This document shows, piece after piece, positions 1 to 64,000 of a DNA stretch of 64,000 nucleotides; position 1 is the first letter of the stretch, and every line of letters starts with the position of its first letter. The notes under the pieces are model-generated. The model was not told the DNA's origin and ran no database searches. It saw only the letters and a list, made by a program, of their open reading frames with translations. The position numbers and the translations under genes are program-made. Source of the stretch: Bacteroidota bacterium (GTDB lineage Bacteria > Bacteroidota > Bacteroidia > Chitinophagales > UBA10324); contig BJGQ01000004.1 of assembly GCA_014190575.1 (NCBI GenBank), forward strand, positions 1 through 64,000. The letters run 5' to 3'.

Positions 1-1313
1 ATGATAATGTGGATGAGAGTACAATGTTGCCTGCATTGGAAGTCGGACAAAATCTTGATTTGAAAGAAATGGTTGCCACACAAAAATTCACCAAGGCAAC
101 TTCAAGATATACGGAAGCAATGCTGGTGAAAAAATTAGAAGAGTTGGGAATCGGTCGCCCTTCTACTTATGCGCCAACCATCAGCACCATTCAGAAGCGC
201 GAGTATGTAGAACGAAAAGATATTGAAGGAAAACTGCGCGACATGCGAATCATTTCATTGCGGAATGATAAAGTAGAAAGCAGAATTGAAAAAGAAACTT
301 ACGCAAGTGAAAAAGGAAAACTGTGTCCGACAGATATCGGAATGATTGTAACAGATTTTCTTTTGGAATATTTTCCTGTAGTAATGGATTTCAGTTTTAC
401 CGCAGAGATTGAAAAAGAATTTGATGAAGTGAGTAACGGAAATCTGGAGTGGCATAAAATGCTGAAAGATTTTTACAAACCATTTCACAAGAGTGTAGAG
501 AACACTTTGGAAAATGCCAAGCGTGCAACCGGTGAAAAAGAATTAGGCATTGATCCGAAAAGTGGTAAACCTGTTAGTGCGCGCATGGGGCGCTTCGGTC
601 CGTATGTGCAAATCGGAAAACCGGATGATGAAGAGAAACCAAAAATTGCATCGCTCACCCGCGGACAAAGTATCGAGACCATTACTTATGAAGAAGCAAT
701 GGAATTATTTAAATATCCAAAGCTGATTGGTGTTGATCCTATAACAAAGAAAAATGTTTACCTGCGCAATACGCAGTACGGAATGGCGGTGCAGTTAGGT
801 GAAAGTGATTTGGAAGAAAAACCAAAAATTGCTAGCATACCAAAAGAGACTGAACCATCAACTGTTACAGTTGAACTCGCCATGAAATTATTAGAGTTTC
901 CAAAAACACTTGGAACTTTCGATGGCAAGGATGTGAAAGTGAACAAAGGAAGATTCGGTCCCTATGTTTTATGGAACGATAAATTCTGCTCACTAAAAAA
1001 AGGTCAGGATTTAATGACCATTACCCTGGCTGAAGCCATTGTTTTAATAGAAGAGAAGCAGGCAAAAATTATTCAGGATTTCAAGGAAGATGGAATTGTG
1101 GTGATGAAAGGTCGCTGGGGAGCAATTATTAAAGCAGGACGAAAAATGATTGGAGTTCCGAAAGGAATGGACCCGGAAACAATAACTGTTGAAGAATGCC
1201 GCGGCATGATTGGCCCAATAAAAACATTTAAGAAAGCAGCAGCAAAAAAACCTTTTGCAGTAAAGAAACCATTTGTTGCGAAGAAGACTGCTGCCAAAAA
1301 GGTGAAGAAATAA
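1..1313 (+). CDS. topA: DNA topoisomerase I, C-terminal part (5' end outside window)
   Basis: Type IA topoisomerase, which relaxes negatively supercoiled DNA in the cytoplasm. The reading frame is open to the first base, so only the last ~436 residues are present and the GTG at 9 is internal. The start of the visible part contains the family motif LVKKLEELGIGRPSTYAP, which belongs to the core domain after the catalytic tyrosine. No zinc-finger cysteines follow. Instead there are four copies of a ~60-residue C-terminal repeat with the core GRFGPYV (degenerate in copies two and four) ending in an IT..EA/EC helix. The protein ends in a Lys/Ala/Pro-rich basic tail typical of topoisomerases that bind DNA through a disordered tail. 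A terminator follows at 1340. The identification is secure; the toprim domain and active site lie upstream of the window. Confidence 0.95.
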   Translation, partial: DNVDESTMLPALEVGQNLDLKEMVATQKFTKATSRYTEAMLVKKLEELGIGRPSTYAPTISTIQKREYVERKDIEGKLRDMRIISLRNDKVESRIEKETYASEKGKLCPTDIGMIVTDFLLEYFPVVMDFSFTAEIEKEFDEVSNGNLEWHKMLKDFYKPFHKSVENTLENAKRATGEKELGIDPKSGKPVSARMGRFGPYVQIGKPDDEEKPKIASLTRGQSIETITYEEAMELFKYPKLIGVDPITKKNVYLRNTQYGMAVQLGESDLEEKPKIASIPKETEPSTVTVELAMKLLEFPKTLGTFDGKDVKVNKGRFGPYVLWNDKFCSLKKGQDLMTITLAEAIVLIEEKQAKIIQDFKEDGIVVMKGRWGAIIKAGRKMIGVPKGMDPETITVEECRGMIGPIKTFKKAAAKKPFAVKKPFVAKKTAAKKVKK

Positions 1314-1339
1314 TTTCCTCTTTAAAATTCTTATTTAAT

Positions 1340-1370
1340 AAAGTCCTCAAATTTATTTTGAGGATTTTTT
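1340..1370 (+). terminator. Intrinsic terminator after topA
   Basis: A 9-bp stem (GTCCTCAAA pairing with TTTGAGGAT, one G-T pair) closes a 5-nt loop and is followed by a run of T. It lies 27 bases after the topA stop. Confidence 0.7.
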
Positions 1371-1492
1371 CATTTTCACTTATTCCGTTGATAAAATATT
1401 TTCAGCACAAAAAAAGTTGTATTGATTTTCGCGGAAGAAAATTTTAATACAATTTCATTTTCATCCACAGCAGATTAACATTAATAAATAAC

Positions 1493-2548
1493 TTGTTCCG
1501 ATTTATAATACGCAAACTCGCTTATGGTTTTTTAGTATTACTCGGAGTAGTATGCGCCGTATTTTTTTTATTCATGGCATTACCCGGCGATCCTGCAATG
1601 CTTACAATGGGGCAGCGAACAGATTTAGGTTCGTTGGATGCAGTGAACAAAGAATTGGGTTTAGACAAACCAAAACCGGTTCAATTTATTTTATACCTCA
1701 ATGATATTTCTCCTCTCTCTGTTCATTTCAATTCAAATCAAAATCAGGAAAAATATAATTACACTTCACTCTTAAGTTTTGGTGAAAGGGTAGTAGTATT
1801 CAAATTTCCTTATCTGCGCAAATCGTATCAAACACAAAAATCAGTTACCGCAATTATTGCAACAGCATTGCCAAATACGGTTGTGCTTGCATTTGCTGCT
1901 ATCATCTTCGCCATCATCATAGGAATATTTTTAGGAACAGTGGCAGCCGTAGCACATCAAACCTGGTTAGATAGTTCGGTGTTGTTTGTTTCTGTTTTAG
2001 GAATTTCAGTTCCATCATTTTTTTCTGCCATACTATTTCAATGGGTTTTTGCATTTGTGCTTTCATCTTTCACGGGTTTAAGTATGACGGGTTCTTTTTT
2101 TATGCCCGATATTTTTGGTGTCACACATTTGATGTGGGGCAATTTAGTTTTACCGGCAATCACATTGGGACTGCGACCTGTTGCCATCATCACACAACTC
2201 ACACGCAGCAGTATGCTGGATGTGCTTTCGCAGGATTATGTTAGAACAGCAAGAGCAAAAGGTTTGGGTTACACAAAGGTTGTTTTCAAACACGCATTGC
2301 GCAATGCGTTGAACCCGGTTCTTACCGCAGTATCGGGGTGGTTTGCTGAAATGTTAGCAGGAGCTTTTTTTATTGAAATGATTTTTGGTTGGAATGGAAT
2401 TGGAAAACTGACAGTAGAAGCATTAAACAAAAATGATTTTCCAGTGTTGATGGGTTCAGTATTATTTGCCGCATCAATATTTGTTGCCATAAATATTTTG
2501 GTTGATATTTTATATGGAGTTTTCGATCCAAGAATTGCCAGAAAATAA
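1493..2548 (+). CDS. ABC transporter permease, DppB/OppB type
   Basis: Inner-membrane subunit of a dipeptide/oligopeptide/nickel-type ABC importer. It has an N-terminal membrane helix (~9-31), a soluble insert, then five hydrophobic segments. The cytoplasmic EAA loop is visible around residues 240-275 (DYVRTARAKGLG followed by HALRNALNPVL), the contact site for the ATPase. The segment between the first two helices (~60-120) is long and rich in Asn/Gln/Tyr, giving 351 residues against a usual 305-340. The start is a TTG at 1493; no ATG lies upstream in frame, and the N-terminal sequence from this TTG matches the family pattern. No partner permease (DppC), ATPase or binding protein is adjacent, so the other subunits must be elsewhere. 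The substrate cannot be deduced. Confidence 0.85.
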   Translation: MFRFIIRKLAYGFLVLLGVVCAVFFLFMALPGDPAMLTMGQRTDLGSLDAVNKELGLDKPKPVQFILYLNDISPLSVHFNSNQNQEKYNYTSLLSFGERVVVFKFPYLRKSYQTQKSVTAIIATALPNTVVLAFAAIIFAIIIGIFLGTVAAVAHQTWLDSSVLFVSVLGISVPSFFSAILFQWVFAFVLSSFTGLSMTGSFFMPDIFGVTHLMWGNLVLPAITLGLRPVAIITQLTRSSMLDVLSQDYVRTARAKGLGYTKVVFKHALRNALNPVLTAVSGWFAEMLAGAFFIEMIFGWNGIGKLTVEALNKNDFPVLMGSVLFAASIFVAINILVDILYGVFDPRIARK

Positions 2549-2562
2549 TGAGCAGAATATTC

Positions 2563-2597
2563 TTTTCACTTTTCACTTTTCACTTTTCATTTTTCTT
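2563..2597. repeat. Heptad array, unit TTTTCAC, upstream of aroK
   Basis: Five consecutive 7-bp units: three exact copies of TTTTCAC, then TTTTCAT and TTTTCTT. The array ends 3 bases before the aroK ATG. The same unit recurs in the batC/batD gap at 62609. Confidence 0.8.
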
Positions 2598-2600
2598 TTA

Positions 2601-3122
2601 ATGAAGCAAACCATATTCATTATAGGATTTATGACTGCCGGAAAAACCCGGGAGGGAAAACGATTGGCGAAAATGATGAACAGAAAATTTATTGACCTTG
2701 ATCGTTTGATAGAAGAGCGTGAAAAAAAATCTGTGGCTGAAATTTTTTCGGAAAAAGGAGAAAAGTACTTCCGCCTAATTGAAAGCAAGACTTTACAATC
2801 GTTAAACACCAGTGAAAACAAAATTGTGAGTTGTGGTGGTGGAACTCCATGTTATTATAATAACATGAATTGGATGTTACAAAATGGAATTGTTGCTTGG
2901 TTAAATATTTCGGTTGATACTATTGTAAAAAGGCTATCGGAAACAAAAAAAGAAAGACCACTTATTAAAAACCTGGAAGGAGTGGAGTTGAAAAATTTCA
3001 TCAATCTAAAAATGAAGGAACGCGAAGCATTTTATTCTAAGGCACAAATAAAAATTGATACTGAAAATATTTCTATCGAAAAACTGAAAGATGAATTAGA
3101 AAAATTAGTGAGCAAAAATTAG
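2601..3122 (+). CDS. aroK: Shikimate kinase
   Basis: Phosphorylates shikimate with ATP in the chorismate pathway (cytoplasm). P-loop GFMTAGKT at residues 8-15; the usual fourth residue Gly is Thr, but the GxxxxGKT pattern holds. Shikimate-binding elements follow: FIDLD, then the GEKYFRLIE segment, then the CGGG loop, then RPLI in the lid region. At 173 residues it has the normal length for a stand-alone enzyme. The frame is open further upstream to 2502, overlapping the permease, but that extension is encoded mostly by the TTTTCAC tandem repeat and precedes the conserved N-terminus, so the ATG at 2601 is chosen. Other aro genes are not nearby. Confidence 0.9.
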   Translation: MKQTIFIIGFMTAGKTREGKRLAKMMNRKFIDLDRLIEEREKKSVAEIFSEKGEKYFRLIESKTLQSLNTSENKIVSCGGGTPCYYNNMNWMLQNGIVAWLNISVDTIVKRLSETKKERPLIKNLEGVELKNFINLKMKEREAFYSKAQIKIDTENISIEKLKDELEKLVSKN

Positions 3123-3134
3123 TAGTTGAAAAAT

Positions 3135-3162
3135 CTGCCTACTGCCTACTGCCTACTGATTT
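3135..3162. repeat. Heptad array, unit CTGCCTA
   Basis: Three exact tandem copies of CTGCCTA followed by CTGATTT, between the convergent aroK and MmcQ-like genes. The array runs into the 3' end of the MmcQ-like gene and supplies its last codons and TAG stop. Related arrays with a CTGnnnA core are at 28243, 31714 and 32299. Confidence 0.85.
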
Positions 3163-3493
3163 TCTTTTTAGGCAAACTTGCAACTATCAAATCATAAGAT
3201 AAGTCAATCCACTCTTTTATAATTTTTGATGAAACTGTACCATCAATAATAATTGTATTCCAATGTTGCTTGTTCATGTGATAACCTGGTATCACACATT
3301 CATATTGTTCTCTCAACTCAATAGCCAAATCAGGACTGCACTTTACATTGAATTGCAATTGTTCCGAATTCAATGGCAATAACAAAAACATTTTCCCGGA
3401 AACTTTAAACACAATTACATCGGGACCAAACGGAAGTGTTTCTTCCACATTCGGTTTCAACAAACAATATTCACGAACTGTTTCAATGTTCAT
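3146..3493 (-). CDS. MmcQ/YjbR family protein
   Basis: A small single-domain protein (115 residues) of the MmcQ/YjbR family, which has a double-wing DNA-binding-like fold and no established biochemical role. Family features are the N-terminal MNIETVREYCLLKPNVEET segment, the central GKMFLLL strand, KCSPDLAIELREQ, the PGYHMNKQHWNTI motif and a C-terminal helix beginning IDLSYDLIVASLPKK. The last few residues (SRQ) and the stop codon are read from the CTGCCTA heptad array, so the array has probably altered the extreme C-terminus. It is convergent with aroK and not in an obvious operon. Confidence 0.85.
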   Translation of the reverse strand: MNIETVREYCLLKPNVEETLPFGPDVIVFKVSGKMFLLLPLNSEQLQFNVKCSPDLAIELREQYECVIPGYHMNKQHWNTIIIDGTVSSKIIKEWIDLSYDLIVASLPKKKISRQ

Positions 3494-3547
3494 TCAAATA
3501 AAAATTATCAGAAAATGAATATATCTCTTCACCTAAAATTGTCGAAT

Positions 3548-4051
3548 TCAACTAACATAAACCGCTTCAACATCTTCCAGTTCAACAGTTACATGCTCTT
3601 GCATATTTGTTGAAAGCAACAAGCCAACATAATCGGCAACTATCGGAAATTGTTTGTGTTTGCGATCAATGAGCACCATTACCTGAACTTGTTTTGGTTC
3701 AACATCCATCAATGGTTTCATGGCATAAAATAAAGTGCGACCGGTGTGCGCCACATCATCCACAATAATTACTGTTTTATTTCTAAACTCTTCAACCGGA
3801 ATACTGCATTCAATTTTGCTTTGCGTTGGTTTTGTTTTATCCAGTGAAACTGAACACAACTTTACCTGAATGCCTGAAAATTTTTTCAGCTGTTTCGATA
3901 ATTTATCAGCGAGTTTATATCCGTTGTCTTTTATTCCTGCGAGAATAATTCCATCCTGTTCATCACAGTTTTCTAAAATTTCATAACTGATTCGCTCAAT
4001 CTTTTTCTTAATGTCAGAAGCAGAGAGCAGAAGTGTCCGGTTTTTATCCAT
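3548..4051 (-). CDS. PyrR-like phosphoribosyltransferase
   Basis: Type I phosphoribosyltransferase of 167 residues. The PRPP-binding signature VIIVDDVAHTGRTLFYA is at ~94-110, and a PyrR-type block follows (VLIDRKHKQFPIVADYVG, then EHVTVEL). PyrR proteins have uracil phosphoribosyltransferase activity, and in Firmicutes they regulate pyr mRNA; regulation here is unknown. The ATG directly abuts the stop codon of the upstream subtilase gene (no base between them), which implies co-transcription and probably translational re-initiation, an odd pairing of a cytoplasmic nucleotide enzyme with a secreted protease. No pyr biosynthesis gene is adjacent. The family is secure; the exact substrate base is not. 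Confidence 0.85.
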   Translation of the reverse strand: MDKNRTLLLSASDIKKKIERISYEILENCDEQDGIILAGIKDNGYKLADKLSKQLKKFSGIQVKLCSVSLDKTKPTQSKIECSIPVEEFRNKTVIIVDDVAHTGRTLFYAMKPLMDVEPKQVQVMVLIDRKHKQFPIVADYVGLLLSTNMQEHVTVELEDVEAVYVS

Positions 4052-6535
4052 TTATAATTTCACAAACTTTCTGACCGCCAATATAGTTTTTCCATTCTTT
4101 AATAAACAATAGTGAACTCCCTGCGACCAGTTACTGCAATTAATAGTGAAATCAGAATCTGTAACTGGAGAGTCGAATATTTTTTGTCCAATAGAATTAT
4201 AAATTTCAATGCTGGTGCTTGCATCGAATTCTGAAAGAGAAATATTGAATTCATTATTCGCCGGATTTGGAGAAAGACTGATATCCGGTTGAGAAATTTC
4301 TTCAATTTGATCTTCCAGTTTTAAAGCAGTACTGAATGTTTGAGTTGCAGTTACAAACCCTGCACATAATGGAGAGTTAGAACACACTGATCGCACGCGC
4401 CATTCATAATTTGTATTCGGCAATAAATTACTCACCACCTTGTGACCGTAATTTGCTCCAATAACTTTTGGCATCCAGGTTGGAGATCCCACTACTCGTA
4501 TGTAAGCAATATAACCAGCCGAAGTTGGTTGTGTATTCCAAAGTAATTTAACTGAGTGATTTGTTATGTTTGTGACCGAAAGATTGGTTGGTTTTGGACA
4601 AGGTCCACAGGAAATAATATCAGCAGATTTTAAAAAACGGAATGCATCAACTTTGCCATAACCCCATTTAATATTCGGGACTAGTGCGGTTGTGAAATTA
4701 TCAGTTATTGCTGTTGACAACAATGAATCCTTTATTGTTTTCCAGTTTGCAGTTGGATAGCGTTCAAGATAAAGTGCAACAATGCCTGCTACTACAGGTG
4801 AAGCCATGCTTGTTCCTCCATCTAAAATATGCTGACCACCAACTCCAACTTTATATGCACTGTTAGCAATGAATGATGGCATTAACGAAAGCAGTCCTGC
4901 TCCGAAAGTATAATTTCCTGGGGCTGAAATATCCGGTTTTATTCTTCCGTCGCGTGTAGGTCCCATGCTACTGGTTAGTCCGCGAGCACCAACAGTATCA
5001 GTTGTTGATTGTGTAGTGCCATTCACATCAGTCCATGTATTTCGGTTAAAGAAATTTGCAACTGTAATTACATTATCACTGCATTGAAAACTACTGACAA
5101 TGGTTTGCGATTGAACCGGGCCGCGGTATCGTGCTACTTCGGGATATTGACTCACCGGAGGAAGGCTTACCGTTTTTACAGTATTACTTGTGCCTGTAAA
5201 AGCCGGAATACTCCATATATCAAATTGCCCGCTTCCCTTTGAAATGAGGCGATAAAAATATCCTGTGTTAGTTGTGTTGATTGAAATTCCTAGATGATAG
5301 GTGGTATCAATAATCTCAGACTGAATAGTTACAGTACCAATAAATCCACCGGCCCATGTTTTCAATGTATCATCTAATTGAGCAAAGCCTCCAGAAAAAC
5401 TAAAATCAGAAAGTATGTTGTAATAGTTTGTTCTTCCAAGATAAGTATATGGACTTGTTAAATCGGCACCTAATGCAAATTGAAGATTATCGAACTGACT
5501 TTTATAAGCCCATAATTCATAATATACTTTTCCAATTGAAGGTTCGTAACGGAACCAAGTGAACGCAGAATCAGGTTCGGCAGGATATTGAAGGTGCAGA
5601 AAACGATCACCGGCATTTCCTGCCGCAGCCACAAAACTTCTTCCATTCGATTGTGTAATTAAATTATTAATTGCTTGAGCAGGTAAATCCAACCCATCAT
5701 GCGAGCCGCCGTAAGTTCCAACGCTTGCATTTATTACACATGGTTTTCCAAGCAAGGCTGCTTTAGTATAAATGTATTCAGTGGCATCAACCATGTTGTT
5801 TAAAAAATTTGCACCCATATCCACCGCTACAAAAATGATATCGGCTTTCGGGGCAACACCTTCATACTGATGTTGAATTACCGGATCGCCGCATGCAATA
5901 CCTGAAACAATTGAACCATGACCAAAGTAAGCAGTGGTTGGAATATATGAAGCGCCAGCATTTATTGCTGCCGCATCCCATTCCTGACCGTAGCCATAAC
6001 TAGGTGTAGTGCCTCCGCTGATATCAGTCTGCGACCATAAATATTTTATCCTCGTATTTCCGCTTGCATCTTTAAAATCAGGGTGAGTGATATCAATGCC
6101 ATCATCAATAATTCCAATTACGACTCCACTGCCATCGTATCCTTGTGGTAATGGTGATTGACCAAGTTTAACGGGAGATATATCAGCATTGACATCAGAT
6201 TGATCATCCATCGTATTTCCAATTCCATGTCGGCCTTCAATTCTTTTTATTCCGGGATATGATGCCAACTGCATTACTTTATTTGCCGGAATCATAATGG
6301 AAGAAATATCCCGGACTGAGTATTTAAAATTACCTCCTGCATTTTTTACTGCAGTTTGAATTTCGTTTTCATTTCCTTGAACAAGCAGTTGCAATTGCTC
6401 TGTGCTGCTTGGATTTTCATTCACATAATTGCGAAGCTCCAAATTCATTGTGGCTCTTTCCTGTGCAAAGCAATTTGTTGTGTTCAGAAATACAGCGAAG
6501 GTGAAAATGGTAAGAAGTAAAAATCTTTTTGTCAT
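4052..6535 (-). CDS. Secreted subtilisin-like (S8) serine protease with T9SS sorting domain
   Basis: Extracellular peptidase of 827 residues. Order: signal peptide (1-24, ending CFAQ); a divergent prodomain-like stretch; an S8 catalytic domain with Asp144 (GIIDDGIDITHPDF), His206 (FGHGS) and Ser576 (GGTSMASP); a fibronectin type III-like domain (~650-735); and a C-terminal T9SS sorting domain (~755-827; LSPNPANNEF, then YNSIGQKIF, ending with KTILAVRKFVKL). The ~370 residues between His and Ser contain a large insert, as in other Bacteroidota subtilases. T9SS would export it and the PorU/PorV-type machinery would anchor or release it. It is followed without a gap by the PyrR-like gene. The catalytic triad is complete, so it is likely active. 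Confidence 0.93.
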   Translation of the reverse strand: MTKRFLLLTIFTFAVFLNTTNCFAQERATMNLELRNYVNENPSSTEQLQLLVQGNENEIQTAVKNAGGNFKYSVRDISSIMIPANKVMQLASYPGIKRIEGRHGIGNTMDDQSDVNADISPVKLGQSPLPQGYDGSGVVIGIIDDGIDITHPDFKDASGNTRIKYLWSQTDISGGTTPSYGYGQEWDAAAINAGASYIPTTAYFGHGSIVSGIACGDPVIQHQYEGVAPKADIIFVAVDMGANFLNNMVDATEYIYTKAALLGKPCVINASVGTYGGSHDGLDLPAQAINNLITQSNGRSFVAAAGNAGDRFLHLQYPAEPDSAFTWFRYEPSIGKVYYELWAYKSQFDNLQFALGADLTSPYTYLGRTNYYNILSDFSFSGGFAQLDDTLKTWAGGFIGTVTIQSEIIDTTYHLGISINTTNTGYFYRLISKGSGQFDIWSIPAFTGTSNTVKTVSLPPVSQYPEVARYRGPVQSQTIVSSFQCSDNVITVANFFNRNTWTDVNGTTQSTTDTVGARGLTSSMGPTRDGRIKPDISAPGNYTFGAGLLSLMPSFIANSAYKVGVGGQHILDGGTSMASPVVAGIVALYLERYPTANWKTIKDSLLSTAITDNFTTALVPNIKWGYGKVDAFRFLKSADIISCGPCPKPTNLSVTNITNHSVKLLWNTQPTSAGYIAYIRVVGSPTWMPKVIGANYGHKVVSNLLPNTNYEWRVRSVCSNSPLCAGFVTATQTFSTALKLEDQIEEISQPDISLSPNPANNEFNISLSEFDASTSIEIYNSIGQKIFDSPVTDSDFTINCSNWSQGVHYCLLKNGKTILAVRKFVKL

Positions 6536-6719
6536 GATTTTAAAATTGAAAATTTCCTGAATTAAAATTATTCTTCATTACGCATTAAATGTCAATAGTT
6601 TCAAACAGAATTTTTTAATAATGACCATTTGAATATTTATTGTTTGGGTGAGCATTACTTACAAATCAATATTTCAATTCTGTTATTAATAAATTGGCAA
6701 CCAGTGTTATAAATTTTCA

Positions 6720-6749
6720 TTGCCACAATTCCATTCTCCTTTTAGTTTC
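6720..6749 (+). promoter_or_regulatory. Putative promoter of the Fe-S membrane protein
   Basis: TTG at 6720 and TAGTTTC at 6743, separated by 20 bases. This fits the Bacteroidota -33 TTTG / -7 TAnnTTTG pattern with the last G replaced by C. The ATG at 6770 follows 20 bases later. Confidence 0.45.
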
Positions 6750-6769
6750 GCACGGTAAATATTTATGGA

Positions 6770-8854
6770 ATGATTTCACAACTGATTTTTTCTTTACTAT
6801 TCATCATTGCTGTGGCCATGTTCACTAGCAATGTTCGCAAAGTAATTCGCAACATAAAGTTAGGAAGAGATATAAAAATAAATGACCGAAAAAGCGACCG
6901 ATGGAAACAAATGATATTGGTTGCTTTCGGGCAAAAGAAAATGTTTAAACGACCGCTGCCTGCGTTGTTGCACTTTGTGGTTTATGCAGGTTTCATAATC
7001 ATCAATATTGAATTGTTGGAAATTGTAAGCGATGGAATTTTTGGTACTCATCGAATACTTGCACATTATCTTCCGGTAGAATTTTACAATCTGGTTATTG
7101 CTTCATTTGAAGTACTTGCATTCTTGGTGGCTGTTGGTTGTATAGTTTTTTTAGGTCGAAGATACATTGCACGCATTCCTCGTTTCCGGAATAAGGAAAT
7201 GACCAAGTGGCCACGAACCGATGCAACTATTATTCTCGTCACTGAAATAATATTGATGAGTTTGTTTTTGAAGATGAATGCCGCTGATCATTTATTGCAA
7301 TCAAGGGGAAGCGAACATTATTTCAAAGCTGGTATGTTTCCAATCAGTCAATATATTTTCCCATACCTCAATAATTTTTCTGATGGCTCATTAATTTTTG
7401 TCGAGCGCTTCTGTTGGTGGGGACACATCATTGGTGTTTTCCTTTTTCTGAACTACATCATTTGGTCAAAACATTTTCACATTCTTCTTGCATTCCCGAA
7501 TGTGTGGTATGCAAAGCTTACAGCGAAAGGAGAATTTACTTCACTTGCATCCGTTACCAATGAAGTTAAACTGATGTTGGATCCGAATGCAACTGTAACA
7601 CCTGAAGTTAATCCCGGAAAATTTGGTGCAAAGGATGTAATGGATTTGAACTGGAAACAATTGATGGATGCATACTCGTGTACGGAGTGTGGTCGATGCA
7701 CTTCTGCTTGTCCGGCAAACATCACCGGAAAACTTTTATCGCCGCGAAAAATTATGATGGACACTCGCGACCGATTGGAAGAAGTTGGTCGCAACATTGA
7801 TAAACATGGAATTGATTTCACAGATGGAAAATCGTTACTCGGAAATTATATTACTGAAGAAGAGTTGTGGGCTTGTACTTCTTGCAATGCATGTGTGGAA
7901 GAATGCCCCGTGATGATTGATCCGCTCAGCATTATTACAGACTTGCGCAGAAATTTAGTAATGGAAGAATCTAAGTTGCCGGGTGAATTGACTGACATGA
8001 TGAGCAACATTGAAAACAATGGAGCACCTTGGAAGTTTTCTCCGAGTGATCGGTTCAATTGGGCTGAAGGTTTGGATATTCCGGTGATGGCAGATTTAGC
8101 TGCTCGCGGCGAACAGCCTGAAGTTGTATTCTGGATTGGTTGTGCAGGAAGTTTTGATGATAGATATAAAAGCGTTGTTCGTTCATTCGCAAAAATTCTG
8201 AACGAAGCCAAAGTAAAATTCGCAGTGCTTGGTTTAGAAGAAACCTGCACCGGTGATCCTGCAAAGCGTGCAGGCAACGAGTTTCTGGCGCAGATGCAGG
8301 CTATGCAAAACATTACAACACTTAACAATTATTCTGTAAAAAATATTGTGACTGCTTGTCCGCATTGTTTCAATAATATAAAAAATGAATATCCTGCTCT
8401 TGGTGGAAACTATGATGTGATGCATCATTCAGCATTCTTACAAAAATTATTGGAAGACGGAAGATTGGTGATGAAAGAAAATAATTCCCTAACTGGACAA
8501 ACAATTACTTATCACGACTCATGTTATTTAGGTCGTGCGAATGATGTGTATGAAGCACCGCGTGTAGTAATTGAATCGTTGAAAGTGGAATTGCGCGAAA
8601 TGAAAAAATGCAAGACCAATGGTTTGTGTTGCGGTGGGGGTGGGGCACAGGTTTTTAAAGAAGAAGAAAAAGGAAGCAAAAGAATTAGCACCGAGCGCGC
8701 CGAACAGATTATGGAAACGGGTGCAAGTGTAGTTGCAGTAGGTTGCCCGTTCTGCATGACCATGCTCGATGATGGATTGAAACAAAAAAATCAAGAGGAA
8801 AAAATTAAAGTAAAAGATATTGCTGAATTGATAGCGGAGGCGAATCAACTTTAG
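6770..8854 (+). CDS. Membrane-bound Fe-S oxidoreductase, heterodisulfide-reductase/CCG-domain type
   Basis: A 694-residue fusion. Residues 1-~245 form a membrane domain with about five helices that resembles the NarI/DsrM type. Two 4Fe-4S clusters follow: CTECGRCTSACP near 304 and CTSCNACVEECP near 368. The C-terminal half carries two CCG domains (CPHCFNN and DSCYLG in the first module; GLCCGGGGAQVF and GCPFCMTM in the second). Family members pass electrons between quinone and a soluble donor, and are often found near electron-transfer flavoproteins or acyl-CoA dehydrogenases. Neither is adjacent here, so the donor is unknown. All cluster ligands are present, and the gene appears monocistronic with its own promoter. 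Confidence 0.88.
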   Translation: MISQLIFSLLFIIAVAMFTSNVRKVIRNIKLGRDIKINDRKSDRWKQMILVAFGQKKMFKRPLPALLHFVVYAGFIIINIELLEIVSDGIFGTHRILAHYLPVEFYNLVIASFEVLAFLVAVGCIVFLGRRYIARIPRFRNKEMTKWPRTDATIILVTEIILMSLFLKMNAADHLLQSRGSEHYFKAGMFPISQYIFPYLNNFSDGSLIFVERFCWWGHIIGVFLFLNYIIWSKHFHILLAFPNVWYAKLTAKGEFTSLASVTNEVKLMLDPNATVTPEVNPGKFGAKDVMDLNWKQLMDAYSCTECGRCTSACPANITGKLLSPRKIMMDTRDRLEEVGRNIDKHGIDFTDGKSLLGNYITEEELWACTSCNACVEECPVMIDPLSIITDLRRNLVMEESKLPGELTDMMSNIENNGAPWKFSPSDRFNWAEGLDIPVMADLAARGEQPEVVFWIGCAGSFDDRYKSVVRSFAKILNEAKVKFAVLGLEETCTGDPAKRAGNEFLAQMQAMQNITTLNNYSVKNIVTACPHCFNNIKNEYPALGGNYDVMHHSAFLQKLLEDGRLVMKENNSLTGQTITYHDSCYLGRANDVYEAPRVVIESLKVELREMKKCKTNGLCCGGGGAQVFKEEEKGSKRISTERAEQIMETGASVVAVGCPFCMTMLDDGLKQKNQEEKIKVKDIAELIAEANQL

Positions 8855-8922
8855 TATTCAGAAATAAAAATTTAGTATTCGCATTTCAGAAATGCAATTA
8901 TTTTTATCCCAATCAAAAATTT

Positions 8923-10344
8923 ATGAAAAAAATATATTTCCTTTTAATCCTTTTGTTAAAGTGTTCTTTCAGTAATGCAACGCATATTGAAGGTGCCGAT
9001 TTAACTTATCGCTCTCTTACTAACGACACACTTGAATTCACTTTTAAATTTTATCGAGACTGCGTTGGAATTTTACCTTCAAACAGCTATAATATTTATA
9101 TCAGATCAACCAATTGTAATATTTATGATTCGTGTGTTGTAATGCAATTAGGAACTGAGATTGAAGTTTCTCCGCTTTGTCCAAACTACATATCACAGAG
9201 TACTTGCAATGGAGGAACATTACCCGGAGTTCAGGAATATATTTATACAGGAAAAAAATACCTGCCACAACTATGCGATGATTATGTTTTTTCTTGGGAA
9301 GAGTGTTGCCGCAATGCCACTATTACCAATATTGCAACTCCGGGCTTAGTCGGAATAAGGATGGAGGCTACTTGGAATAAAACCGCATCCGGAATGAATA
9401 ACTCAGCTGCATTTAATACGCTTCCAGTTTTTTATACTTGTGTTAATCAACCAATGAATTGGTTTTGTGGTGGGTATGATTCCGATGGCGATTCATTGGT
9501 TTACAATTTCATTCAGCCAAGATCAAACACCGCCAATACTGATTCATTTGTTTACCTATCTCCGTGGAGTTTCACTTATCCATTAACAACTCAGAGTGGC
9601 TCTATGAACCTTGATAATTCAACAGGAGAAATTTCAATGACTCCCAACGGAATGCCATTAGAAATTTCGTGTCTTGCTCTAAAAATAGATGAATATCGAA
9701 ACAGTAATTTAATTGCCTCAGTAATGCGTGATATACAAATGGTGATTTTAAACTGCGATAATTCAGCGCCCATGGTGGCCGGAAACCTGATCAATAATCT
9801 TGTTGGTGGAATTCAAACATCAAGCAATACCATTGAACTCTGTGCCGGAACTCAGGCTTCTTTTGATGTTATAGTTCATGATATAAATGGCGATAATGTT
9901 TTTGCTACTTCAAATATTAATTCAGTTTTAAGTGGTGGAACAGTTTTACTCAATACTATTTTGCCCGACTCTGCTCATGCACATTTTAATATCAATACGA
10001 ATGGTATGAATGCAGGAATTTATAATTTCAATTTGTTATTAAATGAAAATGCCTGCCCCATTTTTGGACAGAACGCTTACAACTATACAATTAAAATTTT
10101 GCAACAAACTGATGCCGGTTTAAATACTGCAATTTGTCAGCCTGCAAATTCAATTCAATTGAATGCAGTGGGCGGAACAGTTTTTTCCTGGTTACCAACT
10201 ACAGGATTAAGTGCTTCGAATATTTCCAATCCCATTGCATCTCCAATTGTAACAACAACCTACCATGTTTACTCAAATAATGCAGCAAGCACTTGTTCAA
10301 ACGACGACTCAGTTATAGTAGCAGTTATACACCGATTATATTAA
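8923..10344 (+). CDS. Secreted adhesin-like protein, 5' part of a frameshifted gene
   Basis: N-terminal 473 residues of a large secreted protein. A signal peptide (1-~19) is followed by THIEGADLTY and FYRDC, the typical opening of a widespread Bacteroidota surface-protein family, with many paired cysteines, then Ig-like/cadherin-like repeats (~290 onward) and a PKD-like segment ending in SNDDSVIVAV. At about 10320-10330 the frame is lost and the protein ends with four unrelated residues. The next frame (10293-11309) continues the domain exactly where this one stops. Restoring one base (for example GTTATA read as GTTTATA at 10324) joins the two parts into a protein of about 795 residues. Two TTTAGTATTC repeats lie between this gene and the preceding one. 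Confidence 0.75.
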   Translation: MKKIYFLLILLLKCSFSNATHIEGADLTYRSLTNDTLEFTFKFYRDCVGILPSNSYNIYIRSTNCNIYDSCVVMQLGTEIEVSPLCPNYISQSTCNGGTLPGVQEYIYTGKKYLPQLCDDYVFSWEECCRNATITNIATPGLVGIRMEATWNKTASGMNNSAAFNTLPVFYTCVNQPMNWFCGGYDSDGDSLVYNFIQPRSNTANTDSFVYLSPWSFTYPLTTQSGSMNLDNSTGEISMTPNGMPLEISCLALKIDEYRNSNLIASVMRDIQMVILNCDNSAPMVAGNLINNLVGGIQTSSNTIELCAGTQASFDVIVHDINGDNVFATSNINSVLSGGTVLLNTILPDSAHAHFNINTNGMNAGIYNFNLLLNENACPIFGQNAYNYTIKILQQTDAGLNTAICQPANSIQLNAVGGTVFSWLPTTGLSASNISNPIASPIVTTTYHVYSNNAASTCSNDDSVIVAVIHRLY

Positions 10345-11309
10345 ATACGAACTTGTCGCAGGATAGTGCCTGTTTCGGAGAATCGGTTCAATTGATGTCA
10401 AGTGTTAGTGGCGGTGCCGGAAGCGGATATATTTATTCATGGACTAATGGCTCTGGTAATTTGGTTTCAACTATTGCTAACCCTCTCTTGTTTCCCTTTG
10501 CATCCGGTGTTTATCACCTGACGGTCAGTAATGGAAATTGCATGGCTTCAGACGATGTGATTTATACTATGGTTCCAATTCCGGTTAATAATGTGAGTGC
10601 TACTCCTTTGAATGGGTGTATACCGCTTACTGTAACTACTACTAACAATTCAATCAATGCGATTAGTTATTTCTGGAATGCAGGAAACGGAAACATTTAC
10701 ACTGCTGAGGCACCTGCAATAGTTTATAATTCATGCTGTACATATACCATCTCATACATATCTACAGGATTGGCCGGATGCACTGATACTACTATTATTT
10801 CTCCTGTGTTAACTGACTTTCCTTATCCGCCTGCAACTATTATTTACGAATTTGGTCATTTGACTGCAACTGATTTTGCTCTTTATATCTGGTATTTTAA
10901 CGGAGTAGAAATACCTGGAAATAATGGGCCACATCAGCCTTGTGATTCTGCCGGATATTATCAGGTTTTAACTTCATGGAATGGTGTCTGTTACATGCTT
11001 TCTGATTCGTTTTATTTTGATTGTGGTCAGGGTAGTGGTATTGGAATAGAAAATACAAAACCAGACAACCTGTTTTCCATTTACCCAAATCCAACTTCAA
11101 AAGAAATAACCGTCAACTATAACTTAAATACTTCAGGCACTTTTTCTATATACAATCTTCTTGGAGAAAAACAAGATGAAATAATTTTAGAAAAGAACAC
11201 CACCAAGAAAAATATTTCCTTCAACAATATTTCATCAGGAATTTATTTCTGTGTAATAAAAACAGAAGAGGGAAAAATGTTTGAACAGAAATTAGTGGTG
11301 CAGAAATAA
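10293..11309 (+). CDS. Secreted adhesin-like protein, 3' part with T9SS sorting domain
   Basis: Continuation of the gene starting at 8923 in the next frame; the ATG at 10293 is not a credible start because its first ~15 codons overlap the upstream frame and encode no signal peptide. From about residue 15 (TPIILNTNLSQDSACFGE) it reads as PKD-like repeats, followed by a T9SS C-terminal sorting domain (LFSIYPNPTSKEI, then YNLLGEKQDE, ISSGIYF, ending MFEQKLVVQK). Alone it could not be secreted. Either the chromosome carries a real frameshift or one base is missing from the assembly. The gene ends at a bidirectional terminator shared with the porU-like gene. Confidence 0.7.
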   Translation: MFKRRLSYSSSYTPIILNTNLSQDSACFGESVQLMSSVSGGAGSGYIYSWTNGSGNLVSTIANPLLFPFASGVYHLTVSNGNCMASDDVIYTMVPIPVNNVSATPLNGCIPLTVTTTNNSINAISYFWNAGNGNIYTAEAPAIVYNSCCTYTISYISTGLAGCTDTTIISPVLTDFPYPPATIIYEFGHLTATDFALYIWYFNGVEIPGNNGPHQPCDSAGYYQVLTSWNGVCYMLSDSFYFDCGQGSGIGIENTKPDNLFSIYPNPTSKEITVNYNLNTSGTFSIYNLLGEKQDEIILEKNTTKKNISFNNISSGIYFCVIKTEEGKMFEQKLVVQK

Positions 11310-11332
11310 ATTAATTTTTGACAGAACTAAAT

Positions 11333-11374
11333 AAAAAATCGCCCCTGCATTTTAAAATGTCGGGGCGATTTTAT
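11333..11374. terminator. Bidirectional terminator between convergent genes
   Basis: The outer stem AAAATCGCCCC/GGGGCGATTTT encloses a second self-complementary stretch, CATTTTAAAATG. A-runs and T-runs flank both sides, so it can end transcripts from the adhesin gene and from the porU-like gene. Confidence 0.8.
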
Positions 11375-11397
11375 TTTAATTTTTAAAAGCGAAAATA

Positions 11398-14300
11398 TTA
11401 TCGCATCAAATACATCTTGCCAATTCCATTTTTAAAATATTTATCAGTGCCGGTGTCATACTTGTCAATGGTTTCATTGTTTGCATTTGCAATTACTCTA
11501 TAGATGTATAAACCGTTTGCAAGAGCATCACCATATTGATCAGTTCCGTCCCACGCAAAGTCGGTCATGTTTCTGCCAATGTGAAGATTACCCAATTCAT
11601 CTTTAAATATTTCGCGCACCACTTTTCCTGAAACATTCAAGATTTGAATTTTCATAAAATCTGGAACAACAGAACCGGTGAGGGTAAATACAAATCGAGT
11701 TTGGGTAGTAAACGGATTCGGATAGTTGAGCACATTCGAAATCATTTGTTTGTTTATTACTTCAAACGAAACCTGGTAAGCAAAATTTCCTGAAGCATTT
11801 CCGCTTCGGTCGTAACCCTGAACAAACAAATGATAAATTCCATCCAACGCAAAAACAGGTTTTAAAATCGCAGCGGCATTGTTGCTTTTATTTAATTGTG
11901 TTGAATCAGCAGCAACGAATACGAATTGTGTTCCGTCAAAAATTACTCTGTGATAAGAACCATCAGGATAAACAAAATGGATTTTCATTAATGAAGTATC
12001 ATTGATCAACAGCTTAAGATTGTTGTCTTTCAATTGAATATTTATTTCAGGTTTTGCTGAAACAATATCGGCATCTAATATTCTGACACCATCAAAGGTG
12101 ACATCTAAAAACGGATTGATTAAATCTTTGCTTGCAGTAAATCGAAGCGCTCCCAAATTATTAAAATGGTATTGCTCCAACTGATGATGATTATCAAATG
12201 GATTTGCATCCATAATAATTGAATTCAAACCATTATAAACTCCACTGCTTATTGGAAAATAGAATGATGTATGCAAAGTGTCATTTGCATTGAGACTATC
12301 TAATTTATTATAAACTATATGCGCCTGATTGGTAGCATCTGTAATGTTGTACTTCATTGTTATACTATCCATATCATAATCACTTACATTTTCAAGAGCA
12401 ATATCCAACTTCATATTCTGATAAATATTTACTGTATCGCTGAACGATAAATAAGCTGCAGGATTTAAAGCTGCTTCGGGCACTCCCATGTAATTAATGC
12501 GCCATGCATCTAACTGAACCGGAGTTCTGTTGGTTGTATCAGTTGAACTCAACCGCATTTTTAAATATGGATAAACGGATGCATCAATTCCTGAAATAAT
12601 TGTGTCGGCTGCAAGAATGGTAGGTAAAAGCACAGTTGAAATTCCATTGTTGTCAATTCCAATCAGTTCAAGATTTATACTGTCTGCGCCAACTTCAATT
12701 TCGTGTTTTTTCCAATGCAATGAGGTCCATTGTTTTGCCGGACCAATCAGCGGAGTTTCTAAATATCCACGATCCCATGCTCCCTGAATAATAAAGCTTG
12801 TATCAATTATTGCAGAAAATGAATCACCGATAATTTCGGTTGCCGGATAATTCGGACTTCCTTTTTTGCTGAATAAAACATAAGGTTCGGTGGTTGTTAT
12901 TGTATCAAGATCCATTCCGCCAATGGTATGAAAAGCATCCTTCATTCCCTGATCCCACAAAGGCATTCCTGCATTATTGAGCGTCATGGCAAGAACATAA
13001 TTTCCTTGCGGAATTGTATCAATGAAAGCTTCAATTGCAGGAAATGATGCAGGATCATTTCCATTGAAATAAAAAGCATTAAGGTTTTGTGGCCAACAAT
13101 GAATATTTCCATACTGACCATAACCAGTTCCCTGATTTACACTTTCCCATTGCAAACCTGTTAAAGAATCAATTACAGCGAACATTAAGTTAGCTCCTGT
13201 ACCGCAGGTCCAGTTAGCCATTCGAACATTATTAATAAAGTAGGAAGGTTCATCCCAACCCAATGGACCACCGGTATAATAATTTGTAATTCCATTGTAG
13301 ACACCAACTGTAATAAAGTCATCGGCATATTTAAATATTCTATTAGCAGGGAGTTCAATGCTGCCGAATTTATCTTTTAGATATTGAAAATAATGAGATT
13401 GATTCCATCCTAATGAAGAGCCATTTATATAAATGAACGAACTGTTGTGCCAGCTAAAACCATTATTATAAAGTGTGTCGAGTGAAGTTCTCCAATAATA
13501 AACAGTACTGTCGTGAAGAGTAACAGCAGGAGTCCATTTTGCAACCCCACCAATCTGATTGATTTTAATTTCCTGAAATAATGAAGAGTTAAAATTTTCA
13601 GTTGTATCAATTTGAAAGACATATTGCTTGCTCGTTGCAAATGCATTTACAGTTGATGCTTTCAGTGTTACACTTTGATGATTCACAATGGAGAATTCAT
13701 ACGGATAAACCGGAATGATATCATCGCTGAGAATTAATAAATCAACTGTCAGATTATTATTTGTTTCTGATGATTCCACTATATGATTGTCAGATTCAAC
13801 TTTAATACTGAATTGATTTAATCCAAGTGCAGTGAATGCATTTGTTTTGATATTGAATGTTAGCGTATCGAGAAAATAAGTTGCTGCAATTTTTTTATGT
13901 GCAACAAGATATTGTTGCCCGTTTGGAAATATTCGTGTGATATCAACGAATATGCTGTCATGAATTGCTTTTCCAATATTTGTTATTACCAGATTAAGCG
14001 CAAAGGAATCAACTCCCGCAGAAACAATTCCGGGGTTAAAACTTACTGAACTTGGTTCAATAACATAATCAGGAAGCGGATGTGTATTTAATTTTAATGA
14101 TGGATCTCCATTCAAGCCCATTTGTTCCAACACAGTGCGATCAACTCCGCTTGGATTATTATTCAGAATATCATTGATAGAATTTTTTATCACCGTTCCG
14201 ATTGGTTCGTAATAACTTTTTACTGAAAGGTTCTGATAAAAATTATTTGTATAAACATCTAAACTATTTGAAATGGAAAAAGTAGCAGCAGCTAAAAAAG

Positions 14301-16386
14301 CGATAGCACCTGCGTTGTGGGCAAAAACAAATTCATCACTCAAACCTGTTCCATCATAAAATAAATTTCCGAGCAAACATCCGTTTGAAAGAATCATTGG
14401 ATACTTTCCATAGTTCGAATAATTTTCAGGATGATCTAAATTAAAATCAAATGAATTGTACGAAGAGTGACCAAAGAAATTTATCAATGAAACTCCGGTA
14501 TTAATCAATGAATCAAGATAATCGGATGTGGCTGTTGCAATAGGGTCTGAACTTGTTTTAAAGAAAGAATAAACTTTGCCACCAAAAAGTGTGTCTTCAA
14601 TTATTGGTTTGTAACTGTTTAGGTAATATTGAAAAATTGTTTGATCCTGTAAATTTTCTCCTCCACCTAGATGCAATACCCTTTTCATCCAAGACTTGTC
14701 GGCAATTGTTTGAGGTGCGTTTTGAGCAGCTACAAACTGTTGTGCTTTTTCTAAATAATTCTTTATGTCAGTGGTATTTAGTGCTGGAATTCTTCCAATA
14801 GCAATTAAAGGTGTTTGATTGGTATTTGTTGAAGTTAATAAAATATCAGACCCTGGCCATGCCCATGTTGGAATGTAGTTGTGCGGTTTGCTAGCCGGAA
14901 TATCATTGTAGTTTAAAAATTCAATTCCTTTCCCGATTATAAAAATATTTTTTGTTGTTGTACCCGCCCAGGTGTCGTTAATAAATTTGCTAAAATTTCT
15001 TATACTAATAGGATGCATTTCAACGCCATAGCTAAACTGGTCATACAGCTCTTCTATATTCGCAACGATTGCCTGATATCCGGTTGAATTTTTAAAATCT
15101 TTGTATTGCTGAACATAATTATTTCCGGAACCATCATCAAAGAAAAATGGATGCGAAATAATTATGAAGTCACCTTGATTTACAGGATTGGTATAATCTG
15201 TAAATGTTTTTTGCTGCATACTATTAACCAACAAAATATCAGTTCCGGGTGTTTGAGCCACTACCATTAATTGCCGTTCAGTAGCTGATGGGGGAAGTAA
15301 AAATTTTAATGTGTCACCGGAAATAACAGGTGTTAGTCTTAACCGGTTTGTGAAATCATAAAGCACAGGAACAGTACTCTGGTCATTAAAATTATAAATC
15401 TCAATGTACTTATTAGTTACAGAGGATGGCAATGAAAATTTTGTATTACCATTATTATCAAAATTAAATTGCCTTGGATATTTTAAATTTAAATAAGAGA
15501 TTCCATTGTTATCGTAATAGGTTGGCGAGTTAACTGTTGAATATATAAAACTTGTTGTTCCATTGCCAATTAATGAGTTAGAAGAAATAGAAAGGTCAGC
15601 TGTTTCAGTATGAAAATCTGCATAACTATAAGTTTGTTGCAATGTTCCACCAATCGATAAATCAAGTAAGTGCGCACCCGGGAATCTGCCGATCCAGCTT
15701 GATTTAAATTTTGCCGTAGGTCCTGAAACATAAGGAAACGGAGTATATAGGTTTACCGTGTTTGCTGATAAAGTAAACCAACCTTGAGTATATCCTTCAC
15801 CATCACTTAAATCAGAATTGAAAATTGGCTGTCCTTGAATATCAGGTTTTCCCTTGCTATATGTTGAACTTAAACGCGCTTGCCCGTATATATTTTCTGT
15901 TAAGTACCAACACCAGTTTTCTTTTGCAGGATGACCTGAAATATTATTTGTAGTTTGTGTTAAACGCAAATGGCCGACAGATGAATTATAGGTTAAAAAA
16001 TAGGCGGCAGTATCATTAAATAAACTTAACCTCACATTTCCTTGCCAAGCTGTATTCTCATACATATTTGAATCAAGAGCACCATCATTTTTCAAAGCAT
16101 AAAATTCGATGTAATCTGTATTGCTTAAAATTGAATTGGTTGAAACATACATTGGCACTTCTTGCCCTCTACCGAAAATCTGAAAGTCGGAACCATTAAT
16201 AGTTGAAACCGGAATTCCGGATTGTTGAAGGACTGAATAAGTGACACGATACAATCCGTCCTGGGAAATTTTTATTTTGTAATAAGTCTGATTGTAATTA
16301 ATCCATTCATTTCCGTAAGACTGCGCCTGCAATCCTTCAGAAAATAAAATGAATAAAGTGACACTGAGAAGTAAATAATTTTTCAT
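11398..16386 (-). CDS. Type IX secretion C25-family peptidase, PorU-like (PorU2 type)
   Basis: A 1662-residue gingipain-fold (C25) protein with a signal peptide (1-21, ending LQAQS). The catalytic dyad is visible as His640 (FFGHSSYNSF) and Cys670 (LSNGCLLGN). Long beta-rich domains follow, including CARDB-like stretches around 850-900, and the C-terminus is FlgD-Ig-like (VLNYPNPF, then WDGTDQYGD, LANGLYIYRV) rather than a canonical T9SS tail. PorU is the sortase that removes the sorting domain from T9SS cargo and attaches it to the surface. This protein is longer than classical PorU (~1150 residues) and is paired with a PorV-like barrel, which matches the PorU2/PorV2 arrangement. Its ATG overlaps the stop of the upstream porV-like gene (TAATG), so the two are translationally coupled. 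The precise sortase role is inferred. Confidence 0.85.
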   Translation of the reverse strand: MKNYLLLSVTLFILFSEGLQAQSYGNEWINYNQTYYKIKISQDGLYRVTYSVLQQSGIPVSTINGSDFQIFGRGQEVPMYVSTNSILSNTDYIEFYALKNDGALDSNMYENTAWQGNVRLSLFNDTAAYFLTYNSSVGHLRLTQTTNNISGHPAKENWCWYLTENIYGQARLSSTYSKGKPDIQGQPIFNSDLSDGEGYTQGWFTLSANTVNLYTPFPYVSGPTAKFKSSWIGRFPGAHLLDLSIGGTLQQTYSYADFHTETADLSISSNSLIGNGTTSFIYSTVNSPTYYDNNGISYLNLKYPRQFNFDNNGNTKFSLPSSVTNKYIEIYNFNDQSTVPVLYDFTNRLRLTPVISGDTLKFLLPPSATERQLMVVAQTPGTDILLVNSMQQKTFTDYTNPVNQGDFIIISHPFFFDDGSGNNYVQQYKDFKNSTGYQAIVANIEELYDQFSYGVEMHPISIRNFSKFINDTWAGTTTKNIFIIGKGIEFLNYNDIPASKPHNYIPTWAWPGSDILLTSTNTNQTPLIAIGRIPALNTTDIKNYLEKAQQFVAAQNAPQTIADKSWMKRVLHLGGGENLQDQTIFQYYLNSYKPIIEDTLFGGKVYSFFKTSSDPIATATSDYLDSLINTGVSLINFFGHSSYNSFDFNLDHPENYSNYGKYPMILSNGCLLGNLFYDGTGLSDEFVFAHNAGAIAFLAAATFSISNSLDVYTNNFYQNLSVKSYYEPIGTVIKNSINDILNNNPSGVDRTVLEQMGLNGDPSLKLNTHPLPDYVIEPSSVSFNPGIVSAGVDSFALNLVITNIGKAIHDSIFVDITRIFPNGQQYLVAHKKIAATYFLDTLTFNIKTNAFTALGLNQFSIKVESDNHIVESSETNNNLTVDLLILSDDIIPVYPYEFSIVNHQSVTLKASTVNAFATSKQYVFQIDTTENFNSSLFQEIKINQIGGVAKWTPAVTLHDSTVYYWRTSLDTLYNNGFSWHNSSFIYINGSSLGWNQSHYFQYLKDKFGSIELPANRIFKYADDFITVGVYNGITNYYTGGPLGWDEPSYFINNVRMANWTCGTGANLMFAVIDSLTGLQWESVNQGTGYGQYGNIHCWPQNLNAFYFNGNDPASFPAIEAFIDTIPQGNYVLAMTLNNAGMPLWDQGMKDAFHTIGGMDLDTITTTEPYVLFSKKGSPNYPATEIIGDSFSAIIDTSFIIQGAWDRGYLETPLIGPAKQWTSLHWKKHEIEVGADSINLELIGIDNNGISTVLLPTILAADTIISGIDASVYPYLKMRLSSTDTTNRTPVQLDAWRINYMGVPEAALNPAAYLSFSDTVNIYQNMKLDIALENVSDYDMDSITMKYNITDATNQAHIVYNKLDSLNANDTLHTSFYFPISSGVYNGLNSIIMDANPFDNHHQLEQYHFNNLGALRFTASKDLINPFLDVTFDGVRILDADIVSAKPEINIQLKDNNLKLLINDTSLMKIHFVYPDGSYHRVIFDGTQFVFVAADSTQLNKSNNAAAILKPVFALDGIYHLFVQGYDRSGNASGNFAYQVSFEVINKQMISNVLNYPNPFTTQTRFVFTLTGSVVPDFMKIQILNVSGKVVREIFKDELGNLHIGRNMTDFAWDGTDQYGDALANGLYIYRVIANANNETIDKYDTGTDKYFKNGIGKMYLMR

Positions 16387-17474
16387 TATTGTGTTTTATT
16401 ATTAAGACTCAATCGCAAGGAGAAAACATTTGAATAAAGTGAGGAAGAAAAATTTCCAACATTTGTTAAAGCATAATCAATCATTACTTTTTTAATGTGT
16501 AACCCAACGCCAATATTTGGTTGCATGGTCGTTATTTTTCCACCGTCAATATCGTTTGTCGCTTTTTGAAAATTACCAATACCTGCTCGCAGGTAAATAG
16601 TTTTCATGTAGTTGGCTTCAATTCCAAGTTTCGGATCAACACTTAAAAATTTTGATGGCAGCAAAACATTTTCTTTTCCATCAGTAGTTAACGCAATATT
16701 AATTTCAGGATTGATTGAAAATTTTTCTCCGATTTTATAATCATAACAAGCACCCAAAATAAATTTAGGCGCGGTTAGTTCAGTGCTGCTGGTTGGAACA
16801 ATATTGTCGGCTGATAATAATGCCTGTGCTTGTTCATCAGTGAAAGTAAAACTCCATGCATTAAATGTGGTAGTAATATCCTTCGCCATCAAACCAAATT
16901 TCCAATTTCCTTTTTTGTATTGCGCCCCCGCATCAGCGCCTATTCCCCAGCTATGCGCCATGCCGCCAACTATGCGGTGTATGATTTTGGCATTTACTCC
17001 CCAAGTCAATCCTTCAATAGTTGTTGAAGAAGCGAATGAACCAATGAATGCATAATCAGCGACTGAAAAAGAAGTGATGTTATCGTAATTAATACTTCCA
17101 TCCGGATTTTTTAAAAACAAAGTATTCGGAATATCATCAACACCAAATCGAATGATTGATAAACCAATTGCTTTTGTTTTATCAGTAAGTGGTTTTGCAA
17201 ATGAGGCATAATCATACTTTGCAATGCCAGCAAAATATTCACTGTGCATGGCACCAATTTGCATGTTATCAGTAATGGAAAGAAAACCGGCAGGGTTCCA
17301 GTAACCTGAAGTTATATCATCAACAGAAGCAACCTGCGCACTGCTCATCCCAAGTGACCGGGCTCCAACACCAATGTTTAAAAAGTCATTACTGTATTTT
17401 CGAAATTGCGCCCGGGATTGTAAACCATACGAGCATATTAATAAAAAGGCAATGAAAAAAATTCGGTATTTCAT
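16386..17474 (-). CDS. PorV/PorQ family outer-membrane protein (PorV2-like)
   Basis: A 362-residue outer-membrane beta-barrel of the PorV/PorQ/FadL-like group. The signal peptide (1-22) is followed by the family start QFRKYSNDFLNIGVGARSLG, and by the conserved WNPAG element near 57. Many alternating amphipathic strands follow, and the last residues (SNVFSLRLSLNN) form the closing strand. In Porphyromonas, PorV shuttles cargo to the PorU sortase at the outer membrane. The gene is first in a two-gene operon with the PorU-like peptidase (one-base overlap TAATG), which supports a joint function. It diverges from trxB. Confidence 0.85.
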   Translation of the reverse strand: MKYRIFFIAFLLICSYGLQSRAQFRKYSNDFLNIGVGARSLGMSSAQVASVDDITSGYWNPAGFLSITDNMQIGAMHSEYFAGIAKYDYASFAKPLTDKTKAIGLSIIRFGVDDIPNTLFLKNPDGSINYDNITSFSVADYAFIGSFASSTTIEGLTWGVNAKIIHRIVGGMAHSWGIGADAGAQYKKGNWKFGLMAKDITTTFNAWSFTFTDEQAQALLSADNIVPTSSTELTAPKFILGACYDYKIGEKFSINPEINIALTTDGKENVLLPSKFLSVDPKLGIEANYMKTIYLRAGIGNFQKATNDIDGGKITTMQPNIGVGLHIKKVMIDYALTNVGNFSSSLYSNVFSLRLSLNNKTQ

Positions 17475-17711
17475 AGAGGTGTTTTAAAAGTTTCGCTGTG
17501 TAACGAACGCATTTCCGTAAAATTACTTTTTTCCCTAAAATCATTAATTTTAGAAATGCACGGTTTATTACGATGTGGATAGTTAAAGGTTTTATTTTAA
17601 AATGACTGTGAATTGTTTATTCAATGGTATGGAATGAATAATGGTTCAAATTGAAAATTGATTTTTTTCAATGAACTAATAACTGTCAGTTCCGTTGTTC
17701 GGTTTGATTTT

Positions 17712-17718
17712 TATTTTG
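17712..17718 (+). promoter_or_regulatory. Putative -7 element of trxB
   Basis: TATTTTG, preceded by T and followed by CACC, in the typical setting of a Bacteroidota -7 box, 24 bases before the ATG at 17742. It lies inside the longer open frame beginning at 17658, which argues that this extension is not translated. Confidence 0.45.
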
Positions 17719-17741
17719 CACCACTAAAATTTCAAAAAAAA

Positions 17742-18674
17742 ATGTCAGAAGTATTAGAATGTTTAATTATTGGTTCCGGACCTGCAGGTTACACTGCAGC
17801 TATATATGCTGCCCGTGCTAATTTAAAACCTGTAATGATTACAGGTTTGGAGCAAGGCGGACAATTAATGAATACTACCGATGTTGAAAATTATCCGGGT
17901 TATCCAAATGGAATATTAGGGCCTGAAATGATGGAGGATTTTAAGAAACAGGCTGAGAGAATGGGAACAGATATTCGTTTTGGTTATGTAAACAAAGTTG
18001 ATTTCACAGGACCAATATTTAAAGTATGGATGGATGAAACAAAAGAGTTGCATGCTAAAACAATTATCATATCAACCGGAGCAACTGCAAAATGGTTAGG
18101 TATTCCATCAGAAACACGATTGAATGGAAGTGGCGTTTCAGCATGCGCAGTTTGCGATGGATTTTTTTACAGAGGGAAACCTGTTGCAATTGTAGGTGCC
18201 GGCGACACTGCTTGTGAAGAAGCAATTTACCTGAGCAAACTTTGTACTGAAGTACACATGATAGTTAGGAGTGATAAAATGCGTGCTTCGAAAGTGATGC
18301 AGGACAGAGTTGCACAAACAAAAAATATAAAAGTGTATTGGAACACTTCAACCGATGAAGTGCTTGGCGAAAAAGGAGTTACGGGTGCGCGATTGCATAA
18401 TAATATCACAGGTGAAAAAACTGAAATTAAAATTGATGGTTTTTTTGTTGCCATTGGTCATCAACCCAACTCGGATCCTTTCAAAGATTTTATTGATACT
18501 GATGAACAAGGTTATATTATCACACAACCAAATTCATCACGCACAAATGTGGCTGGAGTTTTTGCATGTGGCGATGTACAGGATAAAATTTATCGACAGG
18601 CTGTAACTGCTGCAGGTTCGGGTTGCATGGCTGCCTTGGATTCAGAAAGATACTTATCTGCGCTTGGTCATTGA
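17742..18674 (+). CDS. trxB: Thioredoxin-disulfide reductase
   Basis: Flavoenzyme that reduces thioredoxin with NADPH in the cytoplasm. FAD-binding GSGPAGYTAAIYAARA lies at the N-terminus, the redox-active CAVC is Cys135/Cys138, the NADPH-binding GAGDTACEEA follows at ~153, and the C-terminal FAD motif is FACGDVQDKIYRQAVTAAGSG. Length is 310 residues, normal for the family. An open frame extends upstream to 17658, but those 28 residues are not part of the family and the -7 element lies within them, so the ATG at 17742 is used. The peroxidase gene follows after 6 bases, and bshB1 is next, making a thiol-redox group. Confidence 0.95.
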   Translation: MSEVLECLIIGSGPAGYTAAIYAARANLKPVMITGLEQGGQLMNTTDVENYPGYPNGILGPEMMEDFKKQAERMGTDIRFGYVNKVDFTGPIFKVWMDETKELHAKTIIISTGATAKWLGIPSETRLNGSGVSACAVCDGFFYRGKPVAIVGAGDTACEEAIYLSKLCTEVHMIVRSDKMRASKVMQDRVAQTKNIKVYWNTSTDEVLGEKGVTGARLHNNITGEKTEIKIDGFFVAIGHQPNSDPFKDFIDTDEQGYIITQPNSSRTNVAGVFACGDVQDKIYRQAVTAAGSGCMAALDSERYLSALGH

Positions 18675-18680
18675 TGTGAA

Positions 18681-19187
18681 ATGAAAGAACAAAGTGTTTA
18701 TGATTTTACGGTAAATGATTTTCAGGGAAACGAAATTTCATTAAGTTATTATCGAGGTAAAGTTTTATTGATTGTAAATACCGCAAGCGCCTGCGGATAC
18801 ACTCCACAGTTTGCAAAATTGCAGAAGTTATATGAAACATATAAAGTAAAAGGTTTAGAAATTTTATCATTTTCATCCAATGATTTTGGAAGACAGGAAC
18901 CGCTTTCAAACGAAGGCGTTGTACAATTCTGTAAAGTAGAATTTGGGATAACATTCCCAGTGTTTGCAAAAATTAAAGTGAAAGGGATTGATGCACATCC
19001 ATTGTATAAATACCTTTCTGATAAAAAAAGGAATGGGAAAATTCAATCAAAACCTCTTTGGAATTTTCATAAATATCTTATCGATAAAAACGGAAAAGTG
19101 AGCGACTTCTTTATCACTCTTACCAACCCTGATAGTGTTAAAGTGATAAAAAAAATTGAATTGCTTTTAAATGAAAACAATTCTTAA
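18681..19187 (+). CDS. Glutathione peroxidase family protein (probably thioredoxin-dependent)
   Basis: Thiol peroxidase of 168 residues. The peroxidatic cysteine is in NTASACGYTPQ (~Cys37). The second block reads FSSNDFGRQEP where the family has FPCNQFGxQEP, so the usual resolving-region Cys is replaced by Ser. The WNFHKYLID block near 130 supplies the catalytic Trp and Asn. Non-selenium GPx enzymes of bacteria are mostly reduced by thioredoxin, and the gene lies 6 bases after trxB, a natural partner. There is no signal peptide, so it acts in the cytoplasm. The missing Cys suggests a different resolving mechanism. Confidence 0.9.
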   Translation: MKEQSVYDFTVNDFQGNEISLSYYRGKVLLIVNTASACGYTPQFAKLQKLYETYKVKGLEILSFSSNDFGRQEPLSNEGVVQFCKVEFGITFPVFAKIKVKGIDAHPLYKYLSDKKRNGKIQSKPLWNFHKYLIDKNGKVSDFFITLTNPDSVKVIKKIELLLNENNS

Positions 19188-19196
19188 AGCTATTTG

Positions 19197-19230
19197 TTTC
19201 TCTGTGTAATCTGTGTCTCTGTGGTATTTT
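19197..19230. repeat. Short repeat with CTCTGTG units
   Basis: Three copies of a T/AATCTGTG or TCTCTGTG unit at 8-9 bp spacing in the gap between the peroxidase and bshB1 genes. It resembles the CTCCGTGC arrays flanking the guaA/PH-domain gap at 29918 and 30101. Confidence 0.6.
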
Positions 19231-19301
19231 TGTTGGATAAAAAATTAAATGCTTCTTAAATATTGCTTCAACATTTTTCAAATTTTAAACCTGCTTTCAT
19301 C

Positions 19302-20027
19302 ATGAATAATCATAAAATTAAAATTCTCGCTTTTGGAGCACACCCCGATGATGTGGAAATGAGTTGCGCTGGTACTTTAATGAAGCAAGCCGCACTAGGA
19401 CATGCATTTGGAATAATTGATTTAACACGGGGTGAATTGGGAACGAGGGGTTCTGCGGAAATTCGGGAAACAGAAGCAATGAATGCCGGAAAAATTATTG
19501 GAACATCGTTTCGCGAGAACTTGAATTTCAAAGATGGTTTTTTTATAAATGATAAGCAACATCAACTCGAAGTAATAAGAATGATTCGAAAGTACCAGCC
19601 CGAAATTGTATTTGCCAATGCCGTAACTGACCGCCATCCTGATCATGGCAAAGGGGCTGACTTGGTTCGTGATGCAGCATTTCTTTCAGGTTTAATAAAA
19701 ATAGAAACCGAATATGATGGAAAGAAGCAAGAACCATGGAGACCAAGAGCAGTTTATCATTACATTCAGGATAAAGATTTGACGCCAGATTTTCTTGTTG
19801 ATGTTTCTGAATATACTGAAAAAAAAATGCAAAGTATTTTGGCTTTCAACTCTCAGTTTTATAATCCTGAAAGCTCAGAGCCGTTAACCTATATTTCTTC
19901 ACCAGATTTTTTAGATGCACTAAAAGGTCGTATGCGTTTGTGGGGAAAGATTATTGGGGTCTCATATGCTGAGGGTTTTACAAGCAATAAAATTATTGGG
20001 GTAGAAGATGTTTTACTGTTAATGTAA
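19302..20027 (+). CDS. bshB1: Bacillithiol biosynthesis deacetylase BshB1
   Basis: Zinc-dependent LmbE/PIG-L-type N-acetylglucosaminyl-malate deacetylase, second step of bacillithiol synthesis. The metal-binding motif AHPDD (residues ~13-17) starts GAHPDDVEMSCAGTL. The RGELGTRG loop, the DRHPDHGKG motif with further metal ligands, and the FNSQFYNP region are all present. Length is 241 residues. A TTG 39 bases upstream gives a longer frame without homology, so the ATG at 19302 is preferred. Position after trxB and the peroxidase fits a low-molecular-weight thiol role. bshA and bshC are not in the window. Confidence 0.9.
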   Translation: MNNHKIKILAFGAHPDDVEMSCAGTLMKQAALGHAFGIIDLTRGELGTRGSAEIRETEAMNAGKIIGTSFRENLNFKDGFFINDKQHQLEVIRMIRKYQPEIVFANAVTDRHPDHGKGADLVRDAAFLSGLIKIETEYDGKKQEPWRPRAVYHYIQDKDLTPDFLVDVSEYTEKKMQSILAFNSQFYNPESSEPLTYISSPDFLDALKGRMRLWGKIIGVSYAEGFTSNKIIGVEDVLLLM

Positions 20028-20110
20028 TTCATTTAGGAAAAAAGAATAATCATATTAATAAATGCAATTTAGTATCAGTAATAAAGTGTGAAATAACCAT
20101 AATGGTATAA

Positions 20111-20143
20111 TTGTATCACCATTAGGTTTTTAAGATACATTTG
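20111..20143 (+). promoter_or_regulatory. Putative promoter of the BNR-repeat cargo gene
   Basis: TTG at 20111 and a perfect TACATTTG at 20136, separated by 22 bases. The ATG at 20168 follows 24 bases after the -7 element. Confidence 0.5.
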
Positions 20144-20167
20144 GCAAATTAAAATAATTTCCCATCA

Positions 20168-23100
20168 ATGAATAAAATCGGTAAACTAATTACGGCTTCC
20201 ATTGTATGCTTATGCTTTTGCATTAGCCAATCTTTTGCTCAAACAAATTGGATTGAATTGATGAAAGATCCAACATCTAATTTTTATGATGTTCAAAATG
20301 CTTTTAATCAATATTATGAAGGGTATGTTTTAACTCACGGTAAAGAAGCAAAAGAGGAAAACGGGATTCTGAAAAAGAAAGAACATGAAAGCGAATTTGA
20401 AGTACCCGGTTTCGAACAATTTAAAAGATGGGAAAATTTTATGGAACCTCGCGTATCACCAATTGGCGAACGGTTTAATCCATCAATTGCATATCAGGAA
20501 TACATGACCAAAGTAAAACCAATGTTAAATCAAACACGCTCCTCAACTTGGTCGTTAATTGGTCCAACTACGCAAATTCCAAATACAGGTGGAGCAGGCC
20601 GTATAAGTTTTATTCGGTTTATGCCAGGAAATAACAACATCATTTTTGCTGGAGCACCTGCCGGTGGTTTATGGAAATCAATTGATGGTGGGGCAAATTG
20701 GACAACTAATACTGATGATCTCGCTGTAATTGGATGCTCTGATTTAGCAATTGATCCAAGCAATACAAGCATCATGTATCTTGCAACAGGGGATCGTGAT
20801 GCAGGTGATACTTATTCAATAGGTGTATTAAAATCAATAGATGGAGGTTCAACATGGAATACAACTGGTTTATCATTTACTGTAAATAATGGAATATCTG
20901 TTGGTCGTATTCTTATAAATCCAATTTCACCATCAACTTTAATTGCTGCAACCAGCAGTGGAATTTATCGAACAACTAATTCCGGAACAAATTGGTCACA
21001 AGTTGTTACTTCAGGAAATTTTTATGATGCGGAATTTAAACCAGGCGATCCTAATATCGTTTATGCTTCTAGTAATAGTTTTTATAAAAGTTCAAATGGA
21101 GGTCAATCTTTTTCATTAATTAATTCAGGTATTTCCAACACTTCCAATAGAATGGCGATTGCTGTAACAGTAGCTGATCCAACTTTGGTATATGCAGTAA
21201 CAGCAAATAATTCAGATTATGGGTTAGAAGGATTTTATAAATCTTCAAATTCAGGAACAAGTTTTACATTAATGAATAGTACCTATGATATTCTGGGGTT
21301 CAATACGAATGGAACTGGCGGTGGCGGCCAAGGTTGGTATGATTTATCAATTGATGCCTCGCCAACTTCATCAACAACAGTTGTGGTAGGTGGTATAAAT
21401 ACTTTTAAAACTTCAAACGGAGGAACATCTTGGTCAATTCATGGAGCAGGATATGGAAGTAATGCCCAGATTCACCCTGATGTACACGAAGTTGTATTTG
21501 CCCCAGGAACAAGCATATGTTATATTGGTTGTGATGGAGGAGTTTTTAAAACAACAAATAATGGCAGTTCATTTTCTGATTTAAGTGATGGACTGCAAAT
21601 TGCCCAATCCTATCGCTTAAGTTGTGCGGCAACAAATGCAAATATTACAATGTCTGGATGGCAAGATAATGGAACCAATAGATGCAATGCAGGTGCGTGG
21701 GATGAAGTATTAGGTGGCGATGGCATGGAAACTATCATATCCTGGGCAAGTTCGCAAACCATGTATGGCGAGTTGTATTATGGTGAAATTTATAAATCAA
21801 CCAATGGTGGAAACTCTTTTAGCAACAATCCAATAGTTGCCAGTGGTGGCACTGCAGGTACTGAAGATGAAGATGGTGATTGGGTTACTCCATATATTCA
21901 AAGCCCAACTACCTCTGCTACTTTATATGTTGGAAAAACAAAAGTTTATAAATCAACAAATAGTGGTTCATCATGGACTGCTCTTGGTGCAGTTACCGCT
22001 GGAAACGGTAAAATAAAAGCTTTAGCAGCAACAGCGGCAAATGCAAGTTATTTATATGTTGCTAAAAAAGACAGGTTTTTTGTTAGTACAAATGGCGGAA
22101 CATCGTTTACTGATCGAACAGCAGGAATCCCAGTTGCATCTGCTGCAATAACTTACATAGCAGTAAGTAATACCGATGCGAATAAAGTTTGGGTAAGTTT
22201 ATCAGGATATTCAGCAGCCAATAAAGTTATGTATAGCAGTGATGCAGGCCAAACCTGGGCTAACATTACAACAGGTTTACCAAATGTACCGACAAATTGC
22301 ATTGTGTATGTAAATGGAAGCAGTGCTAAATCGCTTTATTGCGGAACTGATATAGGAGTTTTTTATCGTGACGATAATACTGGAACTTGGATTCCATATG
22401 ATGACGGTTTGCCGAATGTTGTTGTGGATGAACTAGAAATTCAATACAGCGCCAGTAAACTTCGGGCAGCAACATATGGTCGTGGCATTTGGGAAGTTGA
22501 TTTATATGCCGCTTCATTATCATCACCAACTGCATCATTTATTTCTAGTTTAACAAGTGGCTGTGCTCCTTTATCAGTGCAGTATACCAGCACAAGTGTT
22601 TTTGCAAATAGTTATTTATGGGAATTTCAGGGTGGAACACCTGCAACCGCAAATACAAATACAGCATTGATAGTGTATAGTGCTGCTGGAACTTACGAAG
22701 TGAAATTAGTTGTTACAAATGCACTTGGAACTGATTCTGTTACTCAAACCAACTACATAACTGTTGGACCACCAATTAGTATTTCAGCCAACAAAACCGA
22801 TGTCGTATGCTTTGCTCAAAACAATGGAACTGCTAATGCGACAGTTATTGGTGGAACTGCACCATACGCCTACATCTGGTCAAATGGTTCTTCTTTATCA
22901 AACCTTACAAACCTTGCCAGTGGATCTTATTCTGTAACAGTTACAGACAATCTTGGATGTGTTGTTTCTTCACAACTTACGGTCTTTCAGCCTAGCGCTT
23001 TAATTGGAAATATTGCAACTACTCCTGACGATGGGTCAAATATTGGTGCCATTAACCTAACACCTCAGGGTGGAACTCAACCTTATAGTTATTTATGGTC

Positions 23101-23473
23101 GACTGCCGCCACCTCACAGGATATTTCTGGATTGGCCGCTGGAATTTATTCAGTAACAATAACCGATGCACATGGATGTGTTAAAGTAGTAACATCAACA
23201 GTTGCCTCCAATGTTGGAATTGAATCAATTGACGAAGTGAACAGTTGGTTAATTTATCCAAATCCTACACATGATTGGTTAACTATTGATGCAAGTAAAT
23301 TAATGTTTGCTGACATTACACTTTATAACCTTTTAGGGCAGGAAATTTCAAAATTGAAAATGGAAAACACCAATTCCATAGTGTTGCGATTATCTGATTT
23401 GCCGAATGGTGAGTACTGGTTAAAGATAACTACCGATAAAGGTGTTGCTTATCGAAAAATCATGAAGAGCTGA
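20168..23473 (+). CDS. Large secreted BNR/VPS10-like propeller protein with PKD, SprB-like repeats and T9SS sorting domain
   Basis: Surface or secreted protein of 1101 residues. Order: signal peptide (1-25, ending SFAQ); an N-terminal ~100-residue region; a large beta-propeller with Asp-box/BNR-like motifs (SIDGGANWT, SIDGGSTWN, TTNSGTNWS, SNGGTSWS) from ~125 to 780, as in sortilin/VPS10 and photosystem assembly factors; a PKD domain (~785-870); two SprB-like repeats (GGTAPYAYIWSNG and GGTQPYSYLWST); and a T9SS C-terminal sorting domain (WLIYPNPTHDWLTI, YNLLGQEISK, LPNGEYWLKI). Probable role in adhesion or extracellular hydrolysis; no catalytic residues are recognised. A second propeller cargo (47441) has a similar N-terminal architecture. 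Confidence 0.88.
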   Translation: MNKIGKLITASIVCLCFCISQSFAQTNWIELMKDPTSNFYDVQNAFNQYYEGYVLTHGKEAKEENGILKKKEHESEFEVPGFEQFKRWENFMEPRVSPIGERFNPSIAYQEYMTKVKPMLNQTRSSTWSLIGPTTQIPNTGGAGRISFIRFMPGNNNIIFAGAPAGGLWKSIDGGANWTTNTDDLAVIGCSDLAIDPSNTSIMYLATGDRDAGDTYSIGVLKSIDGGSTWNTTGLSFTVNNGISVGRILINPISPSTLIAATSSGIYRTTNSGTNWSQVVTSGNFYDAEFKPGDPNIVYASSNSFYKSSNGGQSFSLINSGISNTSNRMAIAVTVADPTLVYAVTANNSDYGLEGFYKSSNSGTSFTLMNSTYDILGFNTNGTGGGGQGWYDLSIDASPTSSTTVVVGGINTFKTSNGGTSWSIHGAGYGSNAQIHPDVHEVVFAPGTSICYIGCDGGVFKTTNNGSSFSDLSDGLQIAQSYRLSCAATNANITMSGWQDNGTNRCNAGAWDEVLGGDGMETIISWASSQTMYGELYYGEIYKSTNGGNSFSNNPIVASGGTAGTEDEDGDWVTPYIQSPTTSATLYVGKTKVYKSTNSGSSWTALGAVTAGNGKIKALAATAANASYLYVAKKDRFFVSTNGGTSFTDRTAGIPVASAAITYIAVSNTDANKVWVSLSGYSAANKVMYSSDAGQTWANITTGLPNVPTNCIVYVNGSSAKSLYCGTDIGVFYRDDNTGTWIPYDDGLPNVVVDELEIQYSASKLRAATYGRGIWEVDLYAASLSSPTASFISSLTSGCAPLSVQYTSTSVFANSYLWEFQGGTPATANTNTALIVYSAAGTYEVKLVVTNALGTDSVTQTNYITVGPPISISANKTDVVCFAQNNGTANATVIGGTAPYAYIWSNGSSLSNLTNLASGSYSVTVTDNLGCVVSSQLTVFQPSALIGNIATTPDDGSNIGAINLTPQGGTQPYSYLWSTAATSQDISGLAAGIYSVTITDAHGCVKVVTSTVASNVGIESIDEVNSWLIYPNPTHDWLTIDASKLMFADITLYNLLGQEISKLKMENTNSIVLRLSDLPNGEYWLKITTDKGVAYRKIMKS

Positions 23474-23488
23474 TTGTATAATTGACGC

Positions 23489-24478
23489 ATGAATTTATTG
23501 AGCGGAAAAAAAAGATTAATTCAAATATCATTAGCTGTCAGCATTGTTCTGCTGGCAGCTAAATTTTTTTCATACTTTCTCACGCATTCCAATATTATTT
23601 TGTCTGATGCAATGGAAAGTATTATCAATGTAGTGGCAAGTTCGTTCGCTGCATTTAGTATTTATCTTTCATCGCAACCAAAAGACGAGAACCATCCGTA
23701 TGGCCATGGTAAAATTGAATTTTTGGCAAGTGTTACTGAAGGTCTTTTAATATTTCTTGCAGGGCTCTTCATTTTTGTGAAAGCATGTTCCAATTTTTTT
23801 TTCGAACAAACCATTCAGGCAATGGATATTGGTTTGCTTATTATTTCAGCCACAGCATTGGTCAATTTTATTCTTGGAAAAATATTGCTGCGTGAAGGAA
23901 AGAAAACCAACTCGTTATTATTAATTGCTGAGGGGAAGCATTTGCTAAGCGATAACATGACTACACTGGTTGGAGTTGCTGGAATTATTGTAGTTGTTAT
24001 TACGAACATGCCTGAGATTGATACCATCTTTTCATTAATTCTTGGATTGATAATGTTGCGAAGTGGTTATCGCATCATTCGTCCTTCGGTTGCAGCACTC
24101 ATGGACGAAGCAGATAGTGATCTGATGAAAACCGTTACCGAACATTTTATCAAGAACAGAAAAGACGATTGGATTGATGTACACAACATGCGCATTGTAA
24201 AATATGGTTCCGACATTCACATTGACTGCCATGTTACATTTCCATATTACTACAGTTTAACCGAAACACATGCACTCGTAAATGATATTGAATTGATGTT
24301 GCGTAAAAACTATCCGCAGGAGTTGGAAATATTTATTCATGCCGACCCGTGCATTCCTGCTGATTCATGTATTATTTGTATGAAGAAGTATTGTACCCTG
24401 AGGCAAAAACCATTCGAAAAAAAAATAGAATGGACTCCGTTGATGTTTTCTGTAAACAAGAAACACCATTTGCAATAA
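23489..24478 (+). CDS. Cation diffusion facilitator (CDF) family metal transporter
   Basis: Proton-coupled exporter of Zn2+, Fe2+ or similar metals in the inner membrane (329 residues). There are six predicted helices within residues ~10-205. The metal-site pairs are visible: SDAMES in helix II and HLLSDN in helix V. The DENHPYGHGKIEF loop matches the CDF signature. The cytoplasmic C-terminal domain (~210-300) keeps the HIDCHVTFP strand. It ends with an extra Cys-rich stretch (DPCIPADSCIICMKKYC) that is unusual for the family and could bind metal. The gene starts 15 bases after the T9SS cargo gene. Specificity cannot be assigned. Confidence 0.9.
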   Translation: MNLLSGKKRLIQISLAVSIVLLAAKFFSYFLTHSNIILSDAMESIINVVASSFAAFSIYLSSQPKDENHPYGHGKIEFLASVTEGLLIFLAGLFIFVKACSNFFFEQTIQAMDIGLLIISATALVNFILGKILLREGKKTNSLLLIAEGKHLLSDNMTTLVGVAGIIVVVITNMPEIDTIFSLILGLIMLRSGYRIIRPSVAALMDEADSDLMKTVTEHFIKNRKDDWIDVHNMRIVKYGSDIHIDCHVTFPYYYSLTETHALVNDIELMLRKNYPQELEIFIHADPCIPADSCIICMKKYCTLRQKPFEKKIEWTPLMFSVNKKHHLQ

Positions 24479-24490
24479 TGTAATTCGTAG

Positions 24491-26890
24491 TTATTGAACT
24501 ATTAATTTTTGAGTTATAAATTGGTCTTGTGAAATTAATCTTATCAAATAAATTCCCTTTGATAATTTCGATGCATCCATTTTCAATTCATTTAGTTCTC
24601 CAATATAATTGTGATTTAGAATAATTTTCCCAGCTAAATCCGTTATTTCAATAGTATCATCAAAATTCATAATAGAACTTTGGATTCTGAAAATTCCATT
24701 GGAAGGATTGGGATAAATTGAAAAAGAGAATTCTGAATTTTGAAAATAATCAACCGAATTAAATTTCGCTGTATCAATCACAGTAAATAAATCAAGACCG
24801 CCCTCAACAAAATGACCGCTCGAACTCTGGTCAGCTGTGCGAATAATCAATTGCATATTGGCTGATGGTTCAACAAAATCTTTAATTCTGAAATCATGAA
24901 ATATCCATTGACTCATTTGTGAAGTATCGGCAACTAAAAATTCAACCAATTTAGTTGAGTCGCCATTGCTGATAAAAACTTTTAACGAATCATTTGGATT
25001 TCCATTTCCGCCTCCATCATAAAACCAACGGTAATAATTTATTCGTGGATCATAACTAGCATGCAAATCAAAAACAGGTGATGTTAGTATAGCTGAACCA
25101 CCATCTACATCATCATCACTGGCGGCGCCCCCACCATTGCCTGTTACAAAACATTCAGAACCATAATCATTAACGACATCAATACCAGGATTGCAATCGG
25201 CGCTTCCATTTGTTGTTAAAACAGGAACTCCGCGAACCCATTCACCTGTTGATGCGTTGCCGCTGGCTGTCCATCCAAAATCAAAAAAGAAATCATCATA
25301 ATATCCTTTAGGTAATGCAATAGTTAGCCCTGTAGTTGTTGGATTTAATTGTTGTGAAACTATTTTTCTTGTTATGTGACTCCAATCACCAGCATAAATT
25401 GAATAGTTTGCAGTGTAAATTTGATTTATCGAAACTACTCCTGAAGCATCTGCTGTAAAGCTGAAATTGTATTGAAAGTTATCAGTGATAAAAACATGAG
25501 CAAATGGTATTGGATTTCCGGTAGCAGAATCAATAACTGTCATGCTAATATCAAACGGAATAGCAGGAACTAATTGAGCATCCAAAACAATTGTCTGCGC
25601 ACTATCTAACTGGACATTATAAATAGTTTTGGTAAAATAACCTGGATGTGAAAATTGTACATCATACAACCCTTGATTTAAAATGCCGGTACTATAAATA
25701 CCTAGGTAGTTTGTAGAATCAACAATTGCTGGTTGAAGCAATTCAATTTGCGTGCTGTTTAATAAGGCATTTGTAAATGTATCAGTCACAGTTCCTTTTA
25801 TGCGACAGGCTTTTTGATAATGAGGACTGAATACATACAATCCTCCCTGCATATCTGAAACTATCATGTTTCCTGAAGGAAGAAATGGATAAACTCCCCA
25901 ATCACCATCGTAGCCAAAACCACTTAATGGTGAGGTATCATAACTGCCAACTTCAATCATGTTGGTTGGATCCGATACATCAAAAATGGTAACCCCATCT
26001 CGATAATAACTGGCAACAGCAAAATCATTATTGTATAAATGTACATTGTGTATTACTGAATTACTCCCTGGATTCGATTGTGTTTCATCCAACTTTGTAA
26101 TATTTCCTAAATTGGAAACATCGTAAGAAGTAAGAGATGAATTCGATAACTCATCGGTTGTGAAAACATAATGATTATCCGATGTTGGCCAAGAATTATG
26201 AGTGAATGCAAGCGGAGTTGTCACTTGACCCATTACTTGAATATTTGTTTTATCAGTAACATCTAAAATTACAAGTTTGCCCTGATAAACTTCACTCGCC
26301 CAAAGTGTATCACCTCGTACAAAACCATCGTGAATATAAGCTCCATTATATTGCGCAATGTATTGTGGATTATCAGGGTCAATGTTTAAATCAAACATCA
26401 TTGCGCCTCTTTGTGCCTGCGCCAATCCTGAATAAGTATTAAAGCCAAACAGATATAAAATTCCATTTTCATCTACCCAGCAGGTATGGGCTTTTTTTAA
26501 ATTGTTACTGAAGAAATGGTGATAAGTAATATTTGTATTTGGAAGGTTAGTTAAATCAATTATTAACAAACCGCTATCCTGCTCATTTGTAACATAGGCA
26601 TGGTGATTAAAAGTTTTTATTTCGCGCCACACTATTGCTCCTGCTGCGGGTTGAGCAGAAGGTAAATTGGCAACAATTACAGGATTTGCCGGATCAGTAA
26701 CATTTATAACTGAAACCCCTTGCCAGGTGCCAAGTAAAGCATATTCATTTCCAAAATCATCAACATATCCGAACAAACTCGAATAAGCGTTTGTGAAATC
26801 AAGCTGGCTTTGTAAGGTCAGATTTATATTTTGAGAAAAAGAAGACTGCGACAATAAAAACAGAAACGCGAACGAAAATATTTTTTTCAT
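24491..26890 (-). CDS. Choice-of-anchor B family protein (LVIVD-type propeller) with T9SS sorting domain
   Basis: Secreted protein of 799 residues. Signal peptide (1-19, ending SSFSQ). Residues ~30-370 form LVIVD-type propeller repeats with the recurrent core VxDVSDPTNMxEVGSY (examples: SVINVTDPANPV, VILDVTDKTNI, FDVSDPTNM). Two carboxypeptidase-regulatory-like domains follow (~375-530), then a jelly-roll domain (~540-715) with SPVFDLHASYDPRINYYRWF, and finally a T9SS sorting domain (FSIYPNPSNGIFRI, ITDLAGKII, LSKGIYLIRL). The family has no known enzymatic activity and is thought to be a surface-binding protein. It lies directly downstream of the periplasmic-binding lipoprotein gene (17-base gap). 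Confidence 0.9.
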   Translation of the reverse strand: MKKIFSFAFLFLLSQSSFSQNINLTLQSQLDFTNAYSSLFGYVDDFGNEYALLGTWQGVSVINVTDPANPVIVANLPSAQPAAGAIVWREIKTFNHHAYVTNEQDSGLLIIDLTNLPNTNITYHHFFSNNLKKAHTCWVDENGILYLFGFNTYSGLAQAQRGAMMFDLNIDPDNPQYIAQYNGAYIHDGFVRGDTLWASEVYQGKLVILDVTDKTNIQVMGQVTTPLAFTHNSWPTSDNHYVFTTDELSNSSLTSYDVSNLGNITKLDETQSNPGSNSVIHNVHLYNNDFAVASYYRDGVTIFDVSDPTNMIEVGSYDTSPLSGFGYDGDWGVYPFLPSGNMIVSDMQGGLYVFSPHYQKACRIKGTVTDTFTNALLNSTQIELLQPAIVDSTNYLGIYSTGILNQGLYDVQFSHPGYFTKTIYNVQLDSAQTIVLDAQLVPAIPFDISMTVIDSATGNPIPFAHVFITDNFQYNFSFTADASGVVSINQIYTANYSIYAGDWSHITRKIVSQQLNPTTTGLTIALPKGYYDDFFFDFGWTASGNASTGEWVRGVPVLTTNGSADCNPGIDVVNDYGSECFVTGNGGGAASDDDVDGGSAILTSPVFDLHASYDPRINYYRWFYDGGGNGNPNDSLKVFISNGDSTKLVEFLVADTSQMSQWIFHDFRIKDFVEPSANMQLIIRTADQSSSGHFVEGGLDLFTVIDTAKFNSVDYFQNSEFSFSIYPNPSNGIFRIQSSIMNFDDTIEITDLAGKIILNHNYIGELNELKMDASKLSKGIYLIRLISQDQFITQKLIVQ

Positions 26891-26907
26891 GGAGGATGGT
26901 TTGAAAT

Positions 26908-28152
26908 TTATTTTTCTCTTAACAATTTATTGTTTTGGAATGAAAGAATATAAACATGCTTGTTCTCAATAAAATCAGTTGAGGAATGTTCGTTCAAAAT
27001 TACTGGTTGAAAATTATAATCAACACCCAATGCTGTTATCGGTTGTTGTAAATGTTCAAACCATTTATCGCCATAAAGTTTCCATAAATTCCCAATTGAT
27101 AAAACCAGACTGTAACCCTGATAACTGAATTCATTGGGCAGTGAAGAATACTTGTTTTTAAATTTATTTCGGAATTGAATAAAATTTTTCAATGAATCAT
27201 CAGAATAAAATGAACTTGTGATATGCGTATTTAATTTTTGTAAATAATCCAATCGCAAAGTTTCCATTTCCGTCCAAGTAGGCATTCCGAATAAAATGAG
27301 TTTATAATTTGCAGTCAACTCAAACAATTTTTTTGAAAGCAGGTTTACAAACTCTTGATCAAAACTAGGAATGATGATAATGTTGTTATCAATAGCTGTT
27401 AATAAATCATCTACTTGATAAAAACTGCTATCACTTTTTTCGGTGAGTTCAATTGGTTTGGTTTTTAATATGGATTTAAAATAAGCTGCATATTCCGATT
27501 CACCTTCGTCACGACGATACAACAACAGAATTTTTTTGTTAGGATATTTTGTATTTATAAAAGTAGCCAACTGTTCACAATGAGTTTTCAATCCGGCATT
27601 GGCTAAAACAAAATTTGCATTTTCAATAGAAAGATTTTGTGAGGCAGAAAGAGGAGAGAAGAGGATCTGATGTTTTTGGTCAATTGATCTTCCGGCAACT
27701 ATTAATCCTGAATTACTAACCGGACCAATTATCGCATCAGCATTTTTCACCGATTGTGAATTCATGAAACTGATAATCCGATCAGTATCTTTTTGATCAT
27801 CAAAAATGTTTAGTTCTAACTTAACACCAGCATGATCAAGAGAATCCAATGCAATCTGTACTCCATGTAAATACTGAATTGCCAGATTCGATTTATCTGT
27901 AATGGAAATAATTTCAATTCCCAAAGAATTAAACTCAATTTCATTGGTGAAAAACGGAAGCATGAGAGCAACATGCATTTCTTTTTTTTCCATTGGTTTT
28001 GGAGCAACAATATTTTCTGTTGGAATATTTTTTATTGAATCAAATACCACCACCTGATTATCATTCGGCCAAATATGCGGAGTTTTGGAAGTACTTGAAC
28101 AACCAAGCACCGAGGAAATAAATAATATATTTAAGATGTAAGCTTTTAACAT
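26908..28152 (-). CDS. Lipoprotein of the periplasmic branched-chain amino-acid-binding fold
   Basis: A 414-residue protein. A lipobox (SSVLGC, Cys18) predicts an outer-membrane or periplasmic lipoprotein. Residues ~58-400 form a type I periplasmic-binding fold (HVALMLPFFTNE, YLHGVQIALDSL, ADAIIGPVSNSG, ILLLYRRDEGESEY, ILFGMPTW, YQGYSLVLSIG). In many Bacteroidota the protein adjacent to guaA has LysM repeats in front of this domain; here only a short unstructured stretch (~20-55) separates the lipid anchor from the binding domain, so LysM is absent. It is encoded after guaA on the same strand, separated by a repeat-filled 124-base gap. No ABC transporter partner is adjacent, and the ligand is unknown. 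Confidence 0.8.
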   Translation of the reverse strand: MLKAYILNILFISSVLGCSSTSKTPHIWPNDNQVVVFDSIKNIPTENIVAPKPMEKKEMHVALMLPFFTNEIEFNSLGIEIISITDKSNLAIQYLHGVQIALDSLDHAGVKLELNIFDDQKDTDRIISFMNSQSVKNADAIIGPVSNSGLIVAGRSIDQKHQILFSPLSASQNLSIENANFVLANAGLKTHCEQLATFINTKYPNKKILLLYRRDEGESEYAAYFKSILKTKPIELTEKSDSSFYQVDDLLTAIDNNIIIIPSFDQEFVNLLSKKLFELTANYKLILFGMPTWTEMETLRLDYLQKLNTHITSSFYSDDSLKNFIQFRNKFKNKYSSLPNEFSYQGYSLVLSIGNLWKLYGDKWFEHLQQPITALGVDYNFQPVILNEHSSTDFIENKHVYILSFQNNKLLREK

Positions 28153-28159
28153 TTATGAT

Positions 28160-28194
28160 TTAGCTGTTAGCGATTAGCACTTAGCAATTAGGAA
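28160..28194. repeat. Heptad array, unit TTAGCnn
   Basis: Five consecutive 7-bp units, each beginning TTAGC (the last TTAGG), with two variable bases. The array is located just upstream of the periplasmic-binding lipoprotein gene, on its promoter side. Confidence 0.85.
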
Positions 28195-28242
28195 AAAAAT
28201 TATTCACTTAAAAAAAATACTGAAATTCAAAAGCCGGAAACT

Positions 28243-28277
28243 CTGCCTACTGCGTACTGAAAACTGCCTTCTGAAAT
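28243..28277. repeat. Heptad array, CTGnnnA core, abutting the guaA stop
   Basis: Five 7-bp units beginning CTG: CTGCCTA, CTGCGTA, then CTGAAAA, CTGCCTT and CTGAAAT. The last base overlaps the guaA stop codon (on the complement). Confidence 0.85.
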
Positions 28278-29839
28278 TACTCCCACTCAATAGTAGCCGG
28301 CGGTTTACTCGAAATATCATAAACCACACGGTTAATTCCTTTCACACTGTTTATGATGTCGTTACTCACTCTTGCTAAAAATTCATACGGCAAATGACAC
28401 CAGTCTGCAGTCATTCCATCAGTTGATTCCACTGCGCGCAATGCTATTACATTTTCGTAAGTGCGCTCATCGCCCATCACACCAACTGATTGCACGGGCA
28501 GCAAAATAACTCCGGCCTGCCATACTTTATCGTACAGGTTTTCTTTCTTCAACATTTCGATAAAAATATTATCTGCTTCCTGCAATATCCGAACTTTCTC
28601 AGAAGTAATGTCACTGATAATCCGTATTGCTAAACCCGGCCCCGGAAACGGATGGCGCTTAATAATATCATCAGGCAATTTTAATTCGCGACCAACTCGT
28701 CGCACTTCATCTTTAAATAATAAACGCAATGGTTCCAATACCTGCATGTTCATTTCAGCAGGCAAACCACCAACATTATGATGCGATTTTATAGTAACAG
28801 AAGGGCCATGAACCGATACCGATTCAATCACATCAGGATAAATTGTTCCTTGCGCGAGCCATTTTATTTTTAATCCGATATCAGGTCGCGCTTTCAAGCG
28901 ATGCGCTTCTTCATCAAACACTTCAATAAATAACCGACCGATAATTTTCCGCTTTGTTTCGGGGTCAACTACATCTTTTAATTCACGGATAAATCGCTCT
29001 GATGCATCAACTCCTTTTATATTCAAGCCCATTCCTTCATAAGCTTTCAATACTTTTTCAAATTCATTCTTGCGCAGCAATCCGTTGTTCACGAAAATGC
29101 AATGCAGATTTTTTCCAATGGCATTGTGAATTAATCCGGCTGCAACTGTGCTGTCAACTCCACCTGATAAAGCAAGAATCACTTCATCATTTCCAACTTT
29201 ATTTTTTATCTGCTCAACAGTTGAATGAACAAATGAAGCAGGAGTCCATGATTGATGGCAACCGCAAATGCTCACGCAAAAATTTTCAATAATTTTTTTT
29301 CCCTCAATCGTATGAGTAACTTCAGGATGAAATTGAATTCCGTAAACAGGATAAGCATAAGTGTCATCATTATTTCTGAAAGCGGCTACAGGAATGCTGT
29401 CGGTTTTCGCAATGAGTTCAAAGTGTTCCGGGATTTTTGCAATTGTATCGGCATGACTCATCCAAACCTGACTGTCATGTACTACATTTTTTAACAGTAC
29501 ATCATCTTCCACTAATTGATTCAGATGCGCGCGACCATATTCGCGCTTGTTGCTTTTCACCACTTGTCCACCACCGAGTTCAGCAATCAACTGTGCACCG
29601 TAACAAATTCCAAGCACAGGTTTTTTTCCAAGCAGTTCACTGAGATTTACTGATGGAAAATCTTTGTCATGCACTGAACACGGACTGCCGCTTAAAATAA
29701 TTCCCTTCACACTTTCATCAATAACAACTGCGTGGTGGTATGGATATATTTCGCAGTAAATATTTAACTCGCGAATTCTTCGGGCAATCAATTGCGTGTA
29801 CTGCGAACCGAAATCAAGAATCAGGATTTTTTCTTCCAT
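28277..29839 (-). CDS. guaA: GMP synthase (glutamine-hydrolysing)
   Basis: Converts XMP to GMP with glutamine and ATP (cytoplasm). Residues 1-~195 form the class I glutamine amidotransferase: [29 protein letters not shown], the nucleophile in GICYGAQ (~Cys85) and the HPEVTHT pair. The ATP-pyrophosphatase P-loop [11 protein letters not shown] follows near 230, then the dimerisation domain ending in KPPATIEWE. Length from the ATG at 29839 is 520 residues, close to the family norm. The frame is open a further 76 codons upstream, but these lie in repeat-rich non-conserved DNA. A TATTTTC element on the minus strand (29848-29854) ends only 8 bases before the ATG, supporting this start and a very short leader. 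Confidence 0.96.
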
Positions 29840-29917
29840 GAGGCTGCGAAAATAATCGGAAAGAGTTAAGGGTGTGGGAGGAAAACTGTTTTGTGAATAA
29901 GAATTTCGAAAGAAGAA

Positions 29918-30132
29918 TTTCGCACGGAGGCACGGTGAGCACGGTGAAAAAATACAAGCTCCGTGAAATCTGTATCGGAGTTTATCCCGATGAAGTTGGG
30001 GTGCGAAATGCAGCGGAGTATGTTTCAAACATAAATCACTGATCCCAAGGAGAACCAGCGAATACAATTTTTTTTATGAAAGTTAGAAGTTGAATTTGTA
30101 AAACTCCTTGTGCTCCGTGCCTCCGTGCGAAA
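29918..30132. repeat. Inverted repeat with CTCCGTGC-type units
   Basis: Arms of 18 identical bases (29918-29935 and, reversed, 30115-30132; TTTCGCACGGAGGCACGG). Each arm continues into further 8-9 bp CACGGTGA or CTCCGTGC units. The arms are separated by ~180 bases, too far for a simple hairpin terminator. Confidence 0.8.
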
Positions 30133-30175
30133 CAGCAAAGTCAAACTTTTCTCTGAAATTTAAAAATTCATTTTT

Positions 30176-30183
30176 CACATTTG
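30176..30183 (+). promoter_or_regulatory. Putative -7 element of the PH-domain gene
   Basis: CACATTTG (one mismatch to TAnnTTTG) followed by CGCC, ending only 4 bases before the GTG start at 30188. If used, the mRNA would be leaderless or nearly so. Confidence 0.4.
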
Positions 30184-30187
30184 CGCC

Positions 30188-30790
30188 GTGAACACATCTG
30201 CAGTCAGTCAGTTATTTATTTCGAAATTAAAAGAGAACGAAAAAATTTTGTGGAGCGGAACACCGCGGCAAAAAATATTATTGCGCGATGTAGATATGAT
30301 TCTGGTTCCCATCAGCATCATTGCCATTGGCTTCGGATTGTTTTTCAATTTCGCGATATTTTATTATCAGCAATTTTTCTTTTTACCAATATCAATCAGC
30401 ATTGTGCTGGCAGGTTTTTACATCGGCATTTTTCGTTTCTTCATTGATTCGAAAAGAAGAAAATCAATCTGGTACTGTGTAACTGATAAAAGAATATTGA
30501 TGCTCTCCAAAAAAAATAAAACTATTTTTCAAACTCTACCACTTAAAGATATTGAGCAACTTGATTTTTCGGAAGAGAAAGACGGAAGTGGATTTGTTTT
30601 ATTCGGCAACACCAATCCGATATGGCCTTGGTTGTTTGGTAAATTCTTTTTCACCCGTGGTACCATTCCCGGTTTTGAATTAATACCCGAAGTGCAGAAA
30701 GTTGATTTAATAATAAAGGAAGCAATCGGCAATTATGTTGACCCGTTTGTATTGGACAAAGTGAAGCCGGATGCTAAGAGTTTGAATTGA
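30188..30790 (+). CDS. Membrane PH-domain (bPH-type) protein
   Basis: A 200-residue protein. The N-terminal segment KENEKILWSGTP is the usual start of bacterial PH-like domain proteins. Two hydrophobic helices follow (~37-60 and ~63-85), then a bPH domain (YCVTDKRILMLSKKNKT, then TLPLKDIEQLDF and GSGFVLFG). The role of these proteins is unknown; they are thought to sit in the inner membrane with the PH domain in the cytoplasm. The start is a GTG at 30188; the next Met (~37) lies after the conserved WSG motif, so the GTG is retained even though the putative -7 box ends 4 bases before it. The gene is divergent from guaA. Confidence 0.8.
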   Translation: MNTSAVSQLFISKLKENEKILWSGTPRQKILLRDVDMILVPISIIAIGFGLFFNFAIFYYQQFFFLPISISIVLAGFYIGIFRFFIDSKRRKSIWYCVTDKRILMLSKKNKTIFQTLPLKDIEQLDFSEEKDGSGFVLFGNTNPIWPWLFGKFFFTRGTIPGFELIPEVQKVDLIIKEAIGNYVDPFVLDKVKPDAKSLN

Positions 30791-30795
30791 ATATT

Positions 30796-31266
30796 CTAAA
30801 CCCCAAACTGTACAAAGTGATAATCACAATGAACATATACCCATCGTCCCCACTGCGTTTTATTCATACGACCAAATAACGGATGCTTGGTAGGGAATGA
30901 ATTTGTATTCCGTAGCTGATTAAATTTTTGAACGAATAATTCTTTTTCTTTTTCAAAACTTTCTACTGATAATTTATTCCTCACAATATCCATTTCCTTA
31001 AAAGTGCGAAGTGGTTTCTTATTTAATTTTTTTATGGAAGGTCGCATATTTAAAAAAGTCATCCACCGAAAAACGGTGCGCGATACTAACCTGCTTTTGT
31101 CAGGAAGAATAATTTCTCCCAATGCAATTTGATTTGCCATTGTTAAATGATGCAACATTTGCGATGGATTCATCACACCAAATAATCCAACTGAATCATT
31201 TGATAGTTGATTCAATCGTTTCAATATTTCTTCCTTCTCAACCGAATCAAAAATTGTTTTCATCAA
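30796..31266 (-). CDS. DUF1569 domain protein
   Basis: A 156-residue protein of the DUF1569 family, related to the DinB four-helix superfamily. Family marks are MNPSQMLHHLTMANQIALG (with the metal-type His pair) and the C-terminal HPLFGRMNKTQWGRWVYVHCDYHFVQFGV region with further His residues. DinB-like proteins bind metals or act as thiol-dependent transferases, but for DUF1569 no substrate is established. The start MMK or the second Met cannot be separated. It lies convergent with the PH-domain gene, with 5 bases between the stops. Confidence 0.85.
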   Translation of the reverse strand: MMKTIFDSVEKEEILKRLNQLSNDSVGLFGVMNPSQMLHHLTMANQIALGEIILPDKSRLVSRTVFRWMTFLNMRPSIKKLNKKPLRTFKEMDIVRNKLSVESFEKEKELFVQKFNQLRNTNSFPTKHPLFGRMNKTQWGRWVYVHCDYHFVQFGV

Positions 31267-31293
31267 AAAATATTTTTCATTAATTAATTTTCA

Positions 31294-31357
31294 AATTGAA
31301 TAATTGAACAATAGAACAATTGAATATTAGAACATTTGAACAAATCAACCAATAAAT
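31294..31357. repeat. Octad array, unit AATTGAAC (GTTCAATT on the other strand)
   Basis: Eight consecutive 8-bp units such as AATTGAAT and AATTGAAC, degenerate but with an unbroken 8-bp phase, filling the gap between queD and the DUF1569 gene. It shares its unit with the array at 32180. Confidence 0.85.
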
Positions 31358-31713
31358 TAACTACCTTCATAAACCGCCCCCGAAGTCGGCGTTTCATTCA
31401 ATTCAATTTTCTTCAGCATCGGAAGTTCAGGTTTTATCTGATTCCAAAGCCAAATAGTAATCATCTCGCAAGTCGGGTTTTCCAATCCCGCAATATTGTT
31501 TAATAATTTATGATCTATGCTGTCAATGATTGGCGCAATCACTTTTTTTATTTCCGAAAAATCCATCACCCATTCCAATTCCGGAATAGGATTTCCTTCC
31601 AGATAAACCACCAACCGATAAGTGTGCCCGTGAATTTCGCGACACTTATGTTCAGGAGGAACTTTCGGAAGAAAATGTGCAGAGTCGAAAGAGAATTGTT
31701 TAAAAATCAGCAT
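31357..31713 (-). CDS. queD: 6-carboxy-5,6,7,8-tetrahydropterin synthase (QueD/PTPS family)
   Basis: Zinc enzyme that makes 6-carboxytetrahydropterin from dihydroneopterin triphosphate for queuosine synthesis. The zinc ligands are His13 (DSAHFL), His28 and His30 (CREIHGHTY); the catalytic Cys is Cys24. The WVMDFSEIK segment, DHKLLN and the final NETPTSGAVYEG substrate-binding motif are all present. Length 118 residues is normal. Other que genes are not in the window. The gap upstream is entirely a heptad array. Confidence 0.92.
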   Translation of the reverse strand: MLIFKQFSFDSAHFLPKVPPEHKCREIHGHTYRLVVYLEGNPIPELEWVMDFSEIKKVIAPIIDSIDHKLLNNIAGLENPTCEMITIWLWNQIKPELPMLKKIELNETPTSGAVYEGS

Positions 31714-31755
31714 GAGTCAGTAGTCAGTAGGCAGTTTTCAGTAGGCAGTATGCAG
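31714..31755. repeat. Heptad array, core CTGnnnA, filling the osmC-queD gap
   Basis: Six consecutive 7-bp units ending in CAG on the plus strand (TAGGCAG and TAGTCAG variants), i.e. CTGCCTA-type on the minus strand. The array starts at the base after the queD start codon and ends 6 bases before the osmC stop. Confidence 0.88.
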
Positions 31756-31761
31756 TTTTTT

Positions 31762-32172
31762 TTATACCAGACTTGCTTCCAAAGTAACAGTGCAAGAAAG
31801 TGATTTACTGATTGGGCATGTTGCTCTTGCTTCTTCAGCTATCGCTGCAAATTGATCAGAAGTGCATCCTACAATTTTTGCTTTCACCACTAAATGAGAA
31901 TTAATGATTGCACCGTTTTCAAGATCAACAGTACATGTGGTTTCTAATGAATCAGATTTCAATCCTGCTTTCTCAGTCAGAAAACTAAGTTTAATAGAAT
32001 AACATCCGGCATGAGCCGCAGCAATTAATTCTTCCGGATTTGAACCGGCGGCATTTTCAAATCGTGTGGCCCAGGTGTATGGTAAATTTTTTACCAGATT
32101 ACTTTGAGTAGTTAAACTTCCTGTACCTTCTTTCCCTGTTCCTGTCCAAAGGGCTGTTGCGTTTCTTTTCAT
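31762..32172 (-). CDS. osmC: OsmC family peroxiredoxin
   Basis: Organic-hydroperoxide-detoxifying OsmC/Ohr-fold protein (136 residues, cytoplasmic). The peroxidatic Cys lies in AAAHAGCYSIKLSF (~Cys57) and the second in ATCPISKSLSC (~Cys119). The GTNPEEL-type motif reads GSNPEELIAA, and the N-terminal MKRNATALWTG segment is typical of OsmC rather than Ohr. The gene lies upstream of queD with the repeat array between. There is no obvious functional link with queD. Confidence 0.9.
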   Translation of the reverse strand: MKRNATALWTGTGKEGTGSLTTQSNLVKNLPYTWATRFENAAGSNPEELIAAAHAGCYSIKLSFLTEKAGLKSDSLETTCTVDLENGAIINSHLVVKAKIVGCTSDQFAAIAEEARATCPISKSLSCTVTLEASLV

Positions 32173-32179
32173 TTTATTA

Positions 32180-32259
32180 GTTGATTGGTTTATTAGTTTA
32201 TTGGTTCATTGGTTGATTAGTTCATTTGTTCAAATGTTCTATTATTCAAATGTTCATCG
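32180..32259. repeat. Octad array, units GTTTATTA to GTTCAAAT, upstream of osmC
   Basis: Ten consecutive 8-bp units, each starting GTT (one ATT), in unbroken 8-bp phase. The unit drifts from GTTnATTn at the osmC end to GTTCAAAT at the other end. Confidence 0.88.
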
Positions 32260-32298
32260 GTAATCACATGGTGCTTTGTAGATTTTGAGATAGCAAAA

Positions 32299-32333
32299 CT
32301 GCCAACTGCTTACTTCAAACTGCCTGCTGTTAA
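32299..32333. repeat. Heptad array, core CTGnnnA, upstream of rpsO
   Basis: Five 7-bp units beginning CTG (one CTT), e.g. CTGCCAA and CTGCCTG. It lies 26 bases before the -33 element of rpsO. Confidence 0.8.
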
Positions 32334-32358
32334 AAGGCCGCAAACATAATTATTCTGC

Positions 32359-32392
32359 TTGCTTTTTTATCCGCCGTTTTCGTTTACATTTG
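32359..32392 (+). promoter_or_regulatory. Putative rpsO promoter
   Basis: Perfect -7 element TACATTTG at 32385, followed by CCACTCC, with a TTG at 32359 as a possible -33 element (23 bases between). The ATG is at 32424. Confidence 0.55.
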
Positions 32393-32423
32393 CCACTCCA
32401 AAAAAAGTAAAGACGCATTAAAA

Positions 32424-32693
32424 ATGAAATTGACGAAAGAAACAAGACAGGAAATTGTAACCAAGTTTGGTGGAAACGCTAAAAACACAGGCGCTGCCGA
32501 AGTTCAGGTTGCATTATTAACCGAACGCATTCAGCATATCACAGGTCACTTAGGCGGACAAAAAAATGATGTAAACTCAGCTCGTGGTTTAATGAGATTG
32601 GTTAGCCAACGCAAAAGATTGTTGCACCACCTTTCTGAAACCAATCTGAGCTCTTATCGCCAGTTGATTAAGGACTTAAATCTTCGTAAGTAA
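32424..32693 (+). CDS. rpsO: Small ribosomal subunit protein uS15
   Basis: Binds 16S rRNA and nucleates the platform of the 30S subunit. It has the full 89 residues, with the family motifs GSAEVQVALLTERI-like (here TGAAEVQVALLTERIQ), HLGGQKNDVNSARGL and RLLHHLSETNLSSYRQLI. It is followed by pnp in the same direction, the classical rpsO-pnp order, with a hairpin between them. Confidence 0.97.
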   Translation: MKLTKETRQEIVTKFGGNAKNTGAAEVQVALLTERIQHITGHLGGQKNDVNSARGLMRLVSQRKRLLHHLSETNLSSYRQLIKDLNLRK

Positions 32694-32738
32694 TTCGTTG
32701 AATTATTTACTGCATAAATATTTTTTCAAAACATTTTG

Positions 32739-32786
32739 AAGAGTCGAAATAAGGTGCCCCAAAGCTTCTGTTCGACTCTTTGCTTT
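32739..32786 (+). promoter_or_regulatory. Hairpin in the rpsO-pnp gap (terminator, attenuator or processing site)
   Basis: A 10-bp perfect stem (AAGAGTCGAA and TTCGACTCTT) encloses a 22-nt loop that can itself pair AAG with CTT. It is followed by TGCTTTTT. It lies 20 bases before the pnp ATG, the position of the RNase III-processed autoregulatory hairpin in E. coli, and could also be a partial terminator for rpsO. Confidence 0.65.
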
Positions 32787-32805
32787 TTAAAATAATAAGA
32801 TTCTC

Positions 32806-34941
32806 ATGGGAAATAAAATCGGAATTAATCACACATTTGATAGTGGCGACGGTCGCACTATAACCATTGAAACCGGAAAACTCGCTGCACAGGCACATGG
32901 TTCAGTGGTGGTTCGTCAGGGCGATTGCATGTTGCTTGCCACAGTTGTTGCAAGTTCAGAATTAAAAGAAGGGCAGGATTTCTTTCCGCTCTCGGTTGAT
33001 TACCAGGAAAAATTTGCTTCTGCCGGAAGAATTCCAGGTGGATTTTTTAAAAGAGAAAGACAACTTTCTGAATATGAAATTTTAATCTGCCGTATTGTTG
33101 ACCGTGTACTTCGTCCACTTTTCAACGAAGATTATTTGTGCGATACGCAAGTAATGATTCAAATGATTTCTTCCGACCCAACCATTGCTCCCGATTCATT
33201 GGCGGCACTGGCTGCATCGGCAGCGCTTTCAGTTTCTGATATTCCGTTCAACGGACCTATCTCTGAAGTTCGTGTTTGCAAGATTGATGGAAAGTTTGTG
33301 GTGAATCCTCTTCGCGCTGATATTGAAAGAGCGGAGTTGGATATTTTAGTTGGTGCATCTGCCACAAGCGTGGTGATGGTGGAAGGTGAAGCGAAAGAAG
33401 TTTCGGAAGCAGACTTTTTAGAAGCAATAAAAATCGGACACGAAGCGGTTAAGCTTCATTGCAAAGCGCAGTTAGAGTTGAGAGCAAAAGTGGGTGTAAC
33501 AACCATTCGCGAATATCAGAAGCCTGCTGTTGATGAAGATTTGAAAAAGAAAATTTATGATGAATATCGTACTGAAGTTTATGCAGTTGCAGCATCGGGA
33601 GTTAGCAAGGATAAACGCAAAGTTGGTTTTACTGCCATTAAGGATAAAATAAAAGCGCAGTATGCCGAAGCGGAAGTCGGACAATTAAAACTTGCCAAAA
33701 AATATTACAGCGAACTGGAGTATGATGTAATGCGCGATATGATTCTCGACGACAGCAAAAGATTGGATGGACGGAAGATGGATGAAATTCGTCCGATATG
33801 GATTGAGCCTGATTACATTCCATCAGCACACGGATCAGCAGTTTTTACCCGTGGCGAAACTCAATCATTAACCACTGTTACATTAGGAACAAAACTCGAT
33901 GAGCAGATGCTTGACAAAGCAATGGAAATGCTTTACTCTAAATTTATGTTGCATTATAATTTCCCAGGGTTCAGCACAGGAGAGGTAAAACCGAATCGTG
34001 GAACAAGCCGTCGTGAAGTGGGTCATGGTAACCTGGCTATGCGTTCATTAAAAAATCAATTACCGCAGGGCGAAGAAAATCCTTATACCATTCGTGTGGT
34101 TTCTGATATTTTGGAATCGAATGGTTCATCATCAATGGCTACTGTTTGTGCAGGATCTATTGCGTTGCATGATGCAGGAGTGAAAATGAAAAATCATGTA
34201 TCAGGTATTGCGATGGGATTAATTACCGGAGCGAACGGAAAGTTTGCCGTGTTGTCAGATATTCTTGGTGATGAAGATCACCTGGGTGATATGGATTTTA
34301 AAGTAACCGGAACCAAGAATGGAATTTGCGGTTGCCAGATGGATATAAAAGTGCAGGGATTAAGTTTTGAAATTATGGCTAAGGCATTGGAGCAAGCTCG
34401 TCAGGGTCGTTTACATATTCTGAATCTGATGTACGAAGCACAACCTGCTGCACGCGAAGATTTGAAACCATTTACTCCGCGTATGGTGAAATTGTATGTG
34501 CCACAAGAAATGATAGGACCAATAATTGGCCCTGGTGGGAAAAACATTCAGGAATTACAGCGCACAACCGGAACCATTGTAACCATTGAAGACAAGGACG
34601 GAAGAGGCGAAGTGGTTATATCATCAACCAACAAGGAAGGTTTGGATGCTGCTGTTGCACGCATCAAGGGTTTAACTACCCTGCCGGAAGTTGGAGCCAT
34701 TTACGAAGGCAAAGTAAAAAGCATAAAAGAGTTTGGTGCCTTTGTTGAAATCCTTCCGGGTAAGGAAGGTCTGTTGCACATTTCCGAAGTAAGCCACAAG
34801 CGATTAGATAGTTTGGATGGTGTATTGAAAGTAGGAGAAATGGTGAAAGTGAAACTGCTCGACATTGATGCAAAAACCGGCAAGTACAAACTGAGCCGTA
34901 AAGTATTGATGGAAAAGACTGAGGGAGCTTCGAGGAATTAA
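32806..34941 (+). CDS. pnp: Polyribonucleotide nucleotidyltransferase (PNPase)
   Basis: Phosphorolytic 3'-5' exoribonuclease of the degradosome (711 residues). It has two RNase PH-like cores: the first from ~5 to 140, the second from ~320 to 540 with FTRGETQSLTTVTLGT, FPGFSTGEVKPNRGTSRREVGHGNLA and the active-site SDILGDEDHLGDMDFKVTGT. These are joined by the all-helical linker domain. A KH domain (IIGPGGKNIQELQ, ~570) and an S1 domain (GAIYEGKVKSIKEFGAFVEILPGKEG-type, ~630-700) complete it. The gene follows rpsO after a hairpin and is likely co-transcribed and autoregulated. A terminator follows. Confidence 0.97.
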   Translation: MGNKIGINHTFDSGDGRTITIETGKLAAQAHGSVVVRQGDCMLLATVVASSELKEGQDFFPLSVDYQEKFASAGRIPGGFFKRERQLSEYEILICRIVDRVLRPLFNEDYLCDTQVMIQMISSDPTIAPDSLAALAASAALSVSDIPFNGPISEVRVCKIDGKFVVNPLRADIERAELDILVGASATSVVMVEGEAKEVSEADFLEAIKIGHEAVKLHCKAQLELRAKVGVTTIREYQKPAVDEDLKKKIYDEYRTEVYAVAASGVSKDKRKVGFTAIKDKIKAQYAEAEVGQLKLAKKYYSELEYDVMRDMILDDSKRLDGRKMDEIRPIWIEPDYIPSAHGSAVFTRGETQSLTTVTLGTKLDEQMLDKAMEMLYSKFMLHYNFPGFSTGEVKPNRGTSRREVGHGNLAMRSLKNQLPQGEENPYTIRVVSDILESNGSSSMATVCAGSIALHDAGVKMKNHVSGIAMGLITGANGKFAVLSDILGDEDHLGDMDFKVTGTKNGICGCQMDIKVQGLSFEIMAKALEQARQGRLHILNLMYEAQPAAREDLKPFTPRMVKLYVPQEMIGPIIGPGGKNIQELQRTTGTIVTIEDKDGRGEVVISSTNKEGLDAAVARIKGLTTLPEVGAIYEGKVKSIKEFGAFVEILPGKEGLLHISEVSHKRLDSLDGVLKVGEMVKVKLLDIDAKTGKYKLSRKVLMEKTEGASRN

Positions 34942-34965
34942 AATTTACAAAAGTTTGCTAATGTA

Positions 34966-35000
34966 AAAAGCCGCTCCGGAATTTGGAGCGGCTTTTCTGT
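34966..35000 (+). terminator. Intrinsic terminator of pnp
   Basis: A 12-bp stem (AAAAGCCGCTCC and GGAGCGGCTTTT) closes a 7-nt loop and is followed by CTGTTTTT. Confidence 0.85.
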
Positions 35001-35074
35001 TTTTGTTTTTTCTTTAATTCTCCGCTCCATTTGAAATCAACCCCAACCACTCATAAATATCAACAAATCACAAA

Positions 35075-35105
35075 TTTCATTTTTTGAAAGCAAAAATTAC
35101 ATTTG
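35075..35105 (+). promoter_or_regulatory. Promoter-like element inside the pnp-sulfatase gap
   Basis: TTTC at 35075 and a perfect TACATTTG at 35098 with 19 bases between. No gene starts within 190 bases, but a strong terminator lies about 80 bases downstream. Confidence 0.45.
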
Positions 35106-35110
35106 CTCGC

Positions 35111-35190
35111 GCCTAACTACGCAGCACGACATTTTTAAACAATCTGTTATGCAAACCGCTTCAAATTTATTTGAGGCGGTTTTTGTTTTT
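35111..35190 (+). ncRNA. Candidate small RNA, ~75-80 nt
   Basis: Defined only by its ends: a Bacteroidota-type promoter (TACATTTG at 35098) and a terminator hairpin at 35153-35184 followed by a T-rich run. The segment has no open reading frame of useful length and resembles no RNA family I recognise (not SRP RNA, 6S, tmRNA or tRNA). It could instead be the leader of the sulfatase gene or a second terminator for pnp readthrough. Confidence 0.35.
35153..35190 (+). terminator. Second intrinsic terminator in the pnp-sulfatase gap
   Basis: A 13-bp stem with one G-T pair (AAACCGCTTCAAA and TTTGAGGCGGTTT) with a 4-nt loop, followed by TTTGTTTTT. Confidence 0.8.
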
Positions 35191-35251
35191 ATGCGGTTGT
35201 GTTTAATTTGTAATTGAGCAACTGCAAACAAAAAATAAAACTAAACGGCTG

Positions 35252-35282
35252 TTTCATTTTATCGTTCTGAATTTTTATTTTG
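35252..35282 (+). promoter_or_regulatory. Putative promoter of the sulfatase gene
   Basis: TTTC at 35252 and TATTTTG at 35276, 20 bases apart. The transcript would start after the ATG at 35284, which favours the ATG at 35299 as the translation start. Confidence 0.45.
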
Positions 35283-35298
35283 AATGTATATTGTGCCA

Positions 35299-35883
35299 AT
35301 GCAACAAAAAATATTTTCAAAAAACGGGAGTATAATTTTATGCATGCTCGTTAGTTATTGTACTGCAGTTGTTCAATCAGCAAAAGCACAAACTACCCGA
35401 CCCAACATTGTTATTATTCTTACTGATGATATGGTGTATCATTCATTATCAATTAACACCAATGATCCATTAATTCAAACACCCAATATTGACAGAATAG
35501 GGGAGGAGGGCGCCGATATAAAATATTACTGTACCAACTCATTGTGTGTGCCAGGTAGGGCATCGTTGTTAAGTGGTAAATACGGGCATACAACAGGCGC
35601 CGTAAACAATGCAAATTATCCGCCTGATTCGTTGGTTACACTGCCAAAAATTTTGCACGCAAAAGGATATCATACCGCGCTTATTGGAAAATGGATGATG
35701 GGAAACTGGAATCCGAAACCTGAATTTGATTATTGGCTGGCCAGTCATAATCAAACAACTTATTATAATGATTCGTGTAACTATTCATGGGTGCATATAC
35801 CGGTAAATGAGCACATGACAGATTTTGAAACCGATAGTGCGCTCGCACTCATAAGCAGAATTGATACACCTTTTTTATTCTGA
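35299..35883 (+). pseudogene. Sulfatase, 5' fragment of a broken gene
   Basis: N-terminal ~195 residues of a secreted arylsulfatase-type enzyme (alkaline phosphatase fold). Signal peptide, then RPNIVIILTDDM with the two metal-binding Asp residues, then CVPGRASLLSGK. This last is the CxPxR site where Cys is converted to formylglycine, with Gly in place of the usual Ser. GYHTALIGKW is the second sulfatase signature. The frame ends in TGA at 35881. Adding one T to the T6 run at 35871-35876 continues the family sequence (FILISYNAPHLPFVP), but that frame meets a TAA at 35919. Two independent lesions make this a probable pseudogene. The ATG at 35299 is preferred over 35284 because of the promoter. 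Confidence 0.8.
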
Positions 35884-35936
35884 TAAGTTACAATGCCCCT
35901 CACCTGCCGTTTGTACCATAAATTCAATACAACGGA

Positions 35937-36977
35937 ATGTTTGATACCTGTGATTTTGAAGTGCCGCAAAATTTTGAACGGTATACAATAAACTACCCGT
36001 CGTTTTTATATTCGTATGGATACAATATTCCATCAGAAAATATATACCAATATCAAAAGAGAAAATACAGTGAATTGTTTAAAGGAGTTGATATAAGTAC
36101 AGGTAAAATATATCAGTCACTGCAGGCACTGGGATTATTGGATAACACGATGTTGATTTTTACGACTGATAATTCAAACCTGATTGGCGAACACGGGTTG
36201 TTTTCAAAACTCCATCCGTATGATGAGTGTATGCACCTGCCGCTATTAATCAGGTATCCACCATGGTATCTTCCAGGAACAATTATGAATTCAAATTTTT
36301 TGTTGAATATAGATATTACCCCAACCATACTTGATGTAGCTGGTATTACTGATTCTTTCGGAATGGAAGGAACATCAGCAAGACAATTTGCAAATGGAAC
36401 AAAATGGAGAAAAGCATTTTTATATGAACAATATGCTGATTCCAATGAAAGTCCATTTACAGTTAAAACTTTCAGAGATGAATTTTTTCAATACAACCAA
36501 TATTTCTGTTACGATACAACAGAGGAACTGTTTGATATGATAACAGACCCATTGCAAAAAACAAATTTAGTGCATCACTCTAAATACCTGGATACGCTTA
36601 CCGATTATCGGATAAAACTTGATAGTTTAAGATCGTTGGAAGGAGATACAGTTTTTATTCCGCTTACTCCATGTTATTTGTTAAATCCATCTTTTCCACT
36701 CACGGGTTCTGTTTTCAATAATCAACTATTAATTGAACCTGATTTTTTTATTTATCCCAATCCTGTAAATAATTTTTTAACCATATTTTGTAATCAATCA
36801 AATAGTTATTTTGAAATAAAGGATATTCTGGGAAGAACACTTTCGCATTTTACAATGACTCGTTATGATTCAGGTAAAAAAATTATTGATGTATCAGGTT
36901 TATGCAATGGAAATTATTTTATTGAGGGCAGTTCAATAAAACCGTATCGTATAAAAAAATTTATTGTGGTAAAATAA
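35937..36977 (+). pseudogene. Sulfatase, 3' fragment with T9SS sorting domain
   Basis: Continues the sulfatase in the frame entered after the T6 frameshift. The stretch just after the TAA at 35919 (IQYNGMFD) plus the ATG-initiated part reads as uninterrupted family sequence: LPQNF-like VPQNFERY, IYQSLQALGLLDNTMLIFTTDN, then GEHGLFSKLHPYDECMHLPLL, the C-terminal metal-site region, and DITPTILDVAGI. A T9SS sorting domain ends the protein (FFIYPNPVNNFLTI, IKDILGRTLS, LCNGNYFIEG). Without the N-terminus it has no signal peptide or active-site Cys and would be non-functional. No sulfatase-maturing enzyme is in the window. Confidence 0.8.
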
Positions 36978-37063
36978 TACTGCCATCGGTTCGACTCCGT
37001 AGTAACATTTTTACTCGTAAAGAAAAAAGCTGCTATCACCGATACATAATTCCTATTCTCTTT

Positions 37064-37093
37064 TTTGCCCATAACATTCATCGCATACATTTG
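37064..37093 (+). promoter_or_regulatory. Promoter of the TonB receptor gene
   Basis: TTTG at 37064 and TACATTTG at 37086 separated by 18 bases, a full match to the Bacteroidota consensus. The ATG at 37102 is only 8 bases beyond the -7 element, so the leader would be a few bases long. Confidence 0.65.
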
Positions 37094-37101
37094 CGCCGCC
37101 T

Positions 37102-39459
37102 ATGAAAAAAATTCTGTTGCTATTTTTAATTATCAGCTTTCAATTATCCATTAACAATTTCACTTACGCACAAAATAAATTCACACTTAGCGGTTATGTT
37201 AAAGATTCAGTTTCGGGTGAAAGCTTAATTGCCGCTTCTGTGTTTGTGAAAACAAATTCGCAAGGTGCATACACCAATGAATATGGATTTTATTCCATTT
37301 CACTTCCACCCGGAAATTATGAACTCATTTATTCCTATGTCGGATTTAAAACCATTTCGAAAACTGTTACACTGAATGCGGATATGCGCATCAATGTTAA
37401 TCTCCCTTCTTCAGCAAATACTTTGAAAGAAATTGTGGTGGAGACAGAAAAGAATGATGCGAATGTGCAAAGCTCCGATGTAGGAAAGTATGAATTGCAG
37501 ATGGATAAAATAAAAACACTACCGGCAATTTTCGGTGAAGTGGATATTATGAAAACAATTCAATTGCTTCCAGGTGTACAGGGAGGAACTGAAGGCACGA
37601 GCGGGTTTTATGTGCGTGGTGGAGGGCCTGACCAGAATTTAGTTTTGCTGGATGAAGCAGTAGTGTATAACACCGGTCACTTGTTTGGTTTCTTCTCGGT
37701 GTTTAATGCCGATGCAATTTTAAATACCACTTTATACAAGGGCGGAATGCCAGCTGAATATGGTGGACGAATTTCTTCGGTACTCGATGTAAACATGAAG
37801 GAAGGCAACATTAAATCGTATCATGCTTCTGGCGGAATTGGTGTGATTGCTTCACGCTTGACTTTGGAAGGGCCCATTAAAAAAAATAAATCTTCGTTCA
37901 TGATTTCTGGACGAAGAACTTATATTGATGTATTGCTCAAACCAATTATATCGAAATCAAAATTTGCAGGCAGCGGTTATTATTTCTATGACCTGAATGC
38001 AAAAGCCAATTATACTTTCTCTGATAAAGACCGTGTTTTTGTAAGCGGATATTTTGGTCGCGATGTTTTCAGTTTTAAAAATGCAGATATTAAAATGGCT
38101 ATTCCATGGGGGAATGCGACAGGAACAGTGCGCTGGAATCATTTATTCAACAGCAAATTATTTATGAATGTGGATGCGATATATAATGATTATCATTTTG
38201 AATTGGATGCTTCGCAAAGTGATTTTGATATTCGTTTATACAGCGGAATAAAAGACCGTAATGCAAAAATTGATTTCACCTACTATCCGCACATTCGACA
38301 TGAAATAAAATTTGGTATCAATTACACTTACCACATTTTTTTACCAAGCAGTGTAACAGCCAAGAGCGGTGATGTGGAATTTAATCCGGCACGCATTGAA
38401 AGAAAGTATGGACACGAGAGCGGACTGTTTTTACAAGACAAGTACACACTCAACGAAAAAATAGAAGTGAATGCAGGGGTTCGTGTATCAATGTTCGAGC
38501 AGGTTGGTCCGTATAAAAAAATAATATATGGTTTTACCGGATTACCTGATGACAGTATAATTTATGAAGCAGGTCAGCACATGAAAACTTATTATGGTGT
38601 GGAGCCGCGATTAATTTTAAAAGTCAGCGTTGACAAACATTCTTCAATAAAAGCAAGTTACAATTTCAGTAAACAATACATTCACTTAGTCAGTAATAAT
38701 GGAACAACATTGCCAACTGATATTTGGGTCCCGAGTTCATTGGTGGTTAAACCACAAATGGGCAATCAATATTCAGTTGGGTATTTCCGGAATTTCTTTG
38801 ATGATAAATTGGAAACTTCTGTTGAAGTTTATTACAAGACTTTAAAAAATCAAATTGAATTCAAAGAAGGATACACACCTACTCCAAATGAAGATTTGGA
38901 AGAAAGCTTTGTTTTCGGAACCGGTGATTCAAAAGGAATTGAATTTTACATTAATAAAGCGCGTGGAAGATTTACAGGTTGGATTTCGTACACACTTGCA
39001 TATACCAATCGACAATTTCCCGATTTGAATGGTGGTGTAGCATTTCCATATCGATACGACAGAAGGAATGTTTTGTCGGTTGTAGCTTCTTATAAATTAA
39101 ATGACCGATGGACATTGGCAGCGACTTTTGTTTATCAAACCGGAATTGCATTTACGCCACCCGAAGGAAAATATTTTATTGAAGGAAGTGTGTTGACAGA
39201 ATATGGAACCATTAATGGATTCAGAATGAAGGCATACAACCGCGCTGATATTTCATTGACATTCGAAGGACACAAAAGAAAATACATTCAGGATGGATGG
39301 AACTTCAGCATCTACAATTTATACAATCGCAAGAATCCATATTTTATTTATGACAAGTACGAAGGACAGTTTTTAGTTGATCCAACCATAACTATTCAGG
39401 CACGACAGGTAAGTTTATTTCCAATCATTCCATCTGTGACCTGGAATTTTAAATTTTAG
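37102..39459 (+). CDS. TonB-dependent outer-membrane receptor with carboxypeptidase-like N-terminal domain
   Basis: Energy-dependent transporter of 785 residues. Signal peptide (1-24), a CarboxypepD_reg-like domain (~28-110; FTLSGYVKDSVSGESLIAASVFVKT), the plug domain (~135-240) with the LPGVQGGTEGTSGFYVRGGGPDQNLVLLDEAVVYN block, and a 22-strand barrel ending in VTWNFKF. It is shorter than SusC-type receptors (~1000 residues) and has no SusD partner. A DUF4249 lipoprotein gene follows after 31 bases, the usual partner of this subgroup. The substrate is unknown. Confidence 0.92.
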   Translation: MKKILLLFLIISFQLSINNFTYAQNKFTLSGYVKDSVSGESLIAASVFVKTNSQGAYTNEYGFYSISLPPGNYELIYSYVGFKTISKTVTLNADMRINVNLPSSANTLKEIVVETEKNDANVQSSDVGKYELQMDKIKTLPAIFGEVDIMKTIQLLPGVQGGTEGTSGFYVRGGGPDQNLVLLDEAVVYNTGHLFGFFSVFNADAILNTTLYKGGMPAEYGGRISSVLDVNMKEGNIKSYHASGGIGVIASRLTLEGPIKKNKSSFMISGRRTYIDVLLKPIISKSKFAGSGYYFYDLNAKANYTFSDKDRVFVSGYFGRDVFSFKNADIKMAIPWGNATGTVRWNHLFNSKLFMNVDAIYNDYHFELDASQSDFDIRLYSGIKDRNAKIDFTYYPHIRHEIKFGINYTYHIFLPSSVTAKSGDVEFNPARIERKYGHESGLFLQDKYTLNEKIEVNAGVRVSMFEQVGPYKKIIYGFTGLPDDSIIYEAGQHMKTYYGVEPRLILKVSVDKHSSIKASYNFSKQYIHLVSNNGTTLPTDIWVPSSLVVKPQMGNQYSVGYFRNFFDDKLETSVEVYYKTLKNQIEFKEGYTPTPNEDLEESFVFGTGDSKGIEFYINKARGRFTGWISYTLAYTNRQFPDLNGGVAFPYRYDRRNVLSVVASYKLNDRWTLAATFVYQTGIAFTPPEGKYFIEGSVLTEYGTINGFRMKAYNRADISLTFEGHKRKYIQDGWNFSIYNLYNRKNPYFIYDKYEGQFLVDPTITIQARQVSLFPIIPSVTWNFKF

Positions 39460-39490
39460 TTAATCTGGAAGTCAGAAACAAAAAAAGAAA

Positions 39491-40369
39491 ATGAAAAAAA
39501 ATAAATCAATCATACAATCTTTCACACTTTTAATTGCAGTTGCAATTTTATTTTCATCGTGCGAAAAAAATATTTCCATTGATGTTCCGGCACCACCTGA
39601 TAAATTAGTGGTGGAAGGCTTTATTGAAACAGGTAGTTTTCCGTATGTTATTCTCACAAAAAATTCTGCTTACTACTCCACTTTCAATCTCACTGATATC
39701 AATAAATATTTTGTCCATGATGCAGTTGTGAAGGTTTCTGATGGAACTGATACAGTTACACTTCAGGAAATAATCTATGATACAGCAGGAGTTCAGATAT
39801 CAGTTTATTTTGGATTTGGATTGTTGGGGCAAGTTGGAAAAACTTATTCACTACACATAGAAGCTGAAGGTAAAACTGTTGATGCTGTTACAACTATTCT
39901 TCCTTCCATTCCACTTGATAGTATTTGGGTTACTTACAATGAAAATCCTGATTTCCCCGATAAAGTAAGATTGTATTGTCAGTTATCTGACCCGGCTCAA
40001 CTTGGCCAATATGTTCGGTACTTTACAAAAGTTGATACAGAAGTTTTTGAACCGGGATTGAATTCGGTTTTTGATGATGTACTGATAAATGGAACTACTT
40101 TTAAATTCCCACTCGACAGAGGATACAACCGAAATGATTCAATTGATTTTGATTCATATGGACTATTCAATAAAGGCGATACAATAACAGTGAAGTGGTG
40201 TAACATTGAAAAAGCACATTTCGATTTCTGGAGAACACTCGAATTCAGTTTGGGCAGTCAGGGAAATCCATTCTCATCACCACTTGAAATAAAATCAAAC
40301 ATTGTTGGCGGCCTTGGAATATGGGGTGGCTACTCGCCGAGTTTTAAAACCATTATTGTTCCGCAGTAA
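39491..40369 (+). CDS. DUF4249 lipoprotein
   Basis: A 292-residue lipoprotein. The lipobox ILFSSC gives Cys24. The domain start reads EKNISIDVPAPPDKLVVEGFIETGSFPYVILTKN, the hallmark of DUF4249. Such proteins are almost always encoded directly behind a short TonB-dependent receptor, as here, and are thought to sit on the outer membrane and assist uptake, in analogy to SusD. That role is inferred from context. It is convergent with fabI, with no base between the two stop codons. Confidence 0.88.
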   Translation: MKKNKSIIQSFTLLIAVAILFSSCEKNISIDVPAPPDKLVVEGFIETGSFPYVILTKNSAYYSTFNLTDINKYFVHDAVVKVSDGTDTVTLQEIIYDTAGVQISVYFGFGLLGQVGKTYSLHIEAEGKTVDAVTTILPSIPLDSIWVTYNENPDFPDKVRLYCQLSDPAQLGQYVRYFTKVDTEVFEPGLNSVFDDVLINGTTFKFPLDRGYNRNDSIDFDSYGLFNKGDTITVKWCNIEKAHFDFWRTLEFSLGSQGNPFSSPLEIKSNIVGGLGIWGGYSPSFKTIIVPQ

Positions 40370-41185
40370 CTACAACTTCGAAACTGCATCCATCAGTTTT
40401 TCACTCACACCGGTAAATGAAAATCCGCCATCGTGAAAAAGATTTTGCATCGTAATCATCTTTGTATAATCACTGAACATGGTAATACAATATTGCGCGC
40501 ATGCTTCAGCACTTGCATTTCCTAACGGTGAAATATCATTGGCGTATTTAAAAAAAATATCAAAACCTTCAACACCACTTCCTGCTGTTGTCCATGTTGG
40601 TGATTGAGAAATAGTATTCACTCGAACTTTCTTTTTTATACCGTAGTGATAACCAAAACTGCGAGCAATACTTTCAAGCGTTGCTTTTGCATCAGCCATG
40701 TCGTTGTAATTGGGGAATGTGCGCTGTGATGCAATGTAAGTTAAACCAACAACCGAACCCCACTCGCTCAATGCATCTAATTGATATGCTGCTTGTAAAA
40801 CTTTATGCAATGAGAGTGCTGAAACATCCAATGTCTTTAAATAAAATTCATAATTCAAATCGGTGTAAGGTTTTTTCTTCCGCACATTCGGACTCATTCC
40901 AATGGAGTGTAAAATAAAATCGATTGGACCATTGTGAATTTCCATGCAACGCTTCAATAAATTTGTTAAATCTTCAGATGAAGTTGCATCAGCAGGAACT
41001 ACTTCAGCATTGCACTTGGCGGCAAGTTCATTTATTTTCCCCATTCGCATAGCAATAGGCGCATTGGTAAGTGTGATTGATGCACCTTCAGCAACTGCGG
41101 CTTCAGCTACTTTCCAGGCAATTGAACTTTCATCCAATGCTCCAAAAATCAATCCTTTCTTCCCTTTTAAAATCTGATTTGACAT
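40370..41185 (-). CDS. fabI: Enoyl-[acyl-carrier-protein] reductase (NADH)
   Basis: Last reduction step of each fatty-acid elongation cycle. It is an SDR-fold enzyme of 271 residues with GKKGLIFGALDESSIAWKVAE at the cofactor site, HSIGMSPN and the Tyr-x6-Lys catalytic pair in NYNDMADAKATLES. Another Tyr (VVGLTYIASQ) lies where FabI has its first catalytic Tyr. A perfect -7 element TATGTTTG (minus strand, 41202-41209) precedes the ATG by 16 bases. No other fab genes are adjacent. Confidence 0.94.
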   Translation of the reverse strand: MSNQILKGKKGLIFGALDESSIAWKVAEAAVAEGASITLTNAPIAMRMGKINELAAKCNAEVVPADATSSEDLTNLLKRCMEIHNGPIDFILHSIGMSPNVRKKKPYTDLNYEFYLKTLDVSALSLHKVLQAAYQLDALSEWGSVVGLTYIASQRTFPNYNDMADAKATLESIARSFGYHYGIKKKVRVNTISQSPTWTTAGSGVEGFDIFFKYANDISPLGNASAEACAQYCITMFSDYTKMITMQNLFHDGGFSFTGVSEKLMDAVSKL

Positions 41186-41201
41186 ATGATTTTGTTTGTC
41201 A

Positions 41202-41209
41202 CAAACATA
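41202..41209 (-). promoter_or_regulatory. Putative -7 element of fabI
   Basis: TATGTTTG on the minus strand, a full match to TAnnTTTG, 16 bases upstream of the ATG. No clear -33 element was identified. Confidence 0.5.
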
Positions 41210-41312
41210 AACAGCAAATTGAGAATTGGAAGATTCATTACTCCAATATTAAAACTGAAATATCAACTTTATAAAACAGGGTATTTATTTTAAGTCAATT
41301 AAAAAATAGCGG

Positions 41313-41813
41313 TTACTTTTTTCCTTCCTTCATCATTTGAGGAAAACCCATATTGCGTGCGAGTGCGTTTACTGCTTTTGCAATCCTGTTTGCTTTTGTG
41401 CTATCTGTTTTAGACCCCAGAATCCACTTAGTAAAATATTTTTGATGTGAGCCCGGAAGTGATTGAAAATACTTCATTGCATTATCTTCTTCGGCCATGC
41501 ACTCCATAAAATCTGTGTCGTGAACAAATTCACTTTTGTCTTCCTGCATTTGTACCAGAACAATTTCGCCAGTAAGAACTCCTGTTTTTTTTCTTATAGT
41601 TGAGTTTAATGGCAAAATAAAATTTCCTTCTCCCATTGGAAGTAAGGCGGTTTCTTTAATAATTAAATTATTTATTTTTCCTTTTACCCGAAACGATTTT
41701 TTGTTATTCGGTTTTATTTTTTCAGCAATGTCAAATGGAATTTCAATGTAAGTCCATCCCGTTTTCTCACCCATTTGACCAAATTTTTTTACTACAGAAT
41801 CAAACTCAATCAT
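41313..41813 (-). CDS. DUF1905/YdeI-OmpD-associated-like protein
   Basis: A 166-residue cytoplasmic protein. Residues ~1-90 form a DUF1905-type small beta-barrel (GWTYIEIPFDIAEKI, FRVKGKINNL, FILPLNSTIRKKTG). The C-terminal part is the YdeI/OmdA-like helical segment (FQSLPGSHQKYFTKWILGSKTDSTKANRIAKAV). These domains are common in Bacteroidota; no biochemical role is established. It appears to be a single transcription unit downstream of the response regulator. Confidence 0.8.
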   Translation of the reverse strand: MIEFDSVVKKFGQMGEKTGWTYIEIPFDIAEKIKPNNKKSFRVKGKINNLIIKETALLPMGEGNFILPLNSTIRKKTGVLTGEIVLVQMQEDKSEFVHDTDFMECMAEEDNAMKYFQSLPGSHQKYFTKWILGSKTDSTKANRIAKAVNALARNMGFPQMMKEGKK

Positions 41814-41888
41814 AAAATGTAAACAGGAAAAATTGAAGAGAAAATGTGAAGATATTTTTTCACTGAATAAATTTTTTAACAGGAAAAA

Positions 41889-42287
41889 TTAAACTACAAC
41901 GCTGTTTAATTTATCAACAGATAATGGTTTTACTAGGAAAGAAATTACTTGCGGAAAATCTTTTGCCCTTCCATAATCCTGGTCATCTAAAGTAGATGAG
42001 AGCATTATTACTTTTGGTTTTGTAGTAATGTCGGGAGATAATTTTACATACTCCTCTAAAAATCCAAACCCATCAATGATGGGCATTCTTATATCCAGAA
42101 AAATTATATCGGGTACTTTTGATAAATCATTTGCAACATCTGTTTTCAGGTATTCAAGTGCATCAACACCCGATGGCATAACTGTTATGTTTTGACCGAA
42201 CCCTGCAATTTCAATCAGGCGTTCATGCATCACATTGTTAATCTCATTATCATCAATGAGTAAAACATTTTCAAATCGTGCTGACAT
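41889..42287 (-). CDS. Single-domain response regulator (CheY-like)
   Basis: A receiver domain of 132 residues without an output domain. The acidic pocket is in LLIDDNE, the phosphoacceptor is Asp65 (FLDIRMP), the Ser switch is in MLSSTL, and the conserved Lys is in FLVKPL. It starts 8 bases after the stop of the histidine kinase gene on the same strand, so the two form a pair. Without a DNA-binding domain it probably acts through protein contacts or as a phosphate relay. Confidence 0.92.
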   Translation of the reverse strand: MSARFENVLLIDDNEINNVMHERLIEIAGFGQNITVMPSGVDALEYLKTDVANDLSKVPDIIFLDIRMPIIDGFGFLEEYVKLSPDITTKPKVIMLSSTLDDQDYGRAKDFPQVISFLVKPLSVDKLNSVVV

Positions 42288-42295
42288 TTTATTTT

Positions 42296-44464
42296 CTATT
42301 TCAGTTTAACATTCGGGATCTCTACTTTGAATGTTGTGCCAACATTCGGAGTTGAAATAACTGAAATTTTTCCGTTTATTTTATTTAAAGTTTCTTTTAA
42401 TATATACAAACCCAATCCAGAACCACTGCCTTGAGTGGTAGCACGATAAAACATGTCAAATATTTTCTCCTGATATTGGGGGGTAATTCCGATTCCATTA
42501 TCAGCAATGGTGATTTCAACTTTTGAATTTGTTACTACTGCATCAATTGAAACAAACGGATTAGGCTCTTTTTTATTCTGATATTTTACTGCATTTGAAA
42601 TCAGATTATTTAAAATCACTTTTAACCTGGTTTTGTCAGTGTAAAGAGGTACCTGCATATCAAAGTTTAATTTCTTTTCTACTCGCTCAGAGCCATCCAT
42701 AAATTGCATACCGGCTAACACTTCTTCAGTTACTTCGTGCATATCCACTTCTTCAATTTCAATTTCGGTTCTGGTATTTTTTGAGTATTCAAGTATTTCT
42801 TTAATGGTGTTATCTAAATTAGTAACATTGGTTCTCATCATATCCAAATATTTCTTCGGCTTCTCATCAGTGATAGTAAGTTCAACAATATCTACTAATC
42901 CAATCACATTCATCAATGGAGCACGCAGGTCGTGAGAAGTACTGTAAACAAACCGGTCTAATTCCGAATTGGTTTTTATCAATTCTTCGTTCTGAGTTTT
43001 AATTCTTTCCAATGAAAGTTTATTATCAGTAACCGCTTTATCTTTTTCCATCAGCACACTAATAATATTTACAATACGAGTGATAATTTCTGAATCTTTT
43101 GCATTTGGTTTTTCCATTGCAGTTTCATAGTAGGCTTCAAACACCCCCAACACATTTCCTGTTTCAGATAAAATTGGATACGAGAAACATGATGCTATTT
43201 TATATCTTCTTGCAAAAACTAAAAAGTCTTTCCATTCTTCGTTTGTTTCAACATTGTTGCAATATGAATTGCACTTGCTCATTGCCGCTTTGCCAGATGA
43301 GATAGAGCTGAAACTTATATTAATATCACCAATTGATTTTATAAATTCCTGTGAAATATTTGGCGCCACATACCAGTTTAATAAATTTGATTCTTCATTT
43401 GTTTTGAGAATAGCGCAACGCATTCCGCTGCTGAGTTCTTCAATATTGGTTACTAAATGATTTAACGCACGGGTTAAATCATTATCCTTTGAAGCCATTT
43501 CCAATACTTGTTTTTCAGCAAGCAATAATTTTTCCATGCGCTTCCTTTCAGAAATATCAGTGATGCGAATTTGTAAATGTGGTTTGTTTAAATATTCCAC
43601 TACACGAATTTCCAGGTTGCCCCAAAATGTTTTTCCCTTGCGTGTGTTGTATTCCATTTCCTTCGACCATCCCCAATTATCTTTTATTTGTTTTTTAATT
43701 CTGTCTATTTCAGAATCGGCAAACGGATTTTTTTGCAACGCAATCGGATCCAATCCGATTAATTCTTCCATTGAAGAAACTTCAAATAATTCAATCGCTC
43801 TTTTATTACAATTGATGATTTTCATTTCATCTAACTTGGTCATCAGATTTGCATCGGCTGATTCATTAAATATATTTTTAAATAAATCCTCACTCTTTTT
43901 TAGTTTTTCCTGTGTGCGGAGTTTTGATCCGAAAGTGATACCAATAATGATCGATGCTGAACTAAATACAGTGGCTATAATATCAGGATTTAATTCAGTA
44001 GTAATTCGATTTGTGACAACTATAATTACTAAGGAGTTGAAAGCAAGAAAAATATATAAAATGCTGGGCTTTCTGAAGGCTGTGCTGCTTACCATAAATG
44101 TGAGAAGTAAAGCAATTGTATTATTTATTTCAAATTTATTTGAAGAACATTCATCAATACTTTGAATCATAATAAGAAAAACAACAGAGTAGACTATTGT
44201 CAATAAATTCTTCTTGATGATTTTAATGATAAAAGAAAGTGAAACAAGAAGCAGAGAAGTTACCCCAATTAGCATGTCTTCATAAAATAATGACTTACTT
44301 GTAAGGTTAGACTGAAACATTGTAATACCAAAAGTGAAATAAGCAAATCCGACTATGAATAAAAGCATGCGGATGAATTTTACATCATCCTCAATTAAAC
44401 TGAATATTCGTTTCGATTTTTCTAAAAATGTCTTTGTACTCGACAAAGTTGATGCATTTGACAT
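42296..44464 (-). CDS. Membrane sensor histidine kinase with PAS and GAF domains
   Basis: A 722-residue kinase. Up to six membrane helices (~30-185) with very short periplasmic loops suggest sensing within the membrane or cytoplasm. A PAS domain follows (~190-315; GNLEIRVVEYLNKPHLQIRITDISER), then a GAF domain (~330-475), a coiled-coil linker, a HisKA domain with the phosphoacceptor His511 (STSHDLRAPLMN), and an HATPase_c domain with N-box LNNLISNAVKYQ, G1 DNGIGI and G2 GSGLGLYI. All catalytic boxes are intact. The cognate partner is almost certainly the CheY-like regulator 8 bases downstream. The signal is unknown. Confidence 0.93.
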   Translation of the reverse strand: MSNASTLSSTKTFLEKSKRIFSLIEDDVKFIRMLLFIVGFAYFTFGITMFQSNLTSKSLFYEDMLIGVTSLLLVSLSFIIKIIKKNLLTIVYSVVFLIMIQSIDECSSNKFEINNTIALLLTFMVSSTAFRKPSILYIFLAFNSLVIIVVTNRITTELNPDIIATVFSSASIIIGITFGSKLRTQEKLKKSEDLFKNIFNESADANLMTKLDEMKIINCNKRAIELFEVSSMEELIGLDPIALQKNPFADSEIDRIKKQIKDNWGWSKEMEYNTRKGKTFWGNLEIRVVEYLNKPHLQIRITDISERKRMEKLLLAEKQVLEMASKDNDLTRALNHLVTNIEELSSGMRCAILKTNEESNLLNWYVAPNISQEFIKSIGDINISFSSISSGKAAMSKCNSYCNNVETNEEWKDFLVFARRYKIASCFSYPILSETGNVLGVFEAYYETAMEKPNAKDSEIITRIVNIISVLMEKDKAVTDNKLSLERIKTQNEELIKTNSELDRFVYSTSHDLRAPLMNVIGLVDIVELTITDEKPKKYLDMMRTNVTNLDNTIKEILEYSKNTRTEIEIEEVDMHEVTEEVLAGMQFMDGSERVEKKLNFDMQVPLYTDKTRLKVILNNLISNAVKYQNKKEPNPFVSIDAVVTNSKVEITIADNGIGITPQYQEKIFDMFYRATTQGSGSGLGLYILKETLNKINGKISVISTPNVGTTFKVEIPNVKLK

Positions 44465-44667
44465 CGAGGTGTTTTTTACTTTATATCGTTACCATTTATA
44501 AATAGTTACTTTAAAAAGGATATTCAATCTTGAAATAATCTAGTTAAGATAATTGTCCTTCTTGTATTATATGAAGGACAAATGAAAACTTAACGAGGAA
44601 AAACAAACGGATTTAGTATAATATATAGTAAATATTCTGTGAATCTTGCAGTCAAAATAGTTGTAGA

Positions 44668-45936
44668 ATGGCCAGATTTCAGACAAACCATGAACAGAAC
44701 ATGAGGATTATTGATCAGGTAACAATTACCTCATCGAATCTTGGGATTTCACAGTTAACAACTGAAGACAACTCATTAAATGGAAGAATCATTACCATTA
44801 ATGGTAAAGAACGGGTTAATTTTTCGTCGTGCAGTTACATGGGGCTGGAGCAACATCCTAAATTAAAAGAAGGTGCAATTGATGCCATCAATCGGTTTGG
44901 AACTCAATTTTCTTCATCTCGAGCTTACTTATCACTTTCATTATATCGCGAATTAGAAAATTTATTATCACTTATGTTTGAGATGCCCGTTATCGCATCT
45001 CCAACAACTACTCTTGGTCACTTCAGCAATATTCCGGTTTTAGTCAGTCCTGATGATTTGGTTATCATGGATGCAAAACTTCATGCGAGCGTGCAAATGG
45101 CATTGCAATTAATAAAGGCACGCGGTGGAAAAATAGAAGTGGTTCGTCATAACAGGATTGATATGCTTGAGGATATTATTTTGGATAATAAGGATAAGTA
45201 TAACAAAATATGGTACATGGCTGATGGTGTATACAGTATGTATGGTGATTACTCTCCTGTTGAAGATTTAATGGAATTACTTGATAGACAAGAACAACTT
45301 CATTTGTATTTCGATGATGCTCATGGTATGTCATGGACCGGAAAAAACGGAACTGGATATGTTCGAAGTAAAATGAAAAGACATGAGCGACTTTATTTAA
45401 CTACCTCATTAAATAAGGCCTTTGCTTCGGGTGGTGGTGCATTAATTTTTCCGAATGAAGAAGCAAGAAGAAGGGTTAGAAATTGCGGAAGCACAATGAT
45501 TTTTTCAGGCCCCATGCAACCATCGAGTTTGGGCGCTGGAATAGCATCAGCAGAAATTCATTTATCAAATGAAATTTATTCATTGCAGGAACAATTGCAA
45601 AATCGAATAACTTACTTTCATGATTTAGCTAAAAAACTCAACCTGCCGTTAATCAGTGATTCTAATTCACCGATTAAATTTATTGGAGTTGGAAAACCAG
45701 GGGTTGGTTACAGTATGGTTCGCAGGTTAATGGATAAAGGATACTTCATAAACCTCAGTGTATTCCCAAGTGTATCTTATAACAATACAGGCTTAAGGAT
45801 TCCAATTACCAATCATCATACCTTGGAAGATATTGAATCGTTGTTAAATCATGTTGCTCGCGAATTGCCATTGGCTTTGTTAGAAGAACAATCAAGTATC
45901 AAACAGATTTATCAGGCATTCAGATTGGTTGGATAA
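44668..45936 (+). CDS. PLP-dependent alpha-oxoamine synthase-like enzyme (AONS/KBL type)
   Basis: A 422-residue fold-type I PLP enzyme of the 8-amino-7-oxononanoate synthase / 2-amino-3-ketobutyrate ligase / serine palmitoyltransferase group. RVNFSSCSYMGLEQHP opens the fold, YFDDAHGMSW holds the cofactor Asp/His, and LTTSLNKAFASGGG holds the Schiff-base Lys. These enzymes condense an acyl-CoA with an amino acid. The acetyl/acyl substrate cannot be told from sequence: serine palmitoyltransferase would fit Bacteroidota sphingolipids, but no lipid gene is adjacent. The N-terminal 40 residues are longer than in AONS. It ends at a bidirectional terminator. Confidence 0.85.
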   Translation: MARFQTNHEQNMRIIDQVTITSSNLGISQLTTEDNSLNGRIITINGKERVNFSSCSYMGLEQHPKLKEGAIDAINRFGTQFSSSRAYLSLSLYRELENLLSLMFEMPVIASPTTTLGHFSNIPVLVSPDDLVIMDAKLHASVQMALQLIKARGGKIEVVRHNRIDMLEDIILDNKDKYNKIWYMADGVYSMYGDYSPVEDLMELLDRQEQLHLYFDDAHGMSWTGKNGTGYVRSKMKRHERLYLTTSLNKAFASGGGALIFPNEEARRRVRNCGSTMIFSGPMQPSSLGAGIASAEIHLSNEIYSLQEQLQNRITYFHDLAKKLNLPLISDSNSPIKFIGVGKPGVGYSMVRRLMDKGYFINLSVFPSVSYNNTGLRIPITNHHTLEDIESLLNHVARELPLALLEEQSSIKQIYQAFRLVG

Positions 45937-45954
45937 TCTTAATTGATAAGGCAT

Positions 45955-45989
45955 AAAAAAACCACTCTGAAAATTCAGAGTGGTTTTTT
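45955..45989. terminator. Bidirectional terminator between convergent genes
   Basis: A 10-bp stem (CCACTCTGAA and TTCAGAGTGG) with a tiny loop, flanked by A6 and T7, between the PLP enzyme and the peroxidase-like gene. Confidence 0.85.
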
Positions 45990-46006
45990 TATTTAACTTT
46001 TTATTC

Positions 46007-46729
46007 TTATTTCACTAAAGCATATTTTATAGTTTGCTCAGATTTGTTTGTTGATGCTTTTATAAAATACATTCCTGAAGAAAGTTGCGAAACATTAAAA
46101 TTGATTTGCTGATTAGCAATTGAATTTCCAGAGTATATTGTATTAACAAATTTTCCATCGGAAGAATAAATTCTGATATTAATTTTTTGTGCATTCTGAT
46201 TATTTATTATGAAGCTGATTGATGAATTATCAGAATTAATTGTTGTCAATTGAATTAAATTATCTGCATCAGATGAAATTGAATGAACAGATGCAACAAC
46301 TGAAGGTGACATAATCCAATTGGTAATTGCGGTATCCAATGGACTAACAGGACTTAAATAATGAGCGACCCAATGACCTGCTTCATCAATTAGAAATTTA
46401 TTAAAATTCCAAGCAACATGCGCATCTGAAACTCCATTCAAATCTTGGCGCTGCAACCATTTATAAACGGGTGCTGTATCAGCAGAGATGGTAGCAATCT
46501 TTGACATCATTTGAAATGTAACTCCATAAACACCGGTGCAAAATTGATTGATTGTAGAATCATCATGTGGATCCTGACTTCCAAAATCGTTGCATGGAAA
46601 TCCTATGATTTCAAAATTGTATTGATGATATTGGGCATAGAGCGAATCTAAGTCTGTAAACTGTGGCGTGTAGCCACAGAAACTTGCTGTGTTAACTACC
46701 ATTACTTTTTTACCCCAATACTGCGACAT
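46007..46729 (-). CDS. Glutathione-peroxidase-like protein with T9SS sorting domain; start lost by frameshift
   Basis: From the ATG at 46729: a GPx domain (~1-145) with NTASFCGYTPQ (peroxidatic Cys), GFPCNDFGSQDP (second Cys present) and WNFNKFLID, followed by a T9SS sorting domain (~165-240; INIRIYSSDGKFVN, LSSGMYFIKA, TIKYALVK). A T9SS protein needs a signal peptide, but this start has none. The same frame extends upstream through a perfect signal peptide (ITLLTFSVFTLSAFSQ) and ~23 more residues, but the ATG at 46847 is out of frame by one base because of a run of eight A (T8 at 46837-46844). With seven A the gene would run 46007-46846. Either the gene is broken, the tract varies in length, or the assembly has an extra base. 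Confidence 0.8.
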   Translation of the reverse strand: MSQYWGKKVMVVNTASFCGYTPQFTDLDSLYAQYHQYNFEIIGFPCNDFGSQDPHDDSTINQFCTGVYGVTFQMMSKIATISADTAPVYKWLQRQDLNGVSDAHVAWNFNKFLIDEAGHWVAHYLSPVSPLDTAITNWIMSPSVVASVHSISSDADNLIQLTTINSDNSSISFIINNQNAQKINIRIYSSDGKFVNTIYSGNSIANQQINFNVSQLSSGMYFIKASTNKSEQTIKYALVK

Positions 46730-46928
46730 GCTAATTGTATCGCCGTAAATTGTTGCGGCTGAATAATCGTGAAAGGTAATGGTGCTTTGAGAAAAAGCGC
46801 TTAGTGTAAAAACTGAAAATGTTAAAAGGGTAATTATTTTTTTTCATGCCGGGGATTTTGTGAGTGTGAAAATAGAATACTTCAATTGAGAAGATAGATT
46901 TTATATTCACCGATAAATAATTTTCAAT

Positions 46929-47396
46929 TTGAAAATCAGTATAATTTTAGTCATTAGTTTTAGTTTTTTAATTTTCAATTCGTGCAGCCATTCTAAAAAA
47001 ATGCAAGTAACTACTATACAGGAGGCAGGAAAGGATGATTTGAATACAGCATCGCCTAATACATGCATTGTTAATGCAACTGTTTTATCTATTCATGATC
47101 CTGATTCCACGCAAAAGGATTCGTGGTGCGGAAAATTTCCTTGTACGGCATTGTTACAGATTAACGAAATAAAAAATTGCGGAGTCGGAGCTACAGGTAT
47201 GATTGATCTTTCAACTAACCTGGAAGCGAATTTCACTTTTACACTTGCTTCTACTGATTCAGTTGATAAAAGCATTCCAATACATCTGCCCGGATTAAAA
47301 GTTGGTGATAAAATTCTTACCTCACTTCATTTGCATCCTGCGTTGAACGACAGAGTGGTCTATACTGTATATTCGTATAAATTAATAGCTGATTAA
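46929..47396 (+). CDS. Putative lipoprotein of unknown function
   Basis: A 155-residue protein with a lipobox-type signal (FLIFNSC, Cys19) and a soluble domain containing three further Cys (TCIVNATVL, WCGKFPC, KNCG). The pattern of an OB-like beta-barrel with IPIHLPGLKVGDKI is suggestive of a small adhesive or inhibitor-like domain but matches no family I can name. The start is a TTG at 46929; no ATG is available before the signal sequence. It precedes the BNR cargo gene by 44 bases, and the two may be co-transcribed. Confidence 0.65.
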   Translation: MKISIILVISFSFLIFNSCSHSKKMQVTTIQEAGKDDLNTASPNTCIVNATVLSIHDPDSTQKDSWCGKFPCTALLQINEIKNCGVGATGMIDLSTNLEANFTFTLASTDSVDKSIPIHLPGLKVGDKILTSLHLHPALNDRVVYTVYSYKLIAD

Positions 47397-47440
47397 TTGT
47401 AAGTTCTGATAAATTTGTTTTCCTGAAAATAGTTTCCCAA

Positions 47441-50215
47441 ATGAATAAAATTCTTTTAAAAAGTATTGTTGTTATTTCAGTTTGCTGGTTTTCATTTCAT
47501 TTTAATCAAAATAAAATGAATAAAAAAAATGAAACACAAAGTGAAGCCATGGAGATGAATGATGAAGAAGGTGGCTACCTGAAATGGGAACTCATGCGAT
47601 TGGCCGATCCGGCAACAGGAAAAGTTCCGGAACACATGCGTGCAAAAGAATTGGAGTTTTCCGCAACCCTGCCAAATGATGGAAACATGCGAAGTGGAAT
47701 TTTCACCAATCGCGGGCCGTGGAATGTAGGTGGTAGAACAAGAGCTTTCGCAATGGATATAAATGACACTTCAATTTTAATTGCAGGTTCTGTTGCAGGA
47801 GATATCTGGCGCTCATCAGACGCCGGGAATACATGGACTGTAGTTTCACCGGATGTAACTCCATTTGGTATTACTTGTCTGATTCAGGATAAAAGAATTG
47901 GACATACAAATACATGGTATGCCGGAACAGGTGAAGGTTATGGAACAAGCGCAAGCGGTGGTGGCGCTTTTTACCTTGGTGATGGAGTTGTAAAATCAAC
48001 AGACAATGGTTTAACATGGACAAAACTCTCATCTACCTCGTCTGCTAACACAACCGGTTTTGATAAAGAATTTGATATAGTATGGAGTATGGCAACTGAT
48101 AACAGTAATGCAATTGAAGATGAAGTTTATGCATCAACTTACGGAATGCTTTACAGATCAATTGATGGTGGCGCTAACTGGAATGTTGCAATCGGCAGCA
48201 CTACATCACCATGTTATTTTACAGATGTACAAGTAACCACAACTGGCGTTGTTTATGTAACCATGAGTGATGATGGAATAAAAAAAGGAATATGGCGATC
48301 AAACGATGGGATTGCATTTGTAAATATTTTGCCTGATAGTTTTCCTGTAAATTACAATCGAATAGTAATGGGAATAAATCCGATGAACGAAAATGAAATT
48401 TATTTTTCGGCAAACACTCCCGGTGCTGGAACTCCTGATACCAATTTTCAGGGAGATGTTGAATGGAATTCGTTATGGAAATATAATTACCTGTCTGGTG
48501 ATGGAAGTGATACAGGTGGAGCCTGGGTCGATTTATCAATGAACTTACCTACTAATGGTGGCTTGTTTGATAAATACACCTGTCAAGGTTCGTATGATAT
48601 GGTAGTGAAAGTTAAACCTGATGATACAAGTACTGTCTTTTTATGTGGTACAAATATTTACCGTTCTACCACAGGTTTTGCTGATCCGAATCACACACGA
48701 TTTATTGGTGGATATAAGGAAGGTGCAACACTTCCTCAGGTAAAGGGATACGACAACCACCATCCTGATCAACATGTATTATTTTTTCATCCGAATAATC
48801 CCAACACTTTATTTTCTTCAAACGATGGGGGAATATTTAAAACTACCAATTGCATGGAAGACACTGTTCATTGGTCAACTTTCAATCACGGTTACCTGAC
48901 TTCTATGTTTTATACGGCAGCTGTCGACAATGCCTCTGCAAACGACCCAATTATCGTTGCTGGTGCGCAAGATAATGGCAGTTGGTTTACAAATAATACA
49001 AATCCAACATCACCATGGGTTACGCCACGCGGAGGAGACGGTTCTTATTGCGCCATTGCTGATAACAAAACCGCTTTTTATTTCAGCATTCAAAACGGAA
49101 AGGTGATGAAAACAAAACTGAATACATTGAATGGCACTGTTGATTCGTTCGCTCGAATTGACCCTATTCCAAAACAAGATTATCTATTTATAAATCCATT
49201 TATTATTGATCCGGTTGATAACAATAAAATGTATTTAGCAGGTGGTACACGCCTGTATCGGAATAATAATCTGGCTGGAATTCCGTATGCAAGTAATTGG
49301 GATAGTATTACCACCAACTGGATGTATTTTGCCGATACAGTTGTTTCGCCAACACAAATTTCAGCATTAACCTGTTCAACTACTCCGGCTCACACGCTTT
49401 ATTATGGAACTACAAAAAAGAAAATTTATAAAGTGCTGAATGCCGATACAGGAAACCCTTCCCGCATTGATATTACTTCAACATCAACCTCAGCAATATT
49501 TCCTGCCTCAGGATATATTAATTGCATAGCTGTTGATCCGCACGATGCAAATAAATTGCTGGTTGTATTTTCGAACTACAATGTTTATAGTTTATTTTAT
49601 TCTGATAATGGTGGCACCTCATGGAAAAAAACAGCAGGAAATTTAGAAGCATATGCTACGGGTGCAGGTAATGGTCCATCGGTACGATGGGCGAGCTTTC
49701 TTCATTTGGCTGATGGCAACACTGCCTACCTTGTTGCCACAAGTATTGGATTATTTGCCACTGATAAATTACAAAGCGACAGCACCGTGTGGGTGAAGCA
49801 GGCAACCAATACCATTGGCAATTCTGTTTGCGATATGATAGTTACGCGTGAGAATGATGGGTTGGTAGTTATAGCAACACATTCGCGCGGAATTTTTTCA
49901 GCCAACCTTACAAGCATTAATGACATAGCAACCATAAAAAATATTAAAGACGATGTTGCAATTGTAAATCTGTATCCGAATCCAACATCAACACAAAGTG
50001 TTTTGCAAATTCAAATGAAGCAGAATGCATATGCTAAAATTGAATTGTTTGATTTAGCAGGAAGAAAAATGCAATCAGTGTTTACAGGAAATCTTTTATC
50101 AGGAGAAAATAAACTGAAACTAAATGTACAATCGCTGCCATCAGGCATGTACTTGTGTAAAATAAGTTCTGAATATTTTGAAAAAGTAATTCCTGTTAGT
50201 GTGGTGAGAGATTAA
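47441..50215 (+). CDS. Large secreted BNR/VPS10-like propeller protein with T9SS sorting domain
   Basis: A 924-residue protein. Signal/anchor-like N-terminus (hydrophobic ~4-19), a short acidic linker, then repeated Asp-box-like motifs of a sortilin/glycosyl-hydrolase-type beta-propeller (SSDAGNTWTVVS, STDNGLTWTKLS, SIDGGANWNV, SDNGGTSWKK) over ~80-830, and a T9SS sorting domain (IVNLYPNPTSTQSV, LFDLAGRKMQ, LPSGMYLCKI). It has the same overall plan as the cargo at 20168 but lacks PKD and SprB-like repeats. Such proteins are often annotated as exo-alpha-sialidase-like, but catalytic residues were not recognised. A terminator follows. Confidence 0.85.
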   Translation: MNKILLKSIVVISVCWFSFHFNQNKMNKKNETQSEAMEMNDEEGGYLKWELMRLADPATGKVPEHMRAKELEFSATLPNDGNMRSGIFTNRGPWNVGGRTRAFAMDINDTSILIAGSVAGDIWRSSDAGNTWTVVSPDVTPFGITCLIQDKRIGHTNTWYAGTGEGYGTSASGGGAFYLGDGVVKSTDNGLTWTKLSSTSSANTTGFDKEFDIVWSMATDNSNAIEDEVYASTYGMLYRSIDGGANWNVAIGSTTSPCYFTDVQVTTTGVVYVTMSDDGIKKGIWRSNDGIAFVNILPDSFPVNYNRIVMGINPMNENEIYFSANTPGAGTPDTNFQGDVEWNSLWKYNYLSGDGSDTGGAWVDLSMNLPTNGGLFDKYTCQGSYDMVVKVKPDDTSTVFLCGTNIYRSTTGFADPNHTRFIGGYKEGATLPQVKGYDNHHPDQHVLFFHPNNPNTLFSSNDGGIFKTTNCMEDTVHWSTFNHGYLTSMFYTAAVDNASANDPIIVAGAQDNGSWFTNNTNPTSPWVTPRGGDGSYCAIADNKTAFYFSIQNGKVMKTKLNTLNGTVDSFARIDPIPKQDYLFINPFIIDPVDNNKMYLAGGTRLYRNNNLAGIPYASNWDSITTNWMYFADTVVSPTQISALTCSTTPAHTLYYGTTKKKIYKVLNADTGNPSRIDITSTSTSAIFPASGYINCIAVDPHDANKLLVVFSNYNVYSLFYSDNGGTSWKKTAGNLEAYATGAGNGPSVRWASFLHLADGNTAYLVATSIGLFATDKLQSDSTVWVKQATNTIGNSVCDMIVTRENDGLVVIATHSRGIFSANLTSINDIATIKNIKDDVAIVNLYPNPTSTQSVLQIQMKQNAYAKIELFDLAGRKMQSVFTGNLLSGENKLKLNVQSLPSGMYLCKISSEYFEKVIPVSVVRD

Positions 50216-50237
50216 TTATTTTGAAAAATTATGAAAT

Positions 50238-50274
50238 AAAAAATGCCCTCCGAAAAATCCGCAGGGCATTTTTT
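50238..50274. terminator. Bidirectional terminator between convergent genes
   Basis: Stem AAATGCCCT/AGGGCATTT with a 15-nt loop, flanked by A-runs and T-runs, 23 bases after the propeller gene. Confidence 0.75.
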
Positions 50275-50293
50275 AGTTAGCACATTTAATAAT

Positions 50294-50989
50294 TTAAATC
50301 AGGTTCACCTTTTTAGGTTCTGGTTCATTTATCTTTTTGCCTTTTGATTTTCCTTTGCTTGAGTAACCAATTGATATATAAAACAACTGACTTGTTTTTG
50401 GGTAAGCTGGTATGAATGATGTTTTATCAATGTGAATATCAGATGGCTTTAAAAAATCAAGCAGGTAATATTTGGCACACACATACACACTCTTCTTTTG
50501 GTACTTCAGAAATACCGATGGGTTCAACAAGTTGGTGTTGTTCGATAACCATTCGTGGTGTTTTTGCATTTTATTTTTTCCATCAAACACTTTCTCTTTA
50601 TAATCAAGCATCAGTTCGCCTTCGCCACCAATAGTAACGAATCGCCTTTTTTCCAGATTGCCAAAGCGGAAACCAATTGGTAAACCTAAACTGTAAGCTC
50701 GCTGTTTAACGGTAATGGCTTCGTTTGGTTTGGTTATCATTCCAATATTTTCCAATCCAAGTCCGGTAATAAATCCTGCGCTCTTTGAAAAATCAATGTT
50801 CAGTGTTTCTTCAATATGATACCACGACGAAAACCGTACATTGCTTGTTAAATCGTTTCCTGCAGAATCGGTTGCTAATCCATAAGAAAAAATAAGATCG
50901 CCTCCATTGGTGAAGTATGGTTTTTTCTGTGCGAATGAATTATCAGCAAGAAGCAAAACGAACAGAAGAACGAGGAGTTTGTATTTCAT
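50294..50989 (-). CDS. Predicted outer-membrane beta-barrel protein
   Basis: A 231-residue protein with a signal peptide (1-20, ending SFAQK). The body is alternating amphipathic strands (DLIFSYGLATD, AGFITGLGLENIG, SLGLPIGFRFGN, FVTIGGEGELML, QLFYISIGYSSKG) consistent with an 8-10 strand barrel. It ends in a basic Lys/Glu-rich tail. It matches the general type of Bacteroidota porin-family or outer-membrane-beta-barrel proteins; no specific role can be given. It appears to be monocistronic. Confidence 0.7.
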   Translation of the reverse strand: MKYKLLVLLFVLLLADNSFAQKKPYFTNGGDLIFSYGLATDSAGNDLTSNVRFSSWYHIEETLNIDFSKSAGFITGLGLENIGMITKPNEAITVKQRAYSLGLPIGFRFGNLEKRRFVTIGGEGELMLDYKEKVFDGKNKMQKHHEWLSNNTNLLNPSVFLKYQKKSVYVCAKYYLLDFLKPSDIHIDKTSFIPAYPKTSQLFYISIGYSSKGKSKGKKINEPEPKKVNLI

Positions 50990-51116
50990 AAAATTTATTT
51001 AACGATTGTAAGAAAGAAAATTTACTCTGAAAATGATATTCAATTTCCCCGCCAATTATAATTTGAAAAACGGATTGAATGAAAAATATATTGCCGAAGC
51101 AAAACCAGTAAGCACC

Positions 51117-51995
51117 TCAACCGAATATATTTAACAATTCTTTTAACTCCAGTACTTTATCGTTTTCATTTTGCAATTCGTAACCGGTAATCAGGTAATT
51201 AATTAACGAACGAATCACTTGAATATTATTGCATGGCGAAAAATGAGTGGGCAATGGTTTTACTTCCAATTTATGCAGGTAATGCGTAATGTCTTCGCGC
51301 GAAAAAATCATTCCTTTGTTCAGTGGGTTGATGTAAAAAATAATATCGCTTCGTATCTCCTGCTCGCTCTGCTCATTTTGGATAGGATGATTGTGATAGG
51401 ATAGAATAAAATGTTGTGGAAGATCAACACCATATACCGGCATTTGCAATTGATTTGCAACAACGAGGTATAAAATGCCAAGCGATATCGGATTGCCTTT
51501 CTTGGTTTCCAGCAAATGGTTGATGTAACAAAATGCGGGATTGGTTCCATCACCTTCGGTGCCGCGGTAACCATTCAAACTGTAAAACACATGGTTAAAA
51601 ACATTCACCTGCTCCAATGGAGTGAGGTTATAATTCATTTCTAACCAGATATCTTTTTTCAGTTTCTCTACCTGATTCTGAATTTTTAAAATATTAATAT
51701 CGGGAAATAAATGTTTGGCTACCAGAATTGCGCCCTGTAATAAATCATCAGAATGATTTTTTGCCCAATCAGTTAAATCAGCCCTGAGTGTATCGGAATG
51801 AATAATGTGAATGACCTCTTCAATTTTTTTGTGCACCAATGCATCGGGCGATTTTTCCCAGTACTCTTCTAGTGAGGGAATTATTTCCGGGCCGAGTGAA
51901 ATCAATTTGTTCACTACAATTTTATTTACTTCCTGATCCGGATCATCGAGCAGATGAACAAGGGCATTTAACTCATTTTGATTTTCTGCTTTCAT
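51117..51995 (-). CDS. Transglutaminase-like (SirB1/PcsC type) protein
   Basis: A 292-residue cytoplasmic protein. A HEAT-like N-terminal region (~1-90; LLDDPDQEVNKIVVNKLISLG) precedes a Transglut_core2 domain (~90-240). The signature part reads NPAFCYINHLLETKKGNPISLGILYLVVANQL, then VYGVDLPQHFIL, which carries the Cys/His pair positions. Members of this family occur near cell-division or stress genes, and none has a proven transglutaminase activity. No neighbour suggests the role. Confidence 0.8.
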   Translation of the reverse strand: MKAENQNELNALVHLLDDPDQEVNKIVVNKLISLGPEIIPSLEEYWEKSPDALVHKKIEEVIHIIHSDTLRADLTDWAKNHSDDLLQGAILVAKHLFPDINILKIQNQVEKLKKDIWLEMNYNLTPLEQVNVFNHVFYSLNGYRGTEGDGTNPAFCYINHLLETKKGNPISLGILYLVVANQLQMPVYGVDLPQHFILSYHNHPIQNEQSEQEIRSDIIFYINPLNKGMIFSREDITHYLHKLEVKPLPTHFSPCNNIQVIRSLINYLITGYELQNENDKVLELKELLNIFG

Positions 51996-52105
51996 CAGTA
52001 AATTATTGGTTGGTGAAAAATAACCGCACCGAACCGCACCGCTGTTTTTAATAATTCAATTCTACTAACAGTTTTTTATAATTGGTTTAATTCAGTAGGC
52101 ACAAC

Positions 52106-52309
52106 CTATCTGTTCAAGGCAGCAATTTCCTCCAGTAATTTAATCTTGATTTTTTCTCCTGATAACAATAATCTTTTCTTAATGCTTTCAGGATGCTCAC
52201 GCGTGGCATCGGCGGTTTGCTTGCAATAATCATCAAGCAAAGCCATTGTGATGCAATAGTTCTGAATAATTTTATTTGTTAGAAACTGTGATGATTTATT
52301 TGCGTCCAT
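52106..52309 (-). CDS. Small hypothetical protein
   Basis: A 67-residue protein from the ATG at 52309; the frame also extends 5 codons upstream to 52324. Charged and helical, with two Cys (YCITMALLDDYCKQ) and no signal or membrane segment. It lies downstream of dapD on the same strand with a 77-base gap. Reading-frame bias and length above chance support it weakly. I recognise no family. Confidence 0.5.
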   Translation of the reverse strand: MDANKSSQFLTNKIIQNYCITMALLDDYCKQTADATREHPESIKKRLLLSGEKIKIKLLEEIAALNR

Positions 52310-52386
52310 AAATTTTTTTTTCAAAAGTAAATCATGAATACATATTCATTTACCTAACGGATAAAAAAATCACCGGTTGAAAATTT

Positions 52387-53217
52387 TCAAACTGCCACAT
52401 CAAACTCCCGCAATGTCTGGTTGAGAGAAGTTTTTAGATCAGTACTTACTTTTCTTTTTCCAATGATGAGCGCACAACTCACATTGTAATCGCCGGCAGC
52501 AAATTTTTTAGTATACGAACCTGGTATCACCACAGAGTTGGCAGGTACTTTACCTTTATAAGTAACTGGCACATTGCCGCTCACATCAATAATATGTGTG
52601 CTTTGTGTGAGTACCACATTGGCACCAAGCACTGCACCTTCTTCAACCAACACACCTTCCACCACAATGCAACGCGAACCAATGAAGCAATTGTCTTCAA
52701 TAATTACCGGTGCTGCCTGAACTGGTTCAAGAACACCACCTATTCCAACACCACCGCTCAGGTGAACATTTTTTCCAATCTGAGCACATGAGCCAACTGT
52801 TGCCCATGTATCCACCATGGTTCCTTCATCTACATACGCACCAATGTTAACATACGATGGCATTAGTATCACACTTTTTGCCAGATATGCTCCATGTCTT
52901 GCAACCGCATGTGGCACTACGCGCACTCCCTTTTCTTTGTAATTTTTTTTCAATGGAATTTTGTCATAAAATTCCATTGGGCCAGCTTCCATTGTTTCCA
53001 TTTGCCTGATTGGAAAATATAAAAGCACAGCTTTTTTTAACCAGTCGTTTACTAACCATTTCTTGTCACCCTGAGCGGTGACGAAGGGTTCCGCAATTCG
53101 CAATTCACCTTTATCTAAATGTTCAATCACTTTTTCAATTGCATATATGATAGCGGGCTCTTTTAATAATTCACGATTATCCCACGCTTGTTCAATTTGA
53201 TTTTTCAGATTTATCAT
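52387..53217 (-). CDS. dapD: 2,3,4,5-tetrahydropyridine-2,6-dicarboxylate N-succinyltransferase
   Basis: Transfers succinyl from succinyl-CoA in the lysine/diaminopimelate pathway (cytoplasm). A helical N-terminal domain (~1-100) is followed by a left-handed beta-helix of hexapeptide repeats (~110-245; VNIGAYVDEGTMVDTWATVG, then GKNVHLSGGVGIGGVLEP, EDNCFIGSRCIVVEG). The GSYTKKF and LIIGKRKVSTD region near the end is the succinyl-CoA site. Length 276 residues matches the family. Other dap genes are not present here. Confidence 0.95.
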   Translation of the reverse strand: MINLKNQIEQAWDNRELLKEPAIIYAIEKVIEHLDKGELRIAEPFVTAQGDKKWLVNDWLKKAVLLYFPIRQMETMEAGPMEFYDKIPLKKNYKEKGVRVVPHAVARHGAYLAKSVILMPSYVNIGAYVDEGTMVDTWATVGSCAQIGKNVHLSGGVGIGGVLEPVQAAPVIIEDNCFIGSRCIVVEGVLVEEGAVLGANVVLTQSTHIIDVSGNVPVTYKGKVPANSVVIPGSYTKKFAAGDYNVSCALIIGKRKVSTDLKTSLNQTLREFDVAV

Positions 53218-53309
53218 TTTTAAAAAATAATTTCAACAAAGAAAGCAAGAAGTAAATTGTTTTATACAGGTAATTTTATTTGTACAGATATTTGCAAAAA
53301 AATAAATTA

Positions 53310-53993
53310 ATGTCAAAAATGTTAAAGTGCTTTTTGCTGGTGATTCTTATTTCAGCATGCAAAAAAAATAATACCACCGTTGTGAAATCATATTACGATC
53401 ACGATGGAAAAATATTGAAAGAAGAATATGATGCAGTGACTGACAGTCCAACAATCAGAAATGGTTCTTATGTTTTATTCAATTTGGCTGGTGTAAAAAT
53501 TGAGACACGCATTTACCATCGCAATCAATTGACCGATACACTCCGTCGGTTTTACGATTCTGGAAAATTGAGTGAAGAATGCATTTATAAAAACAATGAG
53601 ATAAACGGGTATAGGAAATTGTTTTATGAAAATGGCAAACTGATGAACGATGAAACTTATGTAAACGGAATTTACAATGGCCCTTATCATTCTTATTTCG
53701 AAAACGGAAATAAAAAGGAAGACGGTCAGTTCTTGAATGAAACCATGCATGGATTATGGAAATATTATTATGATAGTGGTGAACTGCAACAAGAAGTTGA
53801 GTTTGACCAGAACAAAGAGAATGGTGCGTATAAATATTATTTCAAAAATGGAAATGTGAAAGAAGAAGGAAAATATTTAAATGCTAAGAATGATGGTGTG
53901 TGGAAGTATTATAATGAAACCGGAAAACATATTTCGGATACTACCTGGATGGAAGGAGAAAATATTAAAAATAAAGCTGCGATATTTTTTTAG
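53310..53993 (+). CDS. MORN-like/YwqK-type repeat lipoprotein
   Basis: About 227 residues. Start is ambiguous: TTG at 53280, ATG at 53310 or ATG at 53319; the signal-peptide part (MLKCFLLVILISACKK) with lipobox Cys supports 53310 or 53319, and a GATATTTG -7-like element at 53287 lies inside the longest frame. After the lipid anchor there are six or more ~24-residue repeats of the type YYDSGELQQEVEFDQNKENG, characteristic of MORN_2/YwqK proteins. These are often annotated as antitoxins, but no toxin gene is adjacent. A surface-exposed or periplasmic role is inferred. Confidence 0.8.
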   Translation: MSKMLKCFLLVILISACKKNNTTVVKSYYDHDGKILKEEYDAVTDSPTIRNGSYVLFNLAGVKIETRIYHRNQLTDTLRRFYDSGKLSEECIYKNNEINGYRKLFYENGKLMNDETYVNGIYNGPYHSYFENGNKKEDGQFLNETMHGLWKYYYDSGELQQEVEFDQNKENGAYKYYFKNGNVKEEGKYLNAKNDGVWKYYNETGKHISDTTWMEGENIKNKAAIFF

Positions 53994-54019
53994 AGATGGA
54001 ATAAAAATCTATCTAAAAA

Positions 54020-54040
54020 CAATTATCAATTGTCAATTAT
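54020..54040. repeat. Heptad array, unit CAATTAT
   Basis: Three 7-bp units (CAATTAT, CAATTGT, CAATTAT), the last overlapping the stop of the SDR gene. Confidence 0.65.
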
Positions 54041-54855
54041 TTAAAAGGAGAATCGGCTTCTTTCGCGATAGTGTTGTAAGCCATTTTATCTAACCAAGCC
54101 GGAAAAAATTTACCAAGCAATACTGATATTTTTCCTTGAGCGGTAAGTATGATTGTTCTCTTTCTGTACTTCACTCCATTCACAATATGAACGGCAACAT
54201 CTTCGGCGCTCATTAATTTCTTTTCATCCAAAGGTGTATCACCTTGCGCTTTTCCTGATTGATTGAGTGCTGTTTTTCGAATGTTTGATTCAGTATAACC
54301 TGGACAACAAATCAGTACATGCAATCCGGTTTTTAAATTCTCGCTACGCAATGCTCCTAAAAAACCGTGTATCGCAAATTTTGATGCAGAGTAACCGGTT
54401 CTTCCAGGCAACCCCAAGTACCCGGCAACTGAAGAAATGCCAACCACACTTCCTTTCTGCTTTAAAATTTCTGGCAATGCATACTTGGTACAATAAACAG
54501 TTCCCCAAAAATTTGTATCCATCAATTGCTTAATCACACTTAAATCCAAATCATTAAATAGTGCACGCATCGAAACTCCAGCATTGTTAATGAGCACATC
54601 AATTTTTCCAAAACGATTTATTGTTTCTGCAATAATTTTCTTACAATCATTTTCAATACTTACATCTGAAACGACTTGCAAAACTTCAGCATTCTGAATA
54701 TTATTTATTTCCATTGCTGCATCCGCAAGTGCCAGCGCATTACGGCCTGTGATTACAACCTTGCATCCTGCTTTCACAAATTCCATTGCACACGCTTTAC
54801 CAATTCCTGATGATGCACCGGTGATGATGACTACTTTGTTTTTTAAATCATTCAT
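54037..54855 (-). CDS. Short-chain dehydrogenase/reductase
   Basis: A classical SDR of 272 residues. The NAD(P)-binding motif TGASSGIGKACA is at ~13-24, NNAGVS at ~90, the catalytic Ser in GISSVAG, and the Tyr-x3-Lys pair in YSASKFA (~160). The region after ~185 with PGYTESNIRKTALNQSGKAQG is the substrate-binding part. The C-terminal ~40 residues (ILTAQGKISVLLGKFFPAWLDKMAYN) are hydrophobic, as in DHRS7-like members. The substrate is unknown. A TATCTTC element (minus, 54862-54868) ends 6 bases before the ATG, another very short leader. It is divergent from ribH. Confidence 0.9.
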   Translation of the reverse strand: MNDLKNKVVIITGASSGIGKACAMEFVKAGCKVVITGRNALALADAAMEINNIQNAEVLQVVSDVSIENDCKKIIAETINRFGKIDVLINNAGVSMRALFNDLDLSVIKQLMDTNFWGTVYCTKYALPEILKQKGSVVGISSVAGYLGLPGRTGYSASKFAIHGFLGALRSENLKTGLHVLICCPGYTESNIRKTALNQSGKAQGDTPLDEKKLMSAEDVAVHIVNGVKYRKRTIILTAQGKISVLLGKFFPAWLDKMAYNTIAKEADSPFK

Positions 54856-54889
54856 GCCGGCGAAGATAGTTTGATGTTTTAAAGTTTAC

Positions 54890-54962
54890 CATTGACACTT
54901 TTCAATCTTTAAATTTTTCATTAGTACAATTTTTCAATCATTCAATCTTTCAATTTACTTTG
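54890..54962. repeat. Octad array, unit CAATCTTT, overlapping the ribH promoter region
   Basis: Seven 8-bp units from 54903 to 54958 (CAATCTTT, CAATTTTT, CAATCATT and variants), with a related unit at 54890. The last unit runs into TTTACTTTG (54954-54962), the likely -7 element of ribH. Confidence 0.82.
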
Positions 54963-54986
54963 CCTGCGTAAAATTGAAAAACAAGT

Positions 54987-55505
54987 ATGGCTTCTGAATT
55001 AAAAAATCTTTCTGAATATAATTCCGATGAAATTCCTTCTGCTAAAGGATTTCGATTTGCAATTGTTCATTCAGAATGGAATAGCGAAATAACAAATCCA
55101 TTATGTGATGGTTGTATAAAAACTTTAATAAAACATGGTGCAAAAGAAACAAGCATTAAACTATTTCATGTACCCGGAAGTTTTGAATTAACCTTTGCCT
55201 GTAGTGAATTAGTTAAAACAAAAAACTATGATGCAGTCATTGCTATCGGTTGTATAATTGAAGGAGAGACAAGGCATTTTGAATTCATTGCTGCAGCAGT
55301 TGCCAACGGAATTACTCAATTGAATGCCTTGCGAACTATACCTGTAATTTTTGGAGTGCTAACACCTGCGTCGCAACAGCAAGCCATTGATCGTGCTGGT
55401 GGAAAGTATGGCAACAAAGGGGTTGAAGCAGCTGTGACCGCAATTAAAATGATTGCATTGAAAGGCCGAATTCGCAAAAAGAAGTTTAAGATTTTAGAAC
55501 ATTGA
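54987..55505 (+). CDS. ribH: 6,7-dimethyl-8-ribityllumazine synthase
   Basis: Penultimate step of riboflavin synthesis. A 172-residue subunit of the icosahedral or pentameric enzyme. Family marks are GFRFAIVHSEWN near the N-terminus, VPGSFELTFACSEL, IAIGCIIEGETRHFEFIAAAVANGI with the catalytic His, and ASQQQAIDRAGGKYGNKG with the phosphate-binding Arg. It has an N-terminal extension of ~15 residues compared with the E. coli enzyme. No other rib genes are near, and no FMN riboswitch was seen in the upstream 130 bases. Confidence 0.94.
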   Translation: MASELKNLSEYNSDEIPSAKGFRFAIVHSEWNSEITNPLCDGCIKTLIKHGAKETSIKLFHVPGSFELTFACSELVKTKNYDAVIAIGCIIEGETRHFEFIAAAVANGITQLNALRTIPVIFGVLTPASQQQAIDRAGGKYGNKGVEAAVTAIKMIALKGRIRKKKFKILEH

Positions 55506-55541
55506 TACTAAGGATTTATAATGCAGGTTAATGTTTTTTTC

Positions 55542-55562
55542 TTTTTAATTTTTAATTAACAA
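55542..55562. repeat. AT-rich heptad spacer, unit TTTTTAA
   Basis: TTTTTAA twice, then TTAACAA, ending at the start codon of the MBL-fold gene. Confidence 0.5.
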
Positions 55563-56398
55563 TGAAACTCTACACAATAGACACCGGATTTTTTAAACTT
55601 GATGGAGGGGCTATGTTCGGCGTTGTTCCGAAAACAATATGGAACAAACTCAATCCATCAAACAATAATAATTTATGTGACTGGGCAATGCGTTGCTTGT
55701 TAGTGGAAGAAGGAAATCGTTTAGCATTAATTGATTGTGGTTTGGGAAATAAGCAAAGCGAAAAATTTTTCAGTTACTACGAACCGTTCGGTGATGATTC
55801 ACTTGAAAAATCGCTTCGCAAAAATGGTTTTCGTCCCGAAGATATTACTGATGTTTTTCTCACTCATTTGCATTTTGATCATTGTGGCGGAGCAATAAAA
55901 AGGAACGGCGAAGGACATTATGTTACTGCATTTCCGAATGCAACTTATTGGAGTCATCCTAAACATTGGGAGTGGGCGGTGCATCCGAATTCAAGAGAAA
56001 AAGCAAGTTTTCTGAAAGAAAATATTTTACCGATTCAAGAAAGCGGTCAGTTAAAAATGCTGAACGATGGCGAAGAAATTTTTCCTGGTTTTTCTAACAT
56101 TACTGTTTATGGTCATACTGAAGCCATGATGCTTCCGAAGATTTCATATAATAAGGAAACCATTATTTATTGTGCTGATTTGTTACCATCTGTTGGCCAC
56201 TTACCTATTTCGTATGTAATGGCGTACGATGTACGACCACTAATAACTTTAACTGAAAAAGAAATCTTTTTGAAGGAAGCAATAACTAACAATTGGCTTT
56301 TATTCTTTGAACATGATAAAAGCATTGAAGCCTGTTCCCTCATTCAAACTGAAGGCGGTGTAAGAATGAAGGAGGAAATAAAGGTGAGTGAGATTTGA
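55562..56398 (+). CDS. MBL-fold metallo-hydrolase
   Basis: A 278-residue metallo-beta-lactamase-fold enzyme. The HxHxDH motif is HLHFDHCGG (~residues 101-109), with the later His in the VYGHTEAMM region, the Asp in CADLLPSVGHLPISYVMAYD, and the final His in FFEHD. Both metal sites appear complete. The family includes quorum-quenching lactonases and other hydrolases; the sequence does not say which. It lies between ribH and nuoA on the same strand but appears to have its own spacing. Confidence 0.85.
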   Translation: MKLYTIDTGFFKLDGGAMFGVVPKTIWNKLNPSNNNNLCDWAMRCLLVEEGNRLALIDCGLGNKQSEKFFSYYEPFGDDSLEKSLRKNGFRPEDITDVFLTHLHFDHCGGAIKRNGEGHYVTAFPNATYWSHPKHWEWAVHPNSREKASFLKENILPIQESGQLKMLNDGEEIFPGFSNITVYGHTEAMMLPKISYNKETIIYCADLLPSVGHLPISYVMAYDVRPLITLTEKEIFLKEAITNNWLLFFEHDKSIEACSLIQTEGGVRMKEEIKVSEI

Positions 56399-56486
56399 TT
56401 TTTCAATTATAGGTGTAAAAAATTCCTTGTCAGTTTTTCAATCTTTCTGAAAATATAAAACAACAATTCGTATTCGTTTTTCCTCC

Positions 56487-56517
56487 TTGTTTTATTGCTA
56501 GTGCTTCGCTTATTTTG
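56487..56517 (+). promoter_or_regulatory. Putative nuo operon promoter
   Basis: TTG at 56487 and TTATTTTG at 56510, 20 bases apart, ending 28 bases before the nuoA ATG. A 9-bp inverted repeat (TTTATTGCT at 56491, AGCAATAAA at 56530) brackets the -7 element and could be an operator. Confidence 0.5.
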
Positions 56518-56545
56518 TCGCGCTTAATAAGCAATAAAATCTTTC

Positions 56546-56911
56546 ATGAATAGTTCTCCAATTGATTTTTTTCCAATTGTAATTCAGTTTTTTATAGCCG
56601 CTGGTTTTGTTGGTTTAACAATGTTTGTCACCCACATTATTGGACCACGACTTTCTACAAAGAAAAAATTAAAACCTTTTGAAAGCGGGGTTGAATCAAT
56701 AGGGAATGCAAGACAGCCGTTTGCAATTAAGTATTTTTTAACTGCCATTCTTTTTGTTTTGTTTGATGTTGAAGTTATTTTTCTATATCCATACGCAATT
56801 AATTTTCTCGATTTGGGCATGAAAGGCTTAATCACCATGTTGCTTTTTATGGGGTTGTTGTTGTGCGGTTTGATTTATGTAATCAGAAGCGGCGCATTGG
56901 ATTGGGAATAA
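56546..56911 (+). CDS. nuoA: NADH-quinone oxidoreductase subunit A
   Basis: Membrane subunit of complex I, part of the link between the peripheral and membrane arms. It has 121 residues with three helices (~10-32, ~65-88, ~95-117). The KPFESGVESIGNARQPFAIKYFLTAILFVLFDVEVIFLYP block, which holds the family signature, is intact. First gene of nuoABCDE. Confidence 0.95.
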   Translation: MNSSPIDFFPIVIQFFIAAGFVGLTMFVTHIIGPRLSTKKKLKPFESGVESIGNARQPFAIKYFLTAILFVLFDVEVIFLYPYAINFLDLGMKGLITMLLFMGLLLCGLIYVIRSGALDWE

Positions 56912-56974
56912 TAAATTCTTTACTATTTAAGTAATTTGATAATTTTATTTTTAAATATGAAAGTCGACTTTTTT

Positions 56975-57002
56975 TTAATTTATAATTCTTAATTTTTTAT
57001 TT
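56975..57002. repeat. AT-rich heptad spacer in the nuoA-nuoB gap
   Basis: Four 7-bp units of the type TTAATTT (with ATAATTC and TTTATTT variants) directly before the nuoB start codon. Confidence 0.6.
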
Positions 57003-57005
57003 AAA

Positions 57006-57566
57006 ATGGCACTGGATATAAATACACCTAAAGCAAAAATTGTTGCCCCGCCGTTGGGGGTTGGTGGCCCTGGTTATTATGCTACCAGTTTTGATAAAGC
57101 AATAGGATTAGCTAAACAATTTTCAATATGGCCTTTGCCTTTTGCAACCTCATGTTGTGGAATTGAGTTCATGGCCACCATGGGACCTAATTATGATTTA
57201 TCACGATTCGGAGCCGAACGATTAAGTTTCTCGCCCCGTCAGGCTGATTTGTTAATGGTAATGGGAACCATAGCAAAAAAAATGGGCCCAGTACTTAAAC
57301 AAGTTTATGAGCAAATGGCTGAACCTCGTTGGGTAATTGCTGTTGGAGCATGCGCCTCAAGCGGAGGAATTTTTGATACTTACTCTGTTTTACAAGGAAT
57401 TGATCAGATAATTCCTGTAGATGTTTATGTGCCTGGTTGCCCCCCAAGACCCGAACAGATTATTGATGGTTTTATGCGCATACAGGATTTAGTTCATAAC
57501 GAATCTCAACGCCGAAGAAACTCACCTGAATACAAAGCTTTACTTGAATCATACGGAATACGATGA
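57006..57566 (+). CDS. nuoB: NADH-quinone oxidoreductase subunit B
   Basis: Carries the N2 4Fe-4S cluster that reduces quinone. All four Cys ligands are visible: the tandem pair in [12 protein letters not shown], one in VGACASSGG, and one in [11 protein letters not shown]. Length 186 residues. The ATGA overlap with nuoC shows translational coupling. Confidence 0.96.
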
Positions 57567-58087
57567 GCACAATAGTTGATTATAAAAAAGTAGTTGAACG
57601 CATAGACCAAAAGTTCGGCGCAAAAGTGCGTTCACCTGAAGAACCTTATGGAATGTTAACTTTAAAAACTGATAGAGATTCCATCATTCCGCTTCTGCAA
57701 TTTCTTCGTGATGATGAAGAGATGCAGTTTATTTTCCTCACTGATATTTGCGCTGTTCATTTTCCTGACCGTGCAGAAAAGTTTGAAGTGGTTTATCACA
57801 TTCATTCGTTCATGCACAATCTGCGCGTGCGGTTAAAAGTTGCGTTGAGTGGCGAACCAAAAATTCCAACTGCAGTTGATGTTTTCAAAAGTGCCAACTG
57901 GATGGAGCGAGAAACTTATGATTTCTACGGAGTGATTTTCGAAGGGCATCCTAATCTGAAACGAATTTTGAATGTTGATGAAATGACCATTTTTCCAATG
58001 CGGAAAGAATATCCGTTGGAAGATAACACTCGCTCAGATAAAGATGATAAGATGTTTGGAAGAATTAATGTGAATCGTGAAAACTGA
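57563..58087 (+). CDS. nuoC: NADH-quinone oxidoreductase subunit C
   Basis: A 30-kDa-type subunit of the peripheral arm (174 residues), with [18 protein letters not shown] and the family signature [22 protein letters not shown]. It overlaps the end of nuoB by 4 bases (ATGA), and nuoD follows after 2 bases. Confidence 0.94.
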
Positions 58088-58089
58088 TA

Positions 58090-59298
58090 ATGATGAGCAA
58101 ACCACAGAATATTAAGCATGCTTCTGACCTTTTAGAGAAACCAACTATTACATTAAATATCGGGCCTACTCATCCTGCAACTCATGGTGTTTTTCAAAAT
58201 GTGGTAGAGATTGATGGTGAAAGAATTGTAAGTGGCGATTCTACAATCGGATATATTCATCGTGCATTTGAAAAAATAGCAGAGCACCGGCCCTTTTATC
58301 AGGTAACGCCACTAACCGATCGATTAAATTATTGCAGCTCTCCTATTAATAATATGGGATGGCACATGACAGTTGAAAAATTGCTTGGAGTAAAAGTTCC
58401 TAAACGCGCTCAATACCTGCGTGTAATTATTATGGAACTCGCACGAATTTCAGATCATATAGTTTGTAACAGTGTAATAGGTGTTGATACCGGCGCGCTT
58501 ACTGGTTTCACTTATGTTTTTCAATGGCGAGAAAAAATTTATGAAATATTTGAAGAAGTATGCGGGGCTCGTTTAACCACCAACATTGGTAGAGTTGGAG
58601 GACTTGAACGCGATTTCAATGAAATTGCTTTTAAAAAATTGGAAGATTTTCTGCGCGATTTTCCGAAAGGATGGAAAGAGTTCGAAAATTTATTGGTGCG
58701 GAACAGAATATTTATGGACCGTACTCGTACTGTACCAACCACACCGGAGTTCGCTTTACAATATGGTTTCACAGGGCCAAACCTGCGAGCCACTGGAGTT
58801 GATTACGATGTGCGTGTCATGAGTCCTTACAGTAGCTACGAAGACTTTGATTTTAAAATTCCGGTTGGAACAAAGGGAGATACTTATGATCGATTCATGG
58901 TTCGCAACCAGGAAATATGGGAGAGCTTAAAAATCATTAGGCAGGCATTGGATAAATTACCTGAAGGACCTTATCATGCTGATGCACCGCAGTTTTATCT
59001 TCCACCGAAAGAAGAAGTTTATAATAACATGGAAGCACTCATCTACCATTTCAAAATTGTGATGGGCGAAATTGATGCACCAAAAGGAGAGGTGTACCAC
59101 TCAGTTGAAGGAGGAAATGGTGAGTTAGGATTTTATTTAATCAGTGATGGAGGAAGAGCTGCTTATCGTTTGCATTTCCGTCGCCCGTGTTTTATTTATT
59201 ACCAGGCATTTACTGAAATGGTAAAAGGTTGCTTGCTATCTGATGCAATTGTTGCCATGAGTAGCATGAACATTATAGCAGGTGAATTGGATGCATAA
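58090..59298 (+). CDS. nuoD: NADH-quinone oxidoreductase subunit D
   Basis: A 49-kDa subunit that forms the quinone-binding cavity with NuoB (402 residues). It has the NIGPTHPATHGVFQ signature, YIHRAFEKIAEHR, RVGGLERDF and the GSYEDFDF-like SSYEDFDF segment, and it ends in GELDA, normal for the family's DR/GELDR tail with the last Arg replaced by Ala. Two Met codons at the start leave the first residue uncertain by one position. Confidence 0.95.
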   Translation: MMSKPQNIKHASDLLEKPTITLNIGPTHPATHGVFQNVVEIDGERIVSGDSTIGYIHRAFEKIAEHRPFYQVTPLTDRLNYCSSPINNMGWHMTVEKLLGVKVPKRAQYLRVIIMELARISDHIVCNSVIGVDTGALTGFTYVFQWREKIYEIFEEVCGARLTTNIGRVGGLERDFNEIAFKKLEDFLRDFPKGWKEFENLLVRNRIFMDRTRTVPTTPEFALQYGFTGPNLRATGVDYDVRVMSPYSSYEDFDFKIPVGTKGDTYDRFMVRNQEIWESLKIIRQALDKLPEGPYHADAPQFYLPPKEEVYNNMEALIYHFKIVMGEIDAPKGEVYHSVEGGNGELGFYLISDGGRAAYRLHFRRPCFIYYQAFTEMVKGCLLSDAIVAMSSMNIIAGELDA

Positions 59299-59306
59299 TT
59301 CTGATT

Positions 59307-59341
59307 TTTTGATTTTTAATATTTAATTTTTGATTTAATAA
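59307..59341. repeat. AT-rich heptad spacer in the nuoD-nuoE gap
   Basis: Five 7-bp units of the type TTTTGAT or TTTTAAT immediately before the nuoE ATG. Confidence 0.6.
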
Positions 59342-59342
59342 A

Positions 59343-59870
59343 ATGCTCGCAGTAAAAACAAACAAACCATTTAATCCATCCGAAGAAATTCAAATTCAGA
59401 TTCGCACGGTGATGGAACAATACCCCGAAGGAAAAAGTAAATCGGCATTGCTGCCGGTATTACACATTGTGCAGAATGAAAATGCCGGATGGTTGAGCGT
59501 GGAAGCTATGGATAAAGTTGCGGAGATGATGAAACTTCGACCGATAGAAGTGTATGAAGTTGCTTCATTTTATTCCATGTACAATCTGAAACCCGTTGGA
59601 AAATTTTTGTTGGAGGTTTGTCACACCGGTCCATGTGCAATCATGAAAGGAGAGTGGTTGGTTGATTACCTGAAAAAGAAATTGAAAATAAATGTAGGTG
59701 AAACAACTACTGATGGACTATTCACTTTAAAAACTGTTGAATGCCTCGGTGCTTGTGGATATGCACCCATGATGCAGATAGGAGAATATTATTATGAGCA
59801 TTTAACAACAGAAGAAAAAGTTGATAAGTTGCTGGATGATTTTAGAATGAAAAATATTGGGAGTAATTAA
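59343..59870 (+). CDS. nuoE: NADH-quinone oxidoreductase subunit E (2Fe-2S)
   Basis: A 24-kDa thioredoxin-fold subunit with the N1a 2Fe-2S cluster. The four Cys ligands are in VCHTGPCAIMKG and ECLGACGYAP. Length 175 residues. It is the last nuo gene of this block: the next gene is convergent and the stop codons overlap in TTAA, so nuoF and the rest must be elsewhere. Confidence 0.95.
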   Translation: MLAVKTNKPFNPSEEIQIQIRTVMEQYPEGKSKSALLPVLHIVQNENAGWLSVEAMDKVAEMMKLRPIEVYEVASFYSMYNLKPVGKFLLEVCHTGPCAIMKGEWLVDYLKKKLKINVGETTTDGLFTLKTVECLGACGYAPMMQIGEYYYEHLTTEEKVDKLLDDFRMKNIGSN

Positions 59871-60688
59871 ATCCTTTCAAAGTTTCCTTTCTCAATCCAT
59901 CCAACTTTACCATCATCCAAACGGATTTTATTCCAGTCGCCGACTTTATCAAGAAGGTGTATCTTACTTCCTTCGTGTAACAAAAATAAATCGTTTGAAT
60001 CGGCATCAGGGGCACTTTTCACATTCACACTTGTAACCATAAGAACAGCATCTTTTGAATCCTGTTCAACATTTTTTTGTCGAATAGCAAGCGCTAAACA
60101 AACAAAGGATAAAACCAGAAACAGAAAAGTTAAAATAATTGTAAGCCTGTTTCTCCCAATGAAAAATGAAATTACAAAAACAAGAATCGATATCCAGATT
60201 GCAATCATCGAATAAATTCCCCAACTGTTGGAGGTGTTGAACGAAATAAAATCATTCCAACAATTAATAATTGCCAATTGCTGAATAGGCTGAATATTAT
60301 CCACGCATTTAGATTTTGCTAAAATTAAATTGTGCTGTATGTCTTCATCTTTTGATGAAAGTTTCAATGCCCTTTCAAAAGCCAAAACAGATTTTCCAAC
60401 TGTATTTAATTTGTAATAACAATTCCCCAGATTGTAATAAACTTCTGCATTCTTATACCCTTTGAAAATAATTTTCTCATACTCCTCAATTGCTTTATCA
60501 AACTGATTTGATTTGTAATACTGATTGGCTGATTTATAAAGTTGTTCGATTGATTGAGCACTTGCAATTGAAGCATAACTAGAAATGAAAAAAATAATAG
60601 CAGCAACTTTGCTGAAATAAAATCTGCGAAAAACAAAGTCCCTCTCCTTGGGAGAGGGATTTAAAGTGAGGCCGTTACTTAATTTCAT
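59867..60688 (-). CDS. batE: BatE-like TPR/SH3 protein
   Basis: A 273-residue protein. Residues ~1-20 read from a dispersed palindromic repeat (GLTLNPSPKERDF), followed by a signal-type hydrophobic segment (~30-45, ASIASAQS). A TPR region follows (~50-130; YYKSNQFDKAIEEYEKI, AEVYYNLGNCYYKL), then two membrane helices (~165-215), then an SH3-like domain (NVKSAPDADSNDLFLLHEGSKIHLL and GKVGWIEKGNFERI). This order is typical of BatE in the Bacteroides aerotolerance operon. It overlaps the 3' end of batD by 14 bases. Its start at 60688 is upstream of the repeat, and no in-frame Met lies between the repeat and the hydrophobic segment. Confidence 0.85.
   Translation of the reverse strand: MKLSNGLTLNPSPKERDFVFRRFYFSKVAAIIFFISSYASIASAQSIEQLYKSANQYYKSNQFDKAIEEYEKIIFKGYKNAEVYYNLGNCYYKLNTVGKSVLAFERALKLSSKDEDIQHNLILAKSKCVDNIQPIQQLAIINCWNDFISFNTSNSWGIYSMIAIWISILVFVISFFIGRNRLTIILTFLFLVLSFVCLALAIRQKNVEQDSKDAVLMVTSVNVKSAPDADSNDLFLLHEGSKIHLLDKVGDWNKIRLDDGKVGWIEKGNFERI
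60634..60672. repeat. Dispersed palindromic repeat at the batD/batE junction
   Basis: Contains a 9-bp perfect hairpin (TCCCTCTCC and GGAGAGGGA, loop TTG) preceded by AAAG and followed by a TTTAAAGTGAGG tail. It matches a palindrome commonly seen scattered in Bacteroidota genomes, and it lies inside the coding frame of batE. No second copy was seen in the window. Confidence 0.75.
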
Positions 60689-62582
60689 CTTCAAGGTCTG
60701 CAATTAAATTCAAAGCGGTGGTGTAATTATTTTTCATTTCCGAATCATCGCTTGATAGTGAGTAGAGCGACAGTTCACAAGTGTTGATAAGTTGTTGCAA
60801 TTTTAAAATGGTTTCTGCTTTCACATTTTTCACCAATAATTTTTCCTCGGCATTATCTTTTGAAAGTTCAGCCATATCAATGTTCAGTTTATTTCCAATG
60901 TAACCCCATAATGCTCGCGATACTTCATCATAGAAATTCTTTTTGTCATGATATGCTAAATGCTTTTCAGCAACAATCAATCTTTTCTTCGCCAGCTTCA
61001 GTGCTTTCCTTCGCTTGCTTCCAACAATATCAGCAGCTAATTTTTTATTTCGTTTCCTGAAGGCTATCAATCCAATGAAAGCAAAAAACGGAATGAAATA
61101 CAAAGCGATAAATCCAATGGAACCGAAAAATGAATTTTCATTTTTATTAAAATCAGGGACAGAAGTTTTAATGTACCGAATGTCTTCACCAAGAATGGAA
61201 ACATCTTGCTGATTATTTATGGAAGAAGAATTTCCATTAGAATTTTTGGAAGGTTCACCGGTAATCTTCAATGGAAACTCAGGCGAAGTGATGGTAAAAT
61301 ATTTTCCCTGCGATGGATCAAAGTAAGAGAATGATTCACTGCTGATTTTAAAATCGCCGGGCAAACGCGGTACAATTAAATAATCATATTGCTTCGAACC
61401 ACTGATTCCATTTTCATTATTGATTAAATTTTCTTTCAGTTTCGGATCATACATTTCAAATCCTTGTGGTAGCGAAACAGTTGGTGCTTCAATTAAATTA
61501 AGATTTCCTTCTCCTGAAATTTTTATGGTGTAAGTAACTGCATCATCAGTCTTCGCTTCTTTATTGGATAATGAAGTTGCAAAATTGAATTGACCAACTG
61601 CACCTGCATAATCCTTTGGTTTATCAATCTCAGGTAATGCTTTAACATTAACTGTAACAGCATTTGTTTTTAAACTCAGTGGAACATTGTGTTGCTGACC
61701 GAAACCAAAAAAGCCACCGCGAGATTGAGTTACCACTTGCGCAACTGTTGAAACTTCAGCAGGTGAAATAGTTAATGTGCCGGATCGCTGCGGATATAAA
61801 TTGTATTTCAAAACATCTAATTCATAATACTGTTTGCCATTAATGGTTTCCATTGTTTGTTTTCTCTTTGGATCCAATTCCACTTCCTTGCTCCAGAACC
61901 CTTCCATTGATGGCGATTTACTTAAATTGAAACCAGATAGATTCTGACGGAAATAAAGTTTGTAAGTAGCAGTCAGCATTTCACCCTGGTAAACAGAATT
62001 TTTACTCAACACCACTTTCACAAACACATCGTCCTTTATTTGTTTTTTTAAATCATCTATAGAAGTTTGCGATTCCTGTTGTTGTCCGCTTCCAAACGGA
62101 TCAGTAAAGAACGGATCATTAAACGGGTCATTTTGATTTTGTTGTTTTTGTTTTTGCGCCGAAGGAGCGTTAACAGTAATTGAAACTTCATTGGAATATA
62201 AAGTAGTTCCGCCTGCATCAATACTTGCTTTACCGATTTTAAAAGTTCCTTGTTTCTTCGGTCGAAGAACATAAGTATATGTTTCGGCTTGTGAAACATT
62301 GCCATTCATAATAGTAGTACTTGAAGATGTGCTTGGCCCACCGACAAGTGTAAAATCATTCATTGTCGGCAATCGAAGATTACTACCACTTCCATTCTGT
62401 AAATTAAAACTCAAATTAAAATTCTGATTTTCAGGAATTGAATTTGGTGCAGATGCTGAAAATTTTGATTGTGCATTTGTGTTCTGAAAATTGAAAAGTG
62501 TTACAATGAAAATCAAAACAGAAATGCGAATTGCATTTTTAAAATATTTTTCAATAAAATTTATTCCGTTCTTGAAATTCAT
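60675..62582 (-). CDS. batD: BatD family protein
   Basis: A large periplasmic protein with a C-terminal membrane helix, ~635 residues from the ATG at 62582 (the frame opens 11 codons earlier at a GTG). Signal peptide (~15-38). BatD/oxygen-tolerance domain features are GNVSQAETYTYVLRPKKQGTF, VKVVLSKNSVYQGEMLTATYKLYFRQN, then WSKEVELDPKRK, and a membrane helix near 490-515 (GSIGFIALYFIPFFAFIGLIAF). The C-terminal cytoplasmic part is helical. Gly/Asn/Gln-rich stretches are present. It is the third gene of batB-C-D-E. The Bat system is needed for survival of oxygen exposure in Bacteroides; its mechanism is unknown. Confidence 0.9.
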   Translation of the reverse strand: MNFKNGINFIEKYFKNAIRISVLIFIVTLFNFQNTNAQSKFSASAPNSIPENQNFNLSFNLQNGSGSNLRLPTMNDFTLVGGPSTSSSTTIMNGNVSQAETYTYVLRPKKQGTFKIGKASIDAGGTTLYSNEVSITVNAPSAQKQKQQNQNDPFNDPFFTDPFGSGQQQESQTSIDDLKKQIKDDVFVKVVLSKNSVYQGEMLTATYKLYFRQNLSGFNLSKSPSMEGFWSKEVELDPKRKQTMETINGKQYYELDVLKYNLYPQRSGTLTISPAEVSTVAQVVTQSRGGFFGFGQQHNVPLSLKTNAVTVNVKALPEIDKPKDYAGAVGQFNFATSLSNKEAKTDDAVTYTIKISGEGNLNLIEAPTVSLPQGFEMYDPKLKENLINNENGISGSKQYDYLIVPRLPGDFKISSESFSYFDPSQGKYFTITSPEFPLKITGEPSKNSNGNSSSINNQQDVSILGEDIRYIKTSVPDFNKNENSFFGSIGFIALYFIPFFAFIGLIAFRKRNKKLAADIVGSKRRKALKLAKKRLIVAEKHLAYHDKKNFYDEVSRALWGYIGNKLNIDMAELSKDNAEEKLLVKNVKAETILKLQQLINTCELSLYSLSSDDSEMKNNYTTALNLIADLEDEIK

Positions 62583-62608
62583 AATTATTTTTCTGTGTCG
62601 AATATTAT

Positions 62609-62643
62609 TTTTCACTATTCACTATTAGTTTTTCACTACCTGA
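62609..62643. repeat. Heptad array, unit TTTTCAC, in the batC-batD gap
   Basis: Five 7-bp units (TTTTCAC, TATTCAC, TATTAGT, TTTTCAC and TACCTGA), in unbroken phase. Same unit as the array at 2563. Confidence 0.75.
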
Positions 62644-62644
62644 A

Positions 62645-63433
62645 CTACCAGTCTTTTTTAACCTTAACCCGCACACCCTTCATTTGTTTCTGCTGTATCT
62701 TCTGATTGGTTTTCTGCTCTTCATTTTGCAAGGCTTTTAATAATTTGTCAGCTTCTTCTTTTGTTAATTTTGGTTTCTTTCCTTGTTGTTGCTTATCTTT
62801 TTGGTCCTGATTTTTTTGTTGTTGCTGGTCCTGCTTGTCGTCTTTTTTCTGATCCTTGCCATCCTTGTTATGTTGTTTATCGTCTTTCGAATCTTTCTGA
62901 TCTTTTTTATCCTTTTGATCTTTGTTATCCTGACCACCTCCTCCATTATTCTTTTGCAACATTTCGTTTGCATAAGCAAGATTATATTTTGTATCCGCAT
63001 CTTTCGGATTTAACTTCAATGCATTCTTGTATGCTTTAATTGCATCTTCATATTTTTTCTGTTGCATAAAAGAATTTCCAAGGTTATGAAAGGCTTCAGC
63101 TTTTATTTTTTCATCAGAATTTGTTTGAGCTGAAAGTTGAAATTGTTTTCCGGCATCTTCATATCGTTTTTGTTCGTAAATGGCATCACCTAAATTGAAA
63201 GTTGCTTCTTCCATATTGTTCTTGATGTCCAAAGCTTTTTTATAATTCGCTTCCGCATCCGGGAATTTTTCGTTTTGAAATTCTTTATTGCCATTGCGTG
63301 TTTCAACTTTTTCTTTTTGAGTAGAGAAAGAAAATTGAGCCGATGCAAATTGAAAATTAAAAACACACAGAATAAATAGAAACCCGGCAGGAGAGGAGAT
63401 GCGTTTTTTAAGTCTGAATTTCTGAATTTTCAT
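62645..63433 (-). CDS. batC: BatC-like TPR protein
   Basis: A 262-residue protein. Signal peptide (~14-32, ending FASAQ). TPR repeats run from ~45 to 150 (GNKEFQNEKFPDAEANYKKAL, EAFHNLGNSFMQQKKYEDAI). The last ~100 residues are an extremely charged low-complexity stretch of Asp, Lys and Gln (units such as KDQKDKKDQKD), ending with VRVKVKKDW. Low-complexity tails occur in other BatC proteins but this one is long. Second gene of the bat operon, 3 bases after batB. Confidence 0.88.
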   Translation of the reverse strand: MKIQKFRLKKRISSPAGFLFILCVFNFQFASAQFSFSTQKEKVETRNGNKEFQNEKFPDAEANYKKALDIKNNMEEATFNLGDAIYEQKRYEDAGKQFQLSAQTNSDEKIKAEAFHNLGNSFMQQKKYEDAIKAYKNALKLNPKDADTKYNLAYANEMLQKNNGGGGQDNKDQKDKKDQKDSKDDKQHNKDGKDQKKDDKQDQQQQKNQDQKDKQQQGKKPKLTKEEADKLLKALQNEEQKTNQKIQQKQMKGVRVKVKKDW

Positions 63434-63436
63434 TTG

Positions 63437-64000
63437 TTAAAATTTTATGGAGAATTTACTTTTCCGTTCACTCAACCACCATTCTGCAAATAAAAGAATT
63501 GCAGCTATGGCAAGACACCACTGAAACTTATCATCAAAATCAGTGAAAATCATTTCTTCAAATTGCTTAGTGCCAATTCCTTTCAGTTCCTTCATCAACG
63601 AATCAATTTCATCAGTACCGCTTCCGACCATAAAAAATTTTCCGTTACCTTTTGATGCAATTTCTTTCAGCATTTGTTGATTCAATTTTGAGAGAACAAT
63701 ATTGCCGTCTTCATCTCTTTTAAAATCATTTTCCATTGGTATAGGGGAACCATTTTCTGAACCAACACCGAGGGTATAAATTTTTGTTCCCTGTTTTACA
63801 GCATCCGAAATTTTTTCATCCACTCCGCCTTCATTGTCTTCGCCATCAGTAATTATGATTAAAGCTTTGTGTGCTTTATTATCATCAGGAAATCCCTGAT
63901 TAGCCAAGTCAATTGCCTCGGCGATATTAGTTCCTTGCGATGGAACCATGTTGGTATTGATAGTATGTAGATACATTCTCGCTGCACTGTAATCAACAGT
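63437..64000 (-). CDS. batB: BatB-like von Willebrand A domain protein (5' end outside window)
   Basis: The frame is open to the window end, so only the last ~187 residues are present. A VWA domain is visible: the segment corresponding to NxSxAL/TDYSAA reads TVDYSAARMYLHTI, ALIIITDGEDNEGG carries the MIDAS Asp, and IYTLGVGSENGSPIP follows. The final helix (WCLAIAAILLFAEWWLSER) is a membrane anchor. BatA and BatB are the usual VWA pair at the head of this operon; order relative to batC argues for BatB, but BatA cannot be excluded from this fragment. Confidence 0.88.
   Translation of the reverse strand, partial: TVDYSAARMYLHTINTNMVPSQGTNIAEAIDLANQGFPDDNKAHKALIIITDGEDNEGGVDEKISDAVKQGTKIYTLGVGSENGSPIPMENDFKRDEDGNIVLSKLNQQMLKEIASKGNGKFFMVGSGTDEIDSLMKELKGIGTKQFEEMIFTDFDDKFQWCLAIAAILLFAEWWLSERKSKFSIKF

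Follow-up and report, generated by a model that had tools for sequence, protein, structure and literature searches.

Intergenic ACTG heptad arrays and their polarity towards coding edges in a bacterial draft genome

The spacer between osmC and queD (31714-31761) consists almost entirely of 7-bp units that keep their phase and a common core but differ from one another in the remaining bases; 43 of its 48 bp belong to the array. The question raised by this locus is what such arrays are, how they are placed with respect to genes, and which process could write and maintain them. The core was found to be ACTG each 7 bp, followed by three variable bases.

Arrays of the window and neighbouring genes

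The window is G000:C4:1-64000, the whole stretch of 64,000 nucleotides that was analysed, from a Bacteroidota draft genome of 3.19 Mb in 91 contigs. Genes were called mechanically as long open reading frames, so that stop codons are firm and start codons approximate (Table 1). The first-pass annotation had described four arrays in 7-bp phase, and all four were recovered. The unbroken phase it ascribed to them holds at 3135, 28243 and 31714, whereas the array at 32298 carries one CTT core. Accordingly, runs of at least three CTG at period 7 occur in the window only in the first three; at other periods only two runs were found, both at period 12 and explained by chance. No structured RNA matched above the Rfam gathering score within the window.

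Table 1. Coordinates of arrays and neighbouring genes in the window
Feature	Position	Strand	Details
ACTG-type heptad array	3135..3158	+	CTGCCTA x3 + CTG (4 CTG)
YjbR family, PF04237	3146-3490	-	Pfam
Companion heptad array, other word (GCTAANN on minus)	28153..28193	-	enters start of minus-strand periplasmic-binding-protein-like gene
ACTG-type array	28243..28273	+	5 CTG; following tetramers CCTA, CGTA, AAAA, CCTT
GMP synthase (guaA)	28277 onward	-	Pfam
DUF1569	30796-31266		Pfam
Octad array, AATTGAAC type	31286..31356	+	adjoins queD stop codon
PTPS/QueD	31357-31713		Pfam
ACTG-type array, 6 units (6 CTG)	31714..31756	-	osmC-queD spacer
OsmC	31762-32172		Pfam
Octad array, on minus ..AACCAATAAACTAATAAA..	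32166..32256	-	enters osmC start codon
ACTG-type array, one decayed core (CTTCAAA)	32298..32329	+	4 CTG + one CTT; upstream of next gene

The annotation's statements that the osmC-queD gap is filled and that arrays touch stop codons also agree with what we found. In the osmC-queD spacer the ACTG strand enters the queD start codon, with the osmC stop codon about 5 bp away, and the minus-strand stop codon of guaA lies 3 bp from the end of its array. At 3135..3158 the array runs with its 3' end into that of the minus-strand YjbR-family gene, and the stop codon of this gene (3146-3148, minus) is inside the array. The encoded protein ends in SLPKKKISRQ* in G000 versus SLPKKKKN* in the congener G003; the array has replaced the end of the gene and overwritten its native stop codon.

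The arrays are unevenly shared among the congeners. That beside guaA, where the GCTAANN and ACTG arrays together fill most of the spacer, is also present in G002 and G004 and missing from G001, G003 and G005. The osmC-queD array is missing from the same three genomes; it has five units in G004 compared to six in G000, and its triplets differ in G002. At the 32298..32329 locus, G002 has an array of different composition and G001, G003, G004 and G005 have none.

Two other features of these spacers were seen. In G004 (L145), to judge by sequence alone, a PIN-domain toxin/antitoxin-like pair seems to be inserted directly beside the ACTG array of the osmC-queD spacer. A further short-repeat family, of the GCACGGAGA type with its inverse CTCCGTGC, is found at 29922-29947 and 30113-30128 in the region upstream of guaA.

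Period 7, its words and the heptanucleotide class

The annotation had named an excess of lag-7 self-similarity in intergenic DNA over shuffled controls as the check on its observation. We sampled 1.66 Mb of the 3.19 Mb genome as stretches, with an intergenic portion of 193 kb, and counted clusters with at least 15 of 21 self-matches against dinucleotide shuffles. The excess is present, with 109 lag-7 clusters versus 16.8 in shuffles (maximum 25). Clusters were also in excess at the multiples of seven (81 versus 12 at lag 14, 37 versus 8 at lag 21) and at lag 8 (43 versus 14), while at lags 5, 6 and 9-12 their counts in this intergenic DNA were at or under the shuffled expectation. In a tetramer scan ACTG stood out among the cores not made up of A and T alone, with 13 chains of at least three units at period 7 and none at periods 5, 6 or 8-12. 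The pattern CTGCCTACTGCCTACTG, with at most two mismatches, matched 37 sites in the genome and its reversed control none. GTCANNN, the reversed control for ACTG arrays, is itself abundant as a word in other genomes.

The CTGnnnA heptad singled out by the annotation is thus real, but merely one of several heptad words in the genome. Arrays are also built of GCTAANN/TTAGCNN, ATTATCA/CAATTGT, TTTTCAC, ATTCACT, GAACTTT and AACYCGA, and octad words such as AACCAATA are present in arrays as well. Among same-genus genomes G000, G002, G004 and G005 are rich in ACTG arrays, while G001 and G003 have almost none; G003 carries other heptad words at a similar density. ACTG arrays are likewise patchy across the phylum, even inside one genus. 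In a scan of genome contigs, the matches listed included cyanobacteria, Beggiatoaceae, Chloroflexi, Planctomycetes and Acidobacteria, among others.

Although the annotation knew of no named family with these properties, heptanucleotide repeats have been described several times, as LSSRs, as STRRs, as TAACTGA repeats (PMC4679880) and as GGGAATC repeats (PMC4692102). A literature search with the array sequence as a string returned unrelated papers only. The STRR1 word CCCCAGT and the STRR3 word CAACAGT both contain CAGT. To our knowledge, neither polarity nor the behaviour of core and triplet has been described for STRRs or LSSRs. Insofar as papers citing the originals describe them, LSSR heptanucleotides (Mrazek 2007) and the STRRs of cyanobacteria, e.g. 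those of Calothrix, are intergenic heptanucleotide repeats that resemble the present arrays in their location in spacers, in the several words per genome and in the patchy taxonomy. The features of that class, a 7-bp excess over shuffled sequence, several words and a patchy distribution between relatives, were all found here. Thus the arrays very probably belong to a widespread class of bacterial intergenic heptanucleotides, of which they are a variant with the tetramer ACTG fixed and the triplet free.

There is also a likeness to the P6b stems of the Nostoc tRNA-Leu intron, whose seven-base motifs (TDNGATT, NNTGAGT) also have free positions, change in length by 7 or 14 nt and shift between motif classes (PMC4476775). 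Unlike the present arrays, the P6b arms form an intron stem away from gene edges.

A second dispersed repeat (CTTCGACAAG-CTCAGCATGACA / TGTCATTCTGA..CTTGTCGAAG) occurs beside the heptad arrays in G002, with sites in the osmC-rpsO spacer (L142) and in array-neighbouring spacers (L211, L238).

Polarity towards coding edges

The main regularity, absent from the first-pass annotation, is the polarity of the arrays with respect to coding edges. An array end was scored as near when at most 12 bp separated it from a coding edge, separately for the 3' and the 5' end of the ACTG strand. Among 45 ACTG arrays from three genomes of the genus, 27 had the 3' end near an edge and 3 the 5' end, with about 7.9 expected for either end under uniform placement. 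After removal of orthologues of the window loci the counts were 21 versus 2 (n = 39). Arrays facing the stop codon of an opposite-strand gene had gaps of -13 to 12 in 22 of 25 cases; those facing a same-strand start codon had gaps of 4-26 in 11 of 20, a subset that is not significant alone.

The rule is common to several words. When all lag-7 words of the three genomes were oriented by C over G, 49 versus 9 of 89 arrays were near an edge by the respective ends (p = 3e-6 for the nearer side), and 57 of 75 followed the polarity after ACTG words were left out. Outside the genus, ACTG arrays gave 34 versus 8 of 66, with 11.5 expected (p = 1e-4). Lag-8 arrays lean the same way (20/32), not significantly. 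In arrays oriented to coding sequence C amounts to ~19% and G to ~9%; a C-containing, G-poor strand runs 5' to 3' into the nearest coding edge.

Closeness to coding sequence is partly due to short spacers, and abutment itself was set aside as evidence (39 versus 35, weak under a lenient null that permits overlaps); the strand asymmetry alone clearly exceeds what short spacers give. A general base skew at gene edges was rejected as the cause, with array-free spacers showing no C/G skew after stops and no ACTG/CAGT bias. Arrays showed no strong preference among convergent, tandem and divergent spacers, on which ground a terminator or promoter role was rejected, and triplet usage did not differ between stop-side and start-side arrays (p = 0.30), which together argue against a stop-codon or a promoter/terminator function. 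The supply of stop codons in all frames, as a selected property, was likewise dismissed: triplets show no difference between the two sides and three-frame stops are rare.

Polarity has already been published for G-rich heptamers and, in part, for TAACTGA. The GGGAATC and GGGGA(C/T)T heptamers of Xanthomonas and Nostoc, reported in 2015, are dispersed in spacers, overlap stop codons, form convergent inverted pairs and neighbour no particular functional class, and, whichever way the nearest ORF is read, their G-strand points outward from it; the study considered a quadruplex role (PMC4692102). The present arrays share with them the 7-bp unit, in which some positions are fixed and others vary, and the outward G-strand. 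All these likenesses, including the stop-codon overlap and the inverted pairs, would speak for an explanation by G-quadruplex formation, as proposed for those heptamers. However, their G-runs are quadruplex-capable, whereas CAGTNNN lacks a GGG tract, has a near-free triplet and is accompanied by other words in one genome. Quadruplexes therefore cannot be the common cause of polarity, and we give this reading practically no weight for the arrays themselves. For decades heptamer repeats have been described one by one and under various names, each with an explanation of its own (quadruplexes, translational control, slippage); that one polarity rule extends over different words and phyla, including words without G-runs, suggests a common cause other than quadruplexes.

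TAACTGA repeats, reported in 2015 from marine Beggiatoaceae, cyanobacteria and some Bacteroidetes, mostly face start codons and in a minority stop codons; related heptamers were rare (PMC4679880). TAACTGA is ACTG plus the triplet ATA in 7-bp phase, and is likewise oriented to start or stop codons. It is one fixed heptamer, however, whereas the G000 arrays use about 20 triplets, CCT being the commonest and ATA absent; unlike TAACTGA repeats, the present arrays are as common on the stop side as on the start side.

The polarity bears on the possibility that the arrays are a selected element, in which a protein or RNA-binding factor reads ACTG at 7-base intervals, marking or insulating the edges of genes or acting in 5' leaders in the way suggested for TAACTGA repeats (PMC4679880). 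This fits the core conservation between congeners, the polarity kept across phyla and the TAACTGA sets of BOGUAY, of which 147 of 170 point towards a start codon and 12 towards a stop codon (PMC4679880 Table 1). Yet words with other cores follow the same rule and take the place of ACTG in one and the same spacer. The arrays are also not conserved among congeners, with almost none in G001 and G003, starts and stops carry opposite sequences on the sense strand, and no spacer type is strongly favoured. We consider such an element unlikely, though it is the chief rival of the re-copying set out below.

With arrays on both edges of a spacer, the polarity rule yields inverted CAGT...ACTG pairs. Such a pair might represent the complete form of a mobile or recombining element dispersed in the genome, akin to REPs or MITEs or spreading by conversion from array to array. 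In favour, inverted pairs flank short loops in G000 and G024, 8 of 13 pairs in one spacer are outward, and gains are lineage-specific. But the arms of a pair can have different triplets and even belong to different words (e.g. on C8 of G000), and are therefore not copies of a single palindrome; array lengths vary as well, and counts of the Y1 transposase (PF01797), the one mobile-element gene tested, do not track array content. A mobile element is accordingly quite improbable. The specific pairing of REP with a RAYT transposase was rejected because most arrays are single and non-palindromic and the PF01797 distribution does not fit. At the flanks no common array ends were found; the spacers compared for target duplication were highly diverged.

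Unit variation, gain and a proposed re-copying

The annotation had held that fixed phase with drifting units is unlike microsatellite slippage, and the units bear this out. In G000, neighbouring triplets were identical in 3 cases versus 8.8 expected from within-array shuffles (p = 0.001); their mean similarity was low in all three genomes compared, while units two apart were more alike than in the shuffles. In a small, hand-made alignment of congener units, from arrays ascertained via cores in at least one genome, the CTG core differed at 3 of 87 sites (3%) and the triplet at 21 of 87 (24%; p = 1e-4). Two or three triplet bases were changed together in 7 of the 29 aligned units.

Replication slippage of heptanucleotides followed by neutral drift, with period 7 set by the polymerase, was proposed by Mrazek, according to PMC4679880 and PMC4692102. 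Orthologous arrays that differ by one unit in copy number are in line with it, as are the near-identical units in arrays of G158 and of cyanobacteria, the lag-2 similarity and 14-bp periodic runs such as the CCT/CTT alternation in G024; a 14-bp duplication would explain the lag-2 similarity. Plain 7-bp slippage nevertheless fails, since neighbouring triplets are less alike than chance in three of three genomes. Moreover, drift is mostly restricted to the triplet, the same tetramer turns up at dozens of loci and in many phyla, and no polarity is predicted. We regard slippage with drift as improbable.

Two variants of such arrays were seen elsewhere. Long ACTG arrays of L304 (Planctomycetaceae) and L361 (Bacteroidia) have triplets alternating CCC/CCG and AAG/AAA, pointing to duplication of 14 instead of 7 bp. 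G158 has very long GTCACYY arrays with C/T variation only (C43:53681-53936 and C52:36208-36449), related to the heptad class but closer to what slippage would give.

Comparison of orthologous spacers gave the direction of change. Spacers with an array in G000 and none in G003 were a median of 43 bp longer (n = 8), in contrast to a median difference of -1 bp for array-free pairs (n = 56). The arrays are thus lineage-specific gains of spacer DNA, not products of decay. The guaA spacer measures 124 bp in three genomes, where a GCTAA and an ACTG array occupy opposite ends, versus 16-54 bp with neither array in the other three. Different words can take one orthologous spacer: 3' of queD, octads are found in G000 and G003, an ACTG heptad array in G002 and G004 and no array in G005, and AGTGAAT versus ACTG and ATTATC versus ACTG replace each other in further spacers.

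Copying of whole arrays between loci was rejected. Three-unit words common to different arrays numbered 26 versus 13.5 expected (maximum 36), which is no clear excess and weakens the case for exchange between loci.

Our best overall explanation, which we favour tentatively, combines class membership with polar, phase-keeping re-copying by ordinary replication and repair; the re-copying itself is plausible at a somewhat lower level of confidence. Arrays would grow and be rewritten inside spacers during gap-filling or repair synthesis, when a 3' end uses the tetramer core to re-anneal with a neighbouring unit or with another array and then copies on. The core would be retained because it serves as the annealing register, and the triplet would be swapped in blocks; purifying selection on a putative binding site could equally account for core conservation. 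The CAGTNNN strand would grow outward from the gene; put the other way round, the ACTG strand would advance onto its edge until halted by selection on coding sequence. A dedicated function would be unnecessary, and local effects on expression secondary.

The outward polarity of the G-strand resembles 3'-end repeat addition, and this telomere-like feature prompted us to consider repeat addition based on reverse transcriptase or Ku. Neither reverse transcriptase (PF00078) nor Ku (PF02735) was detected in any of the eight genomes tested, which come from the genus and the order. This candidate was therefore rejected; with it the best-known routes to repeat addition in end repair are removed and ordinary replication and repair polymerases are favoured. 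A long shot is a dedicated process that in many phyla writes 7-base units, in which the tetramer is fixed and the triplet free, along gene edges in a telomere-like orientation with the G-bearing strand outward, switches the word between species and keeps the site, without reverse transcriptase or Ku.

To the published descriptions the present analysis adds the dissimilarity of neighbouring triplets, the contrast between core and triplet, gains with word replacement, and polarity across words and phyla. Why seven, and why beside genes, can now be tested through strain-level comparisons.

Elsewhere in the window, the ORFs at 35284-35883 and 35937-36977 adjoin on the same strand and look like halves of one sulfatase-like gene, split possibly by a frameshift or a stop.
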